A DNA stretch of 64,000 nt from Phytohabitans maris. Lineage in GTDB: Bacteria > Actinomycetota > Actinomycetes > Mycobacteriales > Micromonosporaceae. This document shows, piece by piece, positions 1 to 64,000 of the stretch. The position numbers were made by a program, and so were the translations under genes. The first letter of the stretch is position 1; the number at the start of each line of letters is the position of its first letter. Where the stretch lies: contig NZ_JAVHUY010000036.1 in assembly GCF_031085175.1 (NCBI RefSeq), positions 1-64,000 of the forward strand, in the 5' to 3' direction. Below the pieces are notes generated by a model that worked only from the letters and a program-made list of their open reading frames with translations, was not told the DNA's origin and ran no database searches.

Positions 1-981
1 AGAGGGCATCTGATCTATAACTGACAGATAATGTCCGTATTTGTTGGGGTGGTGCGCCACGTCGATGTTGATTCTCCGGTTAACCGCCGGGACATGTTGT
101 CGATCATTGCCCAGAGAATCATCGTCCGGGATCGGGCCGGGTCGGCCTCGTAGTCCCGGACCAGCCGGCGATGAAGCATCAGCCAGCCCAAGGTCCGCTC
201 GATCGCCCACCGCTTGGGTTGCGGTTTGAACCCGCGCTGGTCGGGATCCTTGGTCACCACCACGACATCGATGCCGTGTGCCGCGCCCTGGTCGATGACG
301 CTCTGCTTGTAGCCGGCATCCACCCACACCCTGACCACATCTGGTCGGTGGGCGGCGAGCTCGTCGACCACGTATCGGCCGCCGGCCGTGTCGTGCACAC
401 TCGCCGCAGTGACCAACACGACCAGCAGCAGGCCGAGCACGTCTGTGGCGATGTGCCGTTTCCGGCCCTTGATCCGCTTGCCGGCGTCGATTCCTTGCGA
501 TGACTCTGGAACATTGTTGGAGGTCTTGACCGTCTGCGCGTCGATGATCGCCGCGCTGGGCTCCTCGGCCCGCCCGGCGGCCCGCCGCACCCTGCGGCGC
601 AGCGCCTCGTGGATCGCTTCAGTCGTGCCGTCCTTTTCCCACAACGCATAGTAGTGGTAAACCGTCTTATGTGGAGGGAAGTCGTGCGGCAGGTACTCCC
701 ATGGAATCCCGGTCCGGTTGATGTACAGGACCGCGTTCACGATCTCGCGTAGGTCATGTTGTATCGGCGCTATCCCCAACCCGACCCGGTCCGCCCGCCA
801 CCGCGTCAGGATCGGCTCGATCAACGCCCAGCGCGCGTCGGACAGGTCGGTTCGGTACGGGCGTCGGGAAGCGGTCACCCACGTGCTGTACCAGACCAGA
901 TGGACTACGTGTGGGATGTTGTTTTCGAATACATCGTCGCGCCTATACCAAATTATCCCGTATTGAGATCAGATGCCCTCT
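1..981. mobile_element. IS5-family insertion sequence
   Basis: The element is bounded by a perfect 16-bp inverted repeat: agagggcatctgatct at positions 1-16 and its exact complement at 966-981. It encloses one transposase gene. Its left boundary coincides with the window edge, so the target duplication cannot be checked; the right flank begins tta/ta, which fits the short TA-type targets common in this family. The intact repeats and undamaged transposase suggest a recent insertion. It lies just downstream of the leftward sulfate-assimilation operon and seems to split a hairpin repeat (see 996-1010). Confidence 0.9.
15..878 (-). CDS. IS5-family DDE transposase
   Basis: A 287-residue transposase that cuts and pastes its own element. 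The GTG start at 878 opens with the N-terminal helix-turn-helix type region usual for the IS402/IS427-like branch (residues about 10-95). A DDE catalytic core follows: first Asp in IIDAQTVKTS (about residue 112), second in VWVDAGY (about 187) and Glu in WAIERTLGWL (about 227). The length is normal for a single-ORF IS5-family transposase and no frameshift is seen, so it is probably active. It occupies nearly the whole element. Confidence 0.93.
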   Translation of the reverse strand: MTASRRPYRTDLSDARWALIEPILTRWRADRVGLGIAPIQHDLREIVNAVLYINRTGIPWEYLPHDFPPHKTVYHYYALWEKDGTTEAIHEALRRRVRRAAGRAEEPSAAIIDAQTVKTSNNVPESSQGIDAGKRIKGRKRHIATDVLGLLLVVLVTAASVHDTAGGRYVVDELAAHRPDVVRVWVDAGYKQSVIDQGAAHGIDVVVVTKDPDQRGFKPQPKRWAIERTLGWLMLHRRLVRDYEADPARSRTMILWAMIDNMSRRLTGESTSTWRTTPTNTDIICQL

Positions 982-995
982 TAGAGGGACTTGAA

Positions 996-1010
996 GGGAG
1001 CTTCGATCAC
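996..1010. repeat. Right arm of a dispersed hairpin repeat, apparently split by the IS
   Basis: The 15-mer gggagcttcgatcac is the same arm seen in the complete hairpin at 36322-36375 (there gggagctttgatcac, one difference). Its partner arm is not found to the left within the window because the IS5 element ends 15 bases away. The simplest reading is that the IS inserted into a terminator-like hairpin downstream of the chelatase gene, leaving the other arm beyond position 1. Confidence 0.45.
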
Positions 1011-1032
1011 GGACGGAGGGGTCGGCCGAGCC

Positions 1033-1782
1033 TCAAGCAGCCGTCGCGGTGATGGCCGGCAGGGTGGCGGCGTCGGCACGGGCCAGCACCAACCGGGCCA
1101 GTTCGGCGGCGCCCTCCAGCGGCTGGGCCGCCGCCACTGCGCCCGCGTCGAGGGCGGAGCGGATCACGGTGTCGTAGAGCAGGCCGGGCGCCAGGAAGTA
1201 GGCGGCGACGCCGATCCGCTCGGCCCCGGCCGCACGTAGCTCGGCCACGGCCTCGGCGCCGGTGGGTGCGGACGCCGAGGCGTACGCCACGCGGGCCGGC
1301 AGGCCCAGCGACGCACCGAGCGCGTCGGCGGCCCGTTCCACGGTCTGCCGGGCACCGGCGTCGCGCGTGCCCGCCGCGGCCAGTACCACGGCGTCGAAAC
1401 CGGAGCCGGCGGCGGCCAGCCGGCGGCGCAGGCCGGCGAGCAACAGGTCGTCGACCGGGCCGGCGCCGGGCGGGCCCAGCACGTCCGCCACCGCGACCGG
1501 GACGCGCAGGCCGGCGGCGCGGGCGGCGCGCACCGCGTCGGGCACGTCCACCCGACCGTGGTACGCGGCCGTGAGCAGCAGCGGCACCAGCGTCACCCGC
1601 TCGTGGCCGGCCGCCTCCAGCGCGCTCAGCACCTGCCCGGGGCGGGGCAGCGTGTGGTCCAGGTACGACGCTCGCACGTCCACCCCGGGCCGGGCGGCCG
1701 CGACCGCGCGGACGAGGGCACGGGTCGCCCGCGCCGCCCGCGGATCGCGGCTGCCGTGCACGACGAGGAGGACCGGGGTCAC
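1033..1782 (-). CDS. Sirohydrochlorin chelatase (CbiX/SirB family)
   Basis: A 249-residue protein likely to insert Fe2+ into sirohydrochlorin, giving the siroheme needed by the sulfite reductase of the same operon. The start of the family is clear: the N-terminal strand reads VLLVVHGSRDP, with the catalytic His of the HGSR motif at about residue 9. A second half-domain resembling the first (VVLAAAGTRDAGA, about residue 130) and YFLAPGLLYD follow, so this is the two-lobed long form. The GTG start overlaps the cysH stop as GTGA, which implies translational coupling. The second lobe lacks the His seen in the first, as is usual in two-lobed members. A cobalt chelatase role is the alternative, but the context favours iron. 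Confidence 0.8.
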   Translation of the reverse strand: MTPVLLVVHGSRDPRAARATRALVRAVAAARPGVDVRASYLDHTLPRPGQVLSALEAAGHERVTLVPLLLTAAYHGRVDVPDAVRAARAAGLRVPVAVADVLGPPGAGPVDDLLLAGLRRRLAAAGSGFDAVVLAAAGTRDAGARQTVERAADALGASLGLPARVAYASASAPTGAEAVAELRAAGAERIGVAAYFLAPGLLYDTVIRSALDAGAVAAAQPLEGAAELARLVLARADAATLPAITATAA

Positions 1783-2516
1783 GTGTGCAGGCCGCACTCG
1801 GTCTTGTCGAACATCGCCCACCGGCCGGCCCGCGGATCCTCGCCGGCCTTGGTCCGCCGCGTGCACGGCCAGCAGCCGATCGACGTGTACCCCTTTTTGA
1901 AGAGCTCGTTGACCGGCACGTTCCACCGCGAGATGTACGCGTCGACGTCGGCCTGGCTCCACGCCGCGATCGGGTTGACCTTGACCTTGCCGCGCTTGGC
2001 GTCGAACGTCACCACCGGCGTGTTGGCCCGGGTCGGCGACTCGTCGCGGCGCAGCCCGGCGGCCCACGCGTCGTAGTCGGCGAGCGCCCGCTCCAGCGGC
2101 TCCACCTTGCGCAGGAAGCAGCAGTCGTCGGGGCTCTTGTTGAACAGCCTCGGCCCGTACTCCCCGTCCTGCTGGCCGACGGTCAGCCGCGGGCGGATCG
2201 AGCGCACGTTGACCGGCAGCGTGGCGGCCACGGTGTCGCGCACCTTGAGCGTCTCGGGGAAGTGCAGGCCGGTGTCGAGGAAGATCACGTCGACCCCGGG
2301 CGCCACCCGGGACACCACGTGTGCCAGCACCGCGTCGGCCATCGAGCTCGTCACGCAGAACCGGTCGCCGAACGTCTCGGCGGCCCACCGGGCGATCTCC
2401 TCGGCCGGCGCGCCTTCGAGGGCGACGGCGGCCTCCTCCGCGAGGGACCGCAGCTCCGCCGTGCGATCACGGGCCGGCCCGAGGAGCCCCAGACCGGCGG
2501 CGTTCACGACGCTCAC
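1779..2516 (-). CDS. cysH: Adenylyl-sulfate (APS) reductase, assimilatory
   Basis: Reduces activated sulfate (APS, possibly PAPS) to sulfite with thioredoxin. The 245-residue sequence has the PP-loop-type nucleotide fold and the C-terminal catalytic motif ECGLH. It also has the two cysteine pairs (DCCFLRK and GCWPCTRR) that ligate a 4Fe-4S cluster, and this cluster marks the APS-using branch found in actinobacteria. LDTGLHFPETL matches the substrate-binding segment. The GTG start at 2516 overlaps the stop of the preceding mini-ORF as GTGA, and its own stop overlaps the chelatase start in the same way. The product feeds nirA, encoded upstream in the same operon. Confidence 0.93.
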   Translation of the reverse strand: MSVVNAAGLGLLGPARDRTAELRSLAEEAAVALEGAPAEEIARWAAETFGDRFCVTSSMADAVLAHVVSRVAPGVDVIFLDTGLHFPETLKVRDTVAATLPVNVRSIRPRLTVGQQDGEYGPRLFNKSPDDCCFLRKVEPLERALADYDAWAAGLRRDESPTRANTPVVTFDAKRGKVKVNPIAAWSQADVDAYISRWNVPVNELFKKGYTSIGCWPCTRRTKAGEDPRAGRWAMFDKTECGLHT

Positions 2517-2641
2517 GGCGCCTCCCAGTTCGCTCGCTCATGCGGCGCCCAAGGCGCCGTCTTCCCTCGCCACGCCGAAACCCCGACTTCGTCGGCGGCG
2601 CAGCTCAGTCCAGACGCCGCCGCGCCAACTCGCTCGCTCAC
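2513..2641 (-). CDS. Linker mini-ORF, 42 residues, between zinc-ribbon gene and cysH
   Basis: This frame opens with GTG overlapping the stop of the zinc-ribbon gene (GTGA at 2638-2641) and closes with a TGA overlapping the cysH GTG (2513-2516). It fills the space between two real genes exactly, with a 4-nt overlap at each end. The peptide begins MSERVGAA, resembling the MSERSERI opening of the tandem mini-ORFs upstream, and shows no recognised domain. A plausible role is to carry ribosomes into cysH rather than to make a functional protein. No homologue is recognised; being an artefact of an inserted repeat is the alternative. Confidence 0.5.
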   Translation of the reverse strand: MSERVGAAASGLSCAADEVGVSAWRGKTAPWAPHERANWEAP

Positions 2642-2796
2642 CGGGACACCGCCTTTCGGACCAATCCGACGAACTTGACGGAGAACGCGCGGGCGCAGCC
2701 ACGGCACTCCCAGGTCCCGTGCCCCTCCTCGGACGGGCGCAGGTCTTCTTCTCCGCAATAGGGGCAGTACAGAGGTGCGGCGCGCTGATCGCTCAC
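2638..2796 (-). CDS. Small zinc-ribbon protein of the sulfur operon
   Basis: A 52-residue protein with a CPYCGEEDL knuckle (Cys 11 and 14) and a CRGC knuckle (Cys 31 and 34), forming a four-cysteine zinc ribbon, followed by ARAFSVKFVGL. Small proteins of this type are commonly encoded between sulfite reductase and cysH in actinomycetes; their function is unknown. The GTG at 2796 is chosen because it gives the compact conserved form and overlaps the preceding mini-ORF stop as GTGA. Longer in-frame starts run into the upstream repeat. Its stop overlaps the next mini-ORF start. Confidence 0.75.
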   Translation of the reverse strand: MSDQRAAPLYCPYCGEEDLRPSEEGHGTWECRGCARAFSVKFVGLVRKAVSR

Positions 2797-2950
2797 GGCC
2801 GTCCTCGCTTCGCTGCGGGCGGCCATGAGGCTCCAAACGCGCTGAACCCATTGATTCGCTCGCTGCGCTCGCTCACGGCCGTCCTCGCTTCGCTGCGGGC
2901 GGCCATGAGGCTCCAAACGCGCTGAACCCGATGATTCGCTCGCTCCGCTC
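2791..2950 (-). repeat. Two tandem 80-bp units encoding coupled mini-ORFs
   Basis: Units 2791-2870 and 2871-2950 match at 77 of 80 positions; they differ at unit positions 60, 61 and 75. Each unit, read leftward, carries a GTGAGCGAGCG-type start and about 27 codons ending in a TGA that overlaps the next start. A further partial boundary (gctca) follows at 2951-2955 and coincides with the nirA stop. The repeat therefore sits exactly inside what would have been the nirA/zinc-ribbon overlap. An MSERSER-like opening in leader sequences recurs in actinomycete genomes to my knowledge, but this cannot be verified here. Confidence 0.85.
2793..2876 (-). CDS. Repeat-encoded mini-ORF 2, 27 residues
   Basis: GTG start at 2876 overlaps the stop of mini-ORF 1 (GTGA), and the TGA at 2793-2795 overlaps the zinc-ribbon GTG. 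The peptide begins MSERSERINGF and ends AAKRGRP. It differs from mini-ORF 1 at one residue (Asn for Ile at position 9). It is arginine- and serine-rich with no known domain. Probably it serves translational coupling rather than coding for a functional protein; expression is inferred only from its placement. Confidence 0.4.
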   Translation of the reverse strand: MSERSERINGFSAFGASWPPAAKRGRP

Positions 2951-2956
2951 GCTCAT
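2873..2956 (-). CDS. Repeat-encoded mini-ORF 1, 27 residues
   Basis: ATG at 2956 overlaps the nirA stop as ATGA, and the TGA at 2873-2875 overlaps the GTG of mini-ORF 2. The peptide begins MSERSERIIGF and ends AAKRGRP. Together with mini-ORF 2 it bridges nirA to the zinc-ribbon gene without any untranslated gap. No function is recognised beyond possible ribosome hand-over. Confidence 0.4.
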   Translation of the reverse strand: MSERSERIIGFSAFGASWPPAAKRGRP

Positions 2957-4644
2957 CGGAGTGCATCCTCCTCAACCCTCATGACCCAGCTGGCGAACGC
3001 CTCGCCCTCGGTGCGGCCGTCCAGGTAGCGGCGGGCCAGGCGCTCGACGTACTCGGGAAGCTCGTCCGCGGTGGTCTTGAGCCCGCGGAGCTTGCGCCCG
3101 AACCCGGCTTTCTGGCCCTCGGCCATGCCGAGGCCACCGCCGAGGTGGACCTGGAAGCCCTCGACCTGCTGCCCGTCCGGACCCATCACGATCTGGCCCT
3201 TGAGGCCGATGTCGGCGGTCTGGGTGCGGGCGCAGGCGTTGGGGCAGCCATTGATGTGGATGGAGATGTCGGCGTCCATGTCGCCGAGGCGCTCCTCCAG
3301 TCGGGCGACGAGCTCCTCGCCGCGCCGCTTGGTCTCGACGATCGCCAGCTTGCAGAACTCGATGCCGGTGCAGGCCATCGTGCCGCGCCGCCAAGTCGAC
3401 GGCTGGGCTTCCAGACCCACGCCACGCAGCGCGGCCACCAGCGAGTCGACGCGACCTTGCGCCACGTCGAGGACCAGCAGCTTCTGGTACGGCGTCAGCC
3501 GTACCCGCCCACTGCCGTGGGCCTCGGCCGTGTCGGCGAGCTGGGCGAGCTGGGTGCCGGACGTGCGCCCCACCACCGGTGCGGCGCCGACGTAGAACCG
3601 CCCGTCCGCCTGCTGGTGCACGCCGATGTGGTCGATGGGCTTGCTCGGGAGCTGGGGCGCCGGCCCGTCCAGCAGGGTACGACCCAGGTACTCCTTCTCC
3701 AGCACCTCGCGGAACCGCTCCACGCCCCAGTCGGCGACCAGGAACTTGAGCCGCGCGCGGTGGCGCAGCCGCCGGTACCCGTAGTCGCGGAAGATGCCGA
3801 CCACGCCGGCCCACACGTCGGGCACCTCGCCGAGCGGCACCCACACGCCGAGGCGCTGGGCGAGCATCGGGTTGGTCGAGAGGCCGCCGCCGACCCAGAG
3901 GTCGAAGCCCGGACCGTACTCCGGGTGCTCGACGCCGAGGAAGGAGATGTCGTTCACCTCGTACGGCATGTCGGCCAGCCACGAGATCGACGACTTGAAC
4001 TTGCGCGGCAGGTTGGAGAGCTTCGGGTCGCCTACGTAGCGCTCCACGATCGCGTCGATCGCGGGCGTGGCGTCGACCTTTTCGTCGGCCGAGATGCCGG
4101 CTACCGGGCTGCCGAGCACCACCCGCGGGCAGTCGCCGCACGCCTCGGTGGTCTGCAGGCCCACCGACTCCAGCCGCCGCCAGATCTCCGGCATGTCTTC
4201 GACGCGGATCCAGTGGAGCTGGATGTTTTGCCGGTCGGTGATGTCGGCCGTGTCCCGCGCGAACTCCCGCGAGATGCCGGCGATCGTGCGCAGCTGGTCG
4301 AGGTCGAGCTGGCCGCCGTCGACGCGGACGCGCAGCATGAAGAACTCGTCGTCGAGCTCGTGCGGCTCGAGGATCGCGGTGCGGCCGCCGTCGATCCCGG
4401 GCTTGCGCTGGGTGTAGAGCCCCCACCAGCGAAAGCGCCCGCGCAGGTCCTGCGGGTCGATCGAGTCGAAGCCGCGGTGCGCGTAGATGTTTTCGATCCG
4501 GGCGCGCACGTTGAGCGGGTTGTCGTCCTTCTTGGTGCGCTCGTTGGGGTTGAGCGGCTCGCGGTGACCCAGCGCCCACTGCCCTTCGCCGCGCGCCTTG
4601 CGCGGGCGTGCGGCCGGCCGGCCTTCCGAGCTTGTGACCGCCAT
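2953..4644 (-). CDS. nirA: Ferredoxin-dependent assimilatory sulfite (nitrite/sulfite) reductase
   Basis: A 563-residue siroheme/4Fe-4S enzyme that reduces sulfite to sulfide with six electrons from ferredoxin. It shows the two duplicated ferredoxin-like half-domains and the four cluster cysteines in ACTGIEFCKLAI and NGCPNACAR (about residues 420-470). Residues binding siroheme phosphate are seen around TDRQNIQLHW. The segments GLYTQRK and EACGDCPRV correspond to the Tyr and Cys that are cross-linked in the mycobacterial enzyme, although a cross-link cannot be read from sequence. The ATG at 4644 is preceded by GGAGG at a good distance. It is the first large gene of the sulfur operon, and a leader peptide lies upstream. 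The neighbouring cysH and chelatase favour sulfite over nitrite as substrate. Confidence 0.92.
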   Translation of the reverse strand: MAVTSSEGRPAARPRKARGEGQWALGHREPLNPNERTKKDDNPLNVRARIENIYAHRGFDSIDPQDLRGRFRWWGLYTQRKPGIDGGRTAILEPHELDDEFFMLRVRVDGGQLDLDQLRTIAGISREFARDTADITDRQNIQLHWIRVEDMPEIWRRLESVGLQTTEACGDCPRVVLGSPVAGISADEKVDATPAIDAIVERYVGDPKLSNLPRKFKSSISWLADMPYEVNDISFLGVEHPEYGPGFDLWVGGGLSTNPMLAQRLGVWVPLGEVPDVWAGVVGIFRDYGYRRLRHRARLKFLVADWGVERFREVLEKEYLGRTLLDGPAPQLPSKPIDHIGVHQQADGRFYVGAAPVVGRTSGTQLAQLADTAEAHGSGRVRLTPYQKLLVLDVAQGRVDSLVAALRGVGLEAQPSTWRRGTMACTGIEFCKLAIVETKRRGEELVARLEERLGDMDADISIHINGCPNACARTQTADIGLKGQIVMGPDGQQVEGFQVHLGGGLGMAEGQKAGFGRKLRGLKTTADELPEYVERLARRYLDGRTEGEAFASWVMRVEEDALR

Positions 4645-4751
4645 CCTGGGCGTCCTCCGTGTGCTTGGTCAGGATGGACGCGCGAAGCTACGGCAGTGAT
4701 CTTGAGGCCGGCGCTCTCCACGCGCCCGGGAACAGATCAGATCGGGCGACG

Positions 4752-4850
4752 TCAGTGGGCCCGACAGATGGCGCTGCGCACGCGGCCGTAGTCAACGTGG
4801 CGCCGGGAGGTCAATCCCAGCGACACGGCACGGCGCTCGGCAACGGTCAC
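4752..4850 (-). CDS. Cys-containing leader peptide upstream of nirA
   Basis: A 32-codon frame (GTG at 4850; an internal GTG would give 24 residues) ends 107 nt before nirA. Its C-terminal half reads LTSRRHVDYGRVRSAICRAH. This closely matches the RRHVDL...ALC-type putative leader peptides known upstream of sulfur-metabolism genes in streptomycetes and relatives. The single cysteine three residues from the end suits a mechanism in which cysteine shortage stalls the ribosome and alters expression of the operon; that mechanism is inference. About 240 other bases between 4645 and 4938 show no gene. Confidence 0.7.
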   Translation of the reverse strand: MTVAERRAVSLGLTSRRHVDYGRVRSAICRAH

Positions 4851-4938
4851 GAGGGCTAGCCTCTCACAGCGACTCCGGCCCGCCAACCAGCGGCCCAGAT
4901 GCCGGGAGTGTGGTCTGTAACACCTCGTTAATAGATGA

Positions 4939-5722
4939 TCACCCGGCCGCACCCCTCCGGCCCGCCCGAGCCGCGAAGCCGTCCAGGGCGGTGAGGATCT
5001 CCGGCGACCGCCATGCCCGGTGTCGCCGCCGGTCGGTGAACTCGGTCAGGACACCGGCCCGCTCCAGCGGCTCGATGTAGCGGTAGACGTTGCGGTCGGC
5101 GACGCCAAGCTCGCCAGCCAGGAGGCCGGCGTTGACGACCGGGTGGCGCATGAGCAGGTCGACCACCTGCCAGACCCGTGAGTCACGCCGGGCGGAGACA
5201 CGCCCGCGCCAGCCGTTGCGGATCTCCCGGAGCTCGATGACGAGCCGGCGCCCGTTGGCGATGGCCAGGAACGAGGCGTTGGACATCTCCTAGACGATCA
5301 CCGCTGGATCCCCGGCGCGGTACGCACCGAGCGCGTCGAAGTTAGGACTGCGTGTCGGTCAGCAGACCCGCTGAGATCGGTATCGTGACCTGACGGGTCA
5401 GTCCCTTGTTTTCTATCTGGGAGCTGGCGGCCGACTCCGAACGCAACAGTATCGAGCCGAACGGGGCGATCTCGCCGCCCATCTCGGCGTCGAACCGGGC
5501 GAGCTCGTTCGCCGCGTCGTCGGCGATGGCCAGCACGTCGCCGGGCAGCCGCGGCTCCGCTTTGCCGATCTCCGGCGCGATCGCCGCCTGGTACGCGCCT
5601 CGATGACGCTGAAGCTGAGTGCGCGAAAAGGCACCAGGCGGATACTGCCGGTCCCACGGCAGTGTCTCGTACTTCAGCGCCGGCCAGCCGGTGCCGGTCA
5701 CCCCGCCCTGACGTGATGTCAC
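4939..5722 (-). pseudogene. Decayed Fic-family (Fido) AMP-transferase gene
   Basis: Two separated parts of one Fic protein remain. The N-terminal part (5342-5722, GTG start) carries the inhibitory-helix motif SSQIEN (about residues 100-105) and then loses similarity at once. The C-terminal part includes the end of the core (FDALGAYRAGDPAVIV), a TAG stop near 5289-5291, then MSNASFLAIANGRRL and a winged-helix domain (4939-5286). The catalytic HPFxDGNGR segment, about 200 residues, is missing, so an internal deletion plus a nonsense codon have destroyed the enzyme. The C-terminal winged-helix piece could still be translated alone as a 115-residue DNA-binding-like protein. Confidence 0.8.
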
Positions 5723-5732
5723 ACCACTACCG

Positions 5733-5762
5733 TATTCTCACTTAACGCCCTAAGTGAGAATA
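5733..5762. promoter_or_regulatory. Perfect 12-bp AT-rich inverted repeat upstream of the Fic remnant
   Basis: tattctcactta (5733-5744) and taagtgagaata (5751-5762) are perfect complements around the 6-nt spacer acgccc. The site is AT-rich in a GC-rich setting and sits 10 nt before the Fic GTG, so it looks like an operator overlapping the promoter. The regulator is unknown; the winged-helix tail of Fic proteins is one speculative candidate. Confidence 0.55.
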
Positions 5763-5794
5763 AGAGCTATCCTTACCATCACTTGGCCGCGGCG

Positions 5795-7300
5795 CTAGCG
5801 CTTCGTCAGCGGCATGGCCAGCACGGCCTCGGTGCCGCCCTCGGGCCGGGCGCGCAGCTCGATCGTGCCGCTCAGCTCGCCGGTGACCAGCGCGCGCACG
5901 ATCTGCAGGCCCAGCCGCCCGCCGCGCTCCGCGTCGAACGTCTCCGGGAGCCCGGTGCCGTTGTCGACGACGGTGACGTGCAGCTCCTTGCGGTGGCGAT
6001 GGGCGGAGACCACCACCTCGCCCACCGCGCCCACCCCGTCGATCTCCGGGAAGCCGTGCTCGACCGCGTTGATCAGCAGCTCGTTGAGGACCATCACCAG
6101 CGAGGTGGCCATCTCGGCGGGCAGCACCCCGAACGTGCCCTTGCGCCGCATCGCCACCTTGGACGCGGTCGTACCCACCTCGGCGGCGGCCGCCGCCACC
6201 CGGTCGACGATGCCGTCGAACTCCACCGCTTCGTCGCTCGACATCGACAGCGTCTCGTGCACGAGCGCGATCGAGGCGACCCGGCGCACCGACTCCTCCA
6301 GTGCGGCCTTCGCCGACGGCGTCTCGACCCGGCGGGCCTGGAGGCGCAGGAGGGCGGCGACAGTCTGGAGGTTGTTCTTCACGCGGTGGTGGATCTCGCG
6401 GATCGTGGCGTCCTTGGTGACCAGCGCGCGGTCGCGGCGGCGCACCTCGGTCACGTCGCGCACCAGCACCAGCGCCCCGATCGGCACGCCGGCCGGCATG
6501 AGCGGGAGCGCGCGGGTGAGCACGGTGGCCCCCCGCGCCTCGATCTCCTTGCGCGAGGGCGCCTCGCCGCCGAGCGCGGCCAGCACCCGGGCCGAGGCAT
6601 CGGTCCCCTCCAGCGGGTCGTCGGCGAGGCGGGCGGAGAGCGCGGCCAGGTCTTCGCCGACGAGGTGCGAGGCGAAGCCGAGCCGGCGGAAGGCGGACTG
6701 GGCGTTGGGGCTCGCGTACGTCACCTTGCCGCTCGCGTCCAGCCGGATCAGCCCGTCACCGACCCGGGGCGCGGAAGTCGTCTCGATGCGGTGGCTGATC
6801 GGCGGAAACGTGCCGTCGGCCATCATCTGCGCCAGGTCGTCGGCGGTGGTGAGGTAGTTGAGCTCGAGCTGGCTCGGCGTACGCGCGGTCGAGAGGTTGG
6901 TGTCGCGCCCCACGACCCCGATCACCTCGCCCGGCTCCCCGTCGGCGTCGCGCAGCCGCACCGGGATCGCCTCGTGGCGGGCGGGAGTGTCCCCGTACCA
7001 GACCGGGTCGCCTTCGCGCCAGATCCGCCCCTGCCGGTACGCGATGGTCAGGTGCGCCACCTCGGGCCCGCCGACCGTGCGGCCGACCTGGTCGTCCTGG
7101 TAGGCGGTGGGTGCGGTCGTGGGCCGCACCTGCGCCACGCAGAGGAACGCCTCGTGGCCGTTGACCGGCACCCAGAGCAGCAGGTCGGCGAAGGAGAGGT
7201 CGGCGAGCAGCTGCCACTCACCGGCGAGCCGGTGCAGGTGGTCGATGTCGTCCGAGCCCAGCGAGGTGTGCTCTTCGACCAGGTCGCGCAGCGTGGGCAC
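5795..7300 (-). CDS. pdtaS: Sensor histidine kinase PdtaS
   Basis: A soluble 501-residue kinase, the usual length of mycobacterial PdtaS, which phosphorylates an ANTAR-type antiterminator partner. An N-terminal GAF-like domain (about 1-150) is followed by a PAS domain (about 175-290), the HisKA_2 dimerisation helix with the phospho-acceptor in REIHHRVKNNLQT (about residue 310), and an HATPase domain with NELLINAVEHG and GRLGLQIV. No membrane segment is present. The GTG at 7300 lies 6 nt after tagagt, a -10-like TANNNT hexamer, so the mRNA may be leaderless. The partner regulator PdtaR is not encoded nearby, which is normal. Its position near sigR, the biotinyl protein and wbl matches the mycobacterial sigH region. 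Confidence 0.9.
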   Translation of the reverse strand: MPTLRDLVEEHTSLGSDDIDHLHRLAGEWQLLADLSFADLLLWVPVNGHEAFLCVAQVRPTTAPTAYQDDQVGRTVGGPEVAHLTIAYRQGRIWREGDPVWYGDTPARHEAIPVRLRDADGEPGEVIGVVGRDTNLSTARTPSQLELNYLTTADDLAQMMADGTFPPISHRIETTSAPRVGDGLIRLDASGKVTYASPNAQSAFRRLGFASHLVGEDLAALSARLADDPLEGTDASARVLAALGGEAPSRKEIEARGATVLTRALPLMPAGVPIGALVLVRDVTEVRRRDRALVTKDATIREIHHRVKNNLQTVAALLRLQARRVETPSAKAALEESVRRVASIALVHETLSMSSDEAVEFDGIVDRVAAAAAEVGTTASKVAMRRKGTFGVLPAEMATSLVMVLNELLINAVEHGFPEIDGVGAVGEVVVSAHRHRKELHVTVVDNGTGLPETFDAERGGRLGLQIVRALVTGELSGTIELRARPEGGTEAVLAMPLTKR

Positions 7301-7307
7301 AGCGCAA

Positions 7308-7359
7308 CTCTAGGGCCTGTCCGGCGGGTCTTGTAGGGCCCGCCGGATGCGCCCTAGAG
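7308..7359. terminator. Nested hairpin at the 3' end of the SIS gene
   Basis: Outer arms ctctagggc (7308-7316) and gccctagag (7351-7359) are perfect complements. Inner arms tccggcggg (7320-7328) and cccgccgga (7339-7347) are also perfect. The structure includes the SIS stop codon and reaches the presumed -10 of pdtaS, so it may end SIS transcripts and also affect pdtaS initiation. Confidence 0.6.
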
Positions 7360-15753: not shown

Positions 15754-16467
15754 TCAAAATAGCGTCAACTCGACCGGTTCCTCGGGAGGCCCGCCGAGTG
15801 GCGCCCCGGGCACCCGGGCCACGAGGTGCGGGCCGTCGTTGCGTACGTCGCCGACGTCCGGCCCCACCGGACGGATCTCCAGCCCGGCCAGGAACTCGTC
15901 GCTCGGCGCGGCCAGCAGCTCGTCCGGCTCGCCCCCGCCGGCCAGCCACCCGGCCCAGCGCTGCCATGGCAGCAGCAGCGGCATGCGGTCGTGCACCAGC
16001 GCCAGGTCGCCGATCGCCGCGGTGGTGACCACGCTGAACGTCAGCCCTTCGCCCCACGGCGACCACAGCCCGGCCATCGCCAGCACGCCGCCGTGCGCGG
16101 GCGTCATGAAGTACGCCTGCTTGCGCCCGTCCGGCCGGCGCAGCCACTCGTACCACCCGTCGGCCGGCACCAGGCAGCGGCGCTTGGCGAACGGTGCCGA
16201 GTACGCGCCGGAGGTGGCGACGGTCTCCGCCCGTGCGTTGATCATCCGGGCCGCGCCCTTGGCGTCCTTGGCCCACGTGGGTACCAGGCCCCACCGCGCC
16301 GGGGCCAGCACCCGCTCCCCGCGCGAGGTGGACATCCGCACGATCGGCACCGGGTCGGTCGGCGCGACGTTGTAGTCGGGCGCCAGGGCGCCGGCCGTGT
16401 CGTCGTACGCCTCGAAGAGCGCGCTCAGATCCGCCGCGCTGCGGGTGGTCGCGTACCGGCCGCACAT
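15754..16467 (-). CDS. SRAP-family (HMCES/YedK) abasic-site protein
   Basis: A 237-residue enzyme that crosslinks to abasic sites in single-stranded DNA through its N-terminal cysteine, protecting them from breakage. The start is set at the ATG at 16467, because the active Cys must follow the removed Met: MCGRYATT. Other active-site elements are NARAET (Asn), GWYEW (Glu) and LVHDRMP (His). An upstream GTG in frame (16476) would bury the cysteine and is rejected. In mycobacteria the same gene also lies beside aroA and rsgA. Confidence 0.92.
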   Translation of the reverse strand: MCGRYATTRSAADLSALFEAYDDTAGALAPDYNVAPTDPVPIVRMSTSRGERVLAPARWGLVPTWAKDAKGAARMINARAETVATSGAYSAPFAKRRCLVPADGWYEWLRRPDGRKQAYFMTPAHGGVLAMAGLWSPWGEGLTFSVVTTAAIGDLALVHDRMPLLLPWQRWAGWLAGGGEPDELLAAPSDEFLAGLEIRPVGPDVGDVRNDGPHLVARVPGAPLGGPPEEPVELTLF

Positions 16468-16647
16468 GCCGCTCACGCTACCGCGCCCCGGGCTGGCGAC
16501 CGCCGATCCGAGGAGCGCAGCGACGAGGCGGCGGAAGCTGGCCGCCCGAGGCGCCCAGCGAGCGCTGCGAGCACAGCCCGTCTCGACACTCGGGAGAAGC
16601 CGGAACGGCGATCACCGGTTGTCCGCGGCGGACGGCAGACTGTACGG

Positions 16648-17946
16648 GTGGCCGACACGACCATCACCCGCGCACCCGTGCCGTGGACCGCGCCGACCGC
16701 CAAGGACCCGGTCGCGACCACGGTGCGCCTGCCCGGCTCCAAGTCGATGACCGCCCGGGCCCTGGTGCTCAGCGCGATCGCCGAGGGGCCCTCGACGCTC
16801 CGCCGCCCGCTGCGCGCCCGCGACACCGAGCTGATGGCCGCCGGCCTGCGCGCCATGGGGGCACAGGTGTCCACACTGGACGACGACCGCTGGGTGGTCC
16901 GCCCCAACCCGCTGGCCGGCCCGGCGCACGTCGACGTCGGCCTCGCCGGCACGGTCATGCGCTTCGTACCGCCGATCGCGGGGCTCGCCACCGGCACGGT
17001 CACGTTCGACGGCGACCCCCGCGCCCGGCTGCGGCCCCTCGGCCCGCTGGTCGGTGCGCTGCGCTCGCTCGGCGTCCGGATCGACTCGGCGGAGACCGGC
17101 GGGCTGCCGCTGGCCGTGCACGGCACCGGGCGGGTGCCCGGCGGCGAGGTGGAGATCGACGCCTCCGCCTCCAGCCAGTTCGTCTCCGGGCTGCTGCTGG
17201 CCGGCGCGGCGTTCGAGCGGGGTGTGGTCGTGCGCCACGCCGGCCCGCCCGTCCCCTCCGCCCCGCACCTGCGGATGACCGCGCTGATGCTGCGCGCGGC
17301 CGGCGGCGCGGTCGACGACACCACGCCGGACGTGTGGGCGGTGCAGCCCGGCCGGCTCTCCGGACGCGCCTGGATCATCGAGCCGGACCTCTCCGGCGCC
17401 GCGCCGTTCTTCGCCGCCGCGCTGGTCACCGGCGGCCAGGTGACGCTGCTCGGCTGGCCGCGTACCAGCTCCCAGCCGGTCGACCGGCTTCGCACCCTGC
17501 TCGACGAGATGGGCGGCCAGGTCTCCCTCGGCACCGACGGGCTGACCGTCCGCGGCACCGGGGCCGTGCATGGGCTGGACGCCGACCTCTCCGACGTCAG
17601 CGAGCTGACCCCGGTGCTGGCCGCGCTGGCGGCGCTCGCCGACTCGCCGTCCCGCCTGCGCGGGATCGCCCACATCCGCGGCCACGAGACCGACCGTGTG
17701 GCCGCGCTCGCCCGCGAGCTCAAGGCGCTCGGCGCCGACGTGACCGAGAGCCACGACGGGCTGGAGATCCGCCCCCGGCCGCTGCGCGGCGCCCCCTTCC
17801 AGACGTACGACGACCACCGCCTCGCCCACGCCGCCGCAGTCATCGGGCTGGCCGTCCCCGGCGTCGAGGTCGACGACGTGGCGTGCACGTCGAAGACCCT
17901 GCCCGAGTTCCCGGCGCTATGGTCGGCAATGGCGGCCGGAAGCTAG
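16648..17946 (+). CDS. aroA: 3-phosphoshikimate 1-carboxyvinyltransferase (EPSP synthase)
   Basis: Transfers enolpyruvate from PEP to shikimate-3-phosphate in aromatic amino-acid synthesis. The 432-residue protein has the two repeated inside-out barrels. Key motifs are LPGSKSMTARALVLSA (substrate-binding Lys), GLAGTVMRFVPPIAGL (LxGNxG variant reading GLAGTV) and YDDHRLAHAAAVIGL with SKTLPEFP at the C-terminus. The GTG at 16648 lies 6 nt after cagact, a -10-like hexamer, so it may be leaderless. rsgA follows 21 bases after the stop in the same direction. About 180 bp upstream, between it and the divergent SRAP gene, carry no gene. Confidence 0.95.
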   Translation: MADTTITRAPVPWTAPTAKDPVATTVRLPGSKSMTARALVLSAIAEGPSTLRRPLRARDTELMAAGLRAMGAQVSTLDDDRWVVRPNPLAGPAHVDVGLAGTVMRFVPPIAGLATGTVTFDGDPRARLRPLGPLVGALRSLGVRIDSAETGGLPLAVHGTGRVPGGEVEIDASASSQFVSGLLLAGAAFERGVVVRHAGPPVPSAPHLRMTALMLRAAGGAVDDTTPDVWAVQPGRLSGRAWIIEPDLSGAAPFFAAALVTGGQVTLLGWPRTSSQPVDRLRTLLDEMGGQVSLGTDGLTVRGTGAVHGLDADLSDVSELTPVLAALAALADSPSRLRGIAHIRGHETDRVAALARELKALGADVTESHDGLEIRPRPLRGAPFQTYDDHRLAHAAAVIGLAVPGVEVDDVACTSKTLPEFPALWSAMAAGS

Positions 17947-17967
17947 CAGCAGCGCCTTGGAGGGATC

Positions 17968-18999
17968 CTGACGGGGAAGCGGCGGGAGTACGACGAGGAC
18001 GACGTACGGGTCCGCCCGTCCCGTTCCTCGCGCCCGCGCACCCGCACCCGCCCCAAGCACGCCGACGCGGTCGAGGGGTTCGTGGTCGCGGTCGACCGCG
18101 GGCGGTACACGTGCCAGGTCGGCGACGTGGGCGTCACCGCGATGCGGGCCCGCGAGCTGGGCCGCAAGTCGGTGGTGGTGGGTGACCGGGTGGCGCTGGT
18201 CGGCGACGTCTCCGGGGCGCCGGGCGCGCTGGCCCGGATCGTCCGGATCGCCGAGCGCACCTCGGTGCTGCGTCGCACGGCCGATGACGACGACACCACG
18301 ACCGAGGGGCGGCTGGAGCGCGTCGTGGTCGCCAACGCCGACCAGCTCGTGATCGTCAGCTCGCTCGCCGACCCGCCGCCACGCACCGGCTTCATCGACC
18401 GGTGCCTCGTGGCCGCGTACGACGCCGACATCGACCCGCTGCTCTGCCTCACCAAGGCCGACCTGGCCGGGCCGGACGCCGTTCTCGGCTACTACGCCGA
18501 GCTCGACCTCCCGCACGTGCTCTGCCGGCCGGACGCCGACGTCGACGACCTCAGATCCTGGCTCAGCGGACGGATCTCGGTGCTCGTCGGCCACTCCGGC
18601 GTCGGCAAGTCCACGCTCGTCAACCGCCTGGTGCCGGACGCCGACCGGGCGGTCGGCGCGGTCAGCGCGGTGGGCAAGGGGCGGCACACGTCGACCAGCG
18701 CCGTCGCGCTCCAGCTCCCGGACGACAGGCCCAGCTGGATCATCGACACCCCGGGGGTACGCAGCTTCGGCCTCGCCCACGTCTCCGCGGAGAGCCTGCT
18801 GCACGGCTTCCCGGACCTGGTCGAGGCGACCGTCGAGTGCCGGCCCGGCTGCGAGCACACCGCCGACGACCCCGGCTGCGCGCTGGACGCCTGGGTGGCC
18901 GCCGGGCACGCCGACGAGCGCCGGCTCCGCTCGTACCGCCGCCTGCTCGCCTCACGATCCGGCGACCCCGACCCCGAGGCCTCACCCTCCGCTCCCTAA
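17968..18999 (+). CDS. rsgA: Ribosome small-subunit-dependent GTPase RsgA
   Basis: A 343-residue circularly permuted GTPase aiding 30S maturation. An OB-fold (about residues 35-105) precedes the G domain, in which the G4 motif LTKAD comes before the P-loop GHSGVGKSTL and G3 DTPG. A C-terminal zinc finger has CRPGCEHTADDPGC. The start is taken as CTG at 17968: it is preceded by TTGGAGGGATC with ideal spacing, and the encoded LTGKRREYDEDDVR is the conserved N-terminus of actinobacterial RsgA. Any ATG/GTG start further in (first GTG at 18082) would delete part of the conserved OB-fold. It forms an operon with aroA. Confidence 0.92.
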   Translation: MTGKRREYDEDDVRVRPSRSSRPRTRTRPKHADAVEGFVVAVDRGRYTCQVGDVGVTAMRARELGRKSVVVGDRVALVGDVSGAPGALARIVRIAERTSVLRRTADDDDTTTEGRLERVVVANADQLVIVSSLADPPPRTGFIDRCLVAAYDADIDPLLCLTKADLAGPDAVLGYYAELDLPHVLCRPDADVDDLRSWLSGRISVLVGHSGVGKSTLVNRLVPDADRAVGAVSAVGKGRHTSTSAVALQLPDDRPSWIIDTPGVRSFGLAHVSAESLLHGFPDLVEATVECRPGCEHTADDPGCALDAWVAAGHADERRLRSYRRLLASRSGDPDPEASPSAP

Positions 19000-19551
19000 C
19001 GCCCGCACCCGCCCACCTCGCTGGTGATCGCCCCTGAGCACTTTTCCCTTGATCGACACTCCAAGATCAGCCCCCGACGCAGATCGTGGTACCCGACTGC
19101 CTCCGGAGGGGCACCGATGCACCACGATCTACACAGAACCAGCCACCACCGACACCGATCACGGAATGGGTTGATCTTCTAGCGAGCGCCACTGCGGACC
19201 GTTTGCGCGGGGTCCCTGGGGAAACGTGGAGCGCAGCGGAGCTCTTCTTGGGGTGCTTTTCCGCGGGCACCACTGCGGCCGGCGGCGAGCTGGCGCTCGC
19301 CGAGTTCCCCGGCCTCCACTGCCGGCTCCGCGACACAAGCCCAACCCTGGGGCGAGGTCCGCGCTGAGGTCGCGGTCACGCCCACGGCGGGTGCGGGGCA
19401 GCTGCGCTGTCGCACGCACAGACGGGGCAGCTCCAGAGCCTCCCGCACACACATCCGCCCGCGCGGCGGCGGCGCGGTGGCCGAAGCCACCCCGACTCCG
19501 AAAGCTCGCTAGCGGGCACGGCTGGGCGGGCGGAGTCCGCGCGAGCGGCGG
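19000..19551. other. Intergenic region between convergent rsgA and a regulator gene
   Basis: This 552-bp stretch holds one recognisable element, the hairpin repeat at 19081-19130. The rest has frames open by chance in GC-rich DNA but no recognisable protein, ribosome site or codon pattern. Confidence 0.6.
19081..19130. repeat. Second copy of the ATCGTGGT hairpin family
   Basis: agatcgtggt (19081-19090) and accacgatct (19121-19130) are perfect complements, with an inner cctccggagg palindrome. The outer arms match those of 10886-10933 and, like that copy, it lies between convergent genes; terminator function or a mobile REP-like origin is likely. Confidence 0.65.
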
Positions 19552-20088
19552 TCAGACCTCGACGTAGCCGCCGCTGCGCCAGTAGACGCCGTCCTCGCGC
19601 GACATCAGCCCCTCGTCGATCAGGTAGCGGCGGAGCGAGGCGTGGTCGTCGTGCCAGGCACGCAGGATCGCGTCCACGGCCCGCTCGGGATAGCGGATGC
19701 CCGGCTCGAACGAGGCCGCGATGTGCTCCAGGATGATCCGCCGCTTGCTCCGCGCCGCCGGCATGCGCACGATCCGCCCGGCGCGGACGAAGACCCGCAA
19801 CACCGCCGCCTTGGCCCGGTCCGGGTCGAGGTCCGCCTCGGCGGCCGGCACCGGGGCGTGCTCGCGCACCGCCTCCTTGAACGCGTTGGCCTCGGCCACG
19901 ATGCGCCCGTCGACGCTGGTCAGCAGCCCACCGGTGGCGAGGCGGCGGAGCGCGACCACGACCTGGCGGGCCGGCAAGCCGGTGCGGGCCGCCACCTCGG
20001 AGGGGGTGGCCGCGCCGAGCACCACGGCGGCGAAGGTGGCGAGCCGGTCGGGCTCGGCGAGCAACCCACACAACGCATCCGGTCTCAT
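19552..20088 (-). CDS. DUF2087-domain winged-helix regulator
   Basis: A 178-residue protein with an ArsR-like N-terminal helix-turn-helix (ARTGLPARQVVVALRRLATG, about residues 34-53) and a C-terminal DUF2087 domain: RRIILEHIAASFEPGIRYPE, then VDAILRAWHDDHASLRRYLI. DUF2087 proteins are thought to be metal-sensing or small-ligand regulators. It diverges from hisN, 51 bp away, and could act on it, although that is only positional inference. Confidence 0.78.
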   Translation of the reverse strand: MRPDALCGLLAEPDRLATFAAVVLGAATPSEVAARTGLPARQVVVALRRLATGGLLTSVDGRIVAEANAFKEAVREHAPVPAAEADLDPDRAKAAVLRVFVRAGRIVRMPAARSKRRIILEHIAASFEPGIRYPERAVDAILRAWHDDHASLRRYLIDEGLMSREDGVYWRSGGYVEV

Positions 20089-20139
20089 AACCGGGACGCT
20101 ATCGCGTACGGGGTGCCGGGATCAGCTACCTTTCCCGCC

Positions 20140-20952
20140 ATGGCCCGGTACGCCGACGACCTCTCCCTCGCCCACGTGCTCGCGGACACCGCGGATTCCA
20201 TCTCCACCGCGCGGTTTCGAGCGCTCGACCTGCACGTGGAGTCCAAGCCGGACCTCACGCCGGTCTCCGACGCCGACACAGCCGTGGAACGCGCGCTGCG
20301 CGCCACCCTCGCCCGCACCCGGCCGCGGGACGCGGTGCTCGGCGAGGAGTACGGCGCGACCGAGGCGGCGGCCGGCCCGGGCACCCGGCAGTGGGTGATC
20401 GACCCGATCGACGGCACGAAGAACTTCATCCGCGGCGTACCCGTCTGGGCGACGCTGATCGCGCTGATGGAGGGCGACCAGCCGGTGGTGGGGCTGGTCT
20501 CCGCCCCGGCGCTGGGGCGCCGCTGGTGGGCGGCGGTCGGCCACGGGGCGTACGCGGGGCGGCACACCGCCGCGGCCACGCCGATCAAGGTGTCCGGGGT
20601 GAGCCGGCTCGCCGACGCCAGCTTCTGCTACTCCGACCTGATGGGCTGGGAGGAGAATGGCCGCCTCGGCGCCATGCTCGGCATTCTCCGGCAGACATGG
20701 CGTAACCGGGCATACGGCGACTTTTACGGATACATGCTCTTGGCCGAGGGTGCCCTCGACGCCATGGTCGAGCCCGAACTCTCGCTCTGGGACGTCGCCG
20801 CGCTGGTGCCGATCGTGACCGAGGCGGGCGGCTCGTTCACCGATCTGGACGGCCGGCCCGGACCGGGTGGCGGCAGCGCGGTGGCCACAAACGGCAAGCT
20901 CCACGGCGACCTGCTCGAACGCCTTTCCACCTCGGGAATTGCGGCGCTCTGA
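20140..20952 (+). CDS. hisN: Inositol-monophosphatase-family phosphatase, probably histidinol-phosphatase
   Basis: A 270-residue Mg2+-dependent phosphatase. Metal-binding motifs are LGEEYG (Glu, about residue 70), DPIDGTKNF (about 88-96) and the C-terminal WDVAALVPIVTEAGG. In actinobacteria, family members of this length with this sequence style are the HisN histidinol-phosphatase, completing histidine synthesis; inositol monophosphatase is the alternative. The ATG at 20140 lies 7 nt after tacctt, a -10-like hexamer, and no ribosome site is seen, so the mRNA is likely leaderless. Confidence 0.8.
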   Translation: MARYADDLSLAHVLADTADSISTARFRALDLHVESKPDLTPVSDADTAVERALRATLARTRPRDAVLGEEYGATEAAAGPGTRQWVIDPIDGTKNFIRGVPVWATLIALMEGDQPVVGLVSAPALGRRWWAAVGHGAYAGRHTAAATPIKVSGVSRLADASFCYSDLMGWEENGRLGAMLGILRQTWRNRAYGDFYGYMLLAEGALDAMVEPELSLWDVAALVPIVTEAGGSFTDLDGRPGPGGGSAVATNGKLHGDLLERLSTSGIAAL

Positions 20953-21010
20953 CGGGTGGTCGACGCGAGCCGACGAGGCGGGGACTGGACAATCCCGCTA
21001 GAGTCGCCGG

Positions 21011-21916
21011 GTGGCATCCACTGGCGGCTGGTGTTTCCTCGCAGCGATGATCTTGGCGTACGGTGTCGCCAACCTCCTCCAGTCGATGGCCGCCACACGC
21101 ACCACAGTGCACCACACGTTCGACCCGGGGCTCCTGCTCCGCCTGGCCAGCCACCGTACGTACCTCGTCGGCCTCTCCTGCCAGGCCCTCGGCTTCCTGC
21201 TCGCCTTCCTGGCCCGCCGCGACCTGCCGCTCTTCCTGGTGCAGGCGAGCGTGGCCGCCGGCCTCGGGGTGACCGCCGTGCTCGGCGTGCTGATCCTCAA
21301 GTGGCGGCTCCCGGCGGCCGAGGTGGGGCTGCTGGTCCTGCTCTTCGCCGGCATCGGCGCGCTGGTGCTCGCCGCCGAGCCGGCCCCCTCCCGGCGGATC
21401 GGGCCGCTCGGCCTGGTCGCCCTGGTGGTCGCGCTCGCGCTGATCGGCGTGCTGGGCTTCTTCGCGGCACGGCTGCACGGCGCGCCCGGCTCGGTCGCGC
21501 TCGGCTCGCTGGCCGGCCTCGCCTTCTCCGGCGCGGCGGTGGCGGCCCGCCCGCTCGCGGCCGTGCACTCGTTCGAGGCGCTGCTGATCCACCCCCTGCT
21601 GTACCTGCTGCTGGCCCACTCGGTGGTCGGCCAGCTGCTGCTCGGCCTGGCCATGCAGCGCGGTTCCACGACCGCCGCGGTCGCCGCCATGGACGCGGCG
21701 GGTGCGGTGCCGGCCGCCATCATCGGCCTGCTCTTCCTCGGCGACCGGATCTGGCCGGGCCGGGAGTGGCTCGCCATGATCGGCTTCCTGATCACGCTGG
21801 CCGCGGTGATCGGCCTGACCCGCTACGCCGAGCCACAACACCACCACCAGGTCGCGTCCGCCCACCGCCGCCAGCCGGTGCGCCTCCCCCAGCCGGTGCC
21901 GGCCGCCCGCCGGTAG
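21011..21916 (+). CDS. DMT-superfamily-like integral membrane protein
   Basis: A 301-residue membrane protein with about nine to ten hydrophobic segments. Two similar halves and the C-terminal segment FLGDRIWPGREWLAMIGFLI resemble EamA/DMT metabolite exporters. The His-rich tail EPQHHHQVASAHRR is cytosolic by charge. The GTG at 21011 is used; substrate unknown. It stands alone between hisN and the convergent response-regulator gene. Confidence 0.65.
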   Translation: MASTGGWCFLAAMILAYGVANLLQSMAATRTTVHHTFDPGLLLRLASHRTYLVGLSCQALGFLLAFLARRDLPLFLVQASVAAGLGVTAVLGVLILKWRLPAAEVGLLVLLFAGIGALVLAAEPAPSRRIGPLGLVALVVALALIGVLGFFAARLHGAPGSVALGSLAGLAFSGAAVAARPLAAVHSFEALLIHPLLYLLLAHSVVGQLLLGLAMQRGSTTAAVAAMDAAGAVPAAIIGLLFLGDRIWPGREWLAMIGFLITLAAVIGLTRYAEPQHHHQVASAHRRQPVRLPQPVPAARR

Positions 21917-21937
21917 CCGCCCATCTGTGATCGCTGG

Positions 21938-22591
21938 CTAAGGGCCGTCGAGGCCCTGCTCGATGGCGTACCGGGTCAGCTCCACCCGGTTGTGCAGCTG
22001 AAGCTTGCCGAGCGTGTTCTGTACGTGGTTTTGCACGGTGCGGTGCGAGAGCGTGAGGCGGGCCGCGATCTGCTTGTACGACAGCCCCTTCGCCACCAGC
22101 CGCAACACCTCGGTTTCCCGCTCGGTCAGCCGGGGCGCGCCGCCGTCCTCGGCCGGCCCGCCGCCCTTGGCCAGCCGCCGGTACTCGCCGAGCACCAGAC
22201 CGGCCAGCCCGGGCGTGAAGACCGCGTCGCCGGCGGCCGTGCGGCGTACCGCCTCGAGAAACTCCTCGGTGCTCGCCGACTTGAGCAGGTAGCCGGTCGC
22301 GCCCGCCTTCACCGCGTCGAGCACGCTCTGCTCCTCGCCGCTGGCCGAGAGCATCAGCACCCGTACGCCGGGGAGGGCGGCGAGCAGCCCGCGGATCACC
22401 TCGACGCCGGAGATGTCGGGCAGCTGGAGGTCGAGCACCACGACGTCGGGGCGGGCGGCAGGCGCGATCCGCACCGCCTGACCGCCCTCGCCGGTCGTGG
22501 CGACCAGGTCGTATCCGGCCTCGGCCAGGTCGCGGGCGACCCCCTGCCGCCACATGGGGTGGTCATCGACAACCATCACGCGGATGCTCAC
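21938..22591 (-). CDS. NarL/LuxR-family response regulator (MacR-like)
   Basis: A 217-residue regulator with a receiver domain (acidic pocket VVDDHPMWR; phospho-Asp in VVLDLQLPDISG, about residue 53; KSASTEEF Lys) and a C-terminal LuxR HTH (LTERETEVLRLVAKGLSYKQ, then IAARLTLSHRTVQNHV). Its ATG overlaps the kinase stop as ATGA, so both come from one operon. The kinase resembles MacS, so this is its MacR-type partner, controlling membrane or actinorhodin-type functions in Streptomyces; targets here are unknown. Confidence 0.88.
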   Translation of the reverse strand: MSIRVMVVDDHPMWRQGVARDLAEAGYDLVATTGEGGQAVRIAPAARPDVVVLDLQLPDISGVEVIRGLLAALPGVRVLMLSASGEEQSVLDAVKAGATGYLLKSASTEEFLEAVRRTAAGDAVFTPGLAGLVLGEYRRLAKGGGPAEDGGAPRLTERETEVLRLVAKGLSYKQIAARLTLSHRTVQNHVQNTLGKLQLHNRVELTRYAIEQGLDGP

Positions 22592-23763
22592 CGGCTCACC
22601 CTAAGGCGGAGCTCCACCTCGGTGCCTTCGCCCGGCGCCGAGATGATCTCCACCGCACCACCCAGGTCGGCGATCCGGCCGCGGATCGACTGCGCCACCC
22701 CCAGCCGCCCCTCCCGGGCCGCCTCGGCGAGCCGGCCGGCCGGGATGCCGGGCCCGTCGTCGCGTACCGCCACCGTCACCGTGCCGTCCTCCTCTTCCAG
22801 CAGGACCCAGGCACGCGCCTCCGGCCCGGCGTGGCGGGCGACGTTGTCGAGGGCCGCGCCAACGGCCGCGCCGACCTCGTGCGCGACGTCCGCCGGCAAC
22901 CGGACCGGCGTGGCCGGCGCGGCGATCGAGACCGCCGGTGAGGCGTACCCGTCGAGGATCGCGCGGAGGTCGACCTCCGGTCCGGCGCGCTGCCGCGGCC
23001 GGGCGCGCCGCCGCGCTTCCTGGCGCGGCGGCTGCCAGCTCCGCGGCGGGCGGCCGGCCACCAGCGCGCGCAGCGCCGCCTCCTGCTCGCCGGCGAGCCG
23101 GGCCAGCTCGGCCGCCTCGCCGTCCAGGTGCGCGGCGCGCCGCTGCACCAGGGCGAGCACCTGCAGTACGGAGTCGTGGATGCCGCGGGCCAGCCGCTCC
23201 CGCTCGCGGGTGGCGGCCTCCAGCTCGACCGCCCGCTGGAGCCGCTGCTCGGACTCCACGCCGAGGCGGGCGACGTGCCCCACCGCCACGCCGGCGAGCA
23301 GCATCAGCATCAGGCCGGTGGCCGAGGCGTGAGTGAGCTTGGCCCGCACGCTCACGTCCGCCAGGCCGACGACGACGGCCGCGACCGCACCCCGGCGGCG
23401 GCCCCCGGAGACCGCCCAGGCCAGCACCGGGCCGGCCTGCCAGGCGACGGCGAGGGAGGGTACGCCGTTGTCGATCGCGGTGCGGCCGACCACCCAGGGC
23501 GAGGCGAGCAGCAGCACGAGCGTCACGGCCAGGTCGGCGCCGAGCAGCGGCCAGCCGCGCCAGGCCGGGCGGGCGTACAGGTACGCGGCCGCCACCGACC
23601 AGCCGACGAGCAGGGCCAGCGCCGGGATGGCGCCGAGCGGGTGAGCGTAGTCGGTGAGGTTGACGGCGGACATCGCCACCACGTACGCCATGGAGGCGAA
23701 CCGGAACACCGCGATCGCCCGCCACAGCGGCACCTGGAACGTGCCGGACGGCTCGTCAGCCAT
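22588..23763 (-). CDS. MacS-family membrane sensor histidine kinase
   Basis: A 391-residue kinase with five to six membrane segments over about residues 15-165 and a HisKA_3 dimerisation domain whose acceptor His lies in RLARGIHDSVLQVLALV (about residue 195). An HATPase domain follows, with VAVRDDGPGIP as its G1-type box. The N-terminal membrane architecture matches the actinobacterial MacS family. Its ATG lies inside the end of the PP2C gene (8-nt overlap) and its stop overlaps the regulator start, giving a three-gene coupled operon. Confidence 0.85.
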   Translation of the reverse strand: MADEPSGTFQVPLWRAIAVFRFASMAYVVAMSAVNLTDYAHPLGAIPALALLVGWSVAAAYLYARPAWRGWPLLGADLAVTLVLLLASPWVVGRTAIDNGVPSLAVAWQAGPVLAWAVSGGRRRGAVAAVVVGLADVSVRAKLTHASATGLMLMLLAGVAVGHVARLGVESEQRLQRAVELEAATRERERLARGIHDSVLQVLALVQRRAAHLDGEAAELARLAGEQEAALRALVAGRPPRSWQPPRQEARRRARPRQRAGPEVDLRAILDGYASPAVSIAAPATPVRLPADVAHEVGAAVGAALDNVARHAGPEARAWVLLEEEDGTVTVAVRDDGPGIPAGRLAEAAREGRLGVAQSIRGRIADLGGAVEIISAPGEGTEVELRLRVSR

Positions 23764-24952
23764 CGACGACCGCGCGCAGGGCGAGTACGCACGTGTCGTC
23801 GTCGGCGCTCGCCGGCTGGAGGCGGGCCAGCAGGGCCTCCAGCGGCAGCTCGGCCGCCCCGGCGACCGCGCGGAGCACGGGGCCGAGCCAGTCGCTGTCG
23901 TACGTGCGCCGCTCGATCAGCCCGTCCGTGAAGATCAGCATCGTGTCGCCGGGGGCCAGCTCGGTGACCGCCGTCGCGTATTCGGAGCCGCGGAGGGCGC
24001 CGACAAGCATGCCCTCCGGCCGGTCGAGCGGCGTCGCCCCGGCCCGGGTGAGCAGCACCGGCGGTGGGTGCCCGGCCTGGGCCCAGGTGACCGAGGAGGT
24101 CTCCGGGTCGAAGCGGGCCACGGCGGCGGTCGCGGTCGGGCCGGTCGGGTCGTCGCAGACCATCTGGTTGAGGTACGCGAGCAGCCGGGCGGGGTCGTCG
24201 GTGGTGACGGCGAGCGCGGAGAGCGCGTGCCGCAGCCGGGCCATCGTGGCGGCCGCCGGCATCCCGTGTCCGGCCACGTCGCCGACCGCCAGGAGCGTAC
24301 GGTCGCCGGGCAGGTGCACCAGGTCGAACCAGTCGCCGCCGACCCGGGCCAGCTCCTCGGCGGGCTGGTAGCGCACGGCCGCCCGCAGGCCGGGGCGGCG
24401 CACCGTGCCCTCCGGCACCGGCAGGATGACCTGCTGGAGCGCGGCGACGACCCGGTGCTCGGTCTGGAGGCTGGCCTGGAGCTCGGCCGACTCGGCTTCG
24501 ATGTCGGCGAGCCGGGCCCGGTCACGCTCGGCCGCCTCGAAGACGCTGACGTCCTGCATGATCCCGTACGCCACGCGGACCCGCCCGTCCCGCCCCCGCT
24601 CGGCCTCGAAGATCGCCCGGATGTGCCGTACCCCGCTGGGGACCACGATCCGGCAGGTGACGTCGATCGGCTGGGCGTCGCCGATCAGCGCCTGGGCCGC
24701 CTTGTCAAAGCGCCCCACGTCGTCGGGGAGGACGTACTTGCGGACCCGCGCGAGGGTGGCGGGACCGGCCGCCCGGTCCCGCTCGAAGATCTCGTAGAGA
24801 TGGTCGGACCAATGGACCGTGTCGGTGGTGAGGTCCCACTCCGCCCAGCCCAGGTTGCCCAGCCTCTCGGTCCGCGTGAGCCGGTCGAGGATCTCGGCCG
24901 TACTCCTCGCGGTGCTTTCTGGCACCCCTTGACCATCCCACAAGCCGTCCAC
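23756..24952 (-). CDS. PAS-domain PP2C (SpoIIE-type) phosphatase
   Basis: A 398-residue serine phosphatase likely to dephosphorylate an anti-anti-sigma (STAS) protein. A PAS domain (about residues 25-140, with GWAEWDLTTDTVHWSDHLYE) is followed by a short coiled-coil and an SpoIIE-type PP2C domain (about 190-395). The metal-binding aspartates are in GGDWFDLVHL, VGDVAGHG and IFTDGLIE, and the last in DDDTCVLALR. It heads the operon with MacS/MacR, and a divergent single-domain ATPase gene (25045) lies 92 bp away, a natural partner-switching counterpart. Whether it acts on the STAS proteins at 42-45 kb is untested. Confidence 0.88.
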   Translation of the reverse strand: MDGLWDGQGVPESTARSTAEILDRLTRTERLGNLGWAEWDLTTDTVHWSDHLYEIFERDRAAGPATLARVRKYVLPDDVGRFDKAAQALIGDAQPIDVTCRIVVPSGVRHIRAIFEAERGRDGRVRVAYGIMQDVSVFEAAERDRARLADIEAESAELQASLQTEHRVVAALQQVILPVPEGTVRRPGLRAAVRYQPAEELARVGGDWFDLVHLPGDRTLLAVGDVAGHGMPAAATMARLRHALSALAVTTDDPARLLAYLNQMVCDDPTGPTATAAVARFDPETSSVTWAQAGHPPPVLLTRAGATPLDRPEGMLVGALRGSEYATAVTELAPGDTMLIFTDGLIERRTYDSDWLGPVLRAVAGAAELPLEALLARLQPASADDDTCVLALRAVVDG

Positions 24953-25044
24953 GGCCGGCGAGAGTCGTCAGACTCGGGGCTGACCGGCGGCGATGGCCCT
25001 ACCACCAGACGGCGGCGGCCGCACCCCTTCGGTACGGTTGGCCC

Positions 25045-25452
25045 ATCGACACGGTCCCGCTCCTCACTGAGACGTTCGAGCGCAGCCAGGTCACCCGGCT
25101 GCGCCATGCGGTCGCGTCGTGCGTGGGCAAGGCGGGGCTGGTCGGGCAGCGCCTGGACGACTTCGTGCTGGCGGTCAACGAGCTGCTCACCAACGCGGTA
25201 CGGCACGGGGGTGGCAAGGGCCGGCTGCGGCTCTGGCGCCGGGGTGACGAGGTGATCTGCGAGGTCTCCGACCGCGGCGGCGGCTTTGACGACACGCGGC
25301 TCTCCACCGGCGCCCCGCCGGCCGCCGACGTGCCGGGCGGGTGGGGCCTGTGGCTGGCCGGCAAGCTCAGCGACCGGATGGAAGTGCACACCGGACCGGG
25401 CGGCACCACCGTGCGCATCAGCGCGGTCTTAGCCGAAGAGGGCGCTCACTGA
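25045..25452 (+). CDS. Small HATPase-domain anti-sigma-like ATP-binding protein
   Basis: A 135-residue stand-alone HATPase (RsbW/SpoIIAB family), likely a kinase of STAS proteins or anti-sigma factor. The N-box is NELLTNAVRHGGG; G1 is SDRGGGFDD; the G2-like region is GGWGLWLAGKLSD. The conserved coding frame runs upstream of the first GTG (25123), through DTVPLLTETFERSQVTRLRH. The only start that fits is ATC at 25045, placed 6 nt after tacggt, exactly as in the leaderless genes nearby. If the ATC is not used, the protein lacks its first strand and helix. Its 3' end overlaps the convergent prs gene by 24 bp. Confidence 0.7.
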   Translation: MDTVPLLTETFERSQVTRLRHAVASCVGKAGLVGQRLDDFVLAVNELLTNAVRHGGGKGRLRLWRRGDEVICEVSDRGGGFDDTRLSTGAPPAADVPGGWGLWLAGKLSDRMEVHTGPGGTTVRISAVLAEEGAH

Positions 25453-26367
25453 TTCTCCATTGTGGATGCGGCGCATCGCCTCGGCGAGCGCCGGCGCCAC
25501 CGAGAGTACGCGCAGCTTGGGCACCCGCTTCTCGGCCGGGATCGGCACGGTGTTCGTGCAGACGATCTCCAGTACCCCCTCCTGCTCGCTGAGCCGGCGC
25601 AGGGCGTTGCTGGAGAAGAGCCCGTGGGTGCAGGCGAGCCGGATCGAGCGGACCTTGAGATCGCGCAGGTGCTCCATCAGCTCGATCATGGTGCTGCCCT
25701 TGGCGATCTCGTCGTCCAGCACGATCACGTCCCGGTCGACCACGTCGCCGATCACCGCGCTGATCTGCACCCGGTCGTCCGGGAAGCGCTGCTTGGCCCC
25801 GGCCGCCACCGGCGTGCCGATCATGCGGGCGAAGTGCGAGGCCTCCTTGGCGTTGCCCAGGTCGGGCGAGACCACCACGGCTTCGTCGAGGTCGTACTGG
25901 CGGAAGTGGGCGGCGAGCTCGCGCAGCGCGTGCAGGTGGTCGACCGGTATGCCGAAGAAGCCGTGCACCTGCGGCGAGTGCAGCGTCACGGCCAGGACCC
26001 GGTCGGCGCCGGCCGTCTTGAGCAGGTCGGCCACCAGGCGGGCGCCGATCGAGATGCGCGGCGCGTCCTTCTTGTCCGAGCGGGCGTACGCGTAGTGGGG
26101 CATCACGACGGTGATCCGGCCGGCGGAGGCGCCCCGGGCGGCGTCGAGCATCAGCAGCAGCTCGACCAGGTGCTCCTGTACGGGCGGCACGAGCGGCTGG
26201 ATGAGGAACACGTCGCGTTCCCGGCAGTTGGCCTCGAGCTGGACCTCCAGGCAGTCATTGGCGAAGCGGGACACCCGCACGGGGTGCAGGGGGACGTCGA
26301 GGTGGGCGCAGATCTCCTCGGCTAGCTCGGTGTGGGCGGTTCCGCTGAACACGGCGATGTCACGCAC
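25429..26367 (-). CDS. prs: Ribose-phosphate pyrophosphokinase, atypical paralogue
   Basis: A 312-residue PRPP synthetase homologue. It retains the ATP- and ribose-phosphate-binding segments RFANDCLEVQLEANCRERDV, HYAYARSDKKDAPRISI and the catalytic HSPQVHGFFG. The PRPP-binding loop reads VIVLDDEIAKGSTMIE instead of the usual VDDxIDTGGT, placing it in a separate actinomycete subgroup whose activity is not certain. The GTG at 26367 has GGAG 5 nt upstream. A second canonical prs probably lies elsewhere in the genome. Its role is likely nucleotide synthesis, and purC lies nearby on the same strand, though not in the operon. Confidence 0.8.
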   Translation of the reverse strand: MRDIAVFSGTAHTELAEEICAHLDVPLHPVRVSRFANDCLEVQLEANCRERDVFLIQPLVPPVQEHLVELLLMLDAARGASAGRITVVMPHYAYARSDKKDAPRISIGARLVADLLKTAGADRVLAVTLHSPQVHGFFGIPVDHLHALRELAAHFRQYDLDEAVVVSPDLGNAKEASHFARMIGTPVAAGAKQRFPDDRVQISAVIGDVVDRDVIVLDDEIAKGSTMIELMEHLRDLKVRSIRLACTHGLFSSNALRRLSEQEGVLEIVCTNTVPIPAEKRVPKLRVLSVAPALAEAMRRIHNGESVSALFG

Positions 26368-26423
26368 GCTCCGGATCCTAGGGGCACGACCGAAAGCGCC
26401 CGGTATCGCCTCCAACATGCCAC

Positions 26424-26443
26424 TGGAAAACGCTCTCTTGACA
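26424..26443 (+). promoter_or_regulatory. Promoter/operator candidate of the GH16 gene
   Basis: tggaaaacgctctc (26424-26437) has a CG centre and resembles degenerate LacI-family operators of sugar genes. It is followed at once by ttgaca (26438-26443), a perfect -35. No convincing -10 at 17 bp is seen. The surrounding 26419-26548 segment is AT-rich and holds no gene. Confidence 0.35.
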
Positions 26444-26548
26444 TCATGTTTATCGATCTGCCAAGTTTGTTAACTACATATCGAGCCCCGGCGGGACGCG
26501 GAGCGGAGCGGAGCATTTCGTTGGGTGGTTCAAGGAGGGTGAGGCCAG

Positions 26549-27763
26549 ATGCGGAGAGCCCTGTTGGTCCTGGCGCTCGTGGCGGCCGGCTTGGTCGTGC
26601 CGGCGGCGAGCAGCCCGGCGGTCGCCGCGCCCGGGGCCATGACGTGGTCGGACGAGTTCAACGGTGCGGCCGGCACCGCCCCGGACCCCGGCAAGTGGCG
26701 GTATGACATCGGCGGTGGCGGCTGGGGCAACAACGAGCGGCAGTACTACACGAACAGCACGCGCAATGCCGCGATGGACGGCGCCGGCAACCTGGTGATC
26801 ACGGCCCGCCGGGAAAACCCGTCCAACCTCCAGTGCCACTACGGCACCTGCGAGTACACGTCGGCCCGGCTGCTCACCTCCGGCACCTTCACGCAGACGT
26901 ACGGGCGCTTCGAGGCCCGCATGAAGCTCCCCTTCGGGCAGGGGATCTGGCCGGCGTTCTGGATGCTCGGCACCCCGGTCAACTGGCCCACCAGCGGCGA
27001 GATCGACATCATGGAAAACATCGGCCGCGAGCCGAACACCGTGCACGGCACCGTGCACGGGCCGGGCTACTCGGGCGCCGGCGGCATCGGCGGCGGCTAC
27101 AGCGGGCCGCGCTTCGCGGACGCGTTCCACACGTTCACGATCGACTGGGCGCCGGACTCGATCACCTGGTACGTGGACGGCAACCAGTACTTCCGCATCA
27201 CGCCGGCCTCGCTCAACGGCAACCAGTGGGTCTTCAACCACCCGTTCTTCCTGATCCTCAACCTCGCGGTCGGCGGCAACTGGCCGGGCTACCCGGACGG
27301 CAGCACGACGTTCCCGCAGACGCTCACGGTCGACTACGTACGGGCCTGGGCCTGGGACACCGGCGGCGGCAACCCGCAGCCAGGTGCCGGCGCGATCGTC
27401 GGCCTCGGCGGCAAGTGCGTCGACGTGGCCGGCGCGAACAGCGCCAACGGCACGGCCGTGCAGCTCTGGACCTGCAACGGCACCGCCGCGCAGAGCTGGA
27501 GCAGCGGCGCCAGCTCCTCGCTCCGCGCGCTCGGCAAGTGCCTGGACGTCACCGCCGCCGGCACCGCGGACGGCACGGCCGTGCAGTTGTACGACTGCAA
27601 CGGCACCGGCGCCCAACAGTGGCGGGTCGAGGCCGCCGGCGACATCGTCAACGTCGCCTCCAACAAGTGCCTCGACGCCCGCGGGGCCAGCTCGGCCGAC
27701 GGCACCCGGCTGCAGATCTGGACCTGCAACGGCACCGCCGCCCAGAAGTGGCGCCGTACCTGA
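26549..27763 (+). CDS. Secreted GH16 beta-glucanase with CBM13 (ricin-B) domain
   Basis: A 404-residue extracellular glycoside hydrolase cleaving beta-1,3-glucans such as laminarin or fungal wall. A signal peptide (about residues 1-30, ending PAVAAPG) precedes a GH16 domain (about 33-270) whose nucleophile and acid/base lie in GEIDIMEN. A C-terminal trefoil CBM13 (about 280-403) has three QxW repeats (QSW, QQW, QKW) and the repeated CLDVTAAG-type motif. A good ribosome site (aaggagg) precedes the ATG. It stands alone, convergent with purC, with a strong hairpin between. Confidence 0.93.
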   Translation: MRRALLVLALVAAGLVVPAASSPAVAAPGAMTWSDEFNGAAGTAPDPGKWRYDIGGGGWGNNERQYYTNSTRNAAMDGAGNLVITARRENPSNLQCHYGTCEYTSARLLTSGTFTQTYGRFEARMKLPFGQGIWPAFWMLGTPVNWPTSGEIDIMENIGREPNTVHGTVHGPGYSGAGGIGGGYSGPRFADAFHTFTIDWAPDSITWYVDGNQYFRITPASLNGNQWVFNHPFFLILNLAVGGNWPGYPDGSTTFPQTLTVDYVRAWAWDTGGGNPQPGAGAIVGLGGKCVDVAGANSANGTAVQLWTCNGTAAQSWSSGASSSLRALGKCLDVTAAGTADGTAVQLYDCNGTGAQQWRVEAAGDIVNVASNKCLDARGASSADGTRLQIWTCNGTAAQKWRRT

Positions 27764-27783
27764 GAGACCGCTCTCAGGCTCGT

Positions 27784-27809
27784 CCGGCCCTCGCTTCGGC
27801 GAGGGCCGG
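27784..27809. terminator. Strong UUCG-loop hairpin between convergent genes
   Basis: ccggccctcgc (27784-27794) and gcgagggccgg (27799-27809) pair perfectly around the extra-stable loop ttcg. It ends the GH16 transcript and possibly purC from the other side. Confidence 0.85.
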
Positions 27810-27922
27810 CGCGTCGTGGGCCGGGCGGGCCGGCAGCGGCAGCAGCGTCGCCGCGCGCTGGTCCGGTACGTGCGCCGCCGCGTCGACCTGCGGGTGGGCT
27901 CGCGCGTCCGGGACCGGTGGGT

Positions 27923-28753
27923 CTACCAGGAGAGCCCGGTCAGCCGCTCGTAGACCTCGATGTACCGCGCGCGGGTGGCCGCCACGACGTCCTCGGGCAC
28001 CTCCGGCGCCGGGGGCCGCTTGTCCCACCCGGTGCTGGTCGCCCAGTCGCGCACGAACTGCTTGTCGAACGAGAACTGCGCCCGCCCCGGCTGCCACGAG
28101 TCGGCCGCCCAGAACCGGGACGAATCCGGCGTCAGCACCTCGTCGGCGAGTACGAGCGTGCCGTCCGGCGCCCAGCCCAGCTCCAGCTTGGTATCGGCGA
28201 TCACGATCCCCCGGTCGGCCGCGATCTCGGCACCCCGCCGGTAGACCGCGAGGGTGATCCGGCGCAGCTCCGCGGCGGTCTCGTCACCGACCTCGGCGGC
28301 CACGTCGTCGTACGTGATGAACTCGTCGTGCTCGCCGACCGGCGCCTTGGTCGTCGGCGTGAAGATCGGCTCGGGCAGCCGGTCGGCCTCGACCAGCCCG
28401 GCCGGCAGCGGTACGCCGGAGACCGCACCGGACTTCTCGTACTCCGTTAACCCCAGACCGGTGAGGTAGCCCCGCGCGATGCACTCGACCGGCACCATCC
28501 GCAGCCGGCGACAGCGGATCGCCCGCCCGGCGAACTCCGGCGGCACGTCGGTCGCGGAGATCACGTGGTGCGGTACCAGGTCGGCGAGCTGCTCGAACCA
28601 CCACAGCGACAGGCGGGTGAGCACCGCGCCTTTGTCCGGGATCGGGGTGGGCAGCACGACGTCGTAAACGGACACGCGGTCAGAGGCGACCAGTATGAGA
28701 TCGTCGCCGTCCGCGTACACGTCGCGGACCTTCCCGGAATGCAGCAGCTCCAC
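27923..28753 (-). CDS. purC: Phosphoribosylaminoimidazole-succinocarboxamide (SAICAR) synthase
   Basis: A 276-residue enzyme joining aspartate to CAIR in purine synthesis. Family motifs are SGKVRDVYADGDDLILVASDR (partly quoted, residues 5-24), VECIARGYLTGLG, and the ATP- and metal-site segment IIADTKLELGW/LADEVLTPDSSRFW. The GTG at 28753 is preceded by GAGGAG at 6 nt. It diverges from the mannose synthase gene, sharing a 46-bp promoter region. Confidence 0.94.
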   Translation of the reverse strand: MELLHSGKVRDVYADGDDLILVASDRVSVYDVVLPTPIPDKGAVLTRLSLWWFEQLADLVPHHVISATDVPPEFAGRAIRCRRLRMVPVECIARGYLTGLGLTEYEKSGAVSGVPLPAGLVEADRLPEPIFTPTTKAPVGEHDEFITYDDVAAEVGDETAAELRRITLAVYRRGAEIAADRGIVIADTKLELGWAPDGTLVLADEVLTPDSSRFWAADSWQPGRAQFSFDKQFVRDWATSTGWDKRPPAPEVPEDVVAATRARYIEVYERLTGLSW

Positions 28754-28799
28754 TCAGTGCTCCTCGATGTGCCCGGCGCTAGAGCGCTACCCTAACGCG

Positions 28800-29567
28800 G
28801 TGACAAATGCAGTCGAGTTGCCCGCCCCGTGGTGCGACGCGCGATTGACGGTCGTCGTTCCCACCTACAACGAGGTGGATAACCTGCCCCGACTCGTCGA
28901 GCGGCTCCTCACGCTGCCCATGCCGGGCCTGCACGTGCTCATCGCCGACGACAACTCTCCCGACGGCACCGGCGAGGTCGCCGACAAGCTCGCGGCGGAA
29001 AATCCGGGGCGGGTCACGGTGGTGCACCGGGCGGGCAAGGAGGGTCTCGGCCGGGCGTACGTGGACGGGATGGCCCGGGCACTCGACGCCGGCGCCGAGT
29101 TCGTGGCGCAGATGGACGCCGATCTGTCGCACCCGCCGGAGGCACTGCCCGGCCTGCTCGGCACGCTCATGTCCACCCGTGCCGGCGTGGTCATCGGCTC
29201 GCGCTACGTGCCCGGCGGCGAGCTCGACGAAAACTGGCCCTTCTACCGCCGCGCGCTCAGCGGCTGGGCCAACTTCTACGTCCACACCCTGCTCAACGTG
29301 CGGATCCGTGACCTCACCGCGGGCTTCAAGGTGTGGCGGGCCGACGTGCTGCGCGACATCGGCCTCGACCGCGTGCAGTCGAACGGCTACAGCTTCCAGG
29401 TGGAGATGCACTACCTGGCGACCCAGCTCGGCCACACGATCATCGAGGTGCCGATCCGGTTCGAGGAGCGCACCAGCGGCGCCTCCAAGATGACCACGAA
29501 GACCAAGTTCGAAAGCGCGGTCATGCCGTTTCGCCTGCGCTGGAAGCACCGGGCCAAGGGCGACTGA
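28800..29567 (+). CDS. Polyprenol-phosphate mannose synthase (dolichol-phosphate mannosyltransferase family)
   Basis: A 255-residue GT2 enzyme transferring mannose from GDP-mannose to polyprenyl phosphate, the donor for GT-C enzymes such as the MptB-type protein at 34.9 kb. GT2 motifs are VVVPTYNEVDNLP, IADDNSPDGTGEV, the catalytic QMDADLSHPPEAL and GSRYVPGGE, with DLTAGFKVWRADVL. No membrane domain is fused, as in the catalytic subunit of mycobacterial Ppm1. The GTG at 28800 lies 6 nt after taccct, indicating a leaderless mRNA. Confidence 0.88.
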   Translation: MTNAVELPAPWCDARLTVVVPTYNEVDNLPRLVERLLTLPMPGLHVLIADDNSPDGTGEVADKLAAENPGRVTVVHRAGKEGLGRAYVDGMARALDAGAEFVAQMDADLSHPPEALPGLLGTLMSTRAGVVIGSRYVPGGELDENWPFYRRALSGWANFYVHTLLNVRIRDLTAGFKVWRADVLRDIGLDRVQSNGYSFQVEMHYLATQLGHTIIEVPIRFEERTSGASKMTTKTKFESAVMPFRLRWKHRAKGD

Positions 29568-29570
29568 CCC

Positions 29571-29813
29571 TCAGCGCCCCTTGTTGCGGCGCCCGCGGGT
29601 CACCGCCAGCAGGCTGATCACGATGATCGCCACCACAATCAGGCAGCAGAGGCCGGCGAAGAGCCCGAAGCCGCCCAGGCGGGGCCGGCGCCGGGCAGCC
29701 TCCAGGACCACCTCGTTGTCGGCCGCCCACGCCGCGGCCGGGACGAGCACCGCGGCCACCATGCCGATGAGCACGGCCGTCGCGCGCGCCCACCATCGAG
29801 TCAGAAACGACAT
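29571..29813 (-). CDS. Small secreted/membrane protein, 80 residues
   Basis: An N-terminal signal-like segment (MSFLTRWWARATAVLIGMVA up to AAWAADN) is followed by a short charged stretch and a second hydrophobic segment LCCLIVVAIIVISLLAV with a basic tail GRRNKGR. That predicts a single-pass membrane protein with an external N-terminal part. No family is recognised. It ends 3 bases from the mannose synthase stop (convergent). Confidence 0.6.
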   Translation of the reverse strand: MSFLTRWWARATAVLIGMVAAVLVPAAAWAADNEVVLEAARRRPRLGGFGLFAGLCCLIVVAIIVISLLAVTRGRRNKGR

Positions 29814-29965
29814 AGACCCATGGTCCCCCCTGCGGGCAACACCCGACCGCCTATTCCCAGGCGCGCCGCCGCGGGGTTGTGGACCGCGGACGGTGAGGCC
29901 GCGGGAGCGACGGTCCGGACCACCGCGGACGTCGCGGTAGCTCGAAAAGACTCTCTTGAACGGCG

Positions 29966-29998
29966 ACCGGGGCGCCCTCGCGGTGAGAGCGCCCCGGT
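29966..29998 (-). terminator. Terminator of the subtilase gene
   Basis: accggggcgc (29966-29975) pairs perfectly with gcgccccggt (29989-29998), 18 bases past the leftward stop of the protease gene, followed on the minus strand by a run including CTTTT. Confidence 0.75.
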
Positions 29999-30016
29999 GC
30001 ATCTGTCGATCGTGCG

Positions 30017-33000
30017 CTAGCCGACCGAGCCGATCGCCACGCCGGCGCGGCCCACCACGGCGCCCTCGTCGGTCAGGAGGACCGCCTCGCCGAGGAAGCT
30101 CCGGCCACCGGCCGGCGCCGCGTTGACCGTGACCGTGCCGCTGACCGTGGTCGACGCGCCGTTGGCCAGCGGGGCGACCGTCGACGGCACCGCGATGGTG
30201 CCGAGCGCCGTCGCGAAGAACACGTCGCGGTAGTCGTACGCCGTCGTGCCGGACGGTACGGCGAAGCCGTCGACCTCGATCCGGTACGTGCCCGGGGTCG
30301 GGTTGGAGATGGAGACCGACTCCTCCGAGTCACCGTCGGCGTCGAAGTCCACCTCCTCGTCACCCAGGAACACATAGAGGTCGAGGTCCGCGCCCGGATC
30401 GCTCGGGTTGCCGATCCGCACGTCGAGCCGGGTCGCGCCCGCCGGTACCGCCACCTCGAACGTCTGCACGTCGTGGTTGGCGATGGTGGGACGCTGGGTC
30501 GAGGCGCTGCCGAGCGGCCCGCCCTGCGCCGACACGTTGATCGGTCCGAACTGGTTGGTCACCTTCCAGCTGACCGGGTTGGCCTCGCCGGCCGTCACGC
30601 TCGGCAGGTCGACCACCGGCGGCTCCACCGCGACGCCCTGGATCCGCGCGGTGAGCTGGTACGGGTTGTTGAGCGCCGGCGAGGTGCGCCGGGACTCGAC
30701 CTCGATCTCCCACACGCCCGGCACCGGGTTCTCGTACGACCGCTCCTGCGGCTTGCACGCGGCCGCGTCGGAGAAGTTCGTGTAGCAGGACAGGCTGTTG
30801 TTGTTCTCCTGCCGTACCCCGTGCGGGTTGAACGTGATGAACCGGGTCTGCGAGCCGGTCGCGATGCCGGAGAGGTTGACCTGCAGCGCGGCCGCGCCCG
30901 GCGGCACGGTGACGAAGTAGGTCTCGAACGAGTTGCGGTCCACCTCACCGCTCGCGCTGAACGAGTAGTTCGGCTTCTTCACGTCGTTCGACGCGACCAC
31001 CGTGTTGAGCACCTCGAAGTCCACGATAGACGTCGAGGGATCGTCCACCCGCAGGATCGCGCCGTGCGCGCCCGCCGACGGCTTCGCCCGCACCGTGACG
31101 CTGACGGTCTTGTTCAGCGGGAGCGCCACGCTGCCCGGGGCGGAGAACGTGCCGTCGTTGCCGAGCCAGCTCAGCTTGTGCCGGATGGTGCCGGCCGGAC
31201 CGCTCGTCCGGGTCAGCTTGACCGTGTACGACTTGGACTGTCCGGCCTTGTGCCCGCCGTTCGCCGCGGCGCACCGGTTGTAGATGCCGGTCCCCGTGTC
31301 CGGCGGGGTGAGGAAGTCGGACAGCTCGGTGCAGACCGGCGCCGACGAGGTGTACGTGCGGGTCTGTACGCCACCGCGCAGCAGCTGCCACGCGCCCGGC
31401 ACGTTGACCATGCCGCTGCCCTGCCCGTACGCCGGTACGCCGTCGATCCACTTCGCCGAACTGTAGAGCGCCCGGCGCAGGGCGGCCGGGGTAACGCCCC
31501 GGTCGGTCGCCTTCGCGGCGGAGAGCAGCAGTGCCGCCGCACCCGTCGCCTGCGGCGAAGACATCGACGTGCCGTTGGAGTGGAGGTAGCCCGGCGGCAG
31601 GGAGTAACCCGCCTCGGCCACCGGCGCGCCGGCCTGCCACATCGGCCCGGTGGAGATCGCCGAGCCCGGTGCGGTGATGTTCGGCTTGGTGCCGCCGTCC
31701 TCACGCGGACCGCGCGAGGAGAAGGTGAACAGCGCGTTCTTGACCCGCACCGCCGAGCCGTAGTTGGCCAGCCAGGTCTCCTTGCTGACGCTGGCGGCGA
31801 CGCCGACCACGTCGGTGGCGACCGCGGGGTCACCGGCCGAGTTGACGCCCGGGCCGTCGTTGCCGGCCGAGATGACCAGCTGTACGCCGTAGTCGTTGAT
31901 CAGCCGGTTGTAGAGCTGCGTCTGCGCGTTGTTGCCGTCGTTGAACGCCGGCAGGCCGCCGATCGACATGTTGACCACGTCGACGCCACGGTTGATGACC
32001 AGGTCGGCCATGCCGTCCATGGTCGCCGCGGCGGTGCAGAAGCCGGTCCAGGTGCAGGCGCGGCCGGATACGATCTTCGCGCCGGGGGCGGCGCCGTCGA
32101 AGACCGGGTTGCCGAGCATGTCGTTGGCGGCCGTGATGCCGGCGACGTGCGAGCCGTGTGAGCTCTCCACGAGGCCGATGTTGACGAAGTCGGCGACGCC
32201 GGGCAGACCGGCCGGGGTGGTGTCGACGTCCTCGCGGAACTCGACCGTGAACGGCATCCGCTCGTGCACCGCGGTGGCCGGGTTGTCCGTACCGAAGTAG
32301 CCGACGTCGAACTTCTCCGCGTACGGCCGCATGACGGCGTCGTCGGTGAAATCGAGGTTCTGGTTGCTGTCGACCCGGATGTCGTTGGTCGCCGGGTCGT
32401 ACAGCACGCCGAAGAAGTCGCTGGTGTCACCGTCGCGGTTGACGTCGCCGGCGGGGTCGCCGCCCGCGGTGATCCCCTCGTTGAACCGGTTGATCCGGTA
32501 GGAGCCGGCCGGCGCGGTCCAGGTGGCACCCGCGAACGTGAAGGACGGTCCGTCCACCGTGGTGAGCATGGCGCGCCAGGTGCCGTCGCCGTCGAAGATC
32601 GGATCGGTCGCGGTGAACCAGTCGACGACCTTCCGCTCACCCGTGGACGTGGTCTGCAGGGCGGGGTTGTCGAGGGCGACACCGGAGTCGAGGATGCCGA
32701 TCGTCACGCCGCGGCCGTCCCAGGTCGGGTGCTGCTGCTTGAACTTGACGGCGCCGGTCTCGTTCGTCGGCATGAAGGGGTTGGCGGCCGGCGTGTCCGC
32801 GCCGGGGCCGGCGACGGTCTGCGCCTTCGCGCCCTTGGCGGCGGCCGCGGCCTCCGGGGTCGGGTCGGGCAGCCGGATCGACTCGTTGAGGTCGACGGCG
32901 GCGACGCCCGGCAGCTTCGCGGCCTTCTCCACGGAACCGGTGGGGACGCGGGCCCGGACGTAGCCGATCGAGTCGTACCGCTTGGCGACGGTGCCGCCCA

Positions 33001-33274
33001 GCTTGGCGATCTCGGCCGCGACATCCTTGGCGTCGCCCTTGTCGGTGGCGACGATGAGCATGACGTGCTGCTCACCCTTCGCCTTGGCCTGGGCCAGCAG
33101 GTCGGCGTCGTGCGCGTCGAGGGTGTCGGCCGGTGCGCTCTTGACGTTGTCAGGTGAGTCCGTCGGATCGGCGCTGGCGGGCGAGGGAAGACCCGCGATC
33201 GTCATGCCTGCCGCTACGCCCGACGCGAGCAGCAGGGCAGCGCTACGCCGACCCCACTTGGGGTGTTTTCTCAC
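30017..33274 (-). CDS. Large secreted S8-family serine protease (subtilase)
   Basis: A 1085-residue extracellular protease. A twin-Arg-like start (RKHPKWGRRSAALLL) and signal sequence end near ASADPT. An I9-like propeptide (about 60-140) precedes the S8 domain with Asp in ILDSGVAL, His in SHGSHVAGI and Ser in NGTSMSSPQATG. The His and Ser are separated by insertions typical of long actinomycete subtilases. C-terminal beta-rich domains (about 640-1080) resemble pre-peptidase and bacterial-Ig-like modules with DLDLYVFLGDEEVDFDADGD. The GTG at 33274 has GGAGG 8 nt upstream. It probably degrades external protein; direct repeats and stem-loops lie upstream. Confidence 0.92.
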   Translation of the reverse strand: MRKHPKWGRRSAALLLASGVAAGMTIAGLPSPASADPTDSPDNVKSAPADTLDAHDADLLAQAKAKGEQHVMLIVATDKGDAKDVAAEIAKLGGTVAKRYDSIGYVRARVPTGSVEKAAKLPGVAAVDLNESIRLPDPTPEAAAAAKGAKAQTVAGPGADTPAANPFMPTNETGAVKFKQQHPTWDGRGVTIGILDSGVALDNPALQTTSTGERKVVDWFTATDPIFDGDGTWRAMLTTVDGPSFTFAGATWTAPAGSYRINRFNEGITAGGDPAGDVNRDGDTSDFFGVLYDPATNDIRVDSNQNLDFTDDAVMRPYAEKFDVGYFGTDNPATAVHERMPFTVEFREDVDTTPAGLPGVADFVNIGLVESSHGSHVAGITAANDMLGNPVFDGAAPGAKIVSGRACTWTGFCTAAATMDGMADLVINRGVDVVNMSIGGLPAFNDGNNAQTQLYNRLINDYGVQLVISAGNDGPGVNSAGDPAVATDVVGVAASVSKETWLANYGSAVRVKNALFTFSSRGPREDGGTKPNITAPGSAISTGPMWQAGAPVAEAGYSLPPGYLHSNGTSMSSPQATGAAALLLSAAKATDRGVTPAALRRALYSSAKWIDGVPAYGQGSGMVNVPGAWQLLRGGVQTRTYTSSAPVCTELSDFLTPPDTGTGIYNRCAAANGGHKAGQSKSYTVKLTRTSGPAGTIRHKLSWLGNDGTFSAPGSVALPLNKTVSVTVRAKPSAGAHGAILRVDDPSTSIVDFEVLNTVVASNDVKKPNYSFSASGEVDRNSFETYFVTVPPGAAALQVNLSGIATGSQTRFITFNPHGVRQENNNSLSCYTNFSDAAACKPQERSYENPVPGVWEIEVESRRTSPALNNPYQLTARIQGVAVEPPVVDLPSVTAGEANPVSWKVTNQFGPINVSAQGGPLGSASTQRPTIANHDVQTFEVAVPAGATRLDVRIGNPSDPGADLDLYVFLGDEEVDFDADGDSEESVSISNPTPGTYRIEVDGFAVPSGTTAYDYRDVFFATALGTIAVPSTVAPLANGASTTVSGTVTVNAAPAGGRSFLGEAVLLTDEGAVVGRAGVAIGSVG

Positions 33275-33298
33275 GTACCGTTCCTCCGGGAGTGCAGG

Positions 33299-33338
33299 CG
33301 CCCTGTTGTGCAGGGCGCGACAGGCGAGATCCTGTCGC
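33299..33338 (-). promoter_or_regulatory. Two adjacent stem-loops in the subtilase 5' leader
   Basis: cgccctg/cagggcg (33299-33305 and 33311-33317) and gcgacagg/cctgtcgc (33317-33324 and 33331-33338) are perfect short hairpins sharing one base. They lie 25 to 64 nt before the protease GTG, on its mRNA leader if transcription starts further up. Confidence 0.45.
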
Positions 33339-33394
33339 TTTCTGACAATGGGTGTCACTGCATGGAGAACGGTTGTGACCTTCTCGTGACGTTA

Positions 33395-33428
33395 CTCAGT
33401 ACAATTTAGACAATCACGCTCAGTACAA
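33395..33428 (-). promoter_or_regulatory. Direct repeat ctcagtacaa, 24-bp spacing, upstream of subtilase
   Basis: ctcagtacaa occurs at 33395-33404 and 33419-33428 (on the minus strand TTGTACTGAG), two helical turns apart. The second copy overlaps the last codons of the neighbouring gene. The spacing fits binding of a dimeric activator to the same DNA face; identity unknown. Confidence 0.45.
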
Positions 33429-34052
33429 ACCCTTGGCGTACTCGGGGCCGTAGTGCTTTTCCAGCACCTCGATCGGATCGTCGGGGCGCTCGACGCACTG
33501 GACGATCCTGGCCCGCGAGGGCAGCGCGTCCGGGTCCCAGGTCTCCGGCCGCCACAGCTTCGAACGCATGAACGCCTTGGCGCAGTGGAAGAAAACCTGG
33601 TCGATCTCGACCACGAGCGCCAGCCGCGGCCGATGCCCCTTGACCACCATCTCGTCGAAGAACGGCGCGTCCCGCACCAGCCGCGCCCGGCCGTTGATAC
33701 GCAGCGTGTCGCCCCGCCCGGGCACCAGGTACACCAAGCCGACGTGCGGATTGCTCAACACGTTGCGAAAGCCGTCGAGGCGGCGGTTGCCCGGCCGGTC
33801 CGGGATGGCGATCGTGGTGTCGTCGAGTACGAGCGTGAAGCCGGCCGGATCACCCTTCGGCGAGACGTCGCAGTTACCCTCCGCGTCCGCGGTGGCAATG
33901 AGGCAAAACGGCGAGGCCGCCAGCCACTGCCGGTGCACGTCCTGCAACGCCGTGCGCACCTTGTCGACCACGGCCGCCGTGGGCGCGCCGCCGACGATCT
34001 CGTTGAGCTCCTCGTCCGACGTGACCTCGACCAGCCCGTCCAGCACCGTCAT
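33420..34052 (-). CDS. Pyridoxamine-5'-phosphate-oxidase-family (FMN-binding) protein
   Basis: A 210-residue split-barrel flavin-binding protein. NCDVSPKGDPAGF and NPHVGLVYLVPGRGDTLRING are hallmark segments of the general stress/PNPOx-like family whose members bind FMN or F420. The C-terminal AFMRSKLWRPETWDPDALPS is typical of the MSMEG_1061-like subgroup. Reaction unknown. Its ATG overlaps the preceding acetyltransferase stop as ATGA. Confidence 0.8.
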   Translation of the reverse strand: MTVLDGLVEVTSDEELNEIVGGAPTAAVVDKVRTALQDVHRQWLAASPFCLIATADAEGNCDVSPKGDPAGFTLVLDDTTIAIPDRPGNRRLDGFRNVLSNPHVGLVYLVPGRGDTLRINGRARLVRDAPFFDEMVVKGHRPRLALVVEIDQVFFHCAKAFMRSKLWRPETWDPDALPSRARIVQCVERPDDPIEVLEKHYGPEYAKGLY

Positions 34053-34384
34053 TGACCGACCTCCCCGTTGTCCGCGGGCAGCTCGAAGCGGGCCCGCTGG
34101 TCGAGCGGCACCAGGTCCAGGTACTCGTGGTGCCGCGAGATGTACCGGCGGACGAACGGGCAGAACGGCAGCACCGCCGCCCCCTGCGCCCGGGCCGCGT
34201 CGAGCGCGCCGCGCACGAGCACCGAGCCCAGGCCCCGCCCCTCGAACCGCTCGTCGATCTCGGTATGGGTGAAGGAGATCGTGGCCCCGTTCCGCCGGTA
34301 CGCCGCGAAGCCCGCCGCCTCCCCGTCGACCAGCACCTCGAACCGGTTGGCCGGCGCGTCCTCCACCACTACAGCGTCACTCAT
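34049..34384 (-). CDS. Small GNAT (YjdJ-type) N-acetyltransferase
   Basis: A 111-residue minimal acetyltransferase with the CoA loop FEGRGLGSVLVRGAL (about residues 47-61) and the conserved CPFVRRYISRHHEYLDLVP near the end, as in Gcn5-related enzymes of the YjdJ/Acetyltransf_CG type. Target unknown. Coupled to the downstream flavin protein by ATGA. Confidence 0.82.
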   Translation of the reverse strand: MSDAVVVEDAPANRFEVLVDGEAAGFAAYRRNGATISFTHTEIDERFEGRGLGSVLVRGALDAARAQGAAVLPFCPFVRRYISRHHEYLDLVPLDQRARFELPADNGEVGQ

Positions 34385-34454
34385 GCCCCCGATTCTCCCC
34401 CACGTCGTTCGGGCGTCAGCCTCCTGTCACCTGGCGGCGCGAGGCTGGTCTCCT

Positions 34455-34883
34455 ATGAAGAGCGCCGGTGTCGCGGCCCGGGTCCTGGCGACCGTCGCCG
34501 GGCTGGCGCTGCTGTTGGCGGGCACCTTCTGGGGGTCGGACGACGACTTTCCGTTCGCGCCGTTCCGGATGTACGCGGGCGTCAACCCGCCGGACGACGA
34601 CGCGCCGGACCCGCGGGTGGAGGGCACGCTCGCGACCGGTACGCCCGTCCCGCTCGGCCAGGTCGAGACCGGCATCCGGCGGGCCGAGGTGGAGGCCAAG
34701 CAGGAGCGGTACCTGGCCGAGCCGGCCCTGCTCGCGGAGATCGCCGAGGCGTACGCCCGGCGGCACCCGGGCGGGCCGGCCGTGGTCGAGGTACGCCTGG
34801 TCATGCGGTGGCACGAGATCCGGGACAGCCGCCCGACCGGCCACCACCGCGACGAGGTCCTCGCGGTGTGGCGGGCGCCGTGA
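34455..34883 (+). CDS. Membrane-anchored protein of unknown function, 142 residues
   Basis: One N-terminal hydrophobic segment (VAARVLATVAGLALLLAGTF) anchors a soluble extracellular domain that begins FPFAPFRMYAG and ends with a Arg/His-rich tail. No catalytic motif is recognised. Its stop overlaps the start of the mannosyltransferase as GTGA, so it may be a co-expressed partner of that enzyme. Confidence 0.6.
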   Translation: MKSAGVAARVLATVAGLALLLAGTFWGSDDDFPFAPFRMYAGVNPPDDDAPDPRVEGTLATGTPVPLGQVETGIRRAEVEAKQERYLAEPALLAEIAEAYARRHPGGPAVVEVRLVMRWHEIRDSRPTGHHRDEVLAVWRAP

Positions 34884-36283
34884 CGGTCACCCGGTGGGGC
34901 GGGTTCGCCGCCGCCGCGCTCCTGGCCGCGGGCTCGTACACCGCGGGCGCCCTCCCGGGCGGCGACCCGGGTGCCGCCCTGCGCCGCTCCGGCCTCGGCG
35001 CGACCCCGCTGCCGTTCCAGATCGGGTTGGCCGCCTGCCTGGTGGGGCTGGCCGGGCTGGTCGCGGCCTGGTGGCGGCTCGGCGCGACGGTACGGGCCGG
35101 CGAGGTGGGCGGCCGCGCGCTGGCGGTCACCGGCGCGCTGTGGACGCTGCCGCTGCTCGTGGCCGCGCCGCTGGGCAGCCGCGACGTCTACTCGTACGCC
35201 TGCCAGGGCTGGCTGTACGCGAGCGGCGCCGACCCGTACGCGCTCGGTCCCGCCGAGGGTGGATGCCCGTGGGTGGCGGCGGTGGCGCCGGTGTGGCAGG
35301 ACGCGACCGCGCCGTACGGTCCGGTGGCGATCGCCCTCGCCGCCGCCGCGGCCTCGGCCGGCGGCGGCCTGCTCGGGACGGCCGGCCTGCTACGGCTGGT
35401 CGCGGTCGCCGGGGTGGTGCTGGCCGCCGTCGCCCTGCCCCGGCTGGCGCGCTCCTGCGGCGTGGAGCCGGCCCGCGCCGCCTGGCTCGGGGTGTGCACG
35501 CCGCTCGTGGCCGTACACGCGATCGCCGGCGCGCACCACGACGCGCTCGTCGCCGGCCTCGTGTTGGCCGCACTGGCCGCCGCGCCCCGCCGGCCCGCGG
35601 GTGCCGGCCTGCTGCTCGGGCTGGCGGTGGCGGTCAAGGTGACCGCGGTGGTGGCGCTGCCGTTCGCCGTGTTGCTGGTGGCCGCCCCGGTGCGGCGGTG
35701 GCTGCTCGGCGGCACGGCCGCTGCCGCCTTCGCCGCCGTGTCGTTGGCGACCGGGCTCGGCGTCGGCTGGGTCGCGGCCGTCTCCGGGACCACCGACCAG
35801 ACACAGTGGACATCCCTGCCGACCGGGGTCGGGATGAGCGTCGGCTACGTGCTGCGCGGCTTCGGCGCCGGCGCGGGCGCGGACGACGCGGTGCTCGCCG
35901 CTCGCCTGTCCGGCCTCGGGCTCCTCGCGCTCGCCCTGGCCGCGCTCGCCACCGGCGCCTGGCGGCGGCGCACCCAACCCCGCACGGTGGTCCTGCACTG
36001 CGGCGCCGCCCTCGCCGCGCTCGCGCTGCTCTCCCCGGTCTTCTACCCCTGGTACGCCCTCACCGCCCTGGCCGTGCTCGCCGTGGCGGCGCAGGCCCCG
36101 GTGCGCCGCTGGCTGGCGGTCGCCACCGGCGCGCTCGCGTTCCTCACCCTGCCGAACGGGCTGGGCGTCGCCGCGCTCACCAAGCTCCCCGGCGCCTTCT
36201 TCGACCTGGCCCTCGCCGTCGTCGTGGCCTGGCTCTGGCTGCGCCCGCAGCTCTCCCGACGCCTTTCCGGCGTCCGGGTGTGA
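34880..36283 (+). CDS. Polyprenol-phosphomannose-dependent mannosyltransferase, MptB-type
   Basis: A 467-residue GT-C membrane glycosyltransferase with about 12-13 membrane segments. The first external loop GSRDVYSYACQGWLYASGA carries the acidic Asp typical of the family, followed by DPYALGPAEGGCPW. It likely adds alpha-1,6-mannose to lipomannan-type glycolipids using the polyprenol-phosphate-mannose made by the GT2 enzyme at 28.8 kb. MptA- or MptB-type assignment rests on overall resemblance. The GTG overlaps the upstream stop. Confidence 0.75.
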   Translation: MTVTRWGGFAAAALLAAGSYTAGALPGGDPGAALRRSGLGATPLPFQIGLAACLVGLAGLVAAWWRLGATVRAGEVGGRALAVTGALWTLPLLVAAPLGSRDVYSYACQGWLYASGADPYALGPAEGGCPWVAAVAPVWQDATAPYGPVAIALAAAAASAGGGLLGTAGLLRLVAVAGVVLAAVALPRLARSCGVEPARAAWLGVCTPLVAVHAIAGAHHDALVAGLVLAALAAAPRRPAGAGLLLGLAVAVKVTAVVALPFAVLLVAAPVRRWLLGGTAAAAFAAVSLATGLGVGWVAAVSGTTDQTQWTSLPTGVGMSVGYVLRGFGAGAGADDAVLAARLSGLGLLALALAALATGAWRRRTQPRTVVLHCGAALAALALLSPVFYPWYALTALAVLAVAAQAPVRRWLAVATGALAFLTLPNGLGVAALTKLPGAFFDLALAVVVAWLWLRPQLSRRLSGVRV

Positions 36284-36321
36284 ATCGGGCTCCGGCATGC
36301 GTCTCGCACCGGTCCCCGCCC

Positions 36322-36375
36322 GTGATCGAAGCTCCCGCCAAGTCGCTAGAACGACGTGAGGGGAGCTTTGATCAC
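36322..36375. repeat. Hairpin repeat (GTGATCGAAGCTCCC family) between convergent genes
   Basis: gtgatcgaagctccc (36322-36336) and gggagctttgatcac (36361-36375) pair with one wobble, and gtcg/cgac pairs inside. It lies between the mannosyltransferase and the histidine kinase, overlapping the kinase stop. The same right arm is found next to the IS at 996-1010, so this is a dispersed terminator-like repeat. Confidence 0.7.
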
Positions 36376-37544
36376 CGTGGGGCGGCGGGGAGGGTGACCG
36401 TGACGACCAGGCCGCCGCCGTCGCGCGGGCGGGCGGTCGCCTCGCCGCCGTGCGCCCGGGCCACCGCGCGCACGATCGACAGCCCCAGGCCGGCGCCGGG
36501 TGCCGAGCCGAGCCGGTCGCCATCCAGCCGGTGGAACGGCTCGAAGAGGCGCGGCACCTCGTACGGCGGCACGACCGGGCCGGTGTTGCTGACCACCAGC
36601 ACGGCGGAGCCGTCCGGCAGGGTGTCGCTGGTGATGCCGACCCAGCCGTCGGCGGGCACGTTGTAGCGGATGCCGTTCTCCACGAGGTTTTGCACCAGGC
36701 GCTCCAGCAGCACGGAGTTGCCGGCCGTGGGCGCCGAGCCGGCCTCGGTGAGGATCGTCACCTGGCCCTGCTTGGCCTGCTCCGCCACGTGTTCGACGAT
36801 GTCCACGAGGTCCACATAGGAGCGTTCCACGACCTCGCGCTCGGAGCGGGCCAGCACGAGCAGCCCGTCGAGCAGCCGCTCGTGGCGTCCGTTGATCTCC
36901 AGCAGCGTCTCGCCCAGCTGCCGTACCTCCAGCGAGGCGCTGCGCCGGTGCACGGCCACCTCCAGCAGCGCCCGGTTGAGCGTCAGCGGGGTACGCAGCT
37001 CGTGCGAGGCGTTCGCCACGAAGCGCCGCTGGCCGTCGAAGGACTGGTCCAGCCGTTCCAGCATCACGTCGAACGTGTCGGCCAGCCGCTTCACCTCGTC
37101 GTGCGGGCCGTCCAGCGCGATCCGCTCGTGCAGGCCGCGGTCGGCGGCCGGGGCGTCGGCGATCCGCGCGGCCGTCTCGGTCATCCGCTGCAGCGGCTGG
37201 AGCAGCCGGCCGGCGATGAGCCAGCCCAGCGCGGTCGCCGCGACGCCGGCCAGCACCAGCGCGATCCCGCCCTGGGTGAGCAGCGCGTCCAGCGCGTCGT
37301 CCCAGGTGTTTTCGACGACCTTCGACTCGACCACGCCACCGACGGGGCCCTCGCCCGGGCCCGGAGTCGCCGGCGCCTCCACCCCGCCGTTGAACGTGAC
37401 CCGCTGGTCGGGGTCGGGGATCCGCTGGGCGAGCAGCGCGTACGTGACGCCGAGCAGCAGCACCCCGGCCACGAGGAAAAGCCCGCCGTAGACGAGGGTC
37501 AGCCGGGCGCGGATGGTGAGCCGGGAGAGTCGGGTGAGCTTCAC
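36372..37544 (-). CDS. HAMP-type sensor histidine kinase
   Basis: A 390-residue inner-membrane kinase. Two membrane segments (about 14-38 and 92-112) bracket a short external domain; HAMP follows (about 113-175). The acceptor His is in VANASHELRTPLTL (about 184), and the HATPase has NLVENGIRYN, a G1-type box and GAGLGLSIVRAVARAHGG. The GTG overlaps the response-regulator stop. The system faces the efflux operon at 38.4-41.9 kb and probably controls it. Confidence 0.9.
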   Translation of the reverse strand: MKLTRLSRLTIRARLTLVYGGLFLVAGVLLLGVTYALLAQRIPDPDQRVTFNGGVEAPATPGPGEGPVGGVVESKVVENTWDDALDALLTQGGIALVLAGVAATALGWLIAGRLLQPLQRMTETAARIADAPAADRGLHERIALDGPHDEVKRLADTFDVMLERLDQSFDGQRRFVANASHELRTPLTLNRALLEVAVHRRSASLEVRQLGETLLEINGRHERLLDGLLVLARSEREVVERSYVDLVDIVEHVAEQAKQGQVTILTEAGSAPTAGNSVLLERLVQNLVENGIRYNVPADGWVGITSDTLPDGSAVLVVSNTGPVVPPYEVPRLFEPFHRLDGDRLGSAPGAGLGLSIVRAVARAHGGEATARPRDGGGLVVTVTLPAAPR

Positions 37545-38197
37545 GGGATCCGGTACCCCACTCCCGGGTCGGTGAGCACGACGGGCGGGTCGCCGAGCTT
37601 GCGGCGCAGCTTGAGGATCGTCATCCGCACCGCGTGGGTGAACGGGTCGGCATGCTCGTCCCACGCCTTCTCCAGCAGAAGCTCGGCGGAGACGGCCGCA
37701 CCCTCGGCCCGCAGCAGCTCGGCCAGCACCGCGAACTCCTTGCGCGACAGCGGGACGTACCGCCCGTTCCGGTACACCTCGCGCCGGTGCAGGTCGAGCC
37801 GGATCCCGGCGCGCTGGAGCACCGGCGGGGCGGCCGGGCGGGAGCGGCGGCCGAGCGCCACGACCCGGGCGGCCAGCTCCGGGAAGGCGAACGGCTTGGG
37901 CAGGTAGTCGTCGGCGCCGAGGCTCAGCCCGGCGACCCGGTCGTCGATCTCGGCGGAGGCGGTGAGCATCAGCACCCGTACCGGGGACTCGCCGGCCACG
38001 ATCGCGCGGCACACGTCGTCGCCGTGCACCACCGGCAGGTCGCGGTCGAGCACCACCACGTCGTAGTCGTTGACGTCGATCCGTTCGAGCGCGGACCCGC
38101 CGTCGTGCACGACGTCGACCGCGTGCGCGTCGCCGCGCAGCCACTCGGCCACGGCGCCGGCGAGCAGCGGCTCGTCCTCGACCACCAGGATCCGCAT
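37541..38197 (-). CDS. OmpR-family response regulator
   Basis: A 218-residue regulator: receiver domain with EDEP and phospho-Asp in VVLDRDLPVVHGDD (about residue 51), Lys in PKPFAF, and a winged-helix output domain ending DDPPVVLTDPGVGYRIP. The start at 38197 (MRILVVEDE) is chosen; a GTG six codons upstream is possible. It pairs with the downstream kinase (GTGA overlap). Confidence 0.9.
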   Translation of the reverse strand: MRILVVEDEPLLAGAVAEWLRGDAHAVDVVHDGGSALERIDVNDYDVVVLDRDLPVVHGDDVCRAIVAGESPVRVLMLTASAEIDDRVAGLSLGADDYLPKPFAFPELAARVVALGRRSRPAAPPVLQRAGIRLDLHRREVYRNGRYVPLSRKEFAVLAELLRAEGAAVSAELLLEKAWDEHADPFTHAVRMTILKLRRKLGDPPVVLTDPGVGYRIP

Positions 38198-38368
38198 ACC
38201 CCCATGGTGACCCACGGTGATGTCACTTCGGCGTCATCGTTTTCGGAAACGCCCGCGTGATCCCCGCCCCGCTCTACTCGGCCATGGCGGCCGGATGGCC
38301 CGGCCGCCGCCATCCAAAGACGGCCGGGGGACAAGACGGCCAGGGACAAGGACGGTCAGGGAGAGATC

Positions 38369-38938
38369 ATGCGGATCAGGACAGGCGTCGTGCTCGGGCT
38401 GCTGGTGGCCCTGAGCGCGGCCGGCTGCGGCGGCGGGGACAGCGGCGACCAGGTGGCCACGGCCGGCGGCAAGACCCCGGAGGCCACGGCGAGCGCCGAG
38501 CCGGCCGGCGCAGACGAGAAGGACGCGATCCTCGCGTACTCGAAGTGCATGCGCGAGAACGGCGTACCGGAGTTTCCCGACCCGGAGGTGGGCGAGGGCG
38601 GCGAGTTCCGGCTGGCGCTGCCCGAGGGGGTCGACAAGGCGAAGGTCGACGCCGCCCAGGCGAAGTGCAAGAAGTACATGCCGAACGGTGGCGAACCGCA
38701 GAAGGTCGATCCGGAGCGGCTCGAGCAGATGCGCAAGTACGCCAAGTGCATGCGGGAGAACGGCGTTCCCAAGTTTCCGGACCCGCAGGAGGGCGGCGCC
38801 GGCTTCCAGATCAACGGTGACGAGGTCGGCGACCCGAACAGCGCGGCGTTCCGGGCGGCCGAGGAGAAGTGCCGCTCGGTGCTGCCGGACGGGCCGGGTG
38901 GCGGCCCGAAGACGACCACCGAACGGAAGGAGTCGTGA
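38369..38938 (+). CDS. Lipoprotein with a duplicated Cys motif, partner of an efflux system
   Basis: A 189-residue secreted lipoprotein (lipobox SAAGC). The mature part carries two copies of a segment with the pattern KCMRENGVPxFPDP, about 64 residues apart, each followed by a second Cys (KCKK and KCRS). Paired cysteines could form disulfides in the cell envelope. No family name is recognised. Its stop overlaps the HlyD gene start as GTGA, so it is the first member of an envelope efflux operon. Confidence 0.7.
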   Translation: MRIRTGVVLGLLVALSAAGCGGGDSGDQVATAGGKTPEATASAEPAGADEKDAILAYSKCMRENGVPEFPDPEVGEGGEFRLALPEGVDKAKVDAAQAKCKKYMPNGGEPQKVDPERLEQMRKYAKCMRENGVPKFPDPQEGGAGFQINGDEVGDPNSAAFRAAEEKCRSVLPDGPGGGPKTTTERKES

Positions 38939-40011
38939 GCGGGCGGCGACGGCGGCGGACCGGCCGGGTGGCGGTCGCGGCGGGCGTGGTGGTGGTCGCC
39001 GGCGCGGTGGCCGCCACCGGGTTCGGCCTCGGCCTGCCGGGCGGCGACGCGCCCAGCGAGGCGAGCAGCGACCTGCCGCCGGCCACCGCCGAGGTGACCC
39101 GGCAGACGCTGGTGGACACCCAGGCCGAGAGCGGCGAGCTCGGGTACGGGGCGACGATCTCGGCGGCCGCCCGCTCGGGCGGGACGGTGACGGGCCTGCC
39201 GGCGACGGGGTCGACGGTCGAACGGGGGCAGGCCCTCTACCGGCTGGACAACGCGCCGGTCGTCCTGCTGTACGGGTCGCTGCCGGCGTACCGGGCGCTC
39301 GCGGTGGGCACGGAGGGCGCGGACGTCACCCAGTTCGAGAAAAACCTCAAGGCCCTCGGGTACGGCGGGTTCACGGTCGACGACGAATACTCCGGCGCGA
39401 CCGCCGAGGCGGTGAAGGAGTGGCAGGAGGACCTCGGCCTGCCGGAGACCGGGACGGTGGAGCTGGGCCGGGTGGTCTTCGCCGCCGGCGAGGTGCGGGT
39501 CGACAGCCACGACGCCGAGGTGGGCGAGGCCGTCCAGCCCGGCACGGCCGTCGTCTCCTACACGGGTACCGCGCGCGTGGTCACCGTCGAGCTTGAGGTC
39601 GCCGACCAGCGGCTGGCCCGCAAGGGCGCGGCCGTCACGGTCACGCTGCCGGACGGCACGGAGACCCGCGGCAAGATCACGAAGACCGAGCTGGTCATCA
39701 AGCCGGCCGAGGGGCAGGAGCCGGCCTCGACCACAGTGGAGGTGACCATCGGTGTCGACGACGCCAAGGCGGTGGCCGGCCTCGACCAGGCGACCGTGGA
39801 CGTGGCGTTCACCGCCTCCCAGCGGGAGAACGTGCTCACCGTCCCGGTCGCCGCGCTGCTCGCGCTCGCCGAGGGCGGTTACGGGGTACAGGTCGTGGAG
39901 GGGGCGGCCACCCGGATCGTGGCGGTGGAGACCGGCATGTTCGCCACCGGCCGGGTGGAGATCTCCGGCGACGGGATCGCCGAGGGCGTGACCGTGGGGA
40001 TGCCGTCGTGA
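38935..40011 (+). CDS. HlyD/MacA-type efflux adaptor with peptidoglycan-binding domain
   Basis: A 358-residue envelope adaptor: one N-terminal membrane anchor ([20 protein letters not shown]), a lipoyl/hairpin-like segment, a peptidoglycan-binding domain ([20 protein letters not shown] then [15 protein letters not shown], about 125-170) and a beta-barrel with [16 protein letters not shown]. It links the MacB-like pump below to the wall. GTG overlaps the upstream stop; its own stop overlaps the ATPase start. Confidence 0.82.
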
Positions 40012-40709
40012 CGGCGTCACATGCAGCTCGTCGGAATGGGACCAAGCAAGCGCCTTCAGTGGTCGAGCTGGACGGGGTGACGAAGGAGTACGCCGGCGGC
40101 GTGGTCGCCGTGCGCGGCGTCTCGCTGACCGTCGGGTACGGCGAGGTGGCCGCGATCGTCGGCCCCTCCGGCTCGGGCAAGTCGACGATGCTGCACCTGA
40201 TCGGTACGCTCGACCGCCCCTCGGCCGGCACCGTCCGGATCGACGGGTACGACGTGGCCGCCCTCTCCGACCGCCAGCTCTCCGCGCTCCGGGCACGCCG
40301 GATCGGCTTCGTGTTCCAGCAGTTCCACCTCGCGAGTGGACAGTCCGCATTGGACAACGTCGCGGACGGGCTGCTCTACGCGGGCGTACCCCTGAAAGAG
40401 CGCAAGCGGCGCGCGGAGGCCGCGCTGGACCGGGTGGGGCTGGCGCACCGCCTGGACCACCGGCCGCACGAGCTCTCCGGCGGGGAACGGCAGCGGGTGG
40501 CGATCGCCCGCGCGGTGGCCGGCGAGCCCGCGCTGCTGCTCGCGGACGAGCCGACCGGCAACCTCGACTCCGCCGCCGGCGGCGGGGTGATGGCGCTGCT
40601 GCGCGAGCTGCACGCCTCGGGTACCACGGTGCTCGTCATCACCCACGACCGGGACATCGCGGCGAGCCTGCCCCGGCAGGTGTCCATGTTGGACGGGGCG
40701 GTGGTCTGA
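40008..40709 (+). CDS. MacB/LolD-type ABC transporter ATP-binding protein
   Basis: A 233-residue ATPase with Walker [11 protein letters not shown], signature [13 protein letters not shown], Walker [15 protein letters not shown] and H-loop VITHDRD. It powers the FtsX-type permease encoded next. The GTG start overlaps the adaptor stop; the N-terminal stretch before [14 protein letters not shown] is a short basic extension. Confidence 0.92.
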
Positions 40710-41912
40710 GTGGCCACCGTGCTCTCCCCCGCCCGGCTGCGCCCCCGCGACGTGCTCCGGGTCGGCGGCGCCGGGCTGCGCACCCGGCCGCTGCGGGCGT
40801 TCCTCTCCGCGCTCGGCATCGCGATCGGCATCGCCGCGATGACCGCCGTGGTCGGCATCTCCTCGTCCAGCCGGGCCGAGCTCGACCGCGAGCTGGCCAC
40901 GCTCGGCACCAACCTGCTGACCGCCGGGCCGGGCAAGACGATCTTCGGTGGCGACGCGAAGCTGCCCACCGAGTCGGTGGCGATGGTCGCCCGGATCGGC
41001 CCGGTGAACGAGGTCGCCGCGACCGGAAAAGTACCGGATACGAAGGTCTACCGCAGCGACCGGATACCGGAGGCGGAGACCGGCGGCATGAGCGTGCAGG
41101 CGGCCCACCTCGACCTGCTCGGCACCGTCGGCGCCAAGCTCACCAGCGGCACCTGGCTGAACGCGGCCACGTCCCGCTACCCGGCGACCGTGCTGGGCGC
41201 GTCGGCGGCCCGCCGGCTCGGCATCGGCGCGGCCGGCCCGGACATCCAGGTGTCGGTGGGGGGTGTCTGGTTTACGGTCGTCGGGATCCTGGACGAGGTG
41301 CCGCTCGCGCCGGAGCTCGACAGCGCCGCGCTGGTCGGCTGGGCGGCGGCGGAGGGCTACCTGGACTTCGACGGCCACCCCACGACGCTGTACACCCGCT
41401 CGGACGACGCGGCCGTGGAGGCGGTCCGGGCGGTGCTCGCCGCGACCGCCAACCCGGAGTCGCCGAGCGAGGTCGAGGTCTCCCGCCCCTCCGACGCGCT
41501 GGAGGCGCAGCGGGCGACCGACCGGGCGTTCACCGGGCTGCTGCTCGGGCTCGGCGCGGTCGCGCTGCTCGTCGGCGGCGTCGGGGTGGCCAACACGATG
41601 GTCATCTCCGTGCTGGAACGGCGGGCGGAGATCGGCCTGCGCCGCTCGCTCGGCGCCACGCGGGGGCAGATCCGGGTCCAGTTCCTGGCCGAGTCGCTGC
41701 TGCTGTCGGCGCTCGGCGGGGCGGGCGGGGTGGTGCTCGGCATCGCGGTCACGACCGTGTACGCCAGCACCCGCTCGTGGCCCTCGGTGGTACCGGCCTG
41801 GGCGATGGCCGGCGGGGTGGGCGCCACGCTCCTGATCGGGGCGGTCGCCGGCCTCTACCCGGCGATCCGGGCCGCCCGCCTCGCACCGACGGAGGCCCTG
41901 GCCACGCCCTGA
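40710..41912 (+). CDS. MacB/FtsX-type ABC transporter permease
   Basis: A 400-residue permease: TM1 near residue 25-50, a large external MacB-PCD domain (about 55-270) and three C-terminal segments with GGVGVANTMVISVLERRAEIGL (partly quoted) and RSLGATRGQIRVQFL, hallmark of the FtsX family. Together with the lipoprotein, HlyD and ATPase it forms a type-VII-like tripartite export machine for peptides, antibiotics or lipoproteins; substrate unknown. Downstream is a strong hairpin. Confidence 0.9.
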   Translation: MATVLSPARLRPRDVLRVGGAGLRTRPLRAFLSALGIAIGIAAMTAVVGISSSSRAELDRELATLGTNLLTAGPGKTIFGGDAKLPTESVAMVARIGPVNEVAATGKVPDTKVYRSDRIPEAETGGMSVQAAHLDLLGTVGAKLTSGTWLNAATSRYPATVLGASAARRLGIGAAGPDIQVSVGGVWFTVVGILDEVPLAPELDSAALVGWAAAEGYLDFDGHPTTLYTRSDDAAVEAVRAVLAATANPESPSEVEVSRPSDALEAQRATDRAFTGLLLGLGAVALLVGGVGVANTMVISVLERRAEIGLRRSLGATRGQIRVQFLAESLLLSALGGAGGVVLGIAVTTVYASTRSWPSVVPAWAMAGGVGATLLIGAVAGLYPAIRAARLAPTEALATP

Positions 41913-41921
41913 GTCGCGGAT

Positions 41922-41955
41922 GGCGCCGTGCCGCGCTCGTCAGCGGCGCGGCGCC
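41922..41955. terminator. Bidirectional hairpin between convergent genes
   Basis: ggcgccgtgccgc (41922-41934) pairs with gcggcgcggcgcc (41943-41955) with one G-T wobble. It follows the permease and extends into the last codons of the leftward STAS-ATPase gene. Confidence 0.75.
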
Positions 41956-42683
41956 TGGTCGAGCATGGCCCAGACGACCTTGCCGCCCTCGGTGGGCAGG
42001 CTCCCCCAGTGGCGGGAGACCGCGTCGACGAGGGCCAGGCCGCGGCCGGCGAGGGCGGTGTGCGAGACGTCCCGGCGGAGCACGGGCTCGACCGGGCTGC
42101 CGTCCCGTACGGCGATGTGCAGGTAGGGGTCACGCAGGGAGAGCCGGAGGGTCATCATCGTGTGCGCGTGCGCGACCACGTTGTTGACGAACTCGGTCAC
42201 GACCGTGCACGCCGGCCCCACCAGGCCCGGCACCTCCCACTGGAAACACACCTCGGTGGCGAGCTCGCGGGCCCGACGGCCGGCGCCCACCACCGGGAGC
42301 AGCTCCTCGCTGACCGAGGGCGCCGCCGAGCCGGGCTCGAGCGAGCGCACCGCGTCGGCCAGGCTGGGCAGCACGGGCAGCTCGCAGTCGAACGCGCGGC
42401 GCTGCAGGAACTCGGCCGCGTCCGCCTGGGGCGCGCAGAGCACGAGGGGTACGGCCGGCCAGCGCTCCGCCTGCCGGGCCACGGCGAGGAAGACCGAGAG
42501 CGCACTCGGATCGGCCAGGCGCATCTCGGACAGGTCGACGAAAACCGCCTCCGGCTGCTCGGCCAGGCACTTGATCAGAGCCGACCGCACCGCGACCGCG
42601 CCCATGCCGTCCAGGACGCCCACGACGCGCGCGACCGCGTACGCCTGGCGATCGTCGATCAGACACTGGACGGCTGTCGGCAT
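41940..42683 (-). CDS. STAS-HATPase fusion protein (anti-sigma kinase with its own STAS domain)
   Basis: A 247-residue fusion. The N-terminal STAS domain (about 1-105) includes LIKCLAEQPEAVFVDLSEM and LADPSALSVFLAVA, where Ser takes the phospho-site. The C-terminal HATPase (about 125-247) has an intact N-box TEFVNNVVAHA and G2-type loop AGRGLALVDAV, so ATP binding is expected. STAS proteins and HATPase anti-sigma factors are normally separate partners; here both are in one chain. The start at 42683 (MPTAVQC) has GAGG 5-8 nt upstream. It diverges from the STAS/sigma operon and likely regulates it. Confidence 0.8.
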   Translation of the reverse strand: MPTAVQCLIDDRQAYAVARVVGVLDGMGAVAVRSALIKCLAEQPEAVFVDLSEMRLADPSALSVFLAVARQAERWPAVPLVLCAPQADAAEFLQRRAFDCELPVLPSLADAVRSLEPGSAAPSVSEELLPVVGAGRRARELATEVCFQWEVPGLVGPACTVVTEFVNNVVAHAHTMMTLRLSLRDPYLHIAVRDGSPVEPVLRRDVSHTALAGRGLALVDAVSRHWGSLPTEGGKVVWAMLDQAPRR

Positions 42684-42891
42684 GGCACCTCGTTGTCCGC
42701 AGGGGGCCCTCAAGCGAGGTTACCCGCCGTTCGCCCAGGAAAACCGTGATCACTGTGGGTTAGCAGGGCCGCTGGCGCCAGCCACCGATCACCAAAAGGT
42801 GACGATACGCGGAGGCTCGCGGCGGGTCCTGACTCAACGGGCGTTACGGCCGAGCGGTCCTCGGGTACGGTCCCTTGCGGAGGGTTGGTCG

Positions 42892-43227
42892 ATGACATAC
42901 GACTTCGACCTCCGGGTGGAGATGCCGAGTGGGGGCACCGCACGGGTGGTGGTCAGCGGCGAGATCGACATGGCTGTCGCAGAGGCGCTTTCGGCGAGTG
43001 TGCTTGGCGTTCTCCGCGCCGACGGGGTCCGGCTTGTCGAGGTGGAGCTGTCCGCGGTGGGGTTCATCGACGCCTGCGGCGTGGGTGCCCTGGTCGCCGC
43101 GCGCAACGACGCGCGGGGACAGGGCAAGACCCTGGTGGTACGCGGCGCCCGCGGCCTGCCCCGGCGCGTCCTGGAAATGACCGGCGTCTTCGGCGTACTG
43201 GTCGGAAAGCCGGTCGGAGCCAGGTGA
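42892..43227 (+). CDS. STAS-domain anti-anti-sigma-like protein lacking the phospho-serine
   Basis: A 111-residue STAS protein. The usual DSSG phospho-site reads DACGVGALV, so neither serine is present and partner switching by phosphorylation is unlikely; constitutive binding to a HATPase is possible. The ATG at 42892 has GGAGGG nearby. It is joined to the next gene by a TGATG overlap. Confidence 0.85.
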   Translation: MTYDFDLRVEMPSGGTARVVVSGEIDMAVAEALSASVLGVLRADGVRLVEVELSAVGFIDACGVGALVAARNDARGQGKTLVVRGARGLPRRVLEMTGVFGVLVGKPVGAR

Positions 43228-43973
43228 TGCTCCAGCGCCTGCGGTGCACGACCGCCCACGAGCCGCCGCTCGCGGTGCTCCGCGCCGACGGCGCGCTCAC
43301 CCTCCGCACCGCCGCCCAGCTCCGCGCCGCACTGCTCAAATGCCTTGCCGAGCAACCGATCGCGATCCTCGTCGACGCGGCCGGGCTCACCGTCGGCGAA
43401 GACCTGAGCCTCACCGCGTTCATGGCGGCGGCCCGGCACGCGGCCGCCTGGCCGGCGGTGCCGCTGCTGGTCTGCGCGCCCCCGCGCGACATGCGGGCGG
43501 CGCTGCGCCGGCTCGGCGCCGACCACCATCTGCGGCTCTGCACGGATCTCGACCACGGCCGCGCCGTCGCCACCCGCCGCGAGCCGCCCGCCCAGGTGCG
43601 CGACGAGTTTCCGGCCGCCGCCGCATCGGTACGGGCGGCCCGCTCCCTCGTCTCCGGCCTCTGCGAGCGCTGGCGGCTGCCGGTGGTCGAGCCGGCCCGC
43701 CTGGTCACCACCGAGCTTGTCGACCACGCGGTCCGCCACGCCGGTACCCCGATCGAGCTGACCGTCACGCACGGCCGGCGCCACCTTCACCTCGCCGTAC
43801 GCGACTTCCGCCAGCGGCGCTCGCGGCTCCTGGGTCCAGAGGGGACAGCCGCGCCTGGTGGCCGCCGTCCACCGCTGATCGAGGCGGTCTCGGCAAGTTG
43901 GGGTTGCACTCTCTTGCCCGACGGTAAGGTCACGTGGGCAAGCCTTCATTTAACGGCACGTTCGCGTATCTGA
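43227..43973 (+). CDS. STAS-HATPase fusion with degenerate ATP site
   Basis: A 248-residue paralogue of the protein at 41940-42683. The STAS half matches it closely (ALLKCLAEQPIAILVDAAGL). In the HATPase half, the N-box reads TELVDHAVRHAG where the Asn that binds Mg2+ is replaced by His, and the GxGL loop is altered to GGRRPPLIEAV. A working kinase is therefore doubtful; it may act as a scaffold or inhibitor in competition with the intact paralogue. It ends 102 bp before the sigma-factor gene. Confidence 0.78.
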   Translation: MLQRLRCTTAHEPPLAVLRADGALTLRTAAQLRAALLKCLAEQPIAILVDAAGLTVGEDLSLTAFMAAARHAAAWPAVPLLVCAPPRDMRAALRRLGADHHLRLCTDLDHGRAVATRREPPAQVRDEFPAAAASVRAARSLVSGLCERWRLPVVEPARLVTTELVDHAVRHAGTPIELTVTHGRRHLHLAVRDFRQRRSRLLGPEGTAAPGGRRPPLIEAVSASWGCTLLPDGKVTWASLHLTARSRI

Positions 43974-44075
43974 TCCGGTGGGATATTCCGCCAGCCGACT
44001 GGGTAGGAATCGCGAGTCCGCCCGCGCCCGTTCGGGGCCGTGCCATCCCAGGCTTCTGTCGTAAGGAGGCGGTGA

Positions 44076-45185
44076 ATGCACTCGGAACAGGACACTGCCC
44101 AGCTGAACCTCGACGAGGAAGCGGCGCGGTACGGGGAACGCGCCGCGCGTGAACCGTCCGCTCGGGCGGAGTTCGTGGAGCTGTGCCTGCCGCTTGCCCA
44201 TCGGCTCGCCCATCGCTACCGCGGAAGGGGTGAGCCGTTCGCGGACCTGGAGCAGGTGGCCCGTCTCGGGCTGGTCAAGGCGGTCGACCGGTACGACGCC
44301 GAACGTGGCTCGTTCACCGCGTTCGCGGTCATCACGATCCTTGGTGAGCTGCGCAAACACTTCCGCGACCGCACCTGGGGCGTACGCGCGCCACGGCGGC
44401 TGCAGGACCTCGTCGTGCAGATCCGGCACGCCGGTTCGGACCTGACCAACACGCTCTCCCGGGCGCCGAGCACCACCGAGCTCGCCGATCGCCTGCACAC
44501 CACCACCGACGAGGTGGACAAGGCGATGCTCTCCGCCGCCGGCTACACGCTGCTGTCACTGAACGCGCCGGTCACCAGCCCCGGCTCCGGCGGCGGTACC
44601 GCCGAGCGGGGCGACCTGATCGGCGAGGTCGACGGTGACCTGGCCGCGATCGACGACCGGCTCACCATCCAGTCCCTGCTGGACCGGCTCCCCGAACGCG
44701 AGCGGCGGATCCTGATCCTTCGCTTCTACGGCAACCTCACGCAGGTCGAGATCGCGCAGCGGTGCGGCATCTCCCAGATGCACGTCTCCCGGCTGCTCTC
44801 CAAGACGCTGGCCTGGCTGCGCCACGCCATGCTCAGCGACACCCCGCCACACTGGGGCGAGGTCGACGAGGCGAGCCTGGAAGCACCGCGGCTGCGGGTC
44901 ACCACCACGCCGGCCGGCGGCGGCACGCTGACCGTCGCGATCGGCGGCGAGGTCGACCGGGACAGCGCCGACGAGCTGCGCCAGGCCATCCTCAACGGCC
45001 TGGCCCGCCGGCCACACACCCTGCACCTCGACCTGTCCGCGGTCCCGTTCATCGACGCGGCCGGGATCGCCGCGCTGATCTCCGGGTACCAGGAGTCCCG
45101 GCGGGCCGCGGTCGAGTTTCGCCTGCGCGGCACCCAGCCGCACGTCCGGCGGGTCCTCGCGGTCGCGCGGCTGCCCTATATGTAG
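44076..45185 (+). CDS. SigB/SigF/SigG-type sigma factor fused to a C-terminal STAS domain
   Basis: A 369-residue protein. Residues about 1-265 are an alternative sigma factor: region 2 has FADLEQVARLGLVKAVDRYD, region 3 GVRAPRRLQDL, and region 4 RLPERERRILILRFYGNLTQ then CGISQMHVSRLL. Residues about 272-366 form a STAS domain (GEVDRDSADELRQAILNGLA, VPFIDAAGIAALI) that lacks the phosphorylatable Ser (reads DAAG). A sigma factor carrying its own antagonist-like domain is unusual. A clear ribosome site (aaggaggcgg) precedes the ATG. The adjacent STAS-ATPase proteins should be its regulators. Confidence 0.88.
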   Translation: MHSEQDTAQLNLDEEAARYGERAAREPSARAEFVELCLPLAHRLAHRYRGRGEPFADLEQVARLGLVKAVDRYDAERGSFTAFAVITILGELRKHFRDRTWGVRAPRRLQDLVVQIRHAGSDLTNTLSRAPSTTELADRLHTTTDEVDKAMLSAAGYTLLSLNAPVTSPGSGGGTAERGDLIGEVDGDLAAIDDRLTIQSLLDRLPERERRILILRFYGNLTQVEIAQRCGISQMHVSRLLSKTLAWLRHAMLSDTPPHWGEVDEASLEAPRLRVTTTPAGGGTLTVAIGGEVDRDSADELRQAILNGLARRPHTLHLDLSAVPFIDAAGIAALISGYQESRRAAVEFRLRGTQPHVRRVLAVARLPYM

Positions 45186-45229
45186 GAGCGAGTTCGGACC
45201 TCTCGGAGCCGTCCGGCGAGGAAGGCGCG

Positions 45230-45512
45230 CTTTGGGGGCGCGCGTGATCCGCACGGCCATCGTCGCCTCCTGCACCGGGTACGCCCCTGCCACCTCTGCC
45301 ATGGACAGGCCGCACACCAGCCGCAGGGTCAACGCGATCTGCGCGTCCCGCCCGATCGCGGGGTGGCAGCAGGTGAAGATCAGCCGCAACCGGTCGTCGT
45401 CGAGCCCGTCCTCCGGCCCGGGCCCCGGCTCGTCGGCGACGAGCCGGGGCATCGCCCGCCGGACGGTCGACTCGCGCCGCAGCACGTCCCGCGCCCGGTG
45501 GTGACGCAGGTG
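45230..45512 (-). pseudogene. Fragment of an ECF42-like sigma factor
   Basis: Read leftward, the region encodes ARDVLRRESTVRRAMPRLVA, then DDRLRLIFTCCHPAIGRDAQ and LTLRLVCGLSMAEVAGAYPV, which match the middle of ECF42/SigJ-like sigma factors. The first helix of region 2 and the large C-terminal domain are missing and flanking frames are unrelated, so this is a decayed remnant left beside the sigma-STAS gene. Confidence 0.7.
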
Positions 45513-45683
45513 GTCGCCATCGGCGCGAGCTCCAGCTCGTGCCCCCGAGTATCCGCGACCCGCCCAGATCGACAATCGGTCCCAGGCAAAGCCACCGACG
45601 GGCGACCACGGGCCGGCGGGGTCTCGCGTATTGGGGACTTTCGCCTCTGCACGGCCGGCGCGCACCCGCGACAAGATCGAGTT

Positions 45684-45857
45684 GTGAGTGATCGTCTCGT
45701 ACGCAAGCCGGATCCCCGCTGCCCCGTGCGGCCGGGCGAGCCGTGCCTGCTGTGCCAGCCGGGCGCGACCGGGCCGCAGGACTGCGGGCTGGTGTACCTG
45801 GTGATGAGCGATCCCGAGCTGCGCGAGGCCGTACGAGCGGCGGGCGCGCGACGCTGA
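45684..45857 (+). CDS. Small Cys-rich protein (DUF6767-like)
   Basis: A 57-residue protein with PRCPVRPGEPCLLCQPGATG and DCGLVYLVMSDPELREAV; four cysteines could bind a metal. Similar proteins of unknown function occur in Micromonosporaceae. GTG at 45684 follows caagat by 6 nt, again a leaderless pattern. It is 27 bp upstream of the universal stress gene. Confidence 0.65.
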   Translation: MSDRLVRKPDPRCPVRPGEPCLLCQPGATGPQDCGLVYLVMSDPELREAVRAAGARR

Positions 45858-45884
45858 GATGTCGCGGAAGGAGGCGAGCCGGCG

Positions 45885-46319
45885 ATGGCAGACATCGACC
45901 TGGTCGGCCGGATCGTGGTGGGAATCGACGGATCGGAGGCGTCGAAGGACGCGCTACGGTGGGCCGTGCGGCAGGCGAAGCTGACCGGTGCGCCGATCGA
46001 AGCCGTGATGGCGTGGGAGTTTCCCGCCTACTACGGGTGGGCCCCGGCCGATGACTTCGACCTGGCTGAGGTGAGCCGCGACGCGCTACGCGCGGCCGTC
46101 GACGACGCGCTGGGCGTGGAGCGAACGGCGCAGGTGCGGCAGGTGGTGGCGGAAGGAAACCCGGCCCGCGTGCTCATCGACGCGGCCAAGGACGCGAGCC
46201 TGCTGGTCGTGGGGAGTCGGGGCCACGGTGGGTTTGCCGGCGCGCTGCTCGGCTCGGTGAGCCAACACTGCGCACAGCACGCCCCCTGCCCCGTCGTGGT
46301 GGTGCGACACACCGCCTGA
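45885..46319 (+). CDS. Universal stress protein (UspA family)
   Basis: A 144-residue single-domain USP. The ATP-binding motif is VVGSRGHGGFAGALLGSVS, and the N-terminal strand VVGIDGSEASKDALRWA is typical. It likely binds ATP and acts in starvation or hypoxia. GGAGG precedes the ATG at 45885. Confidence 0.93.
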   Translation: MADIDLVGRIVVGIDGSEASKDALRWAVRQAKLTGAPIEAVMAWEFPAYYGWAPADDFDLAEVSRDALRAAVDDALGVERTAQVRQVVAEGNPARVLIDAAKDASLLVVGSRGHGGFAGALLGSVSQHCAQHAPCPVVVVRHTA

Positions 46320-46346
46320 CGGCGTGCGACACGCCGTCCAGGACGC

Positions 46347-46375
46347 CCGGGCCGGCCCTTGACGGGCCAGCCCGG
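46347..46375. terminator. Hairpin between convergent stress and TM2 genes
   Basis: ccgggc-c-ggccc (46347-46358) mirrors gggcc-a-gcccgg (46364-46375) with one bulge pair; a smaller hairpin ggcgtg/cacgcc (46321-46335) precedes it. It can end transcripts from both sides. Confidence 0.65.
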
Positions 46376-46391
46376 ACCGGCACGATCCGCG

Positions 46392-46622
46392 TCAGCGGGC
46401 CAGGGCCTGACCCCGCTTGTCGTCGAACTTGCCAACGATGATCATGATGAGGTCGATCAGGACCCAGATGCCGAGCCCACCGAACGTCACGATCTGCAGG
46501 ATGGCGGTGCCAACCTTGCCGACGTAGAAGCGGTGCGCCCCGAGCATGCCCAGGAAGAAGCAGAGCACGAGGGCAACCACCCAGGACTTCTGCGCGGTCA
46601 CGGCTGTCGTCGCGGTGCTCAC
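46392..46622 (-). CDS. TM2-domain membrane protein
   Basis: A 76-residue protein with two membrane helices (VVALVLCFFLGMLGAHRFYV and ILQIVTFGGLGIWVLIDLIM) joined by the short loop GKVG, the TM2 signature GAHRFYxGK and a polar DRY-like turn. Function unknown. GTG at 46622 is preceded by AAAGGGA. Confidence 0.88.
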   Translation of the reverse strand: MSTATTAVTAQKSWVVALVLCFFLGMLGAHRFYVGKVGTAILQIVTFGGLGIWVLIDLIMIIVGKFDDKRGQALAR

Positions 46623-46959
46623 AGGTTTCCCTTTCGATCGATTGTCACGACTGATCCACTGTCGAGACAGGCTTCTGTGGCAGAACCATCTGCCGCCGGT
46701 TGCCGAGGGCACGGCCACCAGATAGAGCATTGGCGGCCCGGCGGTCGGAATGGTAACCACAACCGCCGCGACCTTGCTGCCCCGTCCAGCGCCCGGATCA
46801 GGCTCCTCGGCCGCTCACGGGGTCCGATGTGGATACGCCATTTCCCGCCTGCTCGGCAGGGAGCGCCGAGCAGGCGGGACGGCGGTGCGCGTACCAGATG
46901 ATGCGCGGAGATGGAGCCCGACGGCGGTGGCCTTTTCGACGCTGCCGGGCCTCGCGGGG
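46623..46959. other. Intergenic region with a strong terminator
   Basis: No gene is seen in these 337 bp. The only clear structure is the 14-bp hairpin at 46844-46878, about 80 bases past the leftward stop of the GT-C-like gene. The left part should hold the promoter of the TM2 gene. Confidence 0.6.
46844..46878 (-). terminator. 14-bp perfect hairpin after the GT-C-like gene
   Basis: cccgcctgctcggc (46844-46857) pairs perfectly with gccgagcaggcggg (46865-46878) around a 7-nt loop; on the minus strand it is followed by a short GAAAT. Confidence 0.8.
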
Positions 46960-48792
46960 TCAGTTGAGCCGGTAGAGGATGTTGCCGTCGATCTCCTCGC
47001 GGACGATGCCGAGCCCGTCGACGGGGCGGTCGGGGACCGCCTCCCAGGGGGTGCCGGGCACCCAGCTCCGGACGACCAGGACCGATCGGAAGCCCATCTG
47101 GCGCAGGTAGGCGACGCTCGACGCGTCCGGAAACGCGGTGCTGACCGACCGGATCTGCTCCTGCGTGGTGGGCACCCAGGTGACGATGCCGTTGGGGATC
47201 CGCGGGAAGCCATTGGTCGACCACAGCATGACCGGCATTTCCAGCACGCCCTCGCTGGGCAGCACGAGGATCGGCTCCGGGGCGCCGCGCATCGCGGACG
47301 GGTAGGGCGGGACCTCGGGGTGCGGCGTTCGGTTGATCCCCTCCACCAGCACCAGGGCGAGCGGCAGCAGCAGGGCGGCGCGGACGGCCAGCTGCCGCAC
47401 GCTCCGGAGGCCCCCCGCGGGCTTTCCGCTCTCCTCCTCGGCTTCGTCGCCACCGTCGGCCTTGTCGCTCTGCCTGGCCTCGTCGCTCTCGTCGCTCGCC
47501 GCGGGCTTTTCGCTCGCCTCCGGCCTCGATGCCGGCCGGAGGACCGCCGCGACGATCGCGCTGACCGCTCCGGCGGCCAGGATGGCGAGGAGCAGGCTGA
47601 TCCAGACCATCAACCGGCCGGGCGTGCGCAGCGCGTCCCACCCGGGCAGCACCTTGGAGAGCGTCAGGTAGCCGGGATCGCCGTCGCGGCCCAGCGTGGA
47701 GCCGAGCGACAGCAACGCCGTGACGACCACGCCCAGCGCGAGCAGCACCCGGTGCCGGAGCCGGAACACCGAGAAGAACAGGCCCATCCCGGCCAGTACG
47801 ATCACCGCCAGGCCGGGCATCAGCGCCATCTCCGGCGGCCAGGAGAGCTGCTCGCGGGCGACCGCGTGCCGGTCGCCCCACAGCCACGACTCGGTCGGCG
47901 CGATGAACAGGCCCTGCCACGGCGGCGAGAACATGCGGGTCCAGTCCAGCGACCGCCCGGCCTGCGGGTTGAGGTCGACCACCTGGAGGTAGGCGGTGCC
48001 CATGTAGAGGGTGGCGGCGCCGAAGAACGCGCCGCCGACCAGGTCGGCCACCAGCAGCCGGCGCCCGAACCCGGGCCGCTCGCGCCGCCGCCACCAGGAC
48101 CAGGCGAAGAATGCTGCGGCGGCGAGGCAGACGATCAGCACCACGTACACGAAGACCAGGCCGGTGGCGAGACCGAGCGTGATCTGCCAGGCGGCGACCA
48201 GCCAGCCGGCCAGCGCCCAGCCCGGTCTGTGCCGCTCGGGTCTATGGCCGTGCCGCAGCGACCACCCGTGGCCGCGGGCGATCATGGCCAGGCTGAGCGC
48301 GATGCCGCCGGTGGAGATGACGTTCATGTGGCCGGCATGGGCCAGCCGCCACGGCGCGTACGCCCACGCCACGCCGGCCACGGCCGCGCCGATCGGGTGC
48401 GCACCCAGCTGGCGGGTCAGGGCGTACGCACCGATGAAGGCGAGGGCGTGCAGCAGCACGTACAGCAGGTTGTAGCGCAACACCGCGGCGTCCATGCCCG
48501 AACCGATCATGCCGAACGGGGCGTAGCCGAGCAGGGTGTCGGTGAAGGCGAGGGAGTTGGGGCTGGGGTAGAAGGTGTTGGAGTCCCAGATGCCCAGCGG
48601 GTCGGTACGCAGCGCGTGCCCACCCCAGGCCACCTGCCAGGCGAAGACGGTGGGGTCGCCGATGTCGCCGGGAACGGTGTGCTTGGGGTCGCGCATCGTC
48701 GGCCAGGTGAGCACCATCGCCAGCAGCAGGCCGCCGAGGATCGCCAGGGTCCACTCGTGGCGCAGCCATCGCCAGCTCATCCCGGTGCGCAC
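46960..48792 (-). CDS. Polytopic GT-C-like membrane protein
   Basis: A 610-residue protein with about 11-12 membrane helices. The first external loop contains PGDIGDPTVFAWQVAWGGHA, where the Asp could be the GT-C catalytic residue, and DSNTFYPSPNSLAFTDTLLG resembles YfhO-like membrane proteins. A soluble C-terminal domain (about 490-610) follows. A low-complexity Glu/Lys/Ser/Asp segment (about 440-480) interrupts the last membrane block. Likely an envelope glycosyltransferase or a related lipid-sugar enzyme; substrate unknown. GTG at 48792 is preceded by GGGGAGAG. Confidence 0.65.
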   Translation of the reverse strand: MRTGMSWRWLRHEWTLAILGGLLLAMVLTWPTMRDPKHTVPGDIGDPTVFAWQVAWGGHALRTDPLGIWDSNTFYPSPNSLAFTDTLLGYAPFGMIGSGMDAAVLRYNLLYVLLHALAFIGAYALTRQLGAHPIGAAVAGVAWAYAPWRLAHAGHMNVISTGGIALSLAMIARGHGWSLRHGHRPERHRPGWALAGWLVAAWQITLGLATGLVFVYVVLIVCLAAAAFFAWSWWRRRERPGFGRRLLVADLVGGAFFGAATLYMGTAYLQVVDLNPQAGRSLDWTRMFSPPWQGLFIAPTESWLWGDRHAVAREQLSWPPEMALMPGLAVIVLAGMGLFFSVFRLRHRVLLALGVVVTALLSLGSTLGRDGDPGYLTLSKVLPGWDALRTPGRLMVWISLLLAILAAGAVSAIVAAVLRPASRPEASEKPAASDESDEARQSDKADGGDEAEEESGKPAGGLRSVRQLAVRAALLLPLALVLVEGINRTPHPEVPPYPSAMRGAPEPILVLPSEGVLEMPVMLWSTNGFPRIPNGIVTWVPTTQEQIRSVSTAFPDASSVAYLRQMGFRSVLVVRSWVPGTPWEAVPDRPVDGLGIVREEIDGNILYRLN

Positions 48793-49046
48793 GGCACTCT
48801 CCCCGGCTGAGTCGCCCGTTGCCCGCCGGCGCAGGGGGTGCCACTTGCTCGGATCCTTCGAGGGCAACTTCGTCTGGAGAATCAGTTGTTGCTCCCGTCC
48901 GGAAACGCCATCACGAGCAGCGCACAGCACCGACACACCGATCCGAACGGCCGTGGGCCATCTGGTCGGTCACCCGCAGCTACAGTGCGGATCCAGAGGC
49001 TACCATGAATGTGCCTGGGATGGCTGGATGTGGCGTCTGGCCTGGT

Positions 49047-49375
49047 GACGCCGGGTGCGGGCGTTTGTCGGGGGTTTGCCGCCGCCTCCTCGCGGTGCCA
49101 CCGCGTCGTCGGGCCGCATCCCCTTCGTCGGTCGGGGGGTGCCGCTTCGTCCGTCGGGGGTGCCGCTGCTTTGTCGGGGTGTTGGGGCCGTCGCCGGTCG
49201 CGCCTGCGCGCTTCGCGCGGCACGGGCGCGCTTCGCCTGGCACGGCGGGCCTGGTGCCGCGCGGGCGGGCCTGGCACGCGGCGTTGTCACGCCTGGTACG
49301 CGGGCCTAGCGCGGGGCGCGCCTCGCGCGGTACGGGCGCGCCTGGCGCGCGGCGGGCCTGGCGCGGGCGGGCCGG
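49047..49375. repeat. Adenine-depleted degenerate tandem-repeat tract
   Basis: By hand count the plus strand has about 9 A but over 50 T in roughly 330 bases. The first part repeats a unit near cgtcggtcgggggtgccgct two to three times. The second repeats motifs of gggcctggcgcg and cgcgcttcgcctggcacgg type with a period near 20. No protein is recognised in any frame. The strand asymmetry is unlike flanking DNA. Confidence 0.6.
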
Positions 49376-49433
49376 ATGGGTTTGGCTGGAAGCGGCTTTT
49401 GTCCGTCATGGGTGGCGGGCGCATACTCGGGCC

Positions 49434-49922
49434 ATGACCGGTACGCAGCAGCTAAGCCCCGCGTCCCGCATCGTGAGGCCGGTGGTCACCACCCGGCAGA
49501 CCCAGCGAATGATCCCCTTCCTGGGCGAGTGGTACCGCGTCTGGGTCTCCGGCCAGGACACCGCCGGCACCTTCGCCGTGCTGGACACCGAAGCCACCCG
49601 CGGCCACGGCAGCCCGATGCACCTGCACCGCAACGACTGCGAGGTGTTCCTCGTCCTCGAGGGCACGCTGCGGGTGGTCGTGGACGGCCAAGAGCACGAG
49701 GCCGGCGCCGGCAGCGCCGCGGTGCTGCCCGCGGGACGCCCGCACGGCTTCGTCGTCACCAGCGAGACCGCCCGCTACCTGACCGTGCACCACGGCCCCA
49801 CGTTCGAACAGTTCATAGCGGCCGCCTCCGGCGAGGACGACCAGGTTCCTGACGCGTCGCGGTTGGCGGAGATCGCCGCCGCGCACGGCATCGACATCGT
49901 CGGCCCGCCGCTCGTTCCCTGA
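49434..49922 (+). CDS. Cupin-domain protein
   Basis: A 162-residue protein with a single cupin barrel. The metal-binding motif GSPMHLHRNDCEVFLVLEGT gives two His, Asp/Glu and Glu ligands; the second motif has AGRPHGFVVTSE. It could be a dioxygenase, isomerase or small-molecule-binding protein; substrate unknown. The ATG at 49434 lies 6 nt after catact, a -10-like hexamer, so a leaderless mRNA is likely. Confidence 0.85.
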   Translation: MTGTQQLSPASRIVRPVVTTRQTQRMIPFLGEWYRVWVSGQDTAGTFAVLDTEATRGHGSPMHLHRNDCEVFLVLEGTLRVVVDGQEHEAGAGSAAVLPAGRPHGFVVTSETARYLTVHHGPTFEQFIAAASGEDDQVPDASRLAEIAAAHGIDIVGPPLVP

Positions 49923-49935
49923 CCCGGGTATGGAA

Positions 49936-49968
49936 AACGCCCTCCCAGATGATCTCTGGGAGGGCGTT
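49936..49968 (+). terminator. Strong hairpin after the cupin gene
   Basis: aacgccctcccaga (49936-49949) pairs perfectly with tctgggagggcgtt (49955-49968) across tgatc, 14 bases after the stop. Confidence 0.88.
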
Positions 49969-50165
49969 CCTCCTAAGGGATGTCTCGTAACTCGGTGGAT
50001 GGGTTGGTCGTGTTCACCTGCTTTCCGCCGCGTGGAAGCCACATCAACGCGGGCAAGCGGCCGGCGCCGGGTCCCCGGTGGTCGGCGAAGCGGCCAGCGA
50101 AACGTCGAGCAACAGTGCGGGTCGCCATCCGCCTGGGAAGCCCGGTCCGCACGCTGACGAAGACC
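49969..50165. other. Non-coding gap, possible insertion-sequence end
   Basis: The segment beginning gggatgtctcgtaact (49978-49993) looks like the terminus of actinobacterial IS elements, but no matching inverted end or transposase remains. A decayed IS end or chance resemblance are both possible. No gene is seen. Confidence 0.3.
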
Positions 50166-50220
50166 GTTGCTAAATCGCACAGAGCAGCTGATGCAAGACG
50201 GCATTCGTTACTGTACGAAG

Positions 50221-51567
50221 GTGCATACCGCCGAACTCGTAGAGCGGATCACCGAACGCGACGCCGGCGGCATCGCCCGGTGCCTAGCAGGGCTGATCCA
50301 CGATCGCGCGCTGCCGGCGGGTGCCCGGCTGCCGACCGTGCGGAAGCTGGCTACGGCCCTCGGAGTCAGCCCGACCACCGTCTCCGAAGCATGGCGGGAG
50401 TTGCAGCGCCACGGCCTCATCGAGGCACGCGGCCGGGCCGGCACCACGGTCAGCTACGACCCGCGGCCAGCCGCTGAGAGCCGGTTCGGGTCGCTGCAGC
50501 CGCAGCGGCCCGGCCGGCTCGACTTGTCCACCGGAACGCCCGACCCGGCGCTGCTGCCTTCGCTGCGCCCGGCGATGACCACCGCCCCCGGCGACGCCCG
50601 CATCAGCTCGTACTTCGATCCGCCGGTGCTGCCCGAGCTCGAGGCCCTGCTGCGGGCCGACTGGCCCTACGAGGCCGGCGAGCTGATGGTGGTCGACGGT
50701 GCGATGGACGCGATGGAGCGGGTCATCGCCGAGACGGTGCGATACGGCGACACCGTGCTGGTCGAGAATCCCACGTTCCCGGCGATCCTCGACCTGCTGC
50801 AGCGGGCCGGCGCCACCGTGGTGGGCATCCCGCCCGGGCCCGACGGGCCGGACCTCGAACCGTTGCGGGAGGCGCTGGCCGGCGAACCCGCGTGCCTGAT
50901 CCTGCAACCCCGCGCGCACAACCCCACCGGGCACCGCTTGACCGGTCGGCGGGCTGCCGGGATCGCCGCACTGCTGCCCGAGCGCACCATCGTGATCGAG
51001 GACGACCACAGCGCGGCACTGTGCCAGAGCCCGCTGGTGAGCCTGGGCGGCCACCGGCCGGAGCAGACGGTGCACATCCGCGGCTTCTCCAAGGCACTCG
51101 GCCCCGACCTGCGCCTCGCCGCGCTGTCGGCGCCACCGGCCGTCATGCGCCCGCTGGTCGGCCGCCGGCAGCTCGGCCCGGCCTGGTCGAGCCGACTGCT
51201 GCAGGCGATGCTGGTCAACCTGCTCACCAGTGACGTGTCGCGCGCCGAGGTGGCCGCCGCGCGAGCCGCCTACGCCGAACGCCGACTCCGGCTCACCACC
51301 GCCCTCGCGGCGTACGGCATTGCGGTCGAGGGGCATGACGGGTTCAACCTGTGGCTGCCGGTGCGCGACGAGTCGGCCGCGCTCGTCCACCTGGCCAGCC
51401 ACGGGGTCACGGTCGCGCCGGGTTCGCCGTTCTGGGTCAACGGGCTACCCCGCGCGCCGCACGTCCGGATCACTGCGGCGTGCGTGACCGACGGCTTCGA
51501 CGAGCTCGGCCTGCTGCTCGCCGAGGCCGCCCAGCTCGGTTCCTACGCGTTGGGCCCGGCCCGGTAG
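50221..51567 (+). CDS. MocR-type (GntR plus aminotransferase) regulator
   Basis: A 448-residue regulator with an N-terminal GntR winged helix (LPTVRKLATALGVSPTTVSE, about residues 40-60) and a type-I aminotransferase-like effector domain that binds PLP via the Lys in RGFSKALGPDLRLA. Such proteins control amino-acid or vitamin B6 genes in response to PLP-amino-acid adducts. The GTG at 50221 lies 6 nt after tactgt (leaderless); an in-frame ATG upstream is less likely. It faces, tail to tail (25-bp overlap), the aminotransferase/dehydrogenase operon, which it probably controls. Confidence 0.88.
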   Translation: MHTAELVERITERDAGGIARCLAGLIHDRALPAGARLPTVRKLATALGVSPTTVSEAWRELQRHGLIEARGRAGTTVSYDPRPAAESRFGSLQPQRPGRLDLSTGTPDPALLPSLRPAMTTAPGDARISSYFDPPVLPELEALLRADWPYEAGELMVVDGAMDAMERVIAETVRYGDTVLVENPTFPAILDLLQRAGATVVGIPPGPDGPDLEPLREALAGEPACLILQPRAHNPTGHRLTGRRAAGIAALLPERTIVIEDDHSAALCQSPLVSLGGHRPEQTVHIRGFSKALGPDLRLAALSAPPAVMRPLVGRRQLGPAWSSRLLQAMLVNLLTSDVSRAEVAAARAAYAERRLRLTTALAAYGIAVEGHDGFNLWLPVRDESAALVHLASHGVTVAPGSPFWVNGLPRAPHVRITAACVTDGFDELGLLLAEAAQLGSYALGPAR

Positions 51568-52916
51568 TACCGGTCGGCGACGTCGAGGGCGTCGTCCAGG
51601 ATGGCCAGGCCCTCGCGTATTTCCTGCTCGCTGGCCGTGCACGGCGGCACGACGTGCGTGCGGTTGAAGTGGGTCATCGGCCAGAGCCCGCGCTGCTTAC
51701 ACGCCGTGGCGAACTCGTTCATCGGCTGTGCGTCGGCGCCGGTGGCGTTGTAGGGCACGAGCGGTTCCCGGGTGTCGCGGTCGCGCACCAGTTCCACCGC
51801 CCAGAACACGCCCATGCCGCGCACCTCGCCGACCGACGGGTGCCGGTCGGCCAGCTCGGCCAGTCCGGGGCCGATTACGTCGGTGCCGAGCCAGCGGGCG
51901 TGCTCGATGACGCCCTCGTCGTAAAAGATGTTGATCGAGGCGACCGCGCTCGCGCAGGCGAGCGGGTGGCCGGAGTACGTCAGTCCGCCCGGGTAGACCC
52001 GCCGCTGGAACGTTTCGTTGATCGCGTCGTTGATCAGTACTCCGCCGAGTGGGATGTAGCCGGAGTTCACACCCTTGGCGAAGGTGATCAGATCGGGTGT
52101 CACGTCCCAGCGGTCGACGGCGAACCACTCCCCGCAGCGGCCGAACCCGGCCATCACCTCGTCGGCGACCATGACGATGCCGAACTCGTCGCACAACTCC
52201 CGCACGCCCTGCAGGTAGCCGTGCGGCGGCACGAGGACGCCGTTGGTGCCCACGACCGTCTCCAGCACCATCGCGGCGACGGTGTGCGCACCTTCGACCA
52301 TGAGCAGGTCGCGCAGGTGCCGCAGAGCCCGTTCGCACTCCTGCTCCGCAGTAGTGGCGTGGAATGCCGAGCGGTACAGGTACGGCCCCCAGTAGCGCAC
52401 GACCCCGGCGATTCCCGGCTCGACGCCCCAGCGGCGTGGATCGCCGGTGAGGGTGAGCGAGCCGGCCGTCGCGCCGTGGTAGCTGCGGTAGGCGGCGAAT
52501 ACCTTGTGTCGTCCGGTGTGCAGCTTCGCCAGGCGAATCGCGTTCTCGTTGGCCTCGGCGCCGCCGTTGGTGAAGAACACCCGGTTCAGGTCGCCGGGCG
52601 CCACTTCGCAGATCAGCCGGGCGGCCTCGCTGCGCGCGTCGTTGGCGAAGGCCGGCTGGATGGTGGTCATCCGGGTGGCGTACTCCTGGATCGCGGCGAC
52701 CAGCTTCGGGTGCTGGTGGCCGAGGTTGACGTTCACCAGTTGGGCGGCGAAGTCGAGGTAGCGGCGGCCGTGGTAGTCGGTGAAGTAGCTGCCCTGGGCC
52801 GAGGCGATCGGCAGCGGGTCGATGAGCGCCTGGGCAGACCAGGAGTGGAACACGTGCGCGCGGTCGAGCCGTCGCACCGTTTCGGCATCGGCCGGGATGG
52901 TGGCAAGTGGGTCCAT
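51543..52916 (-). CDS. Class-III omega-aminotransferase (beta-alanine/taurine-pyruvate type)
   Basis: A 457-residue PLP enzyme. The Schiff-base Lys lies in LITFAKGVNSGYIPLGG; the phosphate-binding TNGGAEANENAIRLA and the acidic VMVADEVMAGFGR are intact. With the semialdehyde dehydrogenase directly upstream (6-bp gap), the pair should convert an omega-amino acid to a semialdehyde and then a CoA thioester. Beta-alanine or taurine is most likely; gamma-aminobutyrate is less likely. Confidence 0.86.
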   Translation of the reverse strand: MDPLATIPADAETVRRLDRAHVFHSWSAQALIDPLPIASAQGSYFTDYHGRRYLDFAAQLVNVNLGHQHPKLVAAIQEYATRMTTIQPAFANDARSEAARLICEVAPGDLNRVFFTNGGAEANENAIRLAKLHTGRHKVFAAYRSYHGATAGSLTLTGDPRRWGVEPGIAGVVRYWGPYLYRSAFHATTAEQECERALRHLRDLLMVEGAHTVAAMVLETVVGTNGVLVPPHGYLQGVRELCDEFGIVMVADEVMAGFGRCGEWFAVDRWDVTPDLITFAKGVNSGYIPLGGVLINDAINETFQRRVYPGGLTYSGHPLACASAVASINIFYDEGVIEHARWLGTDVIGPGLAELADRHPSVGEVRGMGVFWAVELVRDRDTREPLVPYNATGADAQPMNEFATACKQRGLWPMTHFNRTHVVPPCTASEQEIREGLAILDDALDVADRYYRAGPNA

Positions 52917-52922
52917 GGAGGC

Positions 52923-54413
<1,491 letters not shown>

Positions 54414-54453
54414 GCCGAGGACAGTACGTTACACGCAGTGCTGGCACAATTGT

Positions 54454-54476
54454 CATTTTGTTACTGGTACAAAATG
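54454..54476. promoter_or_regulatory. Inverted repeat upstream of mmsA
   Basis: cattttgt (54454-54461) and acaaaatg (54469-54476) are perfect complements around a 7-bp spacer, 41-63 bp upstream of mmsA. It is AT-rich and in the right place for the MocR-type regulator; the LysR protein next door is an alternative. Confidence 0.55.
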
Positions 54477-54486
54477 TCGCGGAGCG

Positions 54487-55386
54487 CTAGCGGCTCAGAG
54501 CTGACTGCGCGAACGCCTCCGTCACGGCGGTAACCGCAGGTGAGCTGTCTGCCGCCGCCCGGTGCGCTGTGAACACAGAACGGGACGGACGGCCCGGAAA
54601 TTCAAGTCGATCGACGCGGGGCCGCTCTCTCCGAAGGAGCAACTCTGGAACGACAGCGATCGCGTGTCCGGTCTCGACCAGGCGCACCTGGACCAGCAAA
54701 TCGGGGGACTCGTATTGGACACGAGGCTCGACGCCCAGGTCCCGGCACGCCGCCACCGCCCATTGCCTCGCGTCGTTGCCCTCGGGCTCCATGACCCAGG
54801 CCCGCGCGAAGATCAGCTCACCGACCGACTCGTGTCTGGTGCCGGGGGAGACGACAAGCACAAGCGGATCCTCGAACAGCGGCACCAGCGTGATCCCGGC
54901 CCGACGGGCGACCGGACGTCCGGGGTACTCCTCGCCGAGAACGATGTCGTGCTCCCGCGCCGCCAGTGCCGGCAGAGCTCGGGCCGGATCGATGTGACTG
55001 ACCACGACACGCAGCTTGGGATGAGACGAGGCCAGCAGATCGAGCGCCGTCGGCAACACCGAGAGTGCCGCGGTCTGGAACACGGCGACGCGGATCGTAC
55101 CGGCGGCCGTACCGCGCAGTCGCGCGAGATCCGACTCGGCCTCCTCCATCCGCGCCAGGATGTCGCGTGCGTGCTCGGCGAGCGCGCGGCCCTCGCGCGT
55201 CAGCACGAGGCCCCGCCCGACCCGTTCGACGAGAGCCACCCCGACCTCCTGCTCCAGCACCTTGAGCTGCTGCGACACCGTGGACGGGCTATAGGAGAGG
55301 GCACCGCCGACGGCGTGCACCGTCCCGGATCGCGCCAACTCATCCAGCAGCGCAAGGCGATTCGCGTTCAGCACTCGCAACACCAT
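54487..55386 (-). CDS. LysR-family transcriptional regulator
   Basis: A 299-residue regulator: N-terminal HTH (LLDELARSGTVHAVGGALSY then STVSQQLKVLEQEVG) and a periplasmic-binding-like effector domain. The ATG at 55386 gives the standard length. It diverges from the ornithine-cyclodeaminase/kinase/enolase operon, 76 bp away, and the 17-bp dyad at 55389-55405 is a candidate binding site, so it likely activates that operon. Confidence 0.9.
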   Translation of the reverse strand: MVLRVLNANRLALLDELARSGTVHAVGGALSYSPSTVSQQLKVLEQEVGVALVERVGRGLVLTREGRALAEHARDILARMEEAESDLARLRGTAAGTIRVAVFQTAALSVLPTALDLLASSHPKLRVVVSHIDPARALPALAAREHDIVLGEEYPGRPVARRAGITLVPLFEDPLVLVVSPGTRHESVGELIFARAWVMEPEGNDARQWAVAACRDLGVEPRVQYESPDLLVQVRLVETGHAIAVVPELLLRRERPRVDRLEFPGRPSRSVFTAHRAAADSSPAVTAVTEAFAQSALSR

Positions 55387-55388
55387 CC

Positions 55389-55405
55389 ATTCGATTTCTC
55401 CGAAT
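55389..55405. promoter_or_regulatory. LysR-box candidate (T-N11-A dyad)
   Basis: attcg-N7-cgaat forms a short dyad that contains a T-N11-A core, the usual LysR recognition pattern. It is 2 bp upstream of the lysR start and in the divergent gap to the catabolic operon. Confidence 0.5.
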
Positions 55406-55462
55406 GATATCCGGCGTAAATGTGCGATGGACTCGGAGAGTCGCCTGGGCGAGTCTCGGAAC

Positions 55463-56560
55463 ATGCCACGCACCGAGTTCCTGTTCCTCTCCGAGCACGA
55501 CATGGTCGCGGCCGGGGTCCGGGATGCCGCGCGCAGCGTGGACATCGCGGACGAGGTCTTCCGGCTGCTGCACAGCGGCGACTTCCTCATGGGCGGCCCG
55601 AACCGCAACAGCCATGGCCTCGGGCTCGTCTTCCCGCCCACGTCACCGTTCCCGAACATGCCGGTCGCCGGCCCCGACCGGCGCTTCGTCGCGATGCCCG
55701 CCTACCTCGGGGGCCGCTTCGACGTCTGCGGCATCAAGTGGTACGGCTCGAACGCCGCGAACCCCGCGTCGGGCCTGCCCCGGTCTGTGCTGACCGTGAT
55801 GCTCAACGATCGCGGCACCGGCGAGCCGCTCGCCCTCCTCGCCGCCAACAGCCTGAGCGCGGTGCGAACCGGTGCCGTTCTCGGCGTCGCCGTCCGCTAC
55901 CTGGTCCCGACAGTTCCCCGCAGACTGGCGGTCATCGGATGCGGGGTCGTCAACCGCGCCGCCGTCGCGGCCCTGCTGTCCCAGCTCTCATTCACCGACG
56001 TCGTCTGCCACAACCGCAGCCGCGGCAAGGCGGAGGAGTTCGCCCGCTGGCTTGGCGACGAGCACGGTCTCGCGTCGCGCGTTGCCGACTCGGCTGAGGA
56101 GGCGGTGCACGGTGCCGACGTCGTGACCGTCGCCGCATCCCGCGCCGCCCCGCTCGAGGTGCGGAGCGAGTGGTTCACGCGCGAGGCGGTGATCCTGCTG
56201 AGCGGACCGATGCAGGCCAACGACGAGCTGTGGACGCAGTCGCGCCTCGTCTACGACCACATCCCGCTCCATCACGCCTACGTCGCCGACGCCCGCGCCT
56301 CCCCCGACCTCGACGCCGCCTACGGGGCGACCATGGGCGGGCCGCTCTACCGGCTCATCGATCAGGGGCGCCTGCCGCAGCTCGACGACTCCGAGGACCT
56401 CGGAACCGTGATCGCGGCGGGCACTTCGCCACCTCGTGGACGCACCGTCTTCATCTCCTGCGGGATGGCGGTGTTCGACGTCGCGTTGGCCTACTGCGTG
56501 CTGGCCTCGGCGCGCGAGCGCGGGATCGGCACCGCCCTGGAGCTGTGGGGCGACGCGTGA
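55463..56560 (+). CDS. Ornithine-cyclodeaminase/mu-crystallin-family protein
   Basis: A 365-residue NAD(P)-dependent enzyme. The Rossmann motif is VIGCGVVNRAAVAAL; substrate-binding residues in FMGGPNRNSHGLGLVFPP and LSAVRTGAV are present. It resembles the subgroup annotated as tyramine oxidase subunit B, although that name does not prove function; ketimine/imine reductases, amino-acid dehydrogenases and cyclodeaminases share the fold. The start at 55463 (MPRTEFLFLS) is chosen, with an upstream ATG at 55427 as alternative. It leads the overlapping operon with the kinase and enolase genes. Confidence 0.8.
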   Translation: MPRTEFLFLSEHDMVAAGVRDAARSVDIADEVFRLLHSGDFLMGGPNRNSHGLGLVFPPTSPFPNMPVAGPDRRFVAMPAYLGGRFDVCGIKWYGSNAANPASGLPRSVLTVMLNDRGTGEPLALLAANSLSAVRTGAVLGVAVRYLVPTVPRRLAVIGCGVVNRAAVAALLSQLSFTDVVCHNRSRGKAEEFARWLGDEHGLASRVADSAEEAVHGADVVTVAASRAAPLEVRSEWFTREAVILLSGPMQANDELWTQSRLVYDHIPLHHAYVADARASPDLDAAYGATMGGPLYRLIDQGRLPQLDDSEDLGTVIAAGTSPPRGRTVFISCGMAVFDVALAYCVLASARERGIGTALELWGDA

Positions 56561-57957
56561 AGATCCGGAATCACGACGAGCTGCGGGCGACCGGCAACGC
56601 GACGTCCCGCGCGATGGTGCTCGACATCGTCGAGGACGCGCTCGCTCGTGTGGACTCGTACGACCGCATCCGCTCCATCATGTCCCTCGACGGGGATCTG
56701 CTGCGCATCGGGCGCCGGGAGTGGGATCTGCGCACGAAGCGCAACGTCTACCTGATCGGCGCCGGCAAGGCGTGCAACGCGATGGCCATGGCCGTCGACC
56801 ACGTGCTCGGCGATCGGCTCACCCGCGGGATCGCGATCGTGAAGATCGCCGAGGACTCAGATCGGTTCCATCGCACCGAGGTGCACGTGGGCGGCCACCC
56901 GATCCCCGATGGGCGGGGCCATGCGGCAGCGCTGCGCGTCCTCGACCTCGTCGACGCGTCGGGTCCCGACGATCTGTTCATCGCCGTCATCAGCGGAGGC
57001 AGCTCGGCACTGATGAACGCCCCGGTCGACGGGATCAGCGTCCGCGACGAGGCTGTCGCCACCGAACTCCTGCTCACCTCGGGTGCCGGCATCGCCGAGA
57101 TCAACGCGGTGCGGAGGCACATCTCCCGGGTCAACGGAGGACGGCTCGCCGAGCGCATCCGCGCGCGCGGCGCGGAGCTGATCGGTATCGCGATCTCCGA
57201 CGCCGTCGGGCGGCCCGGCACAGAGGACATCGCCGAGCCAGATCCCGGCTACCACGGCACACCGATCGGACCGGACCGCACCACGTTCGCCGACGCCCTG
57301 GCGACCATCCGCGACTACGAGCTCGCCGACCGCCTGCCGCGGAGCGTGCTGGACTTCCTGGCCACTGCCGGCCCGGAGGCGGAGACCCCGGCCGCGACAT
57401 CCGGATGCACGTACTTCCTCGTCAACAGCCTGCCCGACCTCGCCGCGGCGGCCGAGGACGCGGCTCGAGCGAAAGGGCTCCCCGTCCACGTACTGACGAC
57501 CGGGCTGACCGGCGAGAGCCGCGATGCGGGCGCCTTCCTCGCGGCGATCGCGGCGGAGGTGAACGCCACCGGGCGGCCGTTCGCCGCACCCTGCGTGATT
57601 GTCTGCGGCGGCGAGACCGTCACCTGGATCCGCGAGCACGACCGCATAACAGGGCGTGGCGGACCGTCGCAGGAGCTCGCACTCGGCTTCGCGCTGGCCG
57701 CGGGCGGCATTCACGGCGCCGCCCTCTACGCGATGGATTCGGAGGGGACCGACGGCACCTCGCCTGCGGCCGGAGCTCTCGTCGACTCGACGACCGCGGA
57801 TCGCGCCCGCTTGCTCGGCGTCGATCTGCGAGCGCACCTGCGCGGACATTCGTCCTACGAGGCGCTCTCGAAGGTGGGTGACGCGGTGCGGACCGGCAAC
57901 ACCGGCACCAACCTCTGCGACCTCAACGTGCTCTACGTGCCGGGGAGCCCGCGATGA
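56557..57957 (+). CDS. Glycerate-2-kinase-family (DUF4147/MOFRL) kinase
   Basis: A 466-residue kinase of the GckA/TtuD family, which phosphorylates glycerate (or a related hydroxy acid) at position 2. LIGAGKACNAMAMAVD and ISGGSSALMNAP lie in the N-terminal domain; the C-terminal MOFRL domain has GGETVTW, GRGGPSQELALGF and the nucleotide-binding SEGTDGTSPAAGA with GNTGTNLCDL. GTG overlaps the upstream stop. Its expected product 2-phosphoglycerate is the enolase substrate, and an enolase-like gene follows directly. Confidence 0.85.
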   Translation: MKIRNHDELRATGNATSRAMVLDIVEDALARVDSYDRIRSIMSLDGDLLRIGRREWDLRTKRNVYLIGAGKACNAMAMAVDHVLGDRLTRGIAIVKIAEDSDRFHRTEVHVGGHPIPDGRGHAAALRVLDLVDASGPDDLFIAVISGGSSALMNAPVDGISVRDEAVATELLLTSGAGIAEINAVRRHISRVNGGRLAERIRARGAELIGIAISDAVGRPGTEDIAEPDPGYHGTPIGPDRTTFADALATIRDYELADRLPRSVLDFLATAGPEAETPAATSGCTYFLVNSLPDLAAAAEDAARAKGLPVHVLTTGLTGESRDAGAFLAAIAAEVNATGRPFAAPCVIVCGGETVTWIREHDRITGRGGPSQELALGFALAAGGIHGAALYAMDSEGTDGTSPAAGALVDSTTADRARLLGVDLRAHLRGHSSYEALSKVGDAVRTGNTGTNLCDLNVLYVPGSPR

Positions 57958-59264
57958 CCCGGATCACCGAGGTCATCGCGCGCCAGGTACTGGACTGCAA
58001 GGCGCGCCCGATGGTGGAGGTCGACCTCGTGACGGCGTCCGGGCACCTCGGCCGGGGTGCCGCTCCGACCGGCTCGACGGTGGGCGCGCACGAAGCGGTC
58101 GTGCTGCGCGACGGCGATCCGGGCGACTACCGGGGGCTCAGCGTCCACGCCGCGGTGCGCAATGTGCTCGACGAGATCGTGCCGGCCGTCATTGGCAGGG
58201 ACATCGTCGACCAGGAGGGGTTCGATCGCATCCTGATCGACCTGGATGGCACGTCCGACAAGAGCCGCCTCGGGGCCAACACCGTCTACTCCGCTTCCGT
58301 CGCGTTCCTGCGGGCGCAGGCCCACGAAGCCGGCCAGCCCGTCTACCGCCATATCGCGCGCGAACCGCTGCGCAGCATCCCGGTACCGGCGTTCAACATG
58401 ATCAACGGCGGGCGCGCCGGTGACGTGGTGCAGCCGTTCAACGAGTTCCTGGTCGTGCCGGTCGGAGCCCGCGACATCGACGAGGCGGTGCAGATGGGGG
58501 TGACGCTGTTCGCCGTGCTCGGGGAAGTGCTCACCCGCTTCGCCGCCCGGCCGCCCGGTGTGGGCGGATCGTACGGGTACCTCGCACCGTCATGCGATCC
58601 CGGCGTCGTGCTCGCCCTGATGGAGGACGCGGTCGTCGAAGCCGGATACGCGGGACGGGTCGCGTTCGCCCTCGACTGCGCGTCGAGCGAGTTCTACGAC
58701 CGTGAGCGGGGCACCTACCGCTACGCGGATGCCGAGGTGACCGGCGCCGAGCTCATCGAGCGCGTGCGGCGCCTGAGCCTCGACCACGACCTGCTCTTCG
58801 TGGAGGACCTGCTCGACGAGGACGACTGGGCCGGGTTCACGCTGGCCAAGCAGGTGCTGGACCGGACACTGATCCTCGGCGACGACCTCATCGTCACGAA
58901 CCGCGATCGGCTCGAGCGGGCGATCGCCGAAGCAGCCATCGACGGGTTCGTTCTGAAGCCCAACCAGGTCGGCACGATCTCGGAGGCCCTGGACACTCAC
59001 GAGCTGGCCCGGCGCAACGGGATTCTCTCGACCCCCTCCGGGCGCTCGGGCGGAGTCGTCGACGACATCGTCATGGATCTCTCTGTGGGACTGCAGGCGC
59101 CGTTCCAGAAGAACGGTGCGCCGCGATCCGGCGAGCGGATCGAGAAGCTGAACTTCCTCATCCGCGCCGCGCAGAAGATCGCCGGGGCAGAGCTCGCTCG
59201 CCTCGGCGATCTCGCGCGGTTCAGTCCTGGACCAGCCGCCGGGTCCGCGCCGTCAGCTCGCTGA
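57954..59264 (+). CDS. Divergent enolase homologue
   Basis: A 436-residue enolase-superfamily protein. Metal ligands (FALDCASSEF, LFVEDLLDEDDW, LILGDDLIVTN) and the general-base Lys (FVLKPNQVGTISE) are kept, and so is the acidic NEFLVV. However, the catalytic GDEGGFAP loop reads GGSYGYLAP (second acidic residue lost), the active-site His loop NGGSHAGN reads NGGRAGD, and the HRSGE region reads STPSGRSGG. The substrate may therefore differ from 2-phosphoglycerate. ATGA overlap couples it to the kinase. A second canonical enolase presumably serves glycolysis. Confidence 0.85.
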   Translation: MTRITEVIARQVLDCKARPMVEVDLVTASGHLGRGAAPTGSTVGAHEAVVLRDGDPGDYRGLSVHAAVRNVLDEIVPAVIGRDIVDQEGFDRILIDLDGTSDKSRLGANTVYSASVAFLRAQAHEAGQPVYRHIAREPLRSIPVPAFNMINGGRAGDVVQPFNEFLVVPVGARDIDEAVQMGVTLFAVLGEVLTRFAARPPGVGGSYGYLAPSCDPGVVLALMEDAVVEAGYAGRVAFALDCASSEFYDRERGTYRYADAEVTGAELIERVRRLSLDHDLLFVEDLLDEDDWAGFTLAKQVLDRTLILGDDLIVTNRDRLERAIAEAAIDGFVLKPNQVGTISEALDTHELARRNGILSTPSGRSGGVVDDIVMDLSVGLQAPFQKNGAPRSGERIEKLNFLIRAAQKIAGAELARLGDLARFSPGPAAGSAPSAR

Positions 59265-60137
59265 TCCGGATGCCGTCGTAGCGTTCTCCGCCACGAACCG
59301 GAGGATCTCCTGCGCAGTGCGTCCGGGCCGCTCCTGCTGGATCGAATGACCGGAGTCCTCGATCTCGACGCTCTCGCCCTGCGGGCTCAGCGCGGCGATG
59401 CGGGCTGCTTCGGCGGCCATCAGGCTGCGCAGCGGCTCCACCCGCCGCATCCCGATCAGGAATCGGATGGGCACCGACGACGGAGAGGATTCGAGGCGCG
59501 CGACCACCTCGCGGGAGCGGTAGAGCTCGCGGAGTTCGCGCCGCGCGGTGCGCAGGTCCCGCACGGTCAGCTGATCCTCCAGCGCGACGGCCAGGTCGTG
59601 CGGGGTGTACTCGGGCCACCGGCCGTCGGCGAACGGGCGGAGCAGCCGCCGTCGGAATCCCAGCTGCGACGCCCACTGCCAGCGCGCGTACATGGCGCGG
59701 ACGCCGCGCATCGACCGGTCGCCGAACACCGCCGAGAACGTGGGGTCGACCAGCACCAGCCCGGTCACCCGGCCCGGCGCCCGCTCCTCGATCAGGCGGA
59801 TGATGGGACCGCCCCAGCTGTGTCCGACGAGGACGACCGGCTCGTCGATCCCCGCGGCGTCGAGGACCCGCAGCGCGTCGCCGGCCATCGCGTTGATCGT
59901 GCGCGACTGCGGCGACACGTCGCTCCCGCCCAGGCCGGCCCGGTCGTACGACAGGGTGCGGCAGCTCGCCGCGAGGATCCGCTGGACGCCGATCCAGGTG
60001 CCCGCGGCATTGCCGAGCCCGCACTCGAAGAACAGCGCGGGACCCCGCGCTCCCCCCTCGACGACCCGCATGGATCGACCGTCGCGCAGGGTCAGGTACC
60101 TCTCGGTGAGACCCTCGCCGGCGTCGCGCGCTGTCAT
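59253..60137 (-). CDS. Alpha/beta-hydrolase
   Basis: A 294-residue hydrolase with the nucleophile in VGHSWGGPI (about residue 106), Asp in LVLVDPTFS and His in DSGHSIQQERP. Likely an esterase or lactonase; substrate unknown. Its end overlaps the convergent enolase gene by 12 bp. It is the last gene of the sulfatase operon. Confidence 0.85.
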   Translation of the reverse strand: MTARDAGEGLTERYLTLRDGRSMRVVEGGARGPALFFECGLGNAAGTWIGVQRILAASCRTLSYDRAGLGGSDVSPQSRTINAMAGDALRVLDAAGIDEPVVLVGHSWGGPIIRLIEERAPGRVTGLVLVDPTFSAVFGDRSMRGVRAMYARWQWASQLGFRRRLLRPFADGRWPEYTPHDLAVALEDQLTVRDLRTARRELRELYRSREVVARLESSPSSVPIRFLIGMRRVEPLRSLMAAEAARIAALSPQGESVEIEDSGHSIQQERPGRTAQEILRFVAENATTASGSAS

Positions 60138-60218
60138 CTGCTCACCCTCCCACGTGAGTGGCGCCGGCCCGTCTCGTCTCGTGGACGGCGGCGCCGCTGC
60201 CGTACACCTGCGATCCGC

Positions 60219-61787
60219 CTACTTCGGCGAGATCTGCAGGATGTACGGCGTGACGTCGCTCGAGAAGGCGCTGAAGTCCTTCCACTCGAACGCGCCGGAC
60301 AGGGCGACGTTGATGTTGCCGGCGTACAGCGGGACGTAGGGCACGTCCTCGCCGACGATCTTCAGCAGCTCCGAGTAGTACCCGAACCGCTTGGCGGCAT
60401 CGGTGGTCGCGTCGGCCTTGTGAATCAGATCGTCGACCTTGGGGTTCACGTAGTCGGCGAAGTTGTTCTGGCCGACGGCGGTCGCCGAGCTGTGGAGCGC
60501 CAGACGAGGCATGCCGCCAGGGTCCGGGGTGCGGTTGTTGAAGTAGGTGTACGAGATCGGCACCTCGGAGTGTGGCTTGGAGAACGTGTTCTCGTATTGC
60601 GCCTCCGACTGCACGGTGACCGTGATGTCGATGCCCAGTTTCTTCAACTGCCCGGCGATCGCCTGCGCGGTCTCCACGTAGCCGCCGTACGACGGGGTCT
60701 TCAGCTCGGCGCTGAAGCCCTGCGGGTACGCCGACTGGCTCAGCTCGCCCTTCGCCTTGTCGAGATCGAAGTTGTAGGTCGGTAGCGAGCCGATCAGCGC
60801 GTCCACCTCCTGTTGACTCGCGATCGACAGCAGCTGAGCCGGCGGGATCAGGGTGGAGTCCGCCACGGCGTTGCCGCCGATGACGTTGATGATGTCGTCT
60901 TTGTTGATCGCGTAGGCGACAGCGCGACGGACGTGCACGTCGTTCCACGGGGCGACGCCGACGTTCATCCAGAATATGCCCTGACGGGTTCCGGGGACCG
61001 AGGTCACCTTGGTGCCCGCGGTCGCCTCGAACGAGCGGACGTCGCTCGGGAACACGACGTCGAGCTCGCCGGTGCGGAACGCGAGCGCCTCGCTGTTCTC
61101 GTCGGCGAAGCCCTGCAGGGTCGCCGTGGCGATCTTCGGCTGGCCGCCCCAGTAGTCCGGGTTGGCCGTGAACGTCGCCTTGCCGTTGGTCGAGTCCAGC
61201 TCGTCGAGGACGTACGGGCCGGTACCGATGACGCCGGTGCCGGGCTTGCCGAAGTCCTTCGCGTTCTTCGACTGGTGCTGTGCGTCGAAGATATAGCCGT
61301 TCAGGGCAAAGACGTACTGGAAGCTCGCGGTGGGGGCCTTCAGCGTCACGACGACGGTCTGGTCGTCGCGCGCCTTGACGTCGGCGATGTCGCTGTAGCG
61401 GAACGACTCCGAGAACTCCGGTTTGCGCTCGTAGTTGATCGACGCGACGACGTCCTCGGCCGTGAGCGCGCGACCGCTCGAGAACTTCACGTCGTCGCGC
61501 AGGTGGTACACGTAGGTGACGTCGTCGGTCTGCTCGACGGACTCCGCGAGGTTCGGCTCGACCTCGCCGGTCGGGCTGAGCTTCATCAGGGTCTCGAGCA
61601 TGAACGCGTCGACCTGACGAGCGAACCCGACGCCGGGGTCGATGTTGGAGAAGTCGAGTCCGACGACGCCGACGCGGATCTTGTCGGCCGTGGACGACGG
61701 GGTAGAGCCGGCGCAGCCAGCCGCGGCGAGCGCCACCGACAGCACCGCCGCGGGCAGCAGTGCACGGGTTGTGAAACGAGTTCTCAT
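60219..61787 (-). CDS. ABC transporter substrate-binding lipoprotein, family 5 (peptide/nickel/oligosaccharide type)
   Basis: A 522-residue secreted receptor: basic signal MRTRFTTRALLPAAVLSVAL, lipobox AAAGC, then an SBP_bac_5 fold with the conserved VYHLRDDVKFSSGRALTAED and NYFADYV-like regions. It should bind an oligopeptide or other large solute; no permease or ATPase genes lie within the window, so the pump may be encoded elsewhere. It follows the sulfatase gene by 135 bp on the same strand. Confidence 0.88.
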   Translation of the reverse strand: MRTRFTTRALLPAAVLSVALAAAGCAGSTPSSTADKIRVGVVGLDFSNIDPGVGFARQVDAFMLETLMKLSPTGEVEPNLAESVEQTDDVTYVYHLRDDVKFSSGRALTAEDVVASINYERKPEFSESFRYSDIADVKARDDQTVVVTLKAPTASFQYVFALNGYIFDAQHQSKNAKDFGKPGTGVIGTGPYVLDELDSTNGKATFTANPDYWGGQPKIATATLQGFADENSEALAFRTGELDVVFPSDVRSFEATAGTKVTSVPGTRQGIFWMNVGVAPWNDVHVRRAVAYAINKDDIINVIGGNAVADSTLIPPAQLLSIASQQEVDALIGSLPTYNFDLDKAKGELSQSAYPQGFSAELKTPSYGGYVETAQAIAGQLKKLGIDITVTVQSEAQYENTFSKPHSEVPISYTYFNNRTPDPGGMPRLALHSSATAVGQNNFADYVNPKVDDLIHKADATTDAAKRFGYYSELLKIVGEDVPYVPLYAGNINVALSGAFEWKDFSAFSSDVTPYILQISPK

Positions 61788-61922
61788 GGTGCGGAGTCCA
61801 ATTTCTGAAGGGAAAGAATCAGTTGAGCAACGGTGACATGCACCCCGGAGGGTGAGGTAGACCACTCTTCTTTGTGCAGCCACAAGCAAACCCTTGGGCT
61901 GACCGCGTGAATCGCCGATTCG

Positions 61923-64000
61923 CTATGACGTGGGTGCCGGCGTTCGCTCCACGGTGACGCGGACGATCGTGCCGTGGAATCCGCGTGACGGATCGAAATC
62001 GTCCCAGCGGACGCCAACCCCGCGGCCGATGTAGAGCTGCCGCACCGGCGGTACGTGGAGCTGCGGGATGGACAGTTGCGCCGCCTGTTCTCGGTCGAGG
62101 CTCACGGTCACTCGTGCGCTGTCCGCCTCGCGGCGGAACCTCACCACCAGCGTGTGCCGCCCTTCCGTCATCGGGAGCGAAGACCGGATGCGGTGCTCGC
62201 CGGTCAACCCGAACGTCAGGATGGCCACTGCGTCGACCACGTGACACGACCAGATCGGCCGGGTCGAAAAGGTGTACGGATTCGGGTGGTGTGCCCAGAG
62301 CACCCCGGACGACTCGCGGCCGGCTACCACTTCGGCGGTGAGCTCGAAGGAGCCGGCGAGCAGGTCCGACGTCGTCACCGGCTGGCTTCCGGCGAAATAG
62401 ACCTCGCGCGGTCTCGTGTCGTCGCGCGGGGACCGGATCGAGTCGGGTCTCTCCCCGCTGTCGGAGATCGGGAGGACCTGATTGCGTTCGGCCTCAGCCT
62501 CCCAGCGTCCGACCATGCCGGCCAGGCGATCGGGCTCGGCGTCCGCGAGGTCGACGGCCTCGGAGAAGTCCGAGCCCAGGTCGAAAAGAGCCCAATGATC
62601 CTTCGCGAAATCGACGCTGCCCTCCATCGGAGGCTCCCACATCTGCGGGAACGGAAGGTGGTCCGTGGTCGCCTTCCAGCCGTCGTGGTAGATCGCCCGC
62701 GAACCGAGCATCTCGAAGTACTGGGTGTCCCGCGGAGCCGGGCTCGACGCGTCATCCATCGTGGAGAGCATGCTCGCCCCGTCGATGGCCTGCTGATCCA
62801 CCCCGTCGACGGACGGATCGGGCGAGACGCCCGCAGCCTCCAGGATGCTCGGCATGACGTCGACGACGTGGACGAACTGCCGTCTCGCCGCATCGTCGTC
62901 CCGGCGGATCCGCGACGGCCAGTGCACGATGAGCGGAGTACGCACCCCGCCCAGCCACGAGTAGCCCTTCCAGTAGCGGAACGGAGTCGTCCCTGCCCAC
63001 GTCCATCCCCGGGCGTAGTGATTGTGCGTTCCGACACCGCCGAACTCGTCGACGTGCTCAAGCATGGTCGCTACGTCGTTCGGCTGGAACTTGGCCCAGG
63101 TACCCGCTCGCGAGGGATGGTGCGCCGCCCCGTTGTCGGACGTGAGGTAGATGACCGTGTCATCGAGCTGATCGCTGAGCCGGAGGTACTCCACGATCCG
63201 GCCGATCTGCTCGTCGGTGTGGGTCAGGAAGCCGGCGTAGACCTCCATCTGCCGGGCGAACACGCGGCGCGCGTCCTCGCCCAGCTCATCCCAAGCCGGC
63301 ACGGACGGCGGCCGCTCGGTGTTGACGGTTCCCGTGGGGATCACTCCGAGCTCCAGCTGCCGCTGGAACCGGCGCTCGCGCTCGACGTCCCATCCGTGAT
63401 CGAAGGCGCCGCGGTAGCGCTCGATGCGGGAGGCGGGCGCCTGATGCGGCGAGTGGACCGCGCCGGGCGCGAAGTAGAGGAAGAACGGGTCGTCTCGCCG
63501 CGCGGCGCGGTGGGTCCGCATCATGGCCAGGGCCTCGGTCACGAGATCCTCGGTGAGGTGGTAGCCCTCCTCGGGCCGGTAGGGCACGTCAACCGGCGAG
63601 TTGTCGCGCACCAGGTCGGGGAACCACTGGTCGGTGAGCCCGCGCATGAACCCGTAGAACCGGTCGAACCCCAGCCGCAGGGGCCAGCGATCGAAGGGAC
63701 CGCCGGGTCCCGACTCGTCACGCGGTGCGATGTGCCACTTTCCGACCGCGAACGTTCCGTAGCCGGCATCGCGGAGATGGCGGGCGACCGTGGCCGCCGA
63801 CCGGGGGATCCGTCCGGTGTAGCCCGGTGCTTGCGCGGGCGCGTCGGCGAGCATGCCCATTCCGACGGCGTGATGGTTCCGGCCGGTCAGAAGGCTGGCG
63901 CGGGTCGGCGAGCACAACGGTGTCGTATGGAAGTTGGTGTACCTCAGCCCGTCGCGCGCGAGGGCGTCGATGGCGGGCGTGGCGATGCTCGACCCGAAGC
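61923..64000 (-). CDS. Type-I sulfatase, partial (5' end beyond the window)
   Basis: At least 692 residues of a sulfatase that hydrolyses sulfate esters. The formylglycine-forming motif LCSPTRASLLTGR is present, along with FAVGKWHIAP, YFAPGAVHSPHQAP and YLTSDNGAAHHPS. The N-terminal DD metal motif lies beyond position 64000. A C-terminal beta-domain (about residues 530-690 of the visible part) is typical of large arylsulfatases. The signal peptide cannot be seen. With the binding protein and hydrolase it may process a sulfated organic compound. Confidence 0.9.
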   Translation of the reverse strand, partial: FGSSIATPAIDALARDGLRYTNFHTTPLCSPTRASLLTGRNHHAVGMGMLADAPAQAPGYTGRIPRSAATVARHLRDAGYGTFAVGKWHIAPRDESGPGGPFDRWPLRLGFDRFYGFMRGLTDQWFPDLVRDNSPVDVPYRPEEGYHLTEDLVTEALAMMRTHRAARRDDPFFLYFAPGAVHSPHQAPASRIERYRGAFDHGWDVERERRFQRQLELGVIPTGTVNTERPPSVPAWDELGEDARRVFARQMEVYAGFLTHTDEQIGRIVEYLRLSDQLDDTVIYLTSDNGAAHHPSRAGTWAKFQPNDVATMLEHVDEFGGVGTHNHYARGWTWAGTTPFRYWKGYSWLGGVRTPLIVHWPSRIRRDDDAARRQFVHVVDVMPSILEAAGVSPDPSVDGVDQQAIDGASMLSTMDDASSPAPRDTQYFEMLGSRAIYHDGWKATTDHLPFPQMWEPPMEGSVDFAKDHWALFDLGSDFSEAVDLADAEPDRLAGMVGRWEAEAERNQVLPISDSGERPDSIRSPRDDTRPREVYFAGSQPVTTSDLLAGSFELTAEVVAGRESSGVLWAHHPNPYTFSTRPIWSCHVVDAVAILTFGLTGEHRIRSSLPMTEGRHTLVVRFRREADSARVTVSLDREQAAQLSIPQLHVPPVRQLYIGRGVGVRWDDFDPSRGFHGTIVRVTVERTPAPTS

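Follow-up and report, generated by a model that had tools for sequence, protein, structure and literature searches.

The sigma factor P0001 and the STAS-HATPase P0003, encoded in a four-gene cassette of Phytohabitans maris, are, as judged by orthology, the Phytohabitans version of the sigma-SsdA/SipA pair, and the altered extra parts of this copy suggest, at the level of sequence, a system working without the usual phosphate signal. The window, that is, the whole stretch of DNA that was analysed, consists of 64,000 nt of P. maris DNA (GCF_031085175.1, NZ_JAVHUY010000036.1, positions 1 to 64,000, forward strand). The host of the sigma-STAS cassette is a soil bacterium of the GTDB lineage Bacteria; Actinomycetota; Actinomycetes; Mycobacteriales; Micromonosporaceae. 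The gene order is P0003 (minus strand), small STAS gene, P0002 and P0001 (all plus strand). A distance of 1.4 kb, in which the small STAS gene and P0002 are located, separates P0003 from P0001, and the neighbour of the sigma gene is P0002. The four reading frames, as delimited in a previous sequence-only reading, are all open. The features of the cassette are the following:

41940..42683, minus strand: P0003, SipA orthologue, with N-terminal STAS and C-terminal HATPase domains
42721..42744, minus strand: exact SsdA-type promoter match, 37 bases upstream of the P0003 start codon
42842..42868, plus strand: putative SigB-type promoter upstream of the small STAS gene (GTT ... CTCGGGTAC); four genomes share the same -10 block
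42892..43227, plus strand: small single-domain STAS protein, motif DACG (PF13466, 54 bits)
43227..43973, plus strand: P0002, SipA-like STAS-HATPase whose ATP site is ruined (N-box ELVDH, G1 DFRQ, G2 GRRPPL)
43982..44005, plus strand: putative weak SigB-type promoter before the sigma gene (GATA-n14-TGGGTA); the -10 box is the same in four genomes, and there is no SsdA-pattern match
44076..45185, plus strand: P0001, SsdA-type sigma factor (SigB/F/G core at about residues 28-252) with a C-terminal STAS domain (residues 282-365)
44919..45170, plus strand: STAS domain inside P0001 (PF01740 match)
45054-45065, plus strand: phospho-site motif DAAG of the P0001 STAS domain (residues 327-330), with Ala at the acceptor position

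P0001 matched TIGR02980 (SigB/SigF/SigG) with 242 bits (cut-off 234) and, over residues 282-365, the STAS family PF01740 with 57 bits, which bears out the earlier description of a sigma factor with a C-terminal STAS domain. P0003 exceeds the Pfam cut-offs for PF01740 and for PF13581 (C-terminal HATPase_c_2); its HATPase motifs are intact (N-box EFVNN, G1 DGS, G2 GRGL), its ATP site is complete, and a quick tree groups it with the Phytohabitans SipA-like genes. N-terminal STAS domains had been attributed to two HATPase proteins, and matches were indeed found in both P0003 and P0002, those of P0002 being under the Pfam cut-offs (PF13466 26.9 vs. 29.2 bits, PF01740 19.6 vs. 22.6, PF13581 22.6 vs. 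27.4). The two reference proteins, SsdA and SipA, were identified by their lengths of 379 and 243 aa and by residues D68, F91, S100, L372, and S229. P0001 is 53% identical to SsdA of Actinoplanes missouriensis over 366 aa, P0003 is 45% identical to SipA over 243 aa, and this pair was published in 2023 (PMC10733313); therefore, by orthology, the cassette is a version of sigma-SsdA/SipA and not a new kind, and the idea of a previously undescribed form of partner switching is not supported.

In A. missouriensis, the pair consists of a sigma factor with a C-terminal STAS domain and a STAS-HATPase anti-sigma factor (Nat Commun 2023, PMC10733313). Two-hybrid assays showed that the SipA ATPase domain binds the SsdA STAS domain, and detected no binding with the sigma core (PMC10733313). 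The sequence-only reading had considered that the sigma factor may be protected or inhibited in cis. Protection, in which the STAS domain would occupy any RsbW-type anti-sigma factor and leave the tethered core free and constitutively active, is something we regard as quite improbable. Such an arrangement would suit a STAS domain devoid of the phospho-serine, as that of P0001 is, like SpoIIAA chain 1tid_B (reading DASG), which we take to be the S-to-A form of SpoIIAA crystallised with SpoIIAB. The AF2 model of P0001 contains blocks of residues 271-360 at pLDDT 89-97 and good individual domains, but its pTM is 0.37, and therefore the domain arrangement is uninformative on inhibition in cis. What speaks against protection is that, in the published relative, docking of SipA on the SsdA STAS domain is taken as sigma-inhibiting and the sipA deletion resembles excess sigma activity (PMC10733313), and that a STAS-HATPase gene was found near 89 of the 133 fused sigma genes (flank of about 5-6 kb, some shortened by contig ends). 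The neighbour table scored one locus, L124, as unfused because of a split STAS match.

The mechanism that we propose, and that as a whole we consider rather probable, comprises SsdA/SipA docking, release by competition and dosage, and feedback on sipA. By orthology, SipA (P0003) would dock its ATPase domain on the C-terminal STAS domain of the sigma factor, holding it inactive, a step that is backed by experiment for the A. missouriensis pair only (PMC10733313). Release would take place by competition and dosage, and an RsbV-type cycle of phosphorylation and dephosphorylation is probably not involved, because no STAS domain of the cassette has a phosphorylatable serine. The co-encoded small STAS protein may compete for the SipA ATPase domain, and P0002, whose ATP site is dead, might sequester SipA, either by serving as a decoy or in a mixed dimer, as RsbW3 does with RsbW1 in Mycobacterium smegmatis. 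The active sigma factor is then predicted to transcribe the sipA-like gene from the SsdA-type promoter, giving negative feedback. The separation of P0003 from the sigma gene counts against this mechanism, as does the published SipA complex model, in which the two STAS domains contact opposite faces of the ATPase domain and do not compete; a post-translational modification of SipA was allowed for by the same authors (PMC10733313).

The fused frame is intact, and three other genomes of the genus conserve it at 95-96% identity; therefore an assembly or sequencing artefact is ruled out. A search for homologous sigma-STAS fusions, as had been advised, found the fusion in 105 of 200 sampled Micromonosporaceae genomes. 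When the class was searched with a sigma-STAS profile, 190 of 394 genomes gave a match at E <= 1e-90; among the matches listed, only three span the STAS domain, all from Micromonosporaceae, and the rest end by model position 294 of 356. Outside the family, one Nonomuraea is named as a carrier (PMC10733313). A mobile-element origin was rejected on the basis of phage and plasmid searches with P0001, which gave 66 and 104 records, respectively, every one below 60% identity. Among 60 of the 66 phage matches listed, most stop close to where the sigma core ends, the two Bacillus phage Slash records alone extending far into the STAS domain (24% identity); among 10 of the 104 plasmid matches listed, two Rhodococcus rows span 80% of the query, one of which corresponds to an ordinary sigma gene of 257 aa with no fusion, the match continuing beyond its stop. 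The layout of the sigma and STAS-HATPase genes varies within the family, sipA being directly beside ssdA in Actinoplanes, with ctaD in between in Micromonospora. Adjacency is therefore descriptive and no bar to membership of the SsdA/SipA group.

The acceptor-site motifs of the four STAS domains in the window are DAAG, DACG, DPSA, and EDLS, and the phosphorylatable DSxG site is absent. DAAG in the sigma STAS domain and DACG in the small STAS protein are as previously read; in DPSA, which belongs to P0003, the acceptor position is without Ser. Among distinct sigma-fused STAS domains, 0 of 132 have Ser at the acceptor position, one has Thr, and in four a Ser or Thr occupies the next residue, these last two observations being unfavourable to the proposed mechanism. 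Ser was equally missing from all 121 scorable STAS-HATPases linked to these sigma loci, and the N-box Asn is present in 122 of 124 STAS-HATPases, the exceptions being one fragment and P0002. This family-wide absence of Ser makes RsbV-type switching unlikely and, together with the binding of the sigma STAS domain by the relative's ATPase domain, agrees with the earlier suggestion that the STAS domains are docking modules, not phosphorylatable on the usual serine. A classical phospho-switch, in which P0003 would phosphorylate a STAS protein with the serine, encoded at an unlinked locus and competing for P0003, could exploit the intact ATP site of P0003 and the Ser found at the site in 11 of 24 aligned STAS proteins of the genome (the 24 include three of the four window domains); the cassette, however, encodes no serine-bearing STAS protein, and we judge this switch unlikely.

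A clean loss of the sigma factor's STAS domain was found in six genomes, probably Micromonospora. Two of them have no P0003 match (sipA undetectable), which favours the docking mechanism; the other four retain a sipA-like gene with the ATPase half under purifying selection, and one genome (G011) contains SipA-like genes and no fused sigma at E <= 1e-68, both of which disfavour it. The selection test used the ATPase halves, excluding the N-terminal halves, which included non-coding lead sequence. In a mirror-tree analysis of 88 pairs, sigma STAS distances track SipA ATPase distances (partial r of 0.59 with the core controlled for), but at 23 loci the second paralog, SipA2, tracks too (0.32 vs. 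0.25), and therefore this analysis is unspecific and was not used as evidence.

P0002 and P0003 had been described as twins, a misleading label, since P0002 is an old paralog that has degenerated: the two proteins are only 35% identical and fall in separate clades, and the N-box Asn, the G1 glycine, and the G2 motif are all gone from P0002. P0002 belongs to a long-branched clade of four genes from the genus Phytohabitans, and from this tree, to which a long-branch warning applies, P0002 is an old paralog of P0003, not a fresh duplicate. By analogy, it is possibly an antagonist of SipA. That P0002 is a decaying duplicate with no role, so that only P0001 and P0003, perhaps joined by the small STAS protein, matter, seems to us rather doubtful: its lost motifs, its HATPase dN/dS of up to 0.55 (in a pair including the window copy), and its confinement to four genomes of the genus among the loci fetched would be explained, but the frame is open in 4/4 genomes carrying it, pairwise dN/dS values are all below 1 (0.13-0.55), the last 25 residues are nearly invariant across these genomes, the start codon overlaps the small STAS stop (TGATG), and the paralog is old. 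Conservation of the small STAS protein is strong, with dN/dS of 0.04-0.13 across 6 species pairs, and, by sequence, its closest relatives of solved structure are antagonists of the SpoIIAA type. The roles of this protein and of the pseudo-ATPase P0002 are those that we infer.

The SsdA promoter was published as GnTT-n14-CGGGTA (PMC10733313). The window contains one exact site, as compared to 0.11 expected, and this site lies before P0003; in the three other Phytohabitans-genus genomes, the sipA-like gene is preceded by the same promoter or by one with a spacer one base longer. The pattern was found in 25 of 123 STAS-HATPase upstreams (about 2.2 expected) and in none of 139 sigma upstreams. The 98 STAS-HATPase upstreams without it, and the upstream of A. 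missouriensis sipA, which gave no match to the pattern, are further points against the mechanism. As a control, 60 letter orders of the motif were scored on the upstreams: the true order ranked first with 25, followed by 18 and then 6. In the second-ranked order, 16 of the 18 sites are 211-287 bases upstream and presumably lie within a conserved part of the preceding gene's coding sequence. The candidate promoter of the small STAS gene has, in the alignment, a spacer outside the n14 pattern. The enrichment of SsdA-type sites before sipA relatives, with none before sigma genes, suggests that the sigma factor drives the gene of its own inhibitor in a negative feedback. Genome-wide, a close promoter pattern gave 18 sites and its reverse 1; the genome also carries further SigB/F-type sigma genes that could use the P0003 promoter, another point against the mechanism.

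How SipA releases SsdA was left open in the 2023 paper (PMC10733313). The phospho-serine missing across the family argues against a textbook RsbV-type release, and the Phytohabitans cassette supplies two natural candidates for the partner that effects release, the small STAS protein and P0002. The genomes with a sipA-like gene and no sigma STAS domain are natural tests of whether STAS docking is the sole mode of inhibition, and a sigma-driven sipA promoter, if true, would make the stress response self-limiting. We tentatively put forward, as a possibility on the doubtful side of even, a phosphorylation-free partner switching, in which sigma activity would depend on the ratio between serine-less STAS modules (in the sigma factor, in the anti-sigma factor, and free) and one ATP-competent SipA, with an ATP-dead SipA paralog as built-in antagonist and a sigma-driven inhibitor. 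A literature search retrieved no published account of the family-wide missing phospho-serine, of SsdA-type promoter enrichment before sipA relatives, of the second STAS-HATPase as an old paralog whose ATP site is ruined, or of the six genomes with the sigma STAS domain lost.

The RsbV/RsbW/SigB and SpoIIAA/SpoIIAB/SigF systems share with the cassette the same domain types (sigma core, STAS antagonist, and GHKL ATPase anti-sigma factor), the anti-sigma factor with a complete ATP site being P0003 and not P0002. In Phytohabitans, however, these domains are fused into the sigma and anti-sigma factors, no STAS domain of the cassette has the phospho-serine, and in the characterised relative, from A. 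missouriensis, docking occurs on the sigma factor's own STAS domain. In the SigF system of M. smegmatis, RsbW3, an RsbW homologue, is described as an antagonist by pairing with the anti-sigma factor RsbW1, which offers a model for P0002; the accessible part of that paper makes no mention of a sigma-STAS fusion (PMC10950880). The closest likeness is to SsdA/SipA, with a SigB/F/G sigma factor bearing a C-terminal STAS domain, an anti-sigma factor with an N-terminal STAS domain and an RsbW-like ATPase, clear orthology, and the SsdA-type promoter motif in the window. With respect to that pair, Phytohabitans adds the small serine-less STAS protein and the SipA-like gene with the ruined ATP site between sipA and the sigma gene, P0003 does not adjoin the sigma gene as sipA does in Actinoplanes, and the sipA-like gene is preceded by an SsdA-type promoter, none having been seen ahead of sipA in A. 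missouriensis.

The four genes of the cassette lie in a genome of 9.87 Mb, the genus of which also holds Phytohabitans suffuscus and P. flavus. Their arrangement in the window, together with a promoter match, is the following:

42683-41940, minus strand: P0003, second STAS-HATPase, divergent
42721-42744, minus strand: SsdA-type promoter match, 37 bases before the P0003 start
42892-43227, plus strand: small STAS gene, upstream of P0001 on the same strand
43227-43973, plus strand: P0002, STAS-HATPase upstream of P0001; its ATG overlaps the small STAS stop
44076-45185, plus strand: P0001, SigB/F/G sigma factor with a C-terminal STAS domain

A sigma factor named sigma-SsdA and its anti-sigma SipA have been described in Actinoplanes missouriensis (PMC10733313). 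P0001 shares 53% identity with SsdA (366 aa), and P0003 and P0002 share 45% (243 aa) and 41% (225 aa) with SipA, respectively. In the AF2 model of P0001 the STAS domain is confident (blocks of residues 271-360 at 89-97) and the linker before it less certain; the pTM of 0.37 says nothing on domain packing. The small STAS protein, with a dN/dS of 0.04-0.13 as compared to 0.03-0.07 for the sigma core, is the most constrained part after that core. Tail-to-tail with the P0001 gene, a minus-strand frame (45213-45518) shows weak likeness to an ECF-type sigma factor in its C-terminal half; it gave no match in a Pfam scan and scored 16.5 bits with TIGR02937, far under the cut-off of 42.9, and is perhaps a gene remnant. 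The neighbours at 37541-41912 and 45885-46319 are ordinary (response regulator, HlyD/ABC/MacB-type exporter, universal stress protein).

The sigma-STAS fusion proposed by the sequence-only reading is real, being present and conserved in 105 of 200 Micromonosporaceae genomes. P0001 matches at E <= 1e-68 (139 in total) were found in 111 of these genomes and in 17 of 44 genera, and the number with the fusion is 105 because six of the 111 have only a STAS-less sigma gene. All 139 matches, in 138 loci, were examined at the DNA level and gave 138 distinct sigma proteins, 132 of which have a STAS domain. A STAS-HATPase was contained in the flank examined of 89 of the 133 fused sigma genes (L124 having been moved to this group) and of four of the six unfused ones, most commonly downstream and on the opposite strand. 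One locus (L121, genome G195) carries two sigma-STAS genes, at 5983-7191 and 11989-13320, with about 5 kb between them. A sigma gene of Bacillus phage Slash (KF669661.1, 70582-71493) matched P0001 weakly (24% identity), as far as query residue 341 inside the STAS domain.

No serine was found at the phospho-acceptor column of the 132 sigma-fused STAS domains, which have Ala (119), Gly (7), Pro (2) or, once each, His, Met, Val and Thr; in four rows a Thr or Ser stands one residue past this column (DATG three times, DASG once). Neither Ser nor Thr occupies the column in any of the 124 distinct STAS-HATPases (three unscorable), and the N-box Asn is present in 122 of them, being absent from one fragment and from P0002. 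As a control, 26 STAS domains were found in the window's genome, and among the 24 that could be aligned, three window domains included, 11 have Ser. Serine-less STAS domains are therefore not rare in this genome, and the notable point is the family-wide fixation of the absence, not a serine-less STAS as such. A word search of the main text of PMC10733313 gave four words in "phosphorylat-", in the introduction and for RsdR, and searches of the open-access literature, not aimed point by point, found no report of the missing phospho-serine.

In six loci of genus g4 (L114-L119) the sigma protein, 95-96% identical over 250 aa to a fused sigma of the same genus, stops shortly past the core. No STAS remnant was seen beside these genes, and the loss of the domain is clean. 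Between sigma and sipA, L088 and L115 contain a frame that we take to be cytochrome c oxidase subunit I. Genus g4 is probably Micromonospora, because this frame fits the account of that genus in PMC10733313. A sipA-like gene is kept about 2.2 kb away in four of the six STAS-less loci, with a HATPase-half dN/dS of 0.32 (two groups of fused loci gave 0.20 and 0.21). P0003 was searched in 16 hand-picked genomes, 11 of which matched. No match at E <= 1e-15 was obtained in the other two STAS-less genomes, G204 and G194 (the latter, at L118, gave one weak HATPase-only match, 4e-13), nor in G015, G076 and G095 of genus g11, where the sigma STAS motif is EHGG or EPGG. Genome G011, one of the 11, has SipA-like genes and no fused sigma at E <= 1e-68. 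This pattern of losses is consistent with a functional link of the sigma STAS domain to SipA, without proving it.

The SsdA promoter, GnTT-n14-CGGGTA (PMC10733313), has one exact match in the window, against 0.11 expected. With a slightly loose pattern, 25 of 123 STAS-HATPase upstreams matched (2.2 expected, background from the same loci) and none of 139 sigma upstreams (2.5 expected); for eight of 26 sites the position relative to the estimated gene start is exactly -26, and the sites are not independent because the species are related. The sipA upstream of A. missouriensis has no match. Across the window's genome GTTT-n14/15-CGGGTA gave 18 sites (L278-L295) and the reversed pattern one; these are not assignable to P0001 alone, since other SigB/F-type sigma genes are present. 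A simple rule picked out ten ORFs behind them, of which the first <=90 residues were scanned; seven gave Pfam matches (hemerythrin, Pyr_redox_2, alcohol dehydrogenase, ChaB, BrkB-type, DUF2231, sulfotransferase). Several of the genes are stress-type. The 17 published SsdA targets also include an alcohol dehydrogenase (PMC10733313).

P0002 has the motifs ELVDH (N-box), DFRQ (G1) and GRRPPL (G2). Three other genomes of the genus carry counterparts that retain the Asn and have likewise lost the G1 glycine. A quick tree groups P0002 and these three as one clade (support 100), on a long branch apart from P0003; the program warned of long branches meeting at this place. Pairwise dN/dS is below 1 in the HATPase (0.15-0.55) and STAS (0.13-0.23) parts (six pairs each), and P0002 is read as a putative pseudo-ATPase with some remaining role. 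The A. missouriensis genus has, at 23 loci (e.g., L200:1122-1874), a second STAS-HATPase named "SipA2" at a distance of about 0.9-3.9 kb from the ssdA-type gene; it forms its own clade (support 100, quick tree).

The published ssdA/sipA pair is carried by L200 (genome G166), where the lengths (379 and 243) and residues D68, F91, S100, L372 and S229 all agree. The idea of a previously undescribed partner switch fails for the core of the system, known since 2023 as SsdA/SipA. PMC10733313 names Actinoplanes, Pseudosporangium, Couchioplanes, Micromonospora and one Nonomuraea for it, and the word "Phytohabitans" is absent from its main text (word search). The arrangement of four genes, which includes a pseudo-SipA and a free STAS, is a variant not found described in the literature searched. 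In A. missouriensis, two-hybrid assays showed binding of the SipA ATPase domain to the STAS of SsdA, with core binding not seen, and sipA deletion resembles excess sigma activity (PMC10733313). For the cassette of the window, orthology, the lack of a phospho-serine, the promoter match and the degenerate paralog are established; P0003 would dock on the P0001 STAS as in the A. missouriensis pair, the small STAS and P0002 may compete and so release the sigma factor, the action of which on the sipA-like gene would give negative feedback. For P0002 as a possible antagonist there is a precedent in M. smegmatis, where the RsbW homologue RsbW3 antagonizes through pairing with RsbW1 (PMC10950880).
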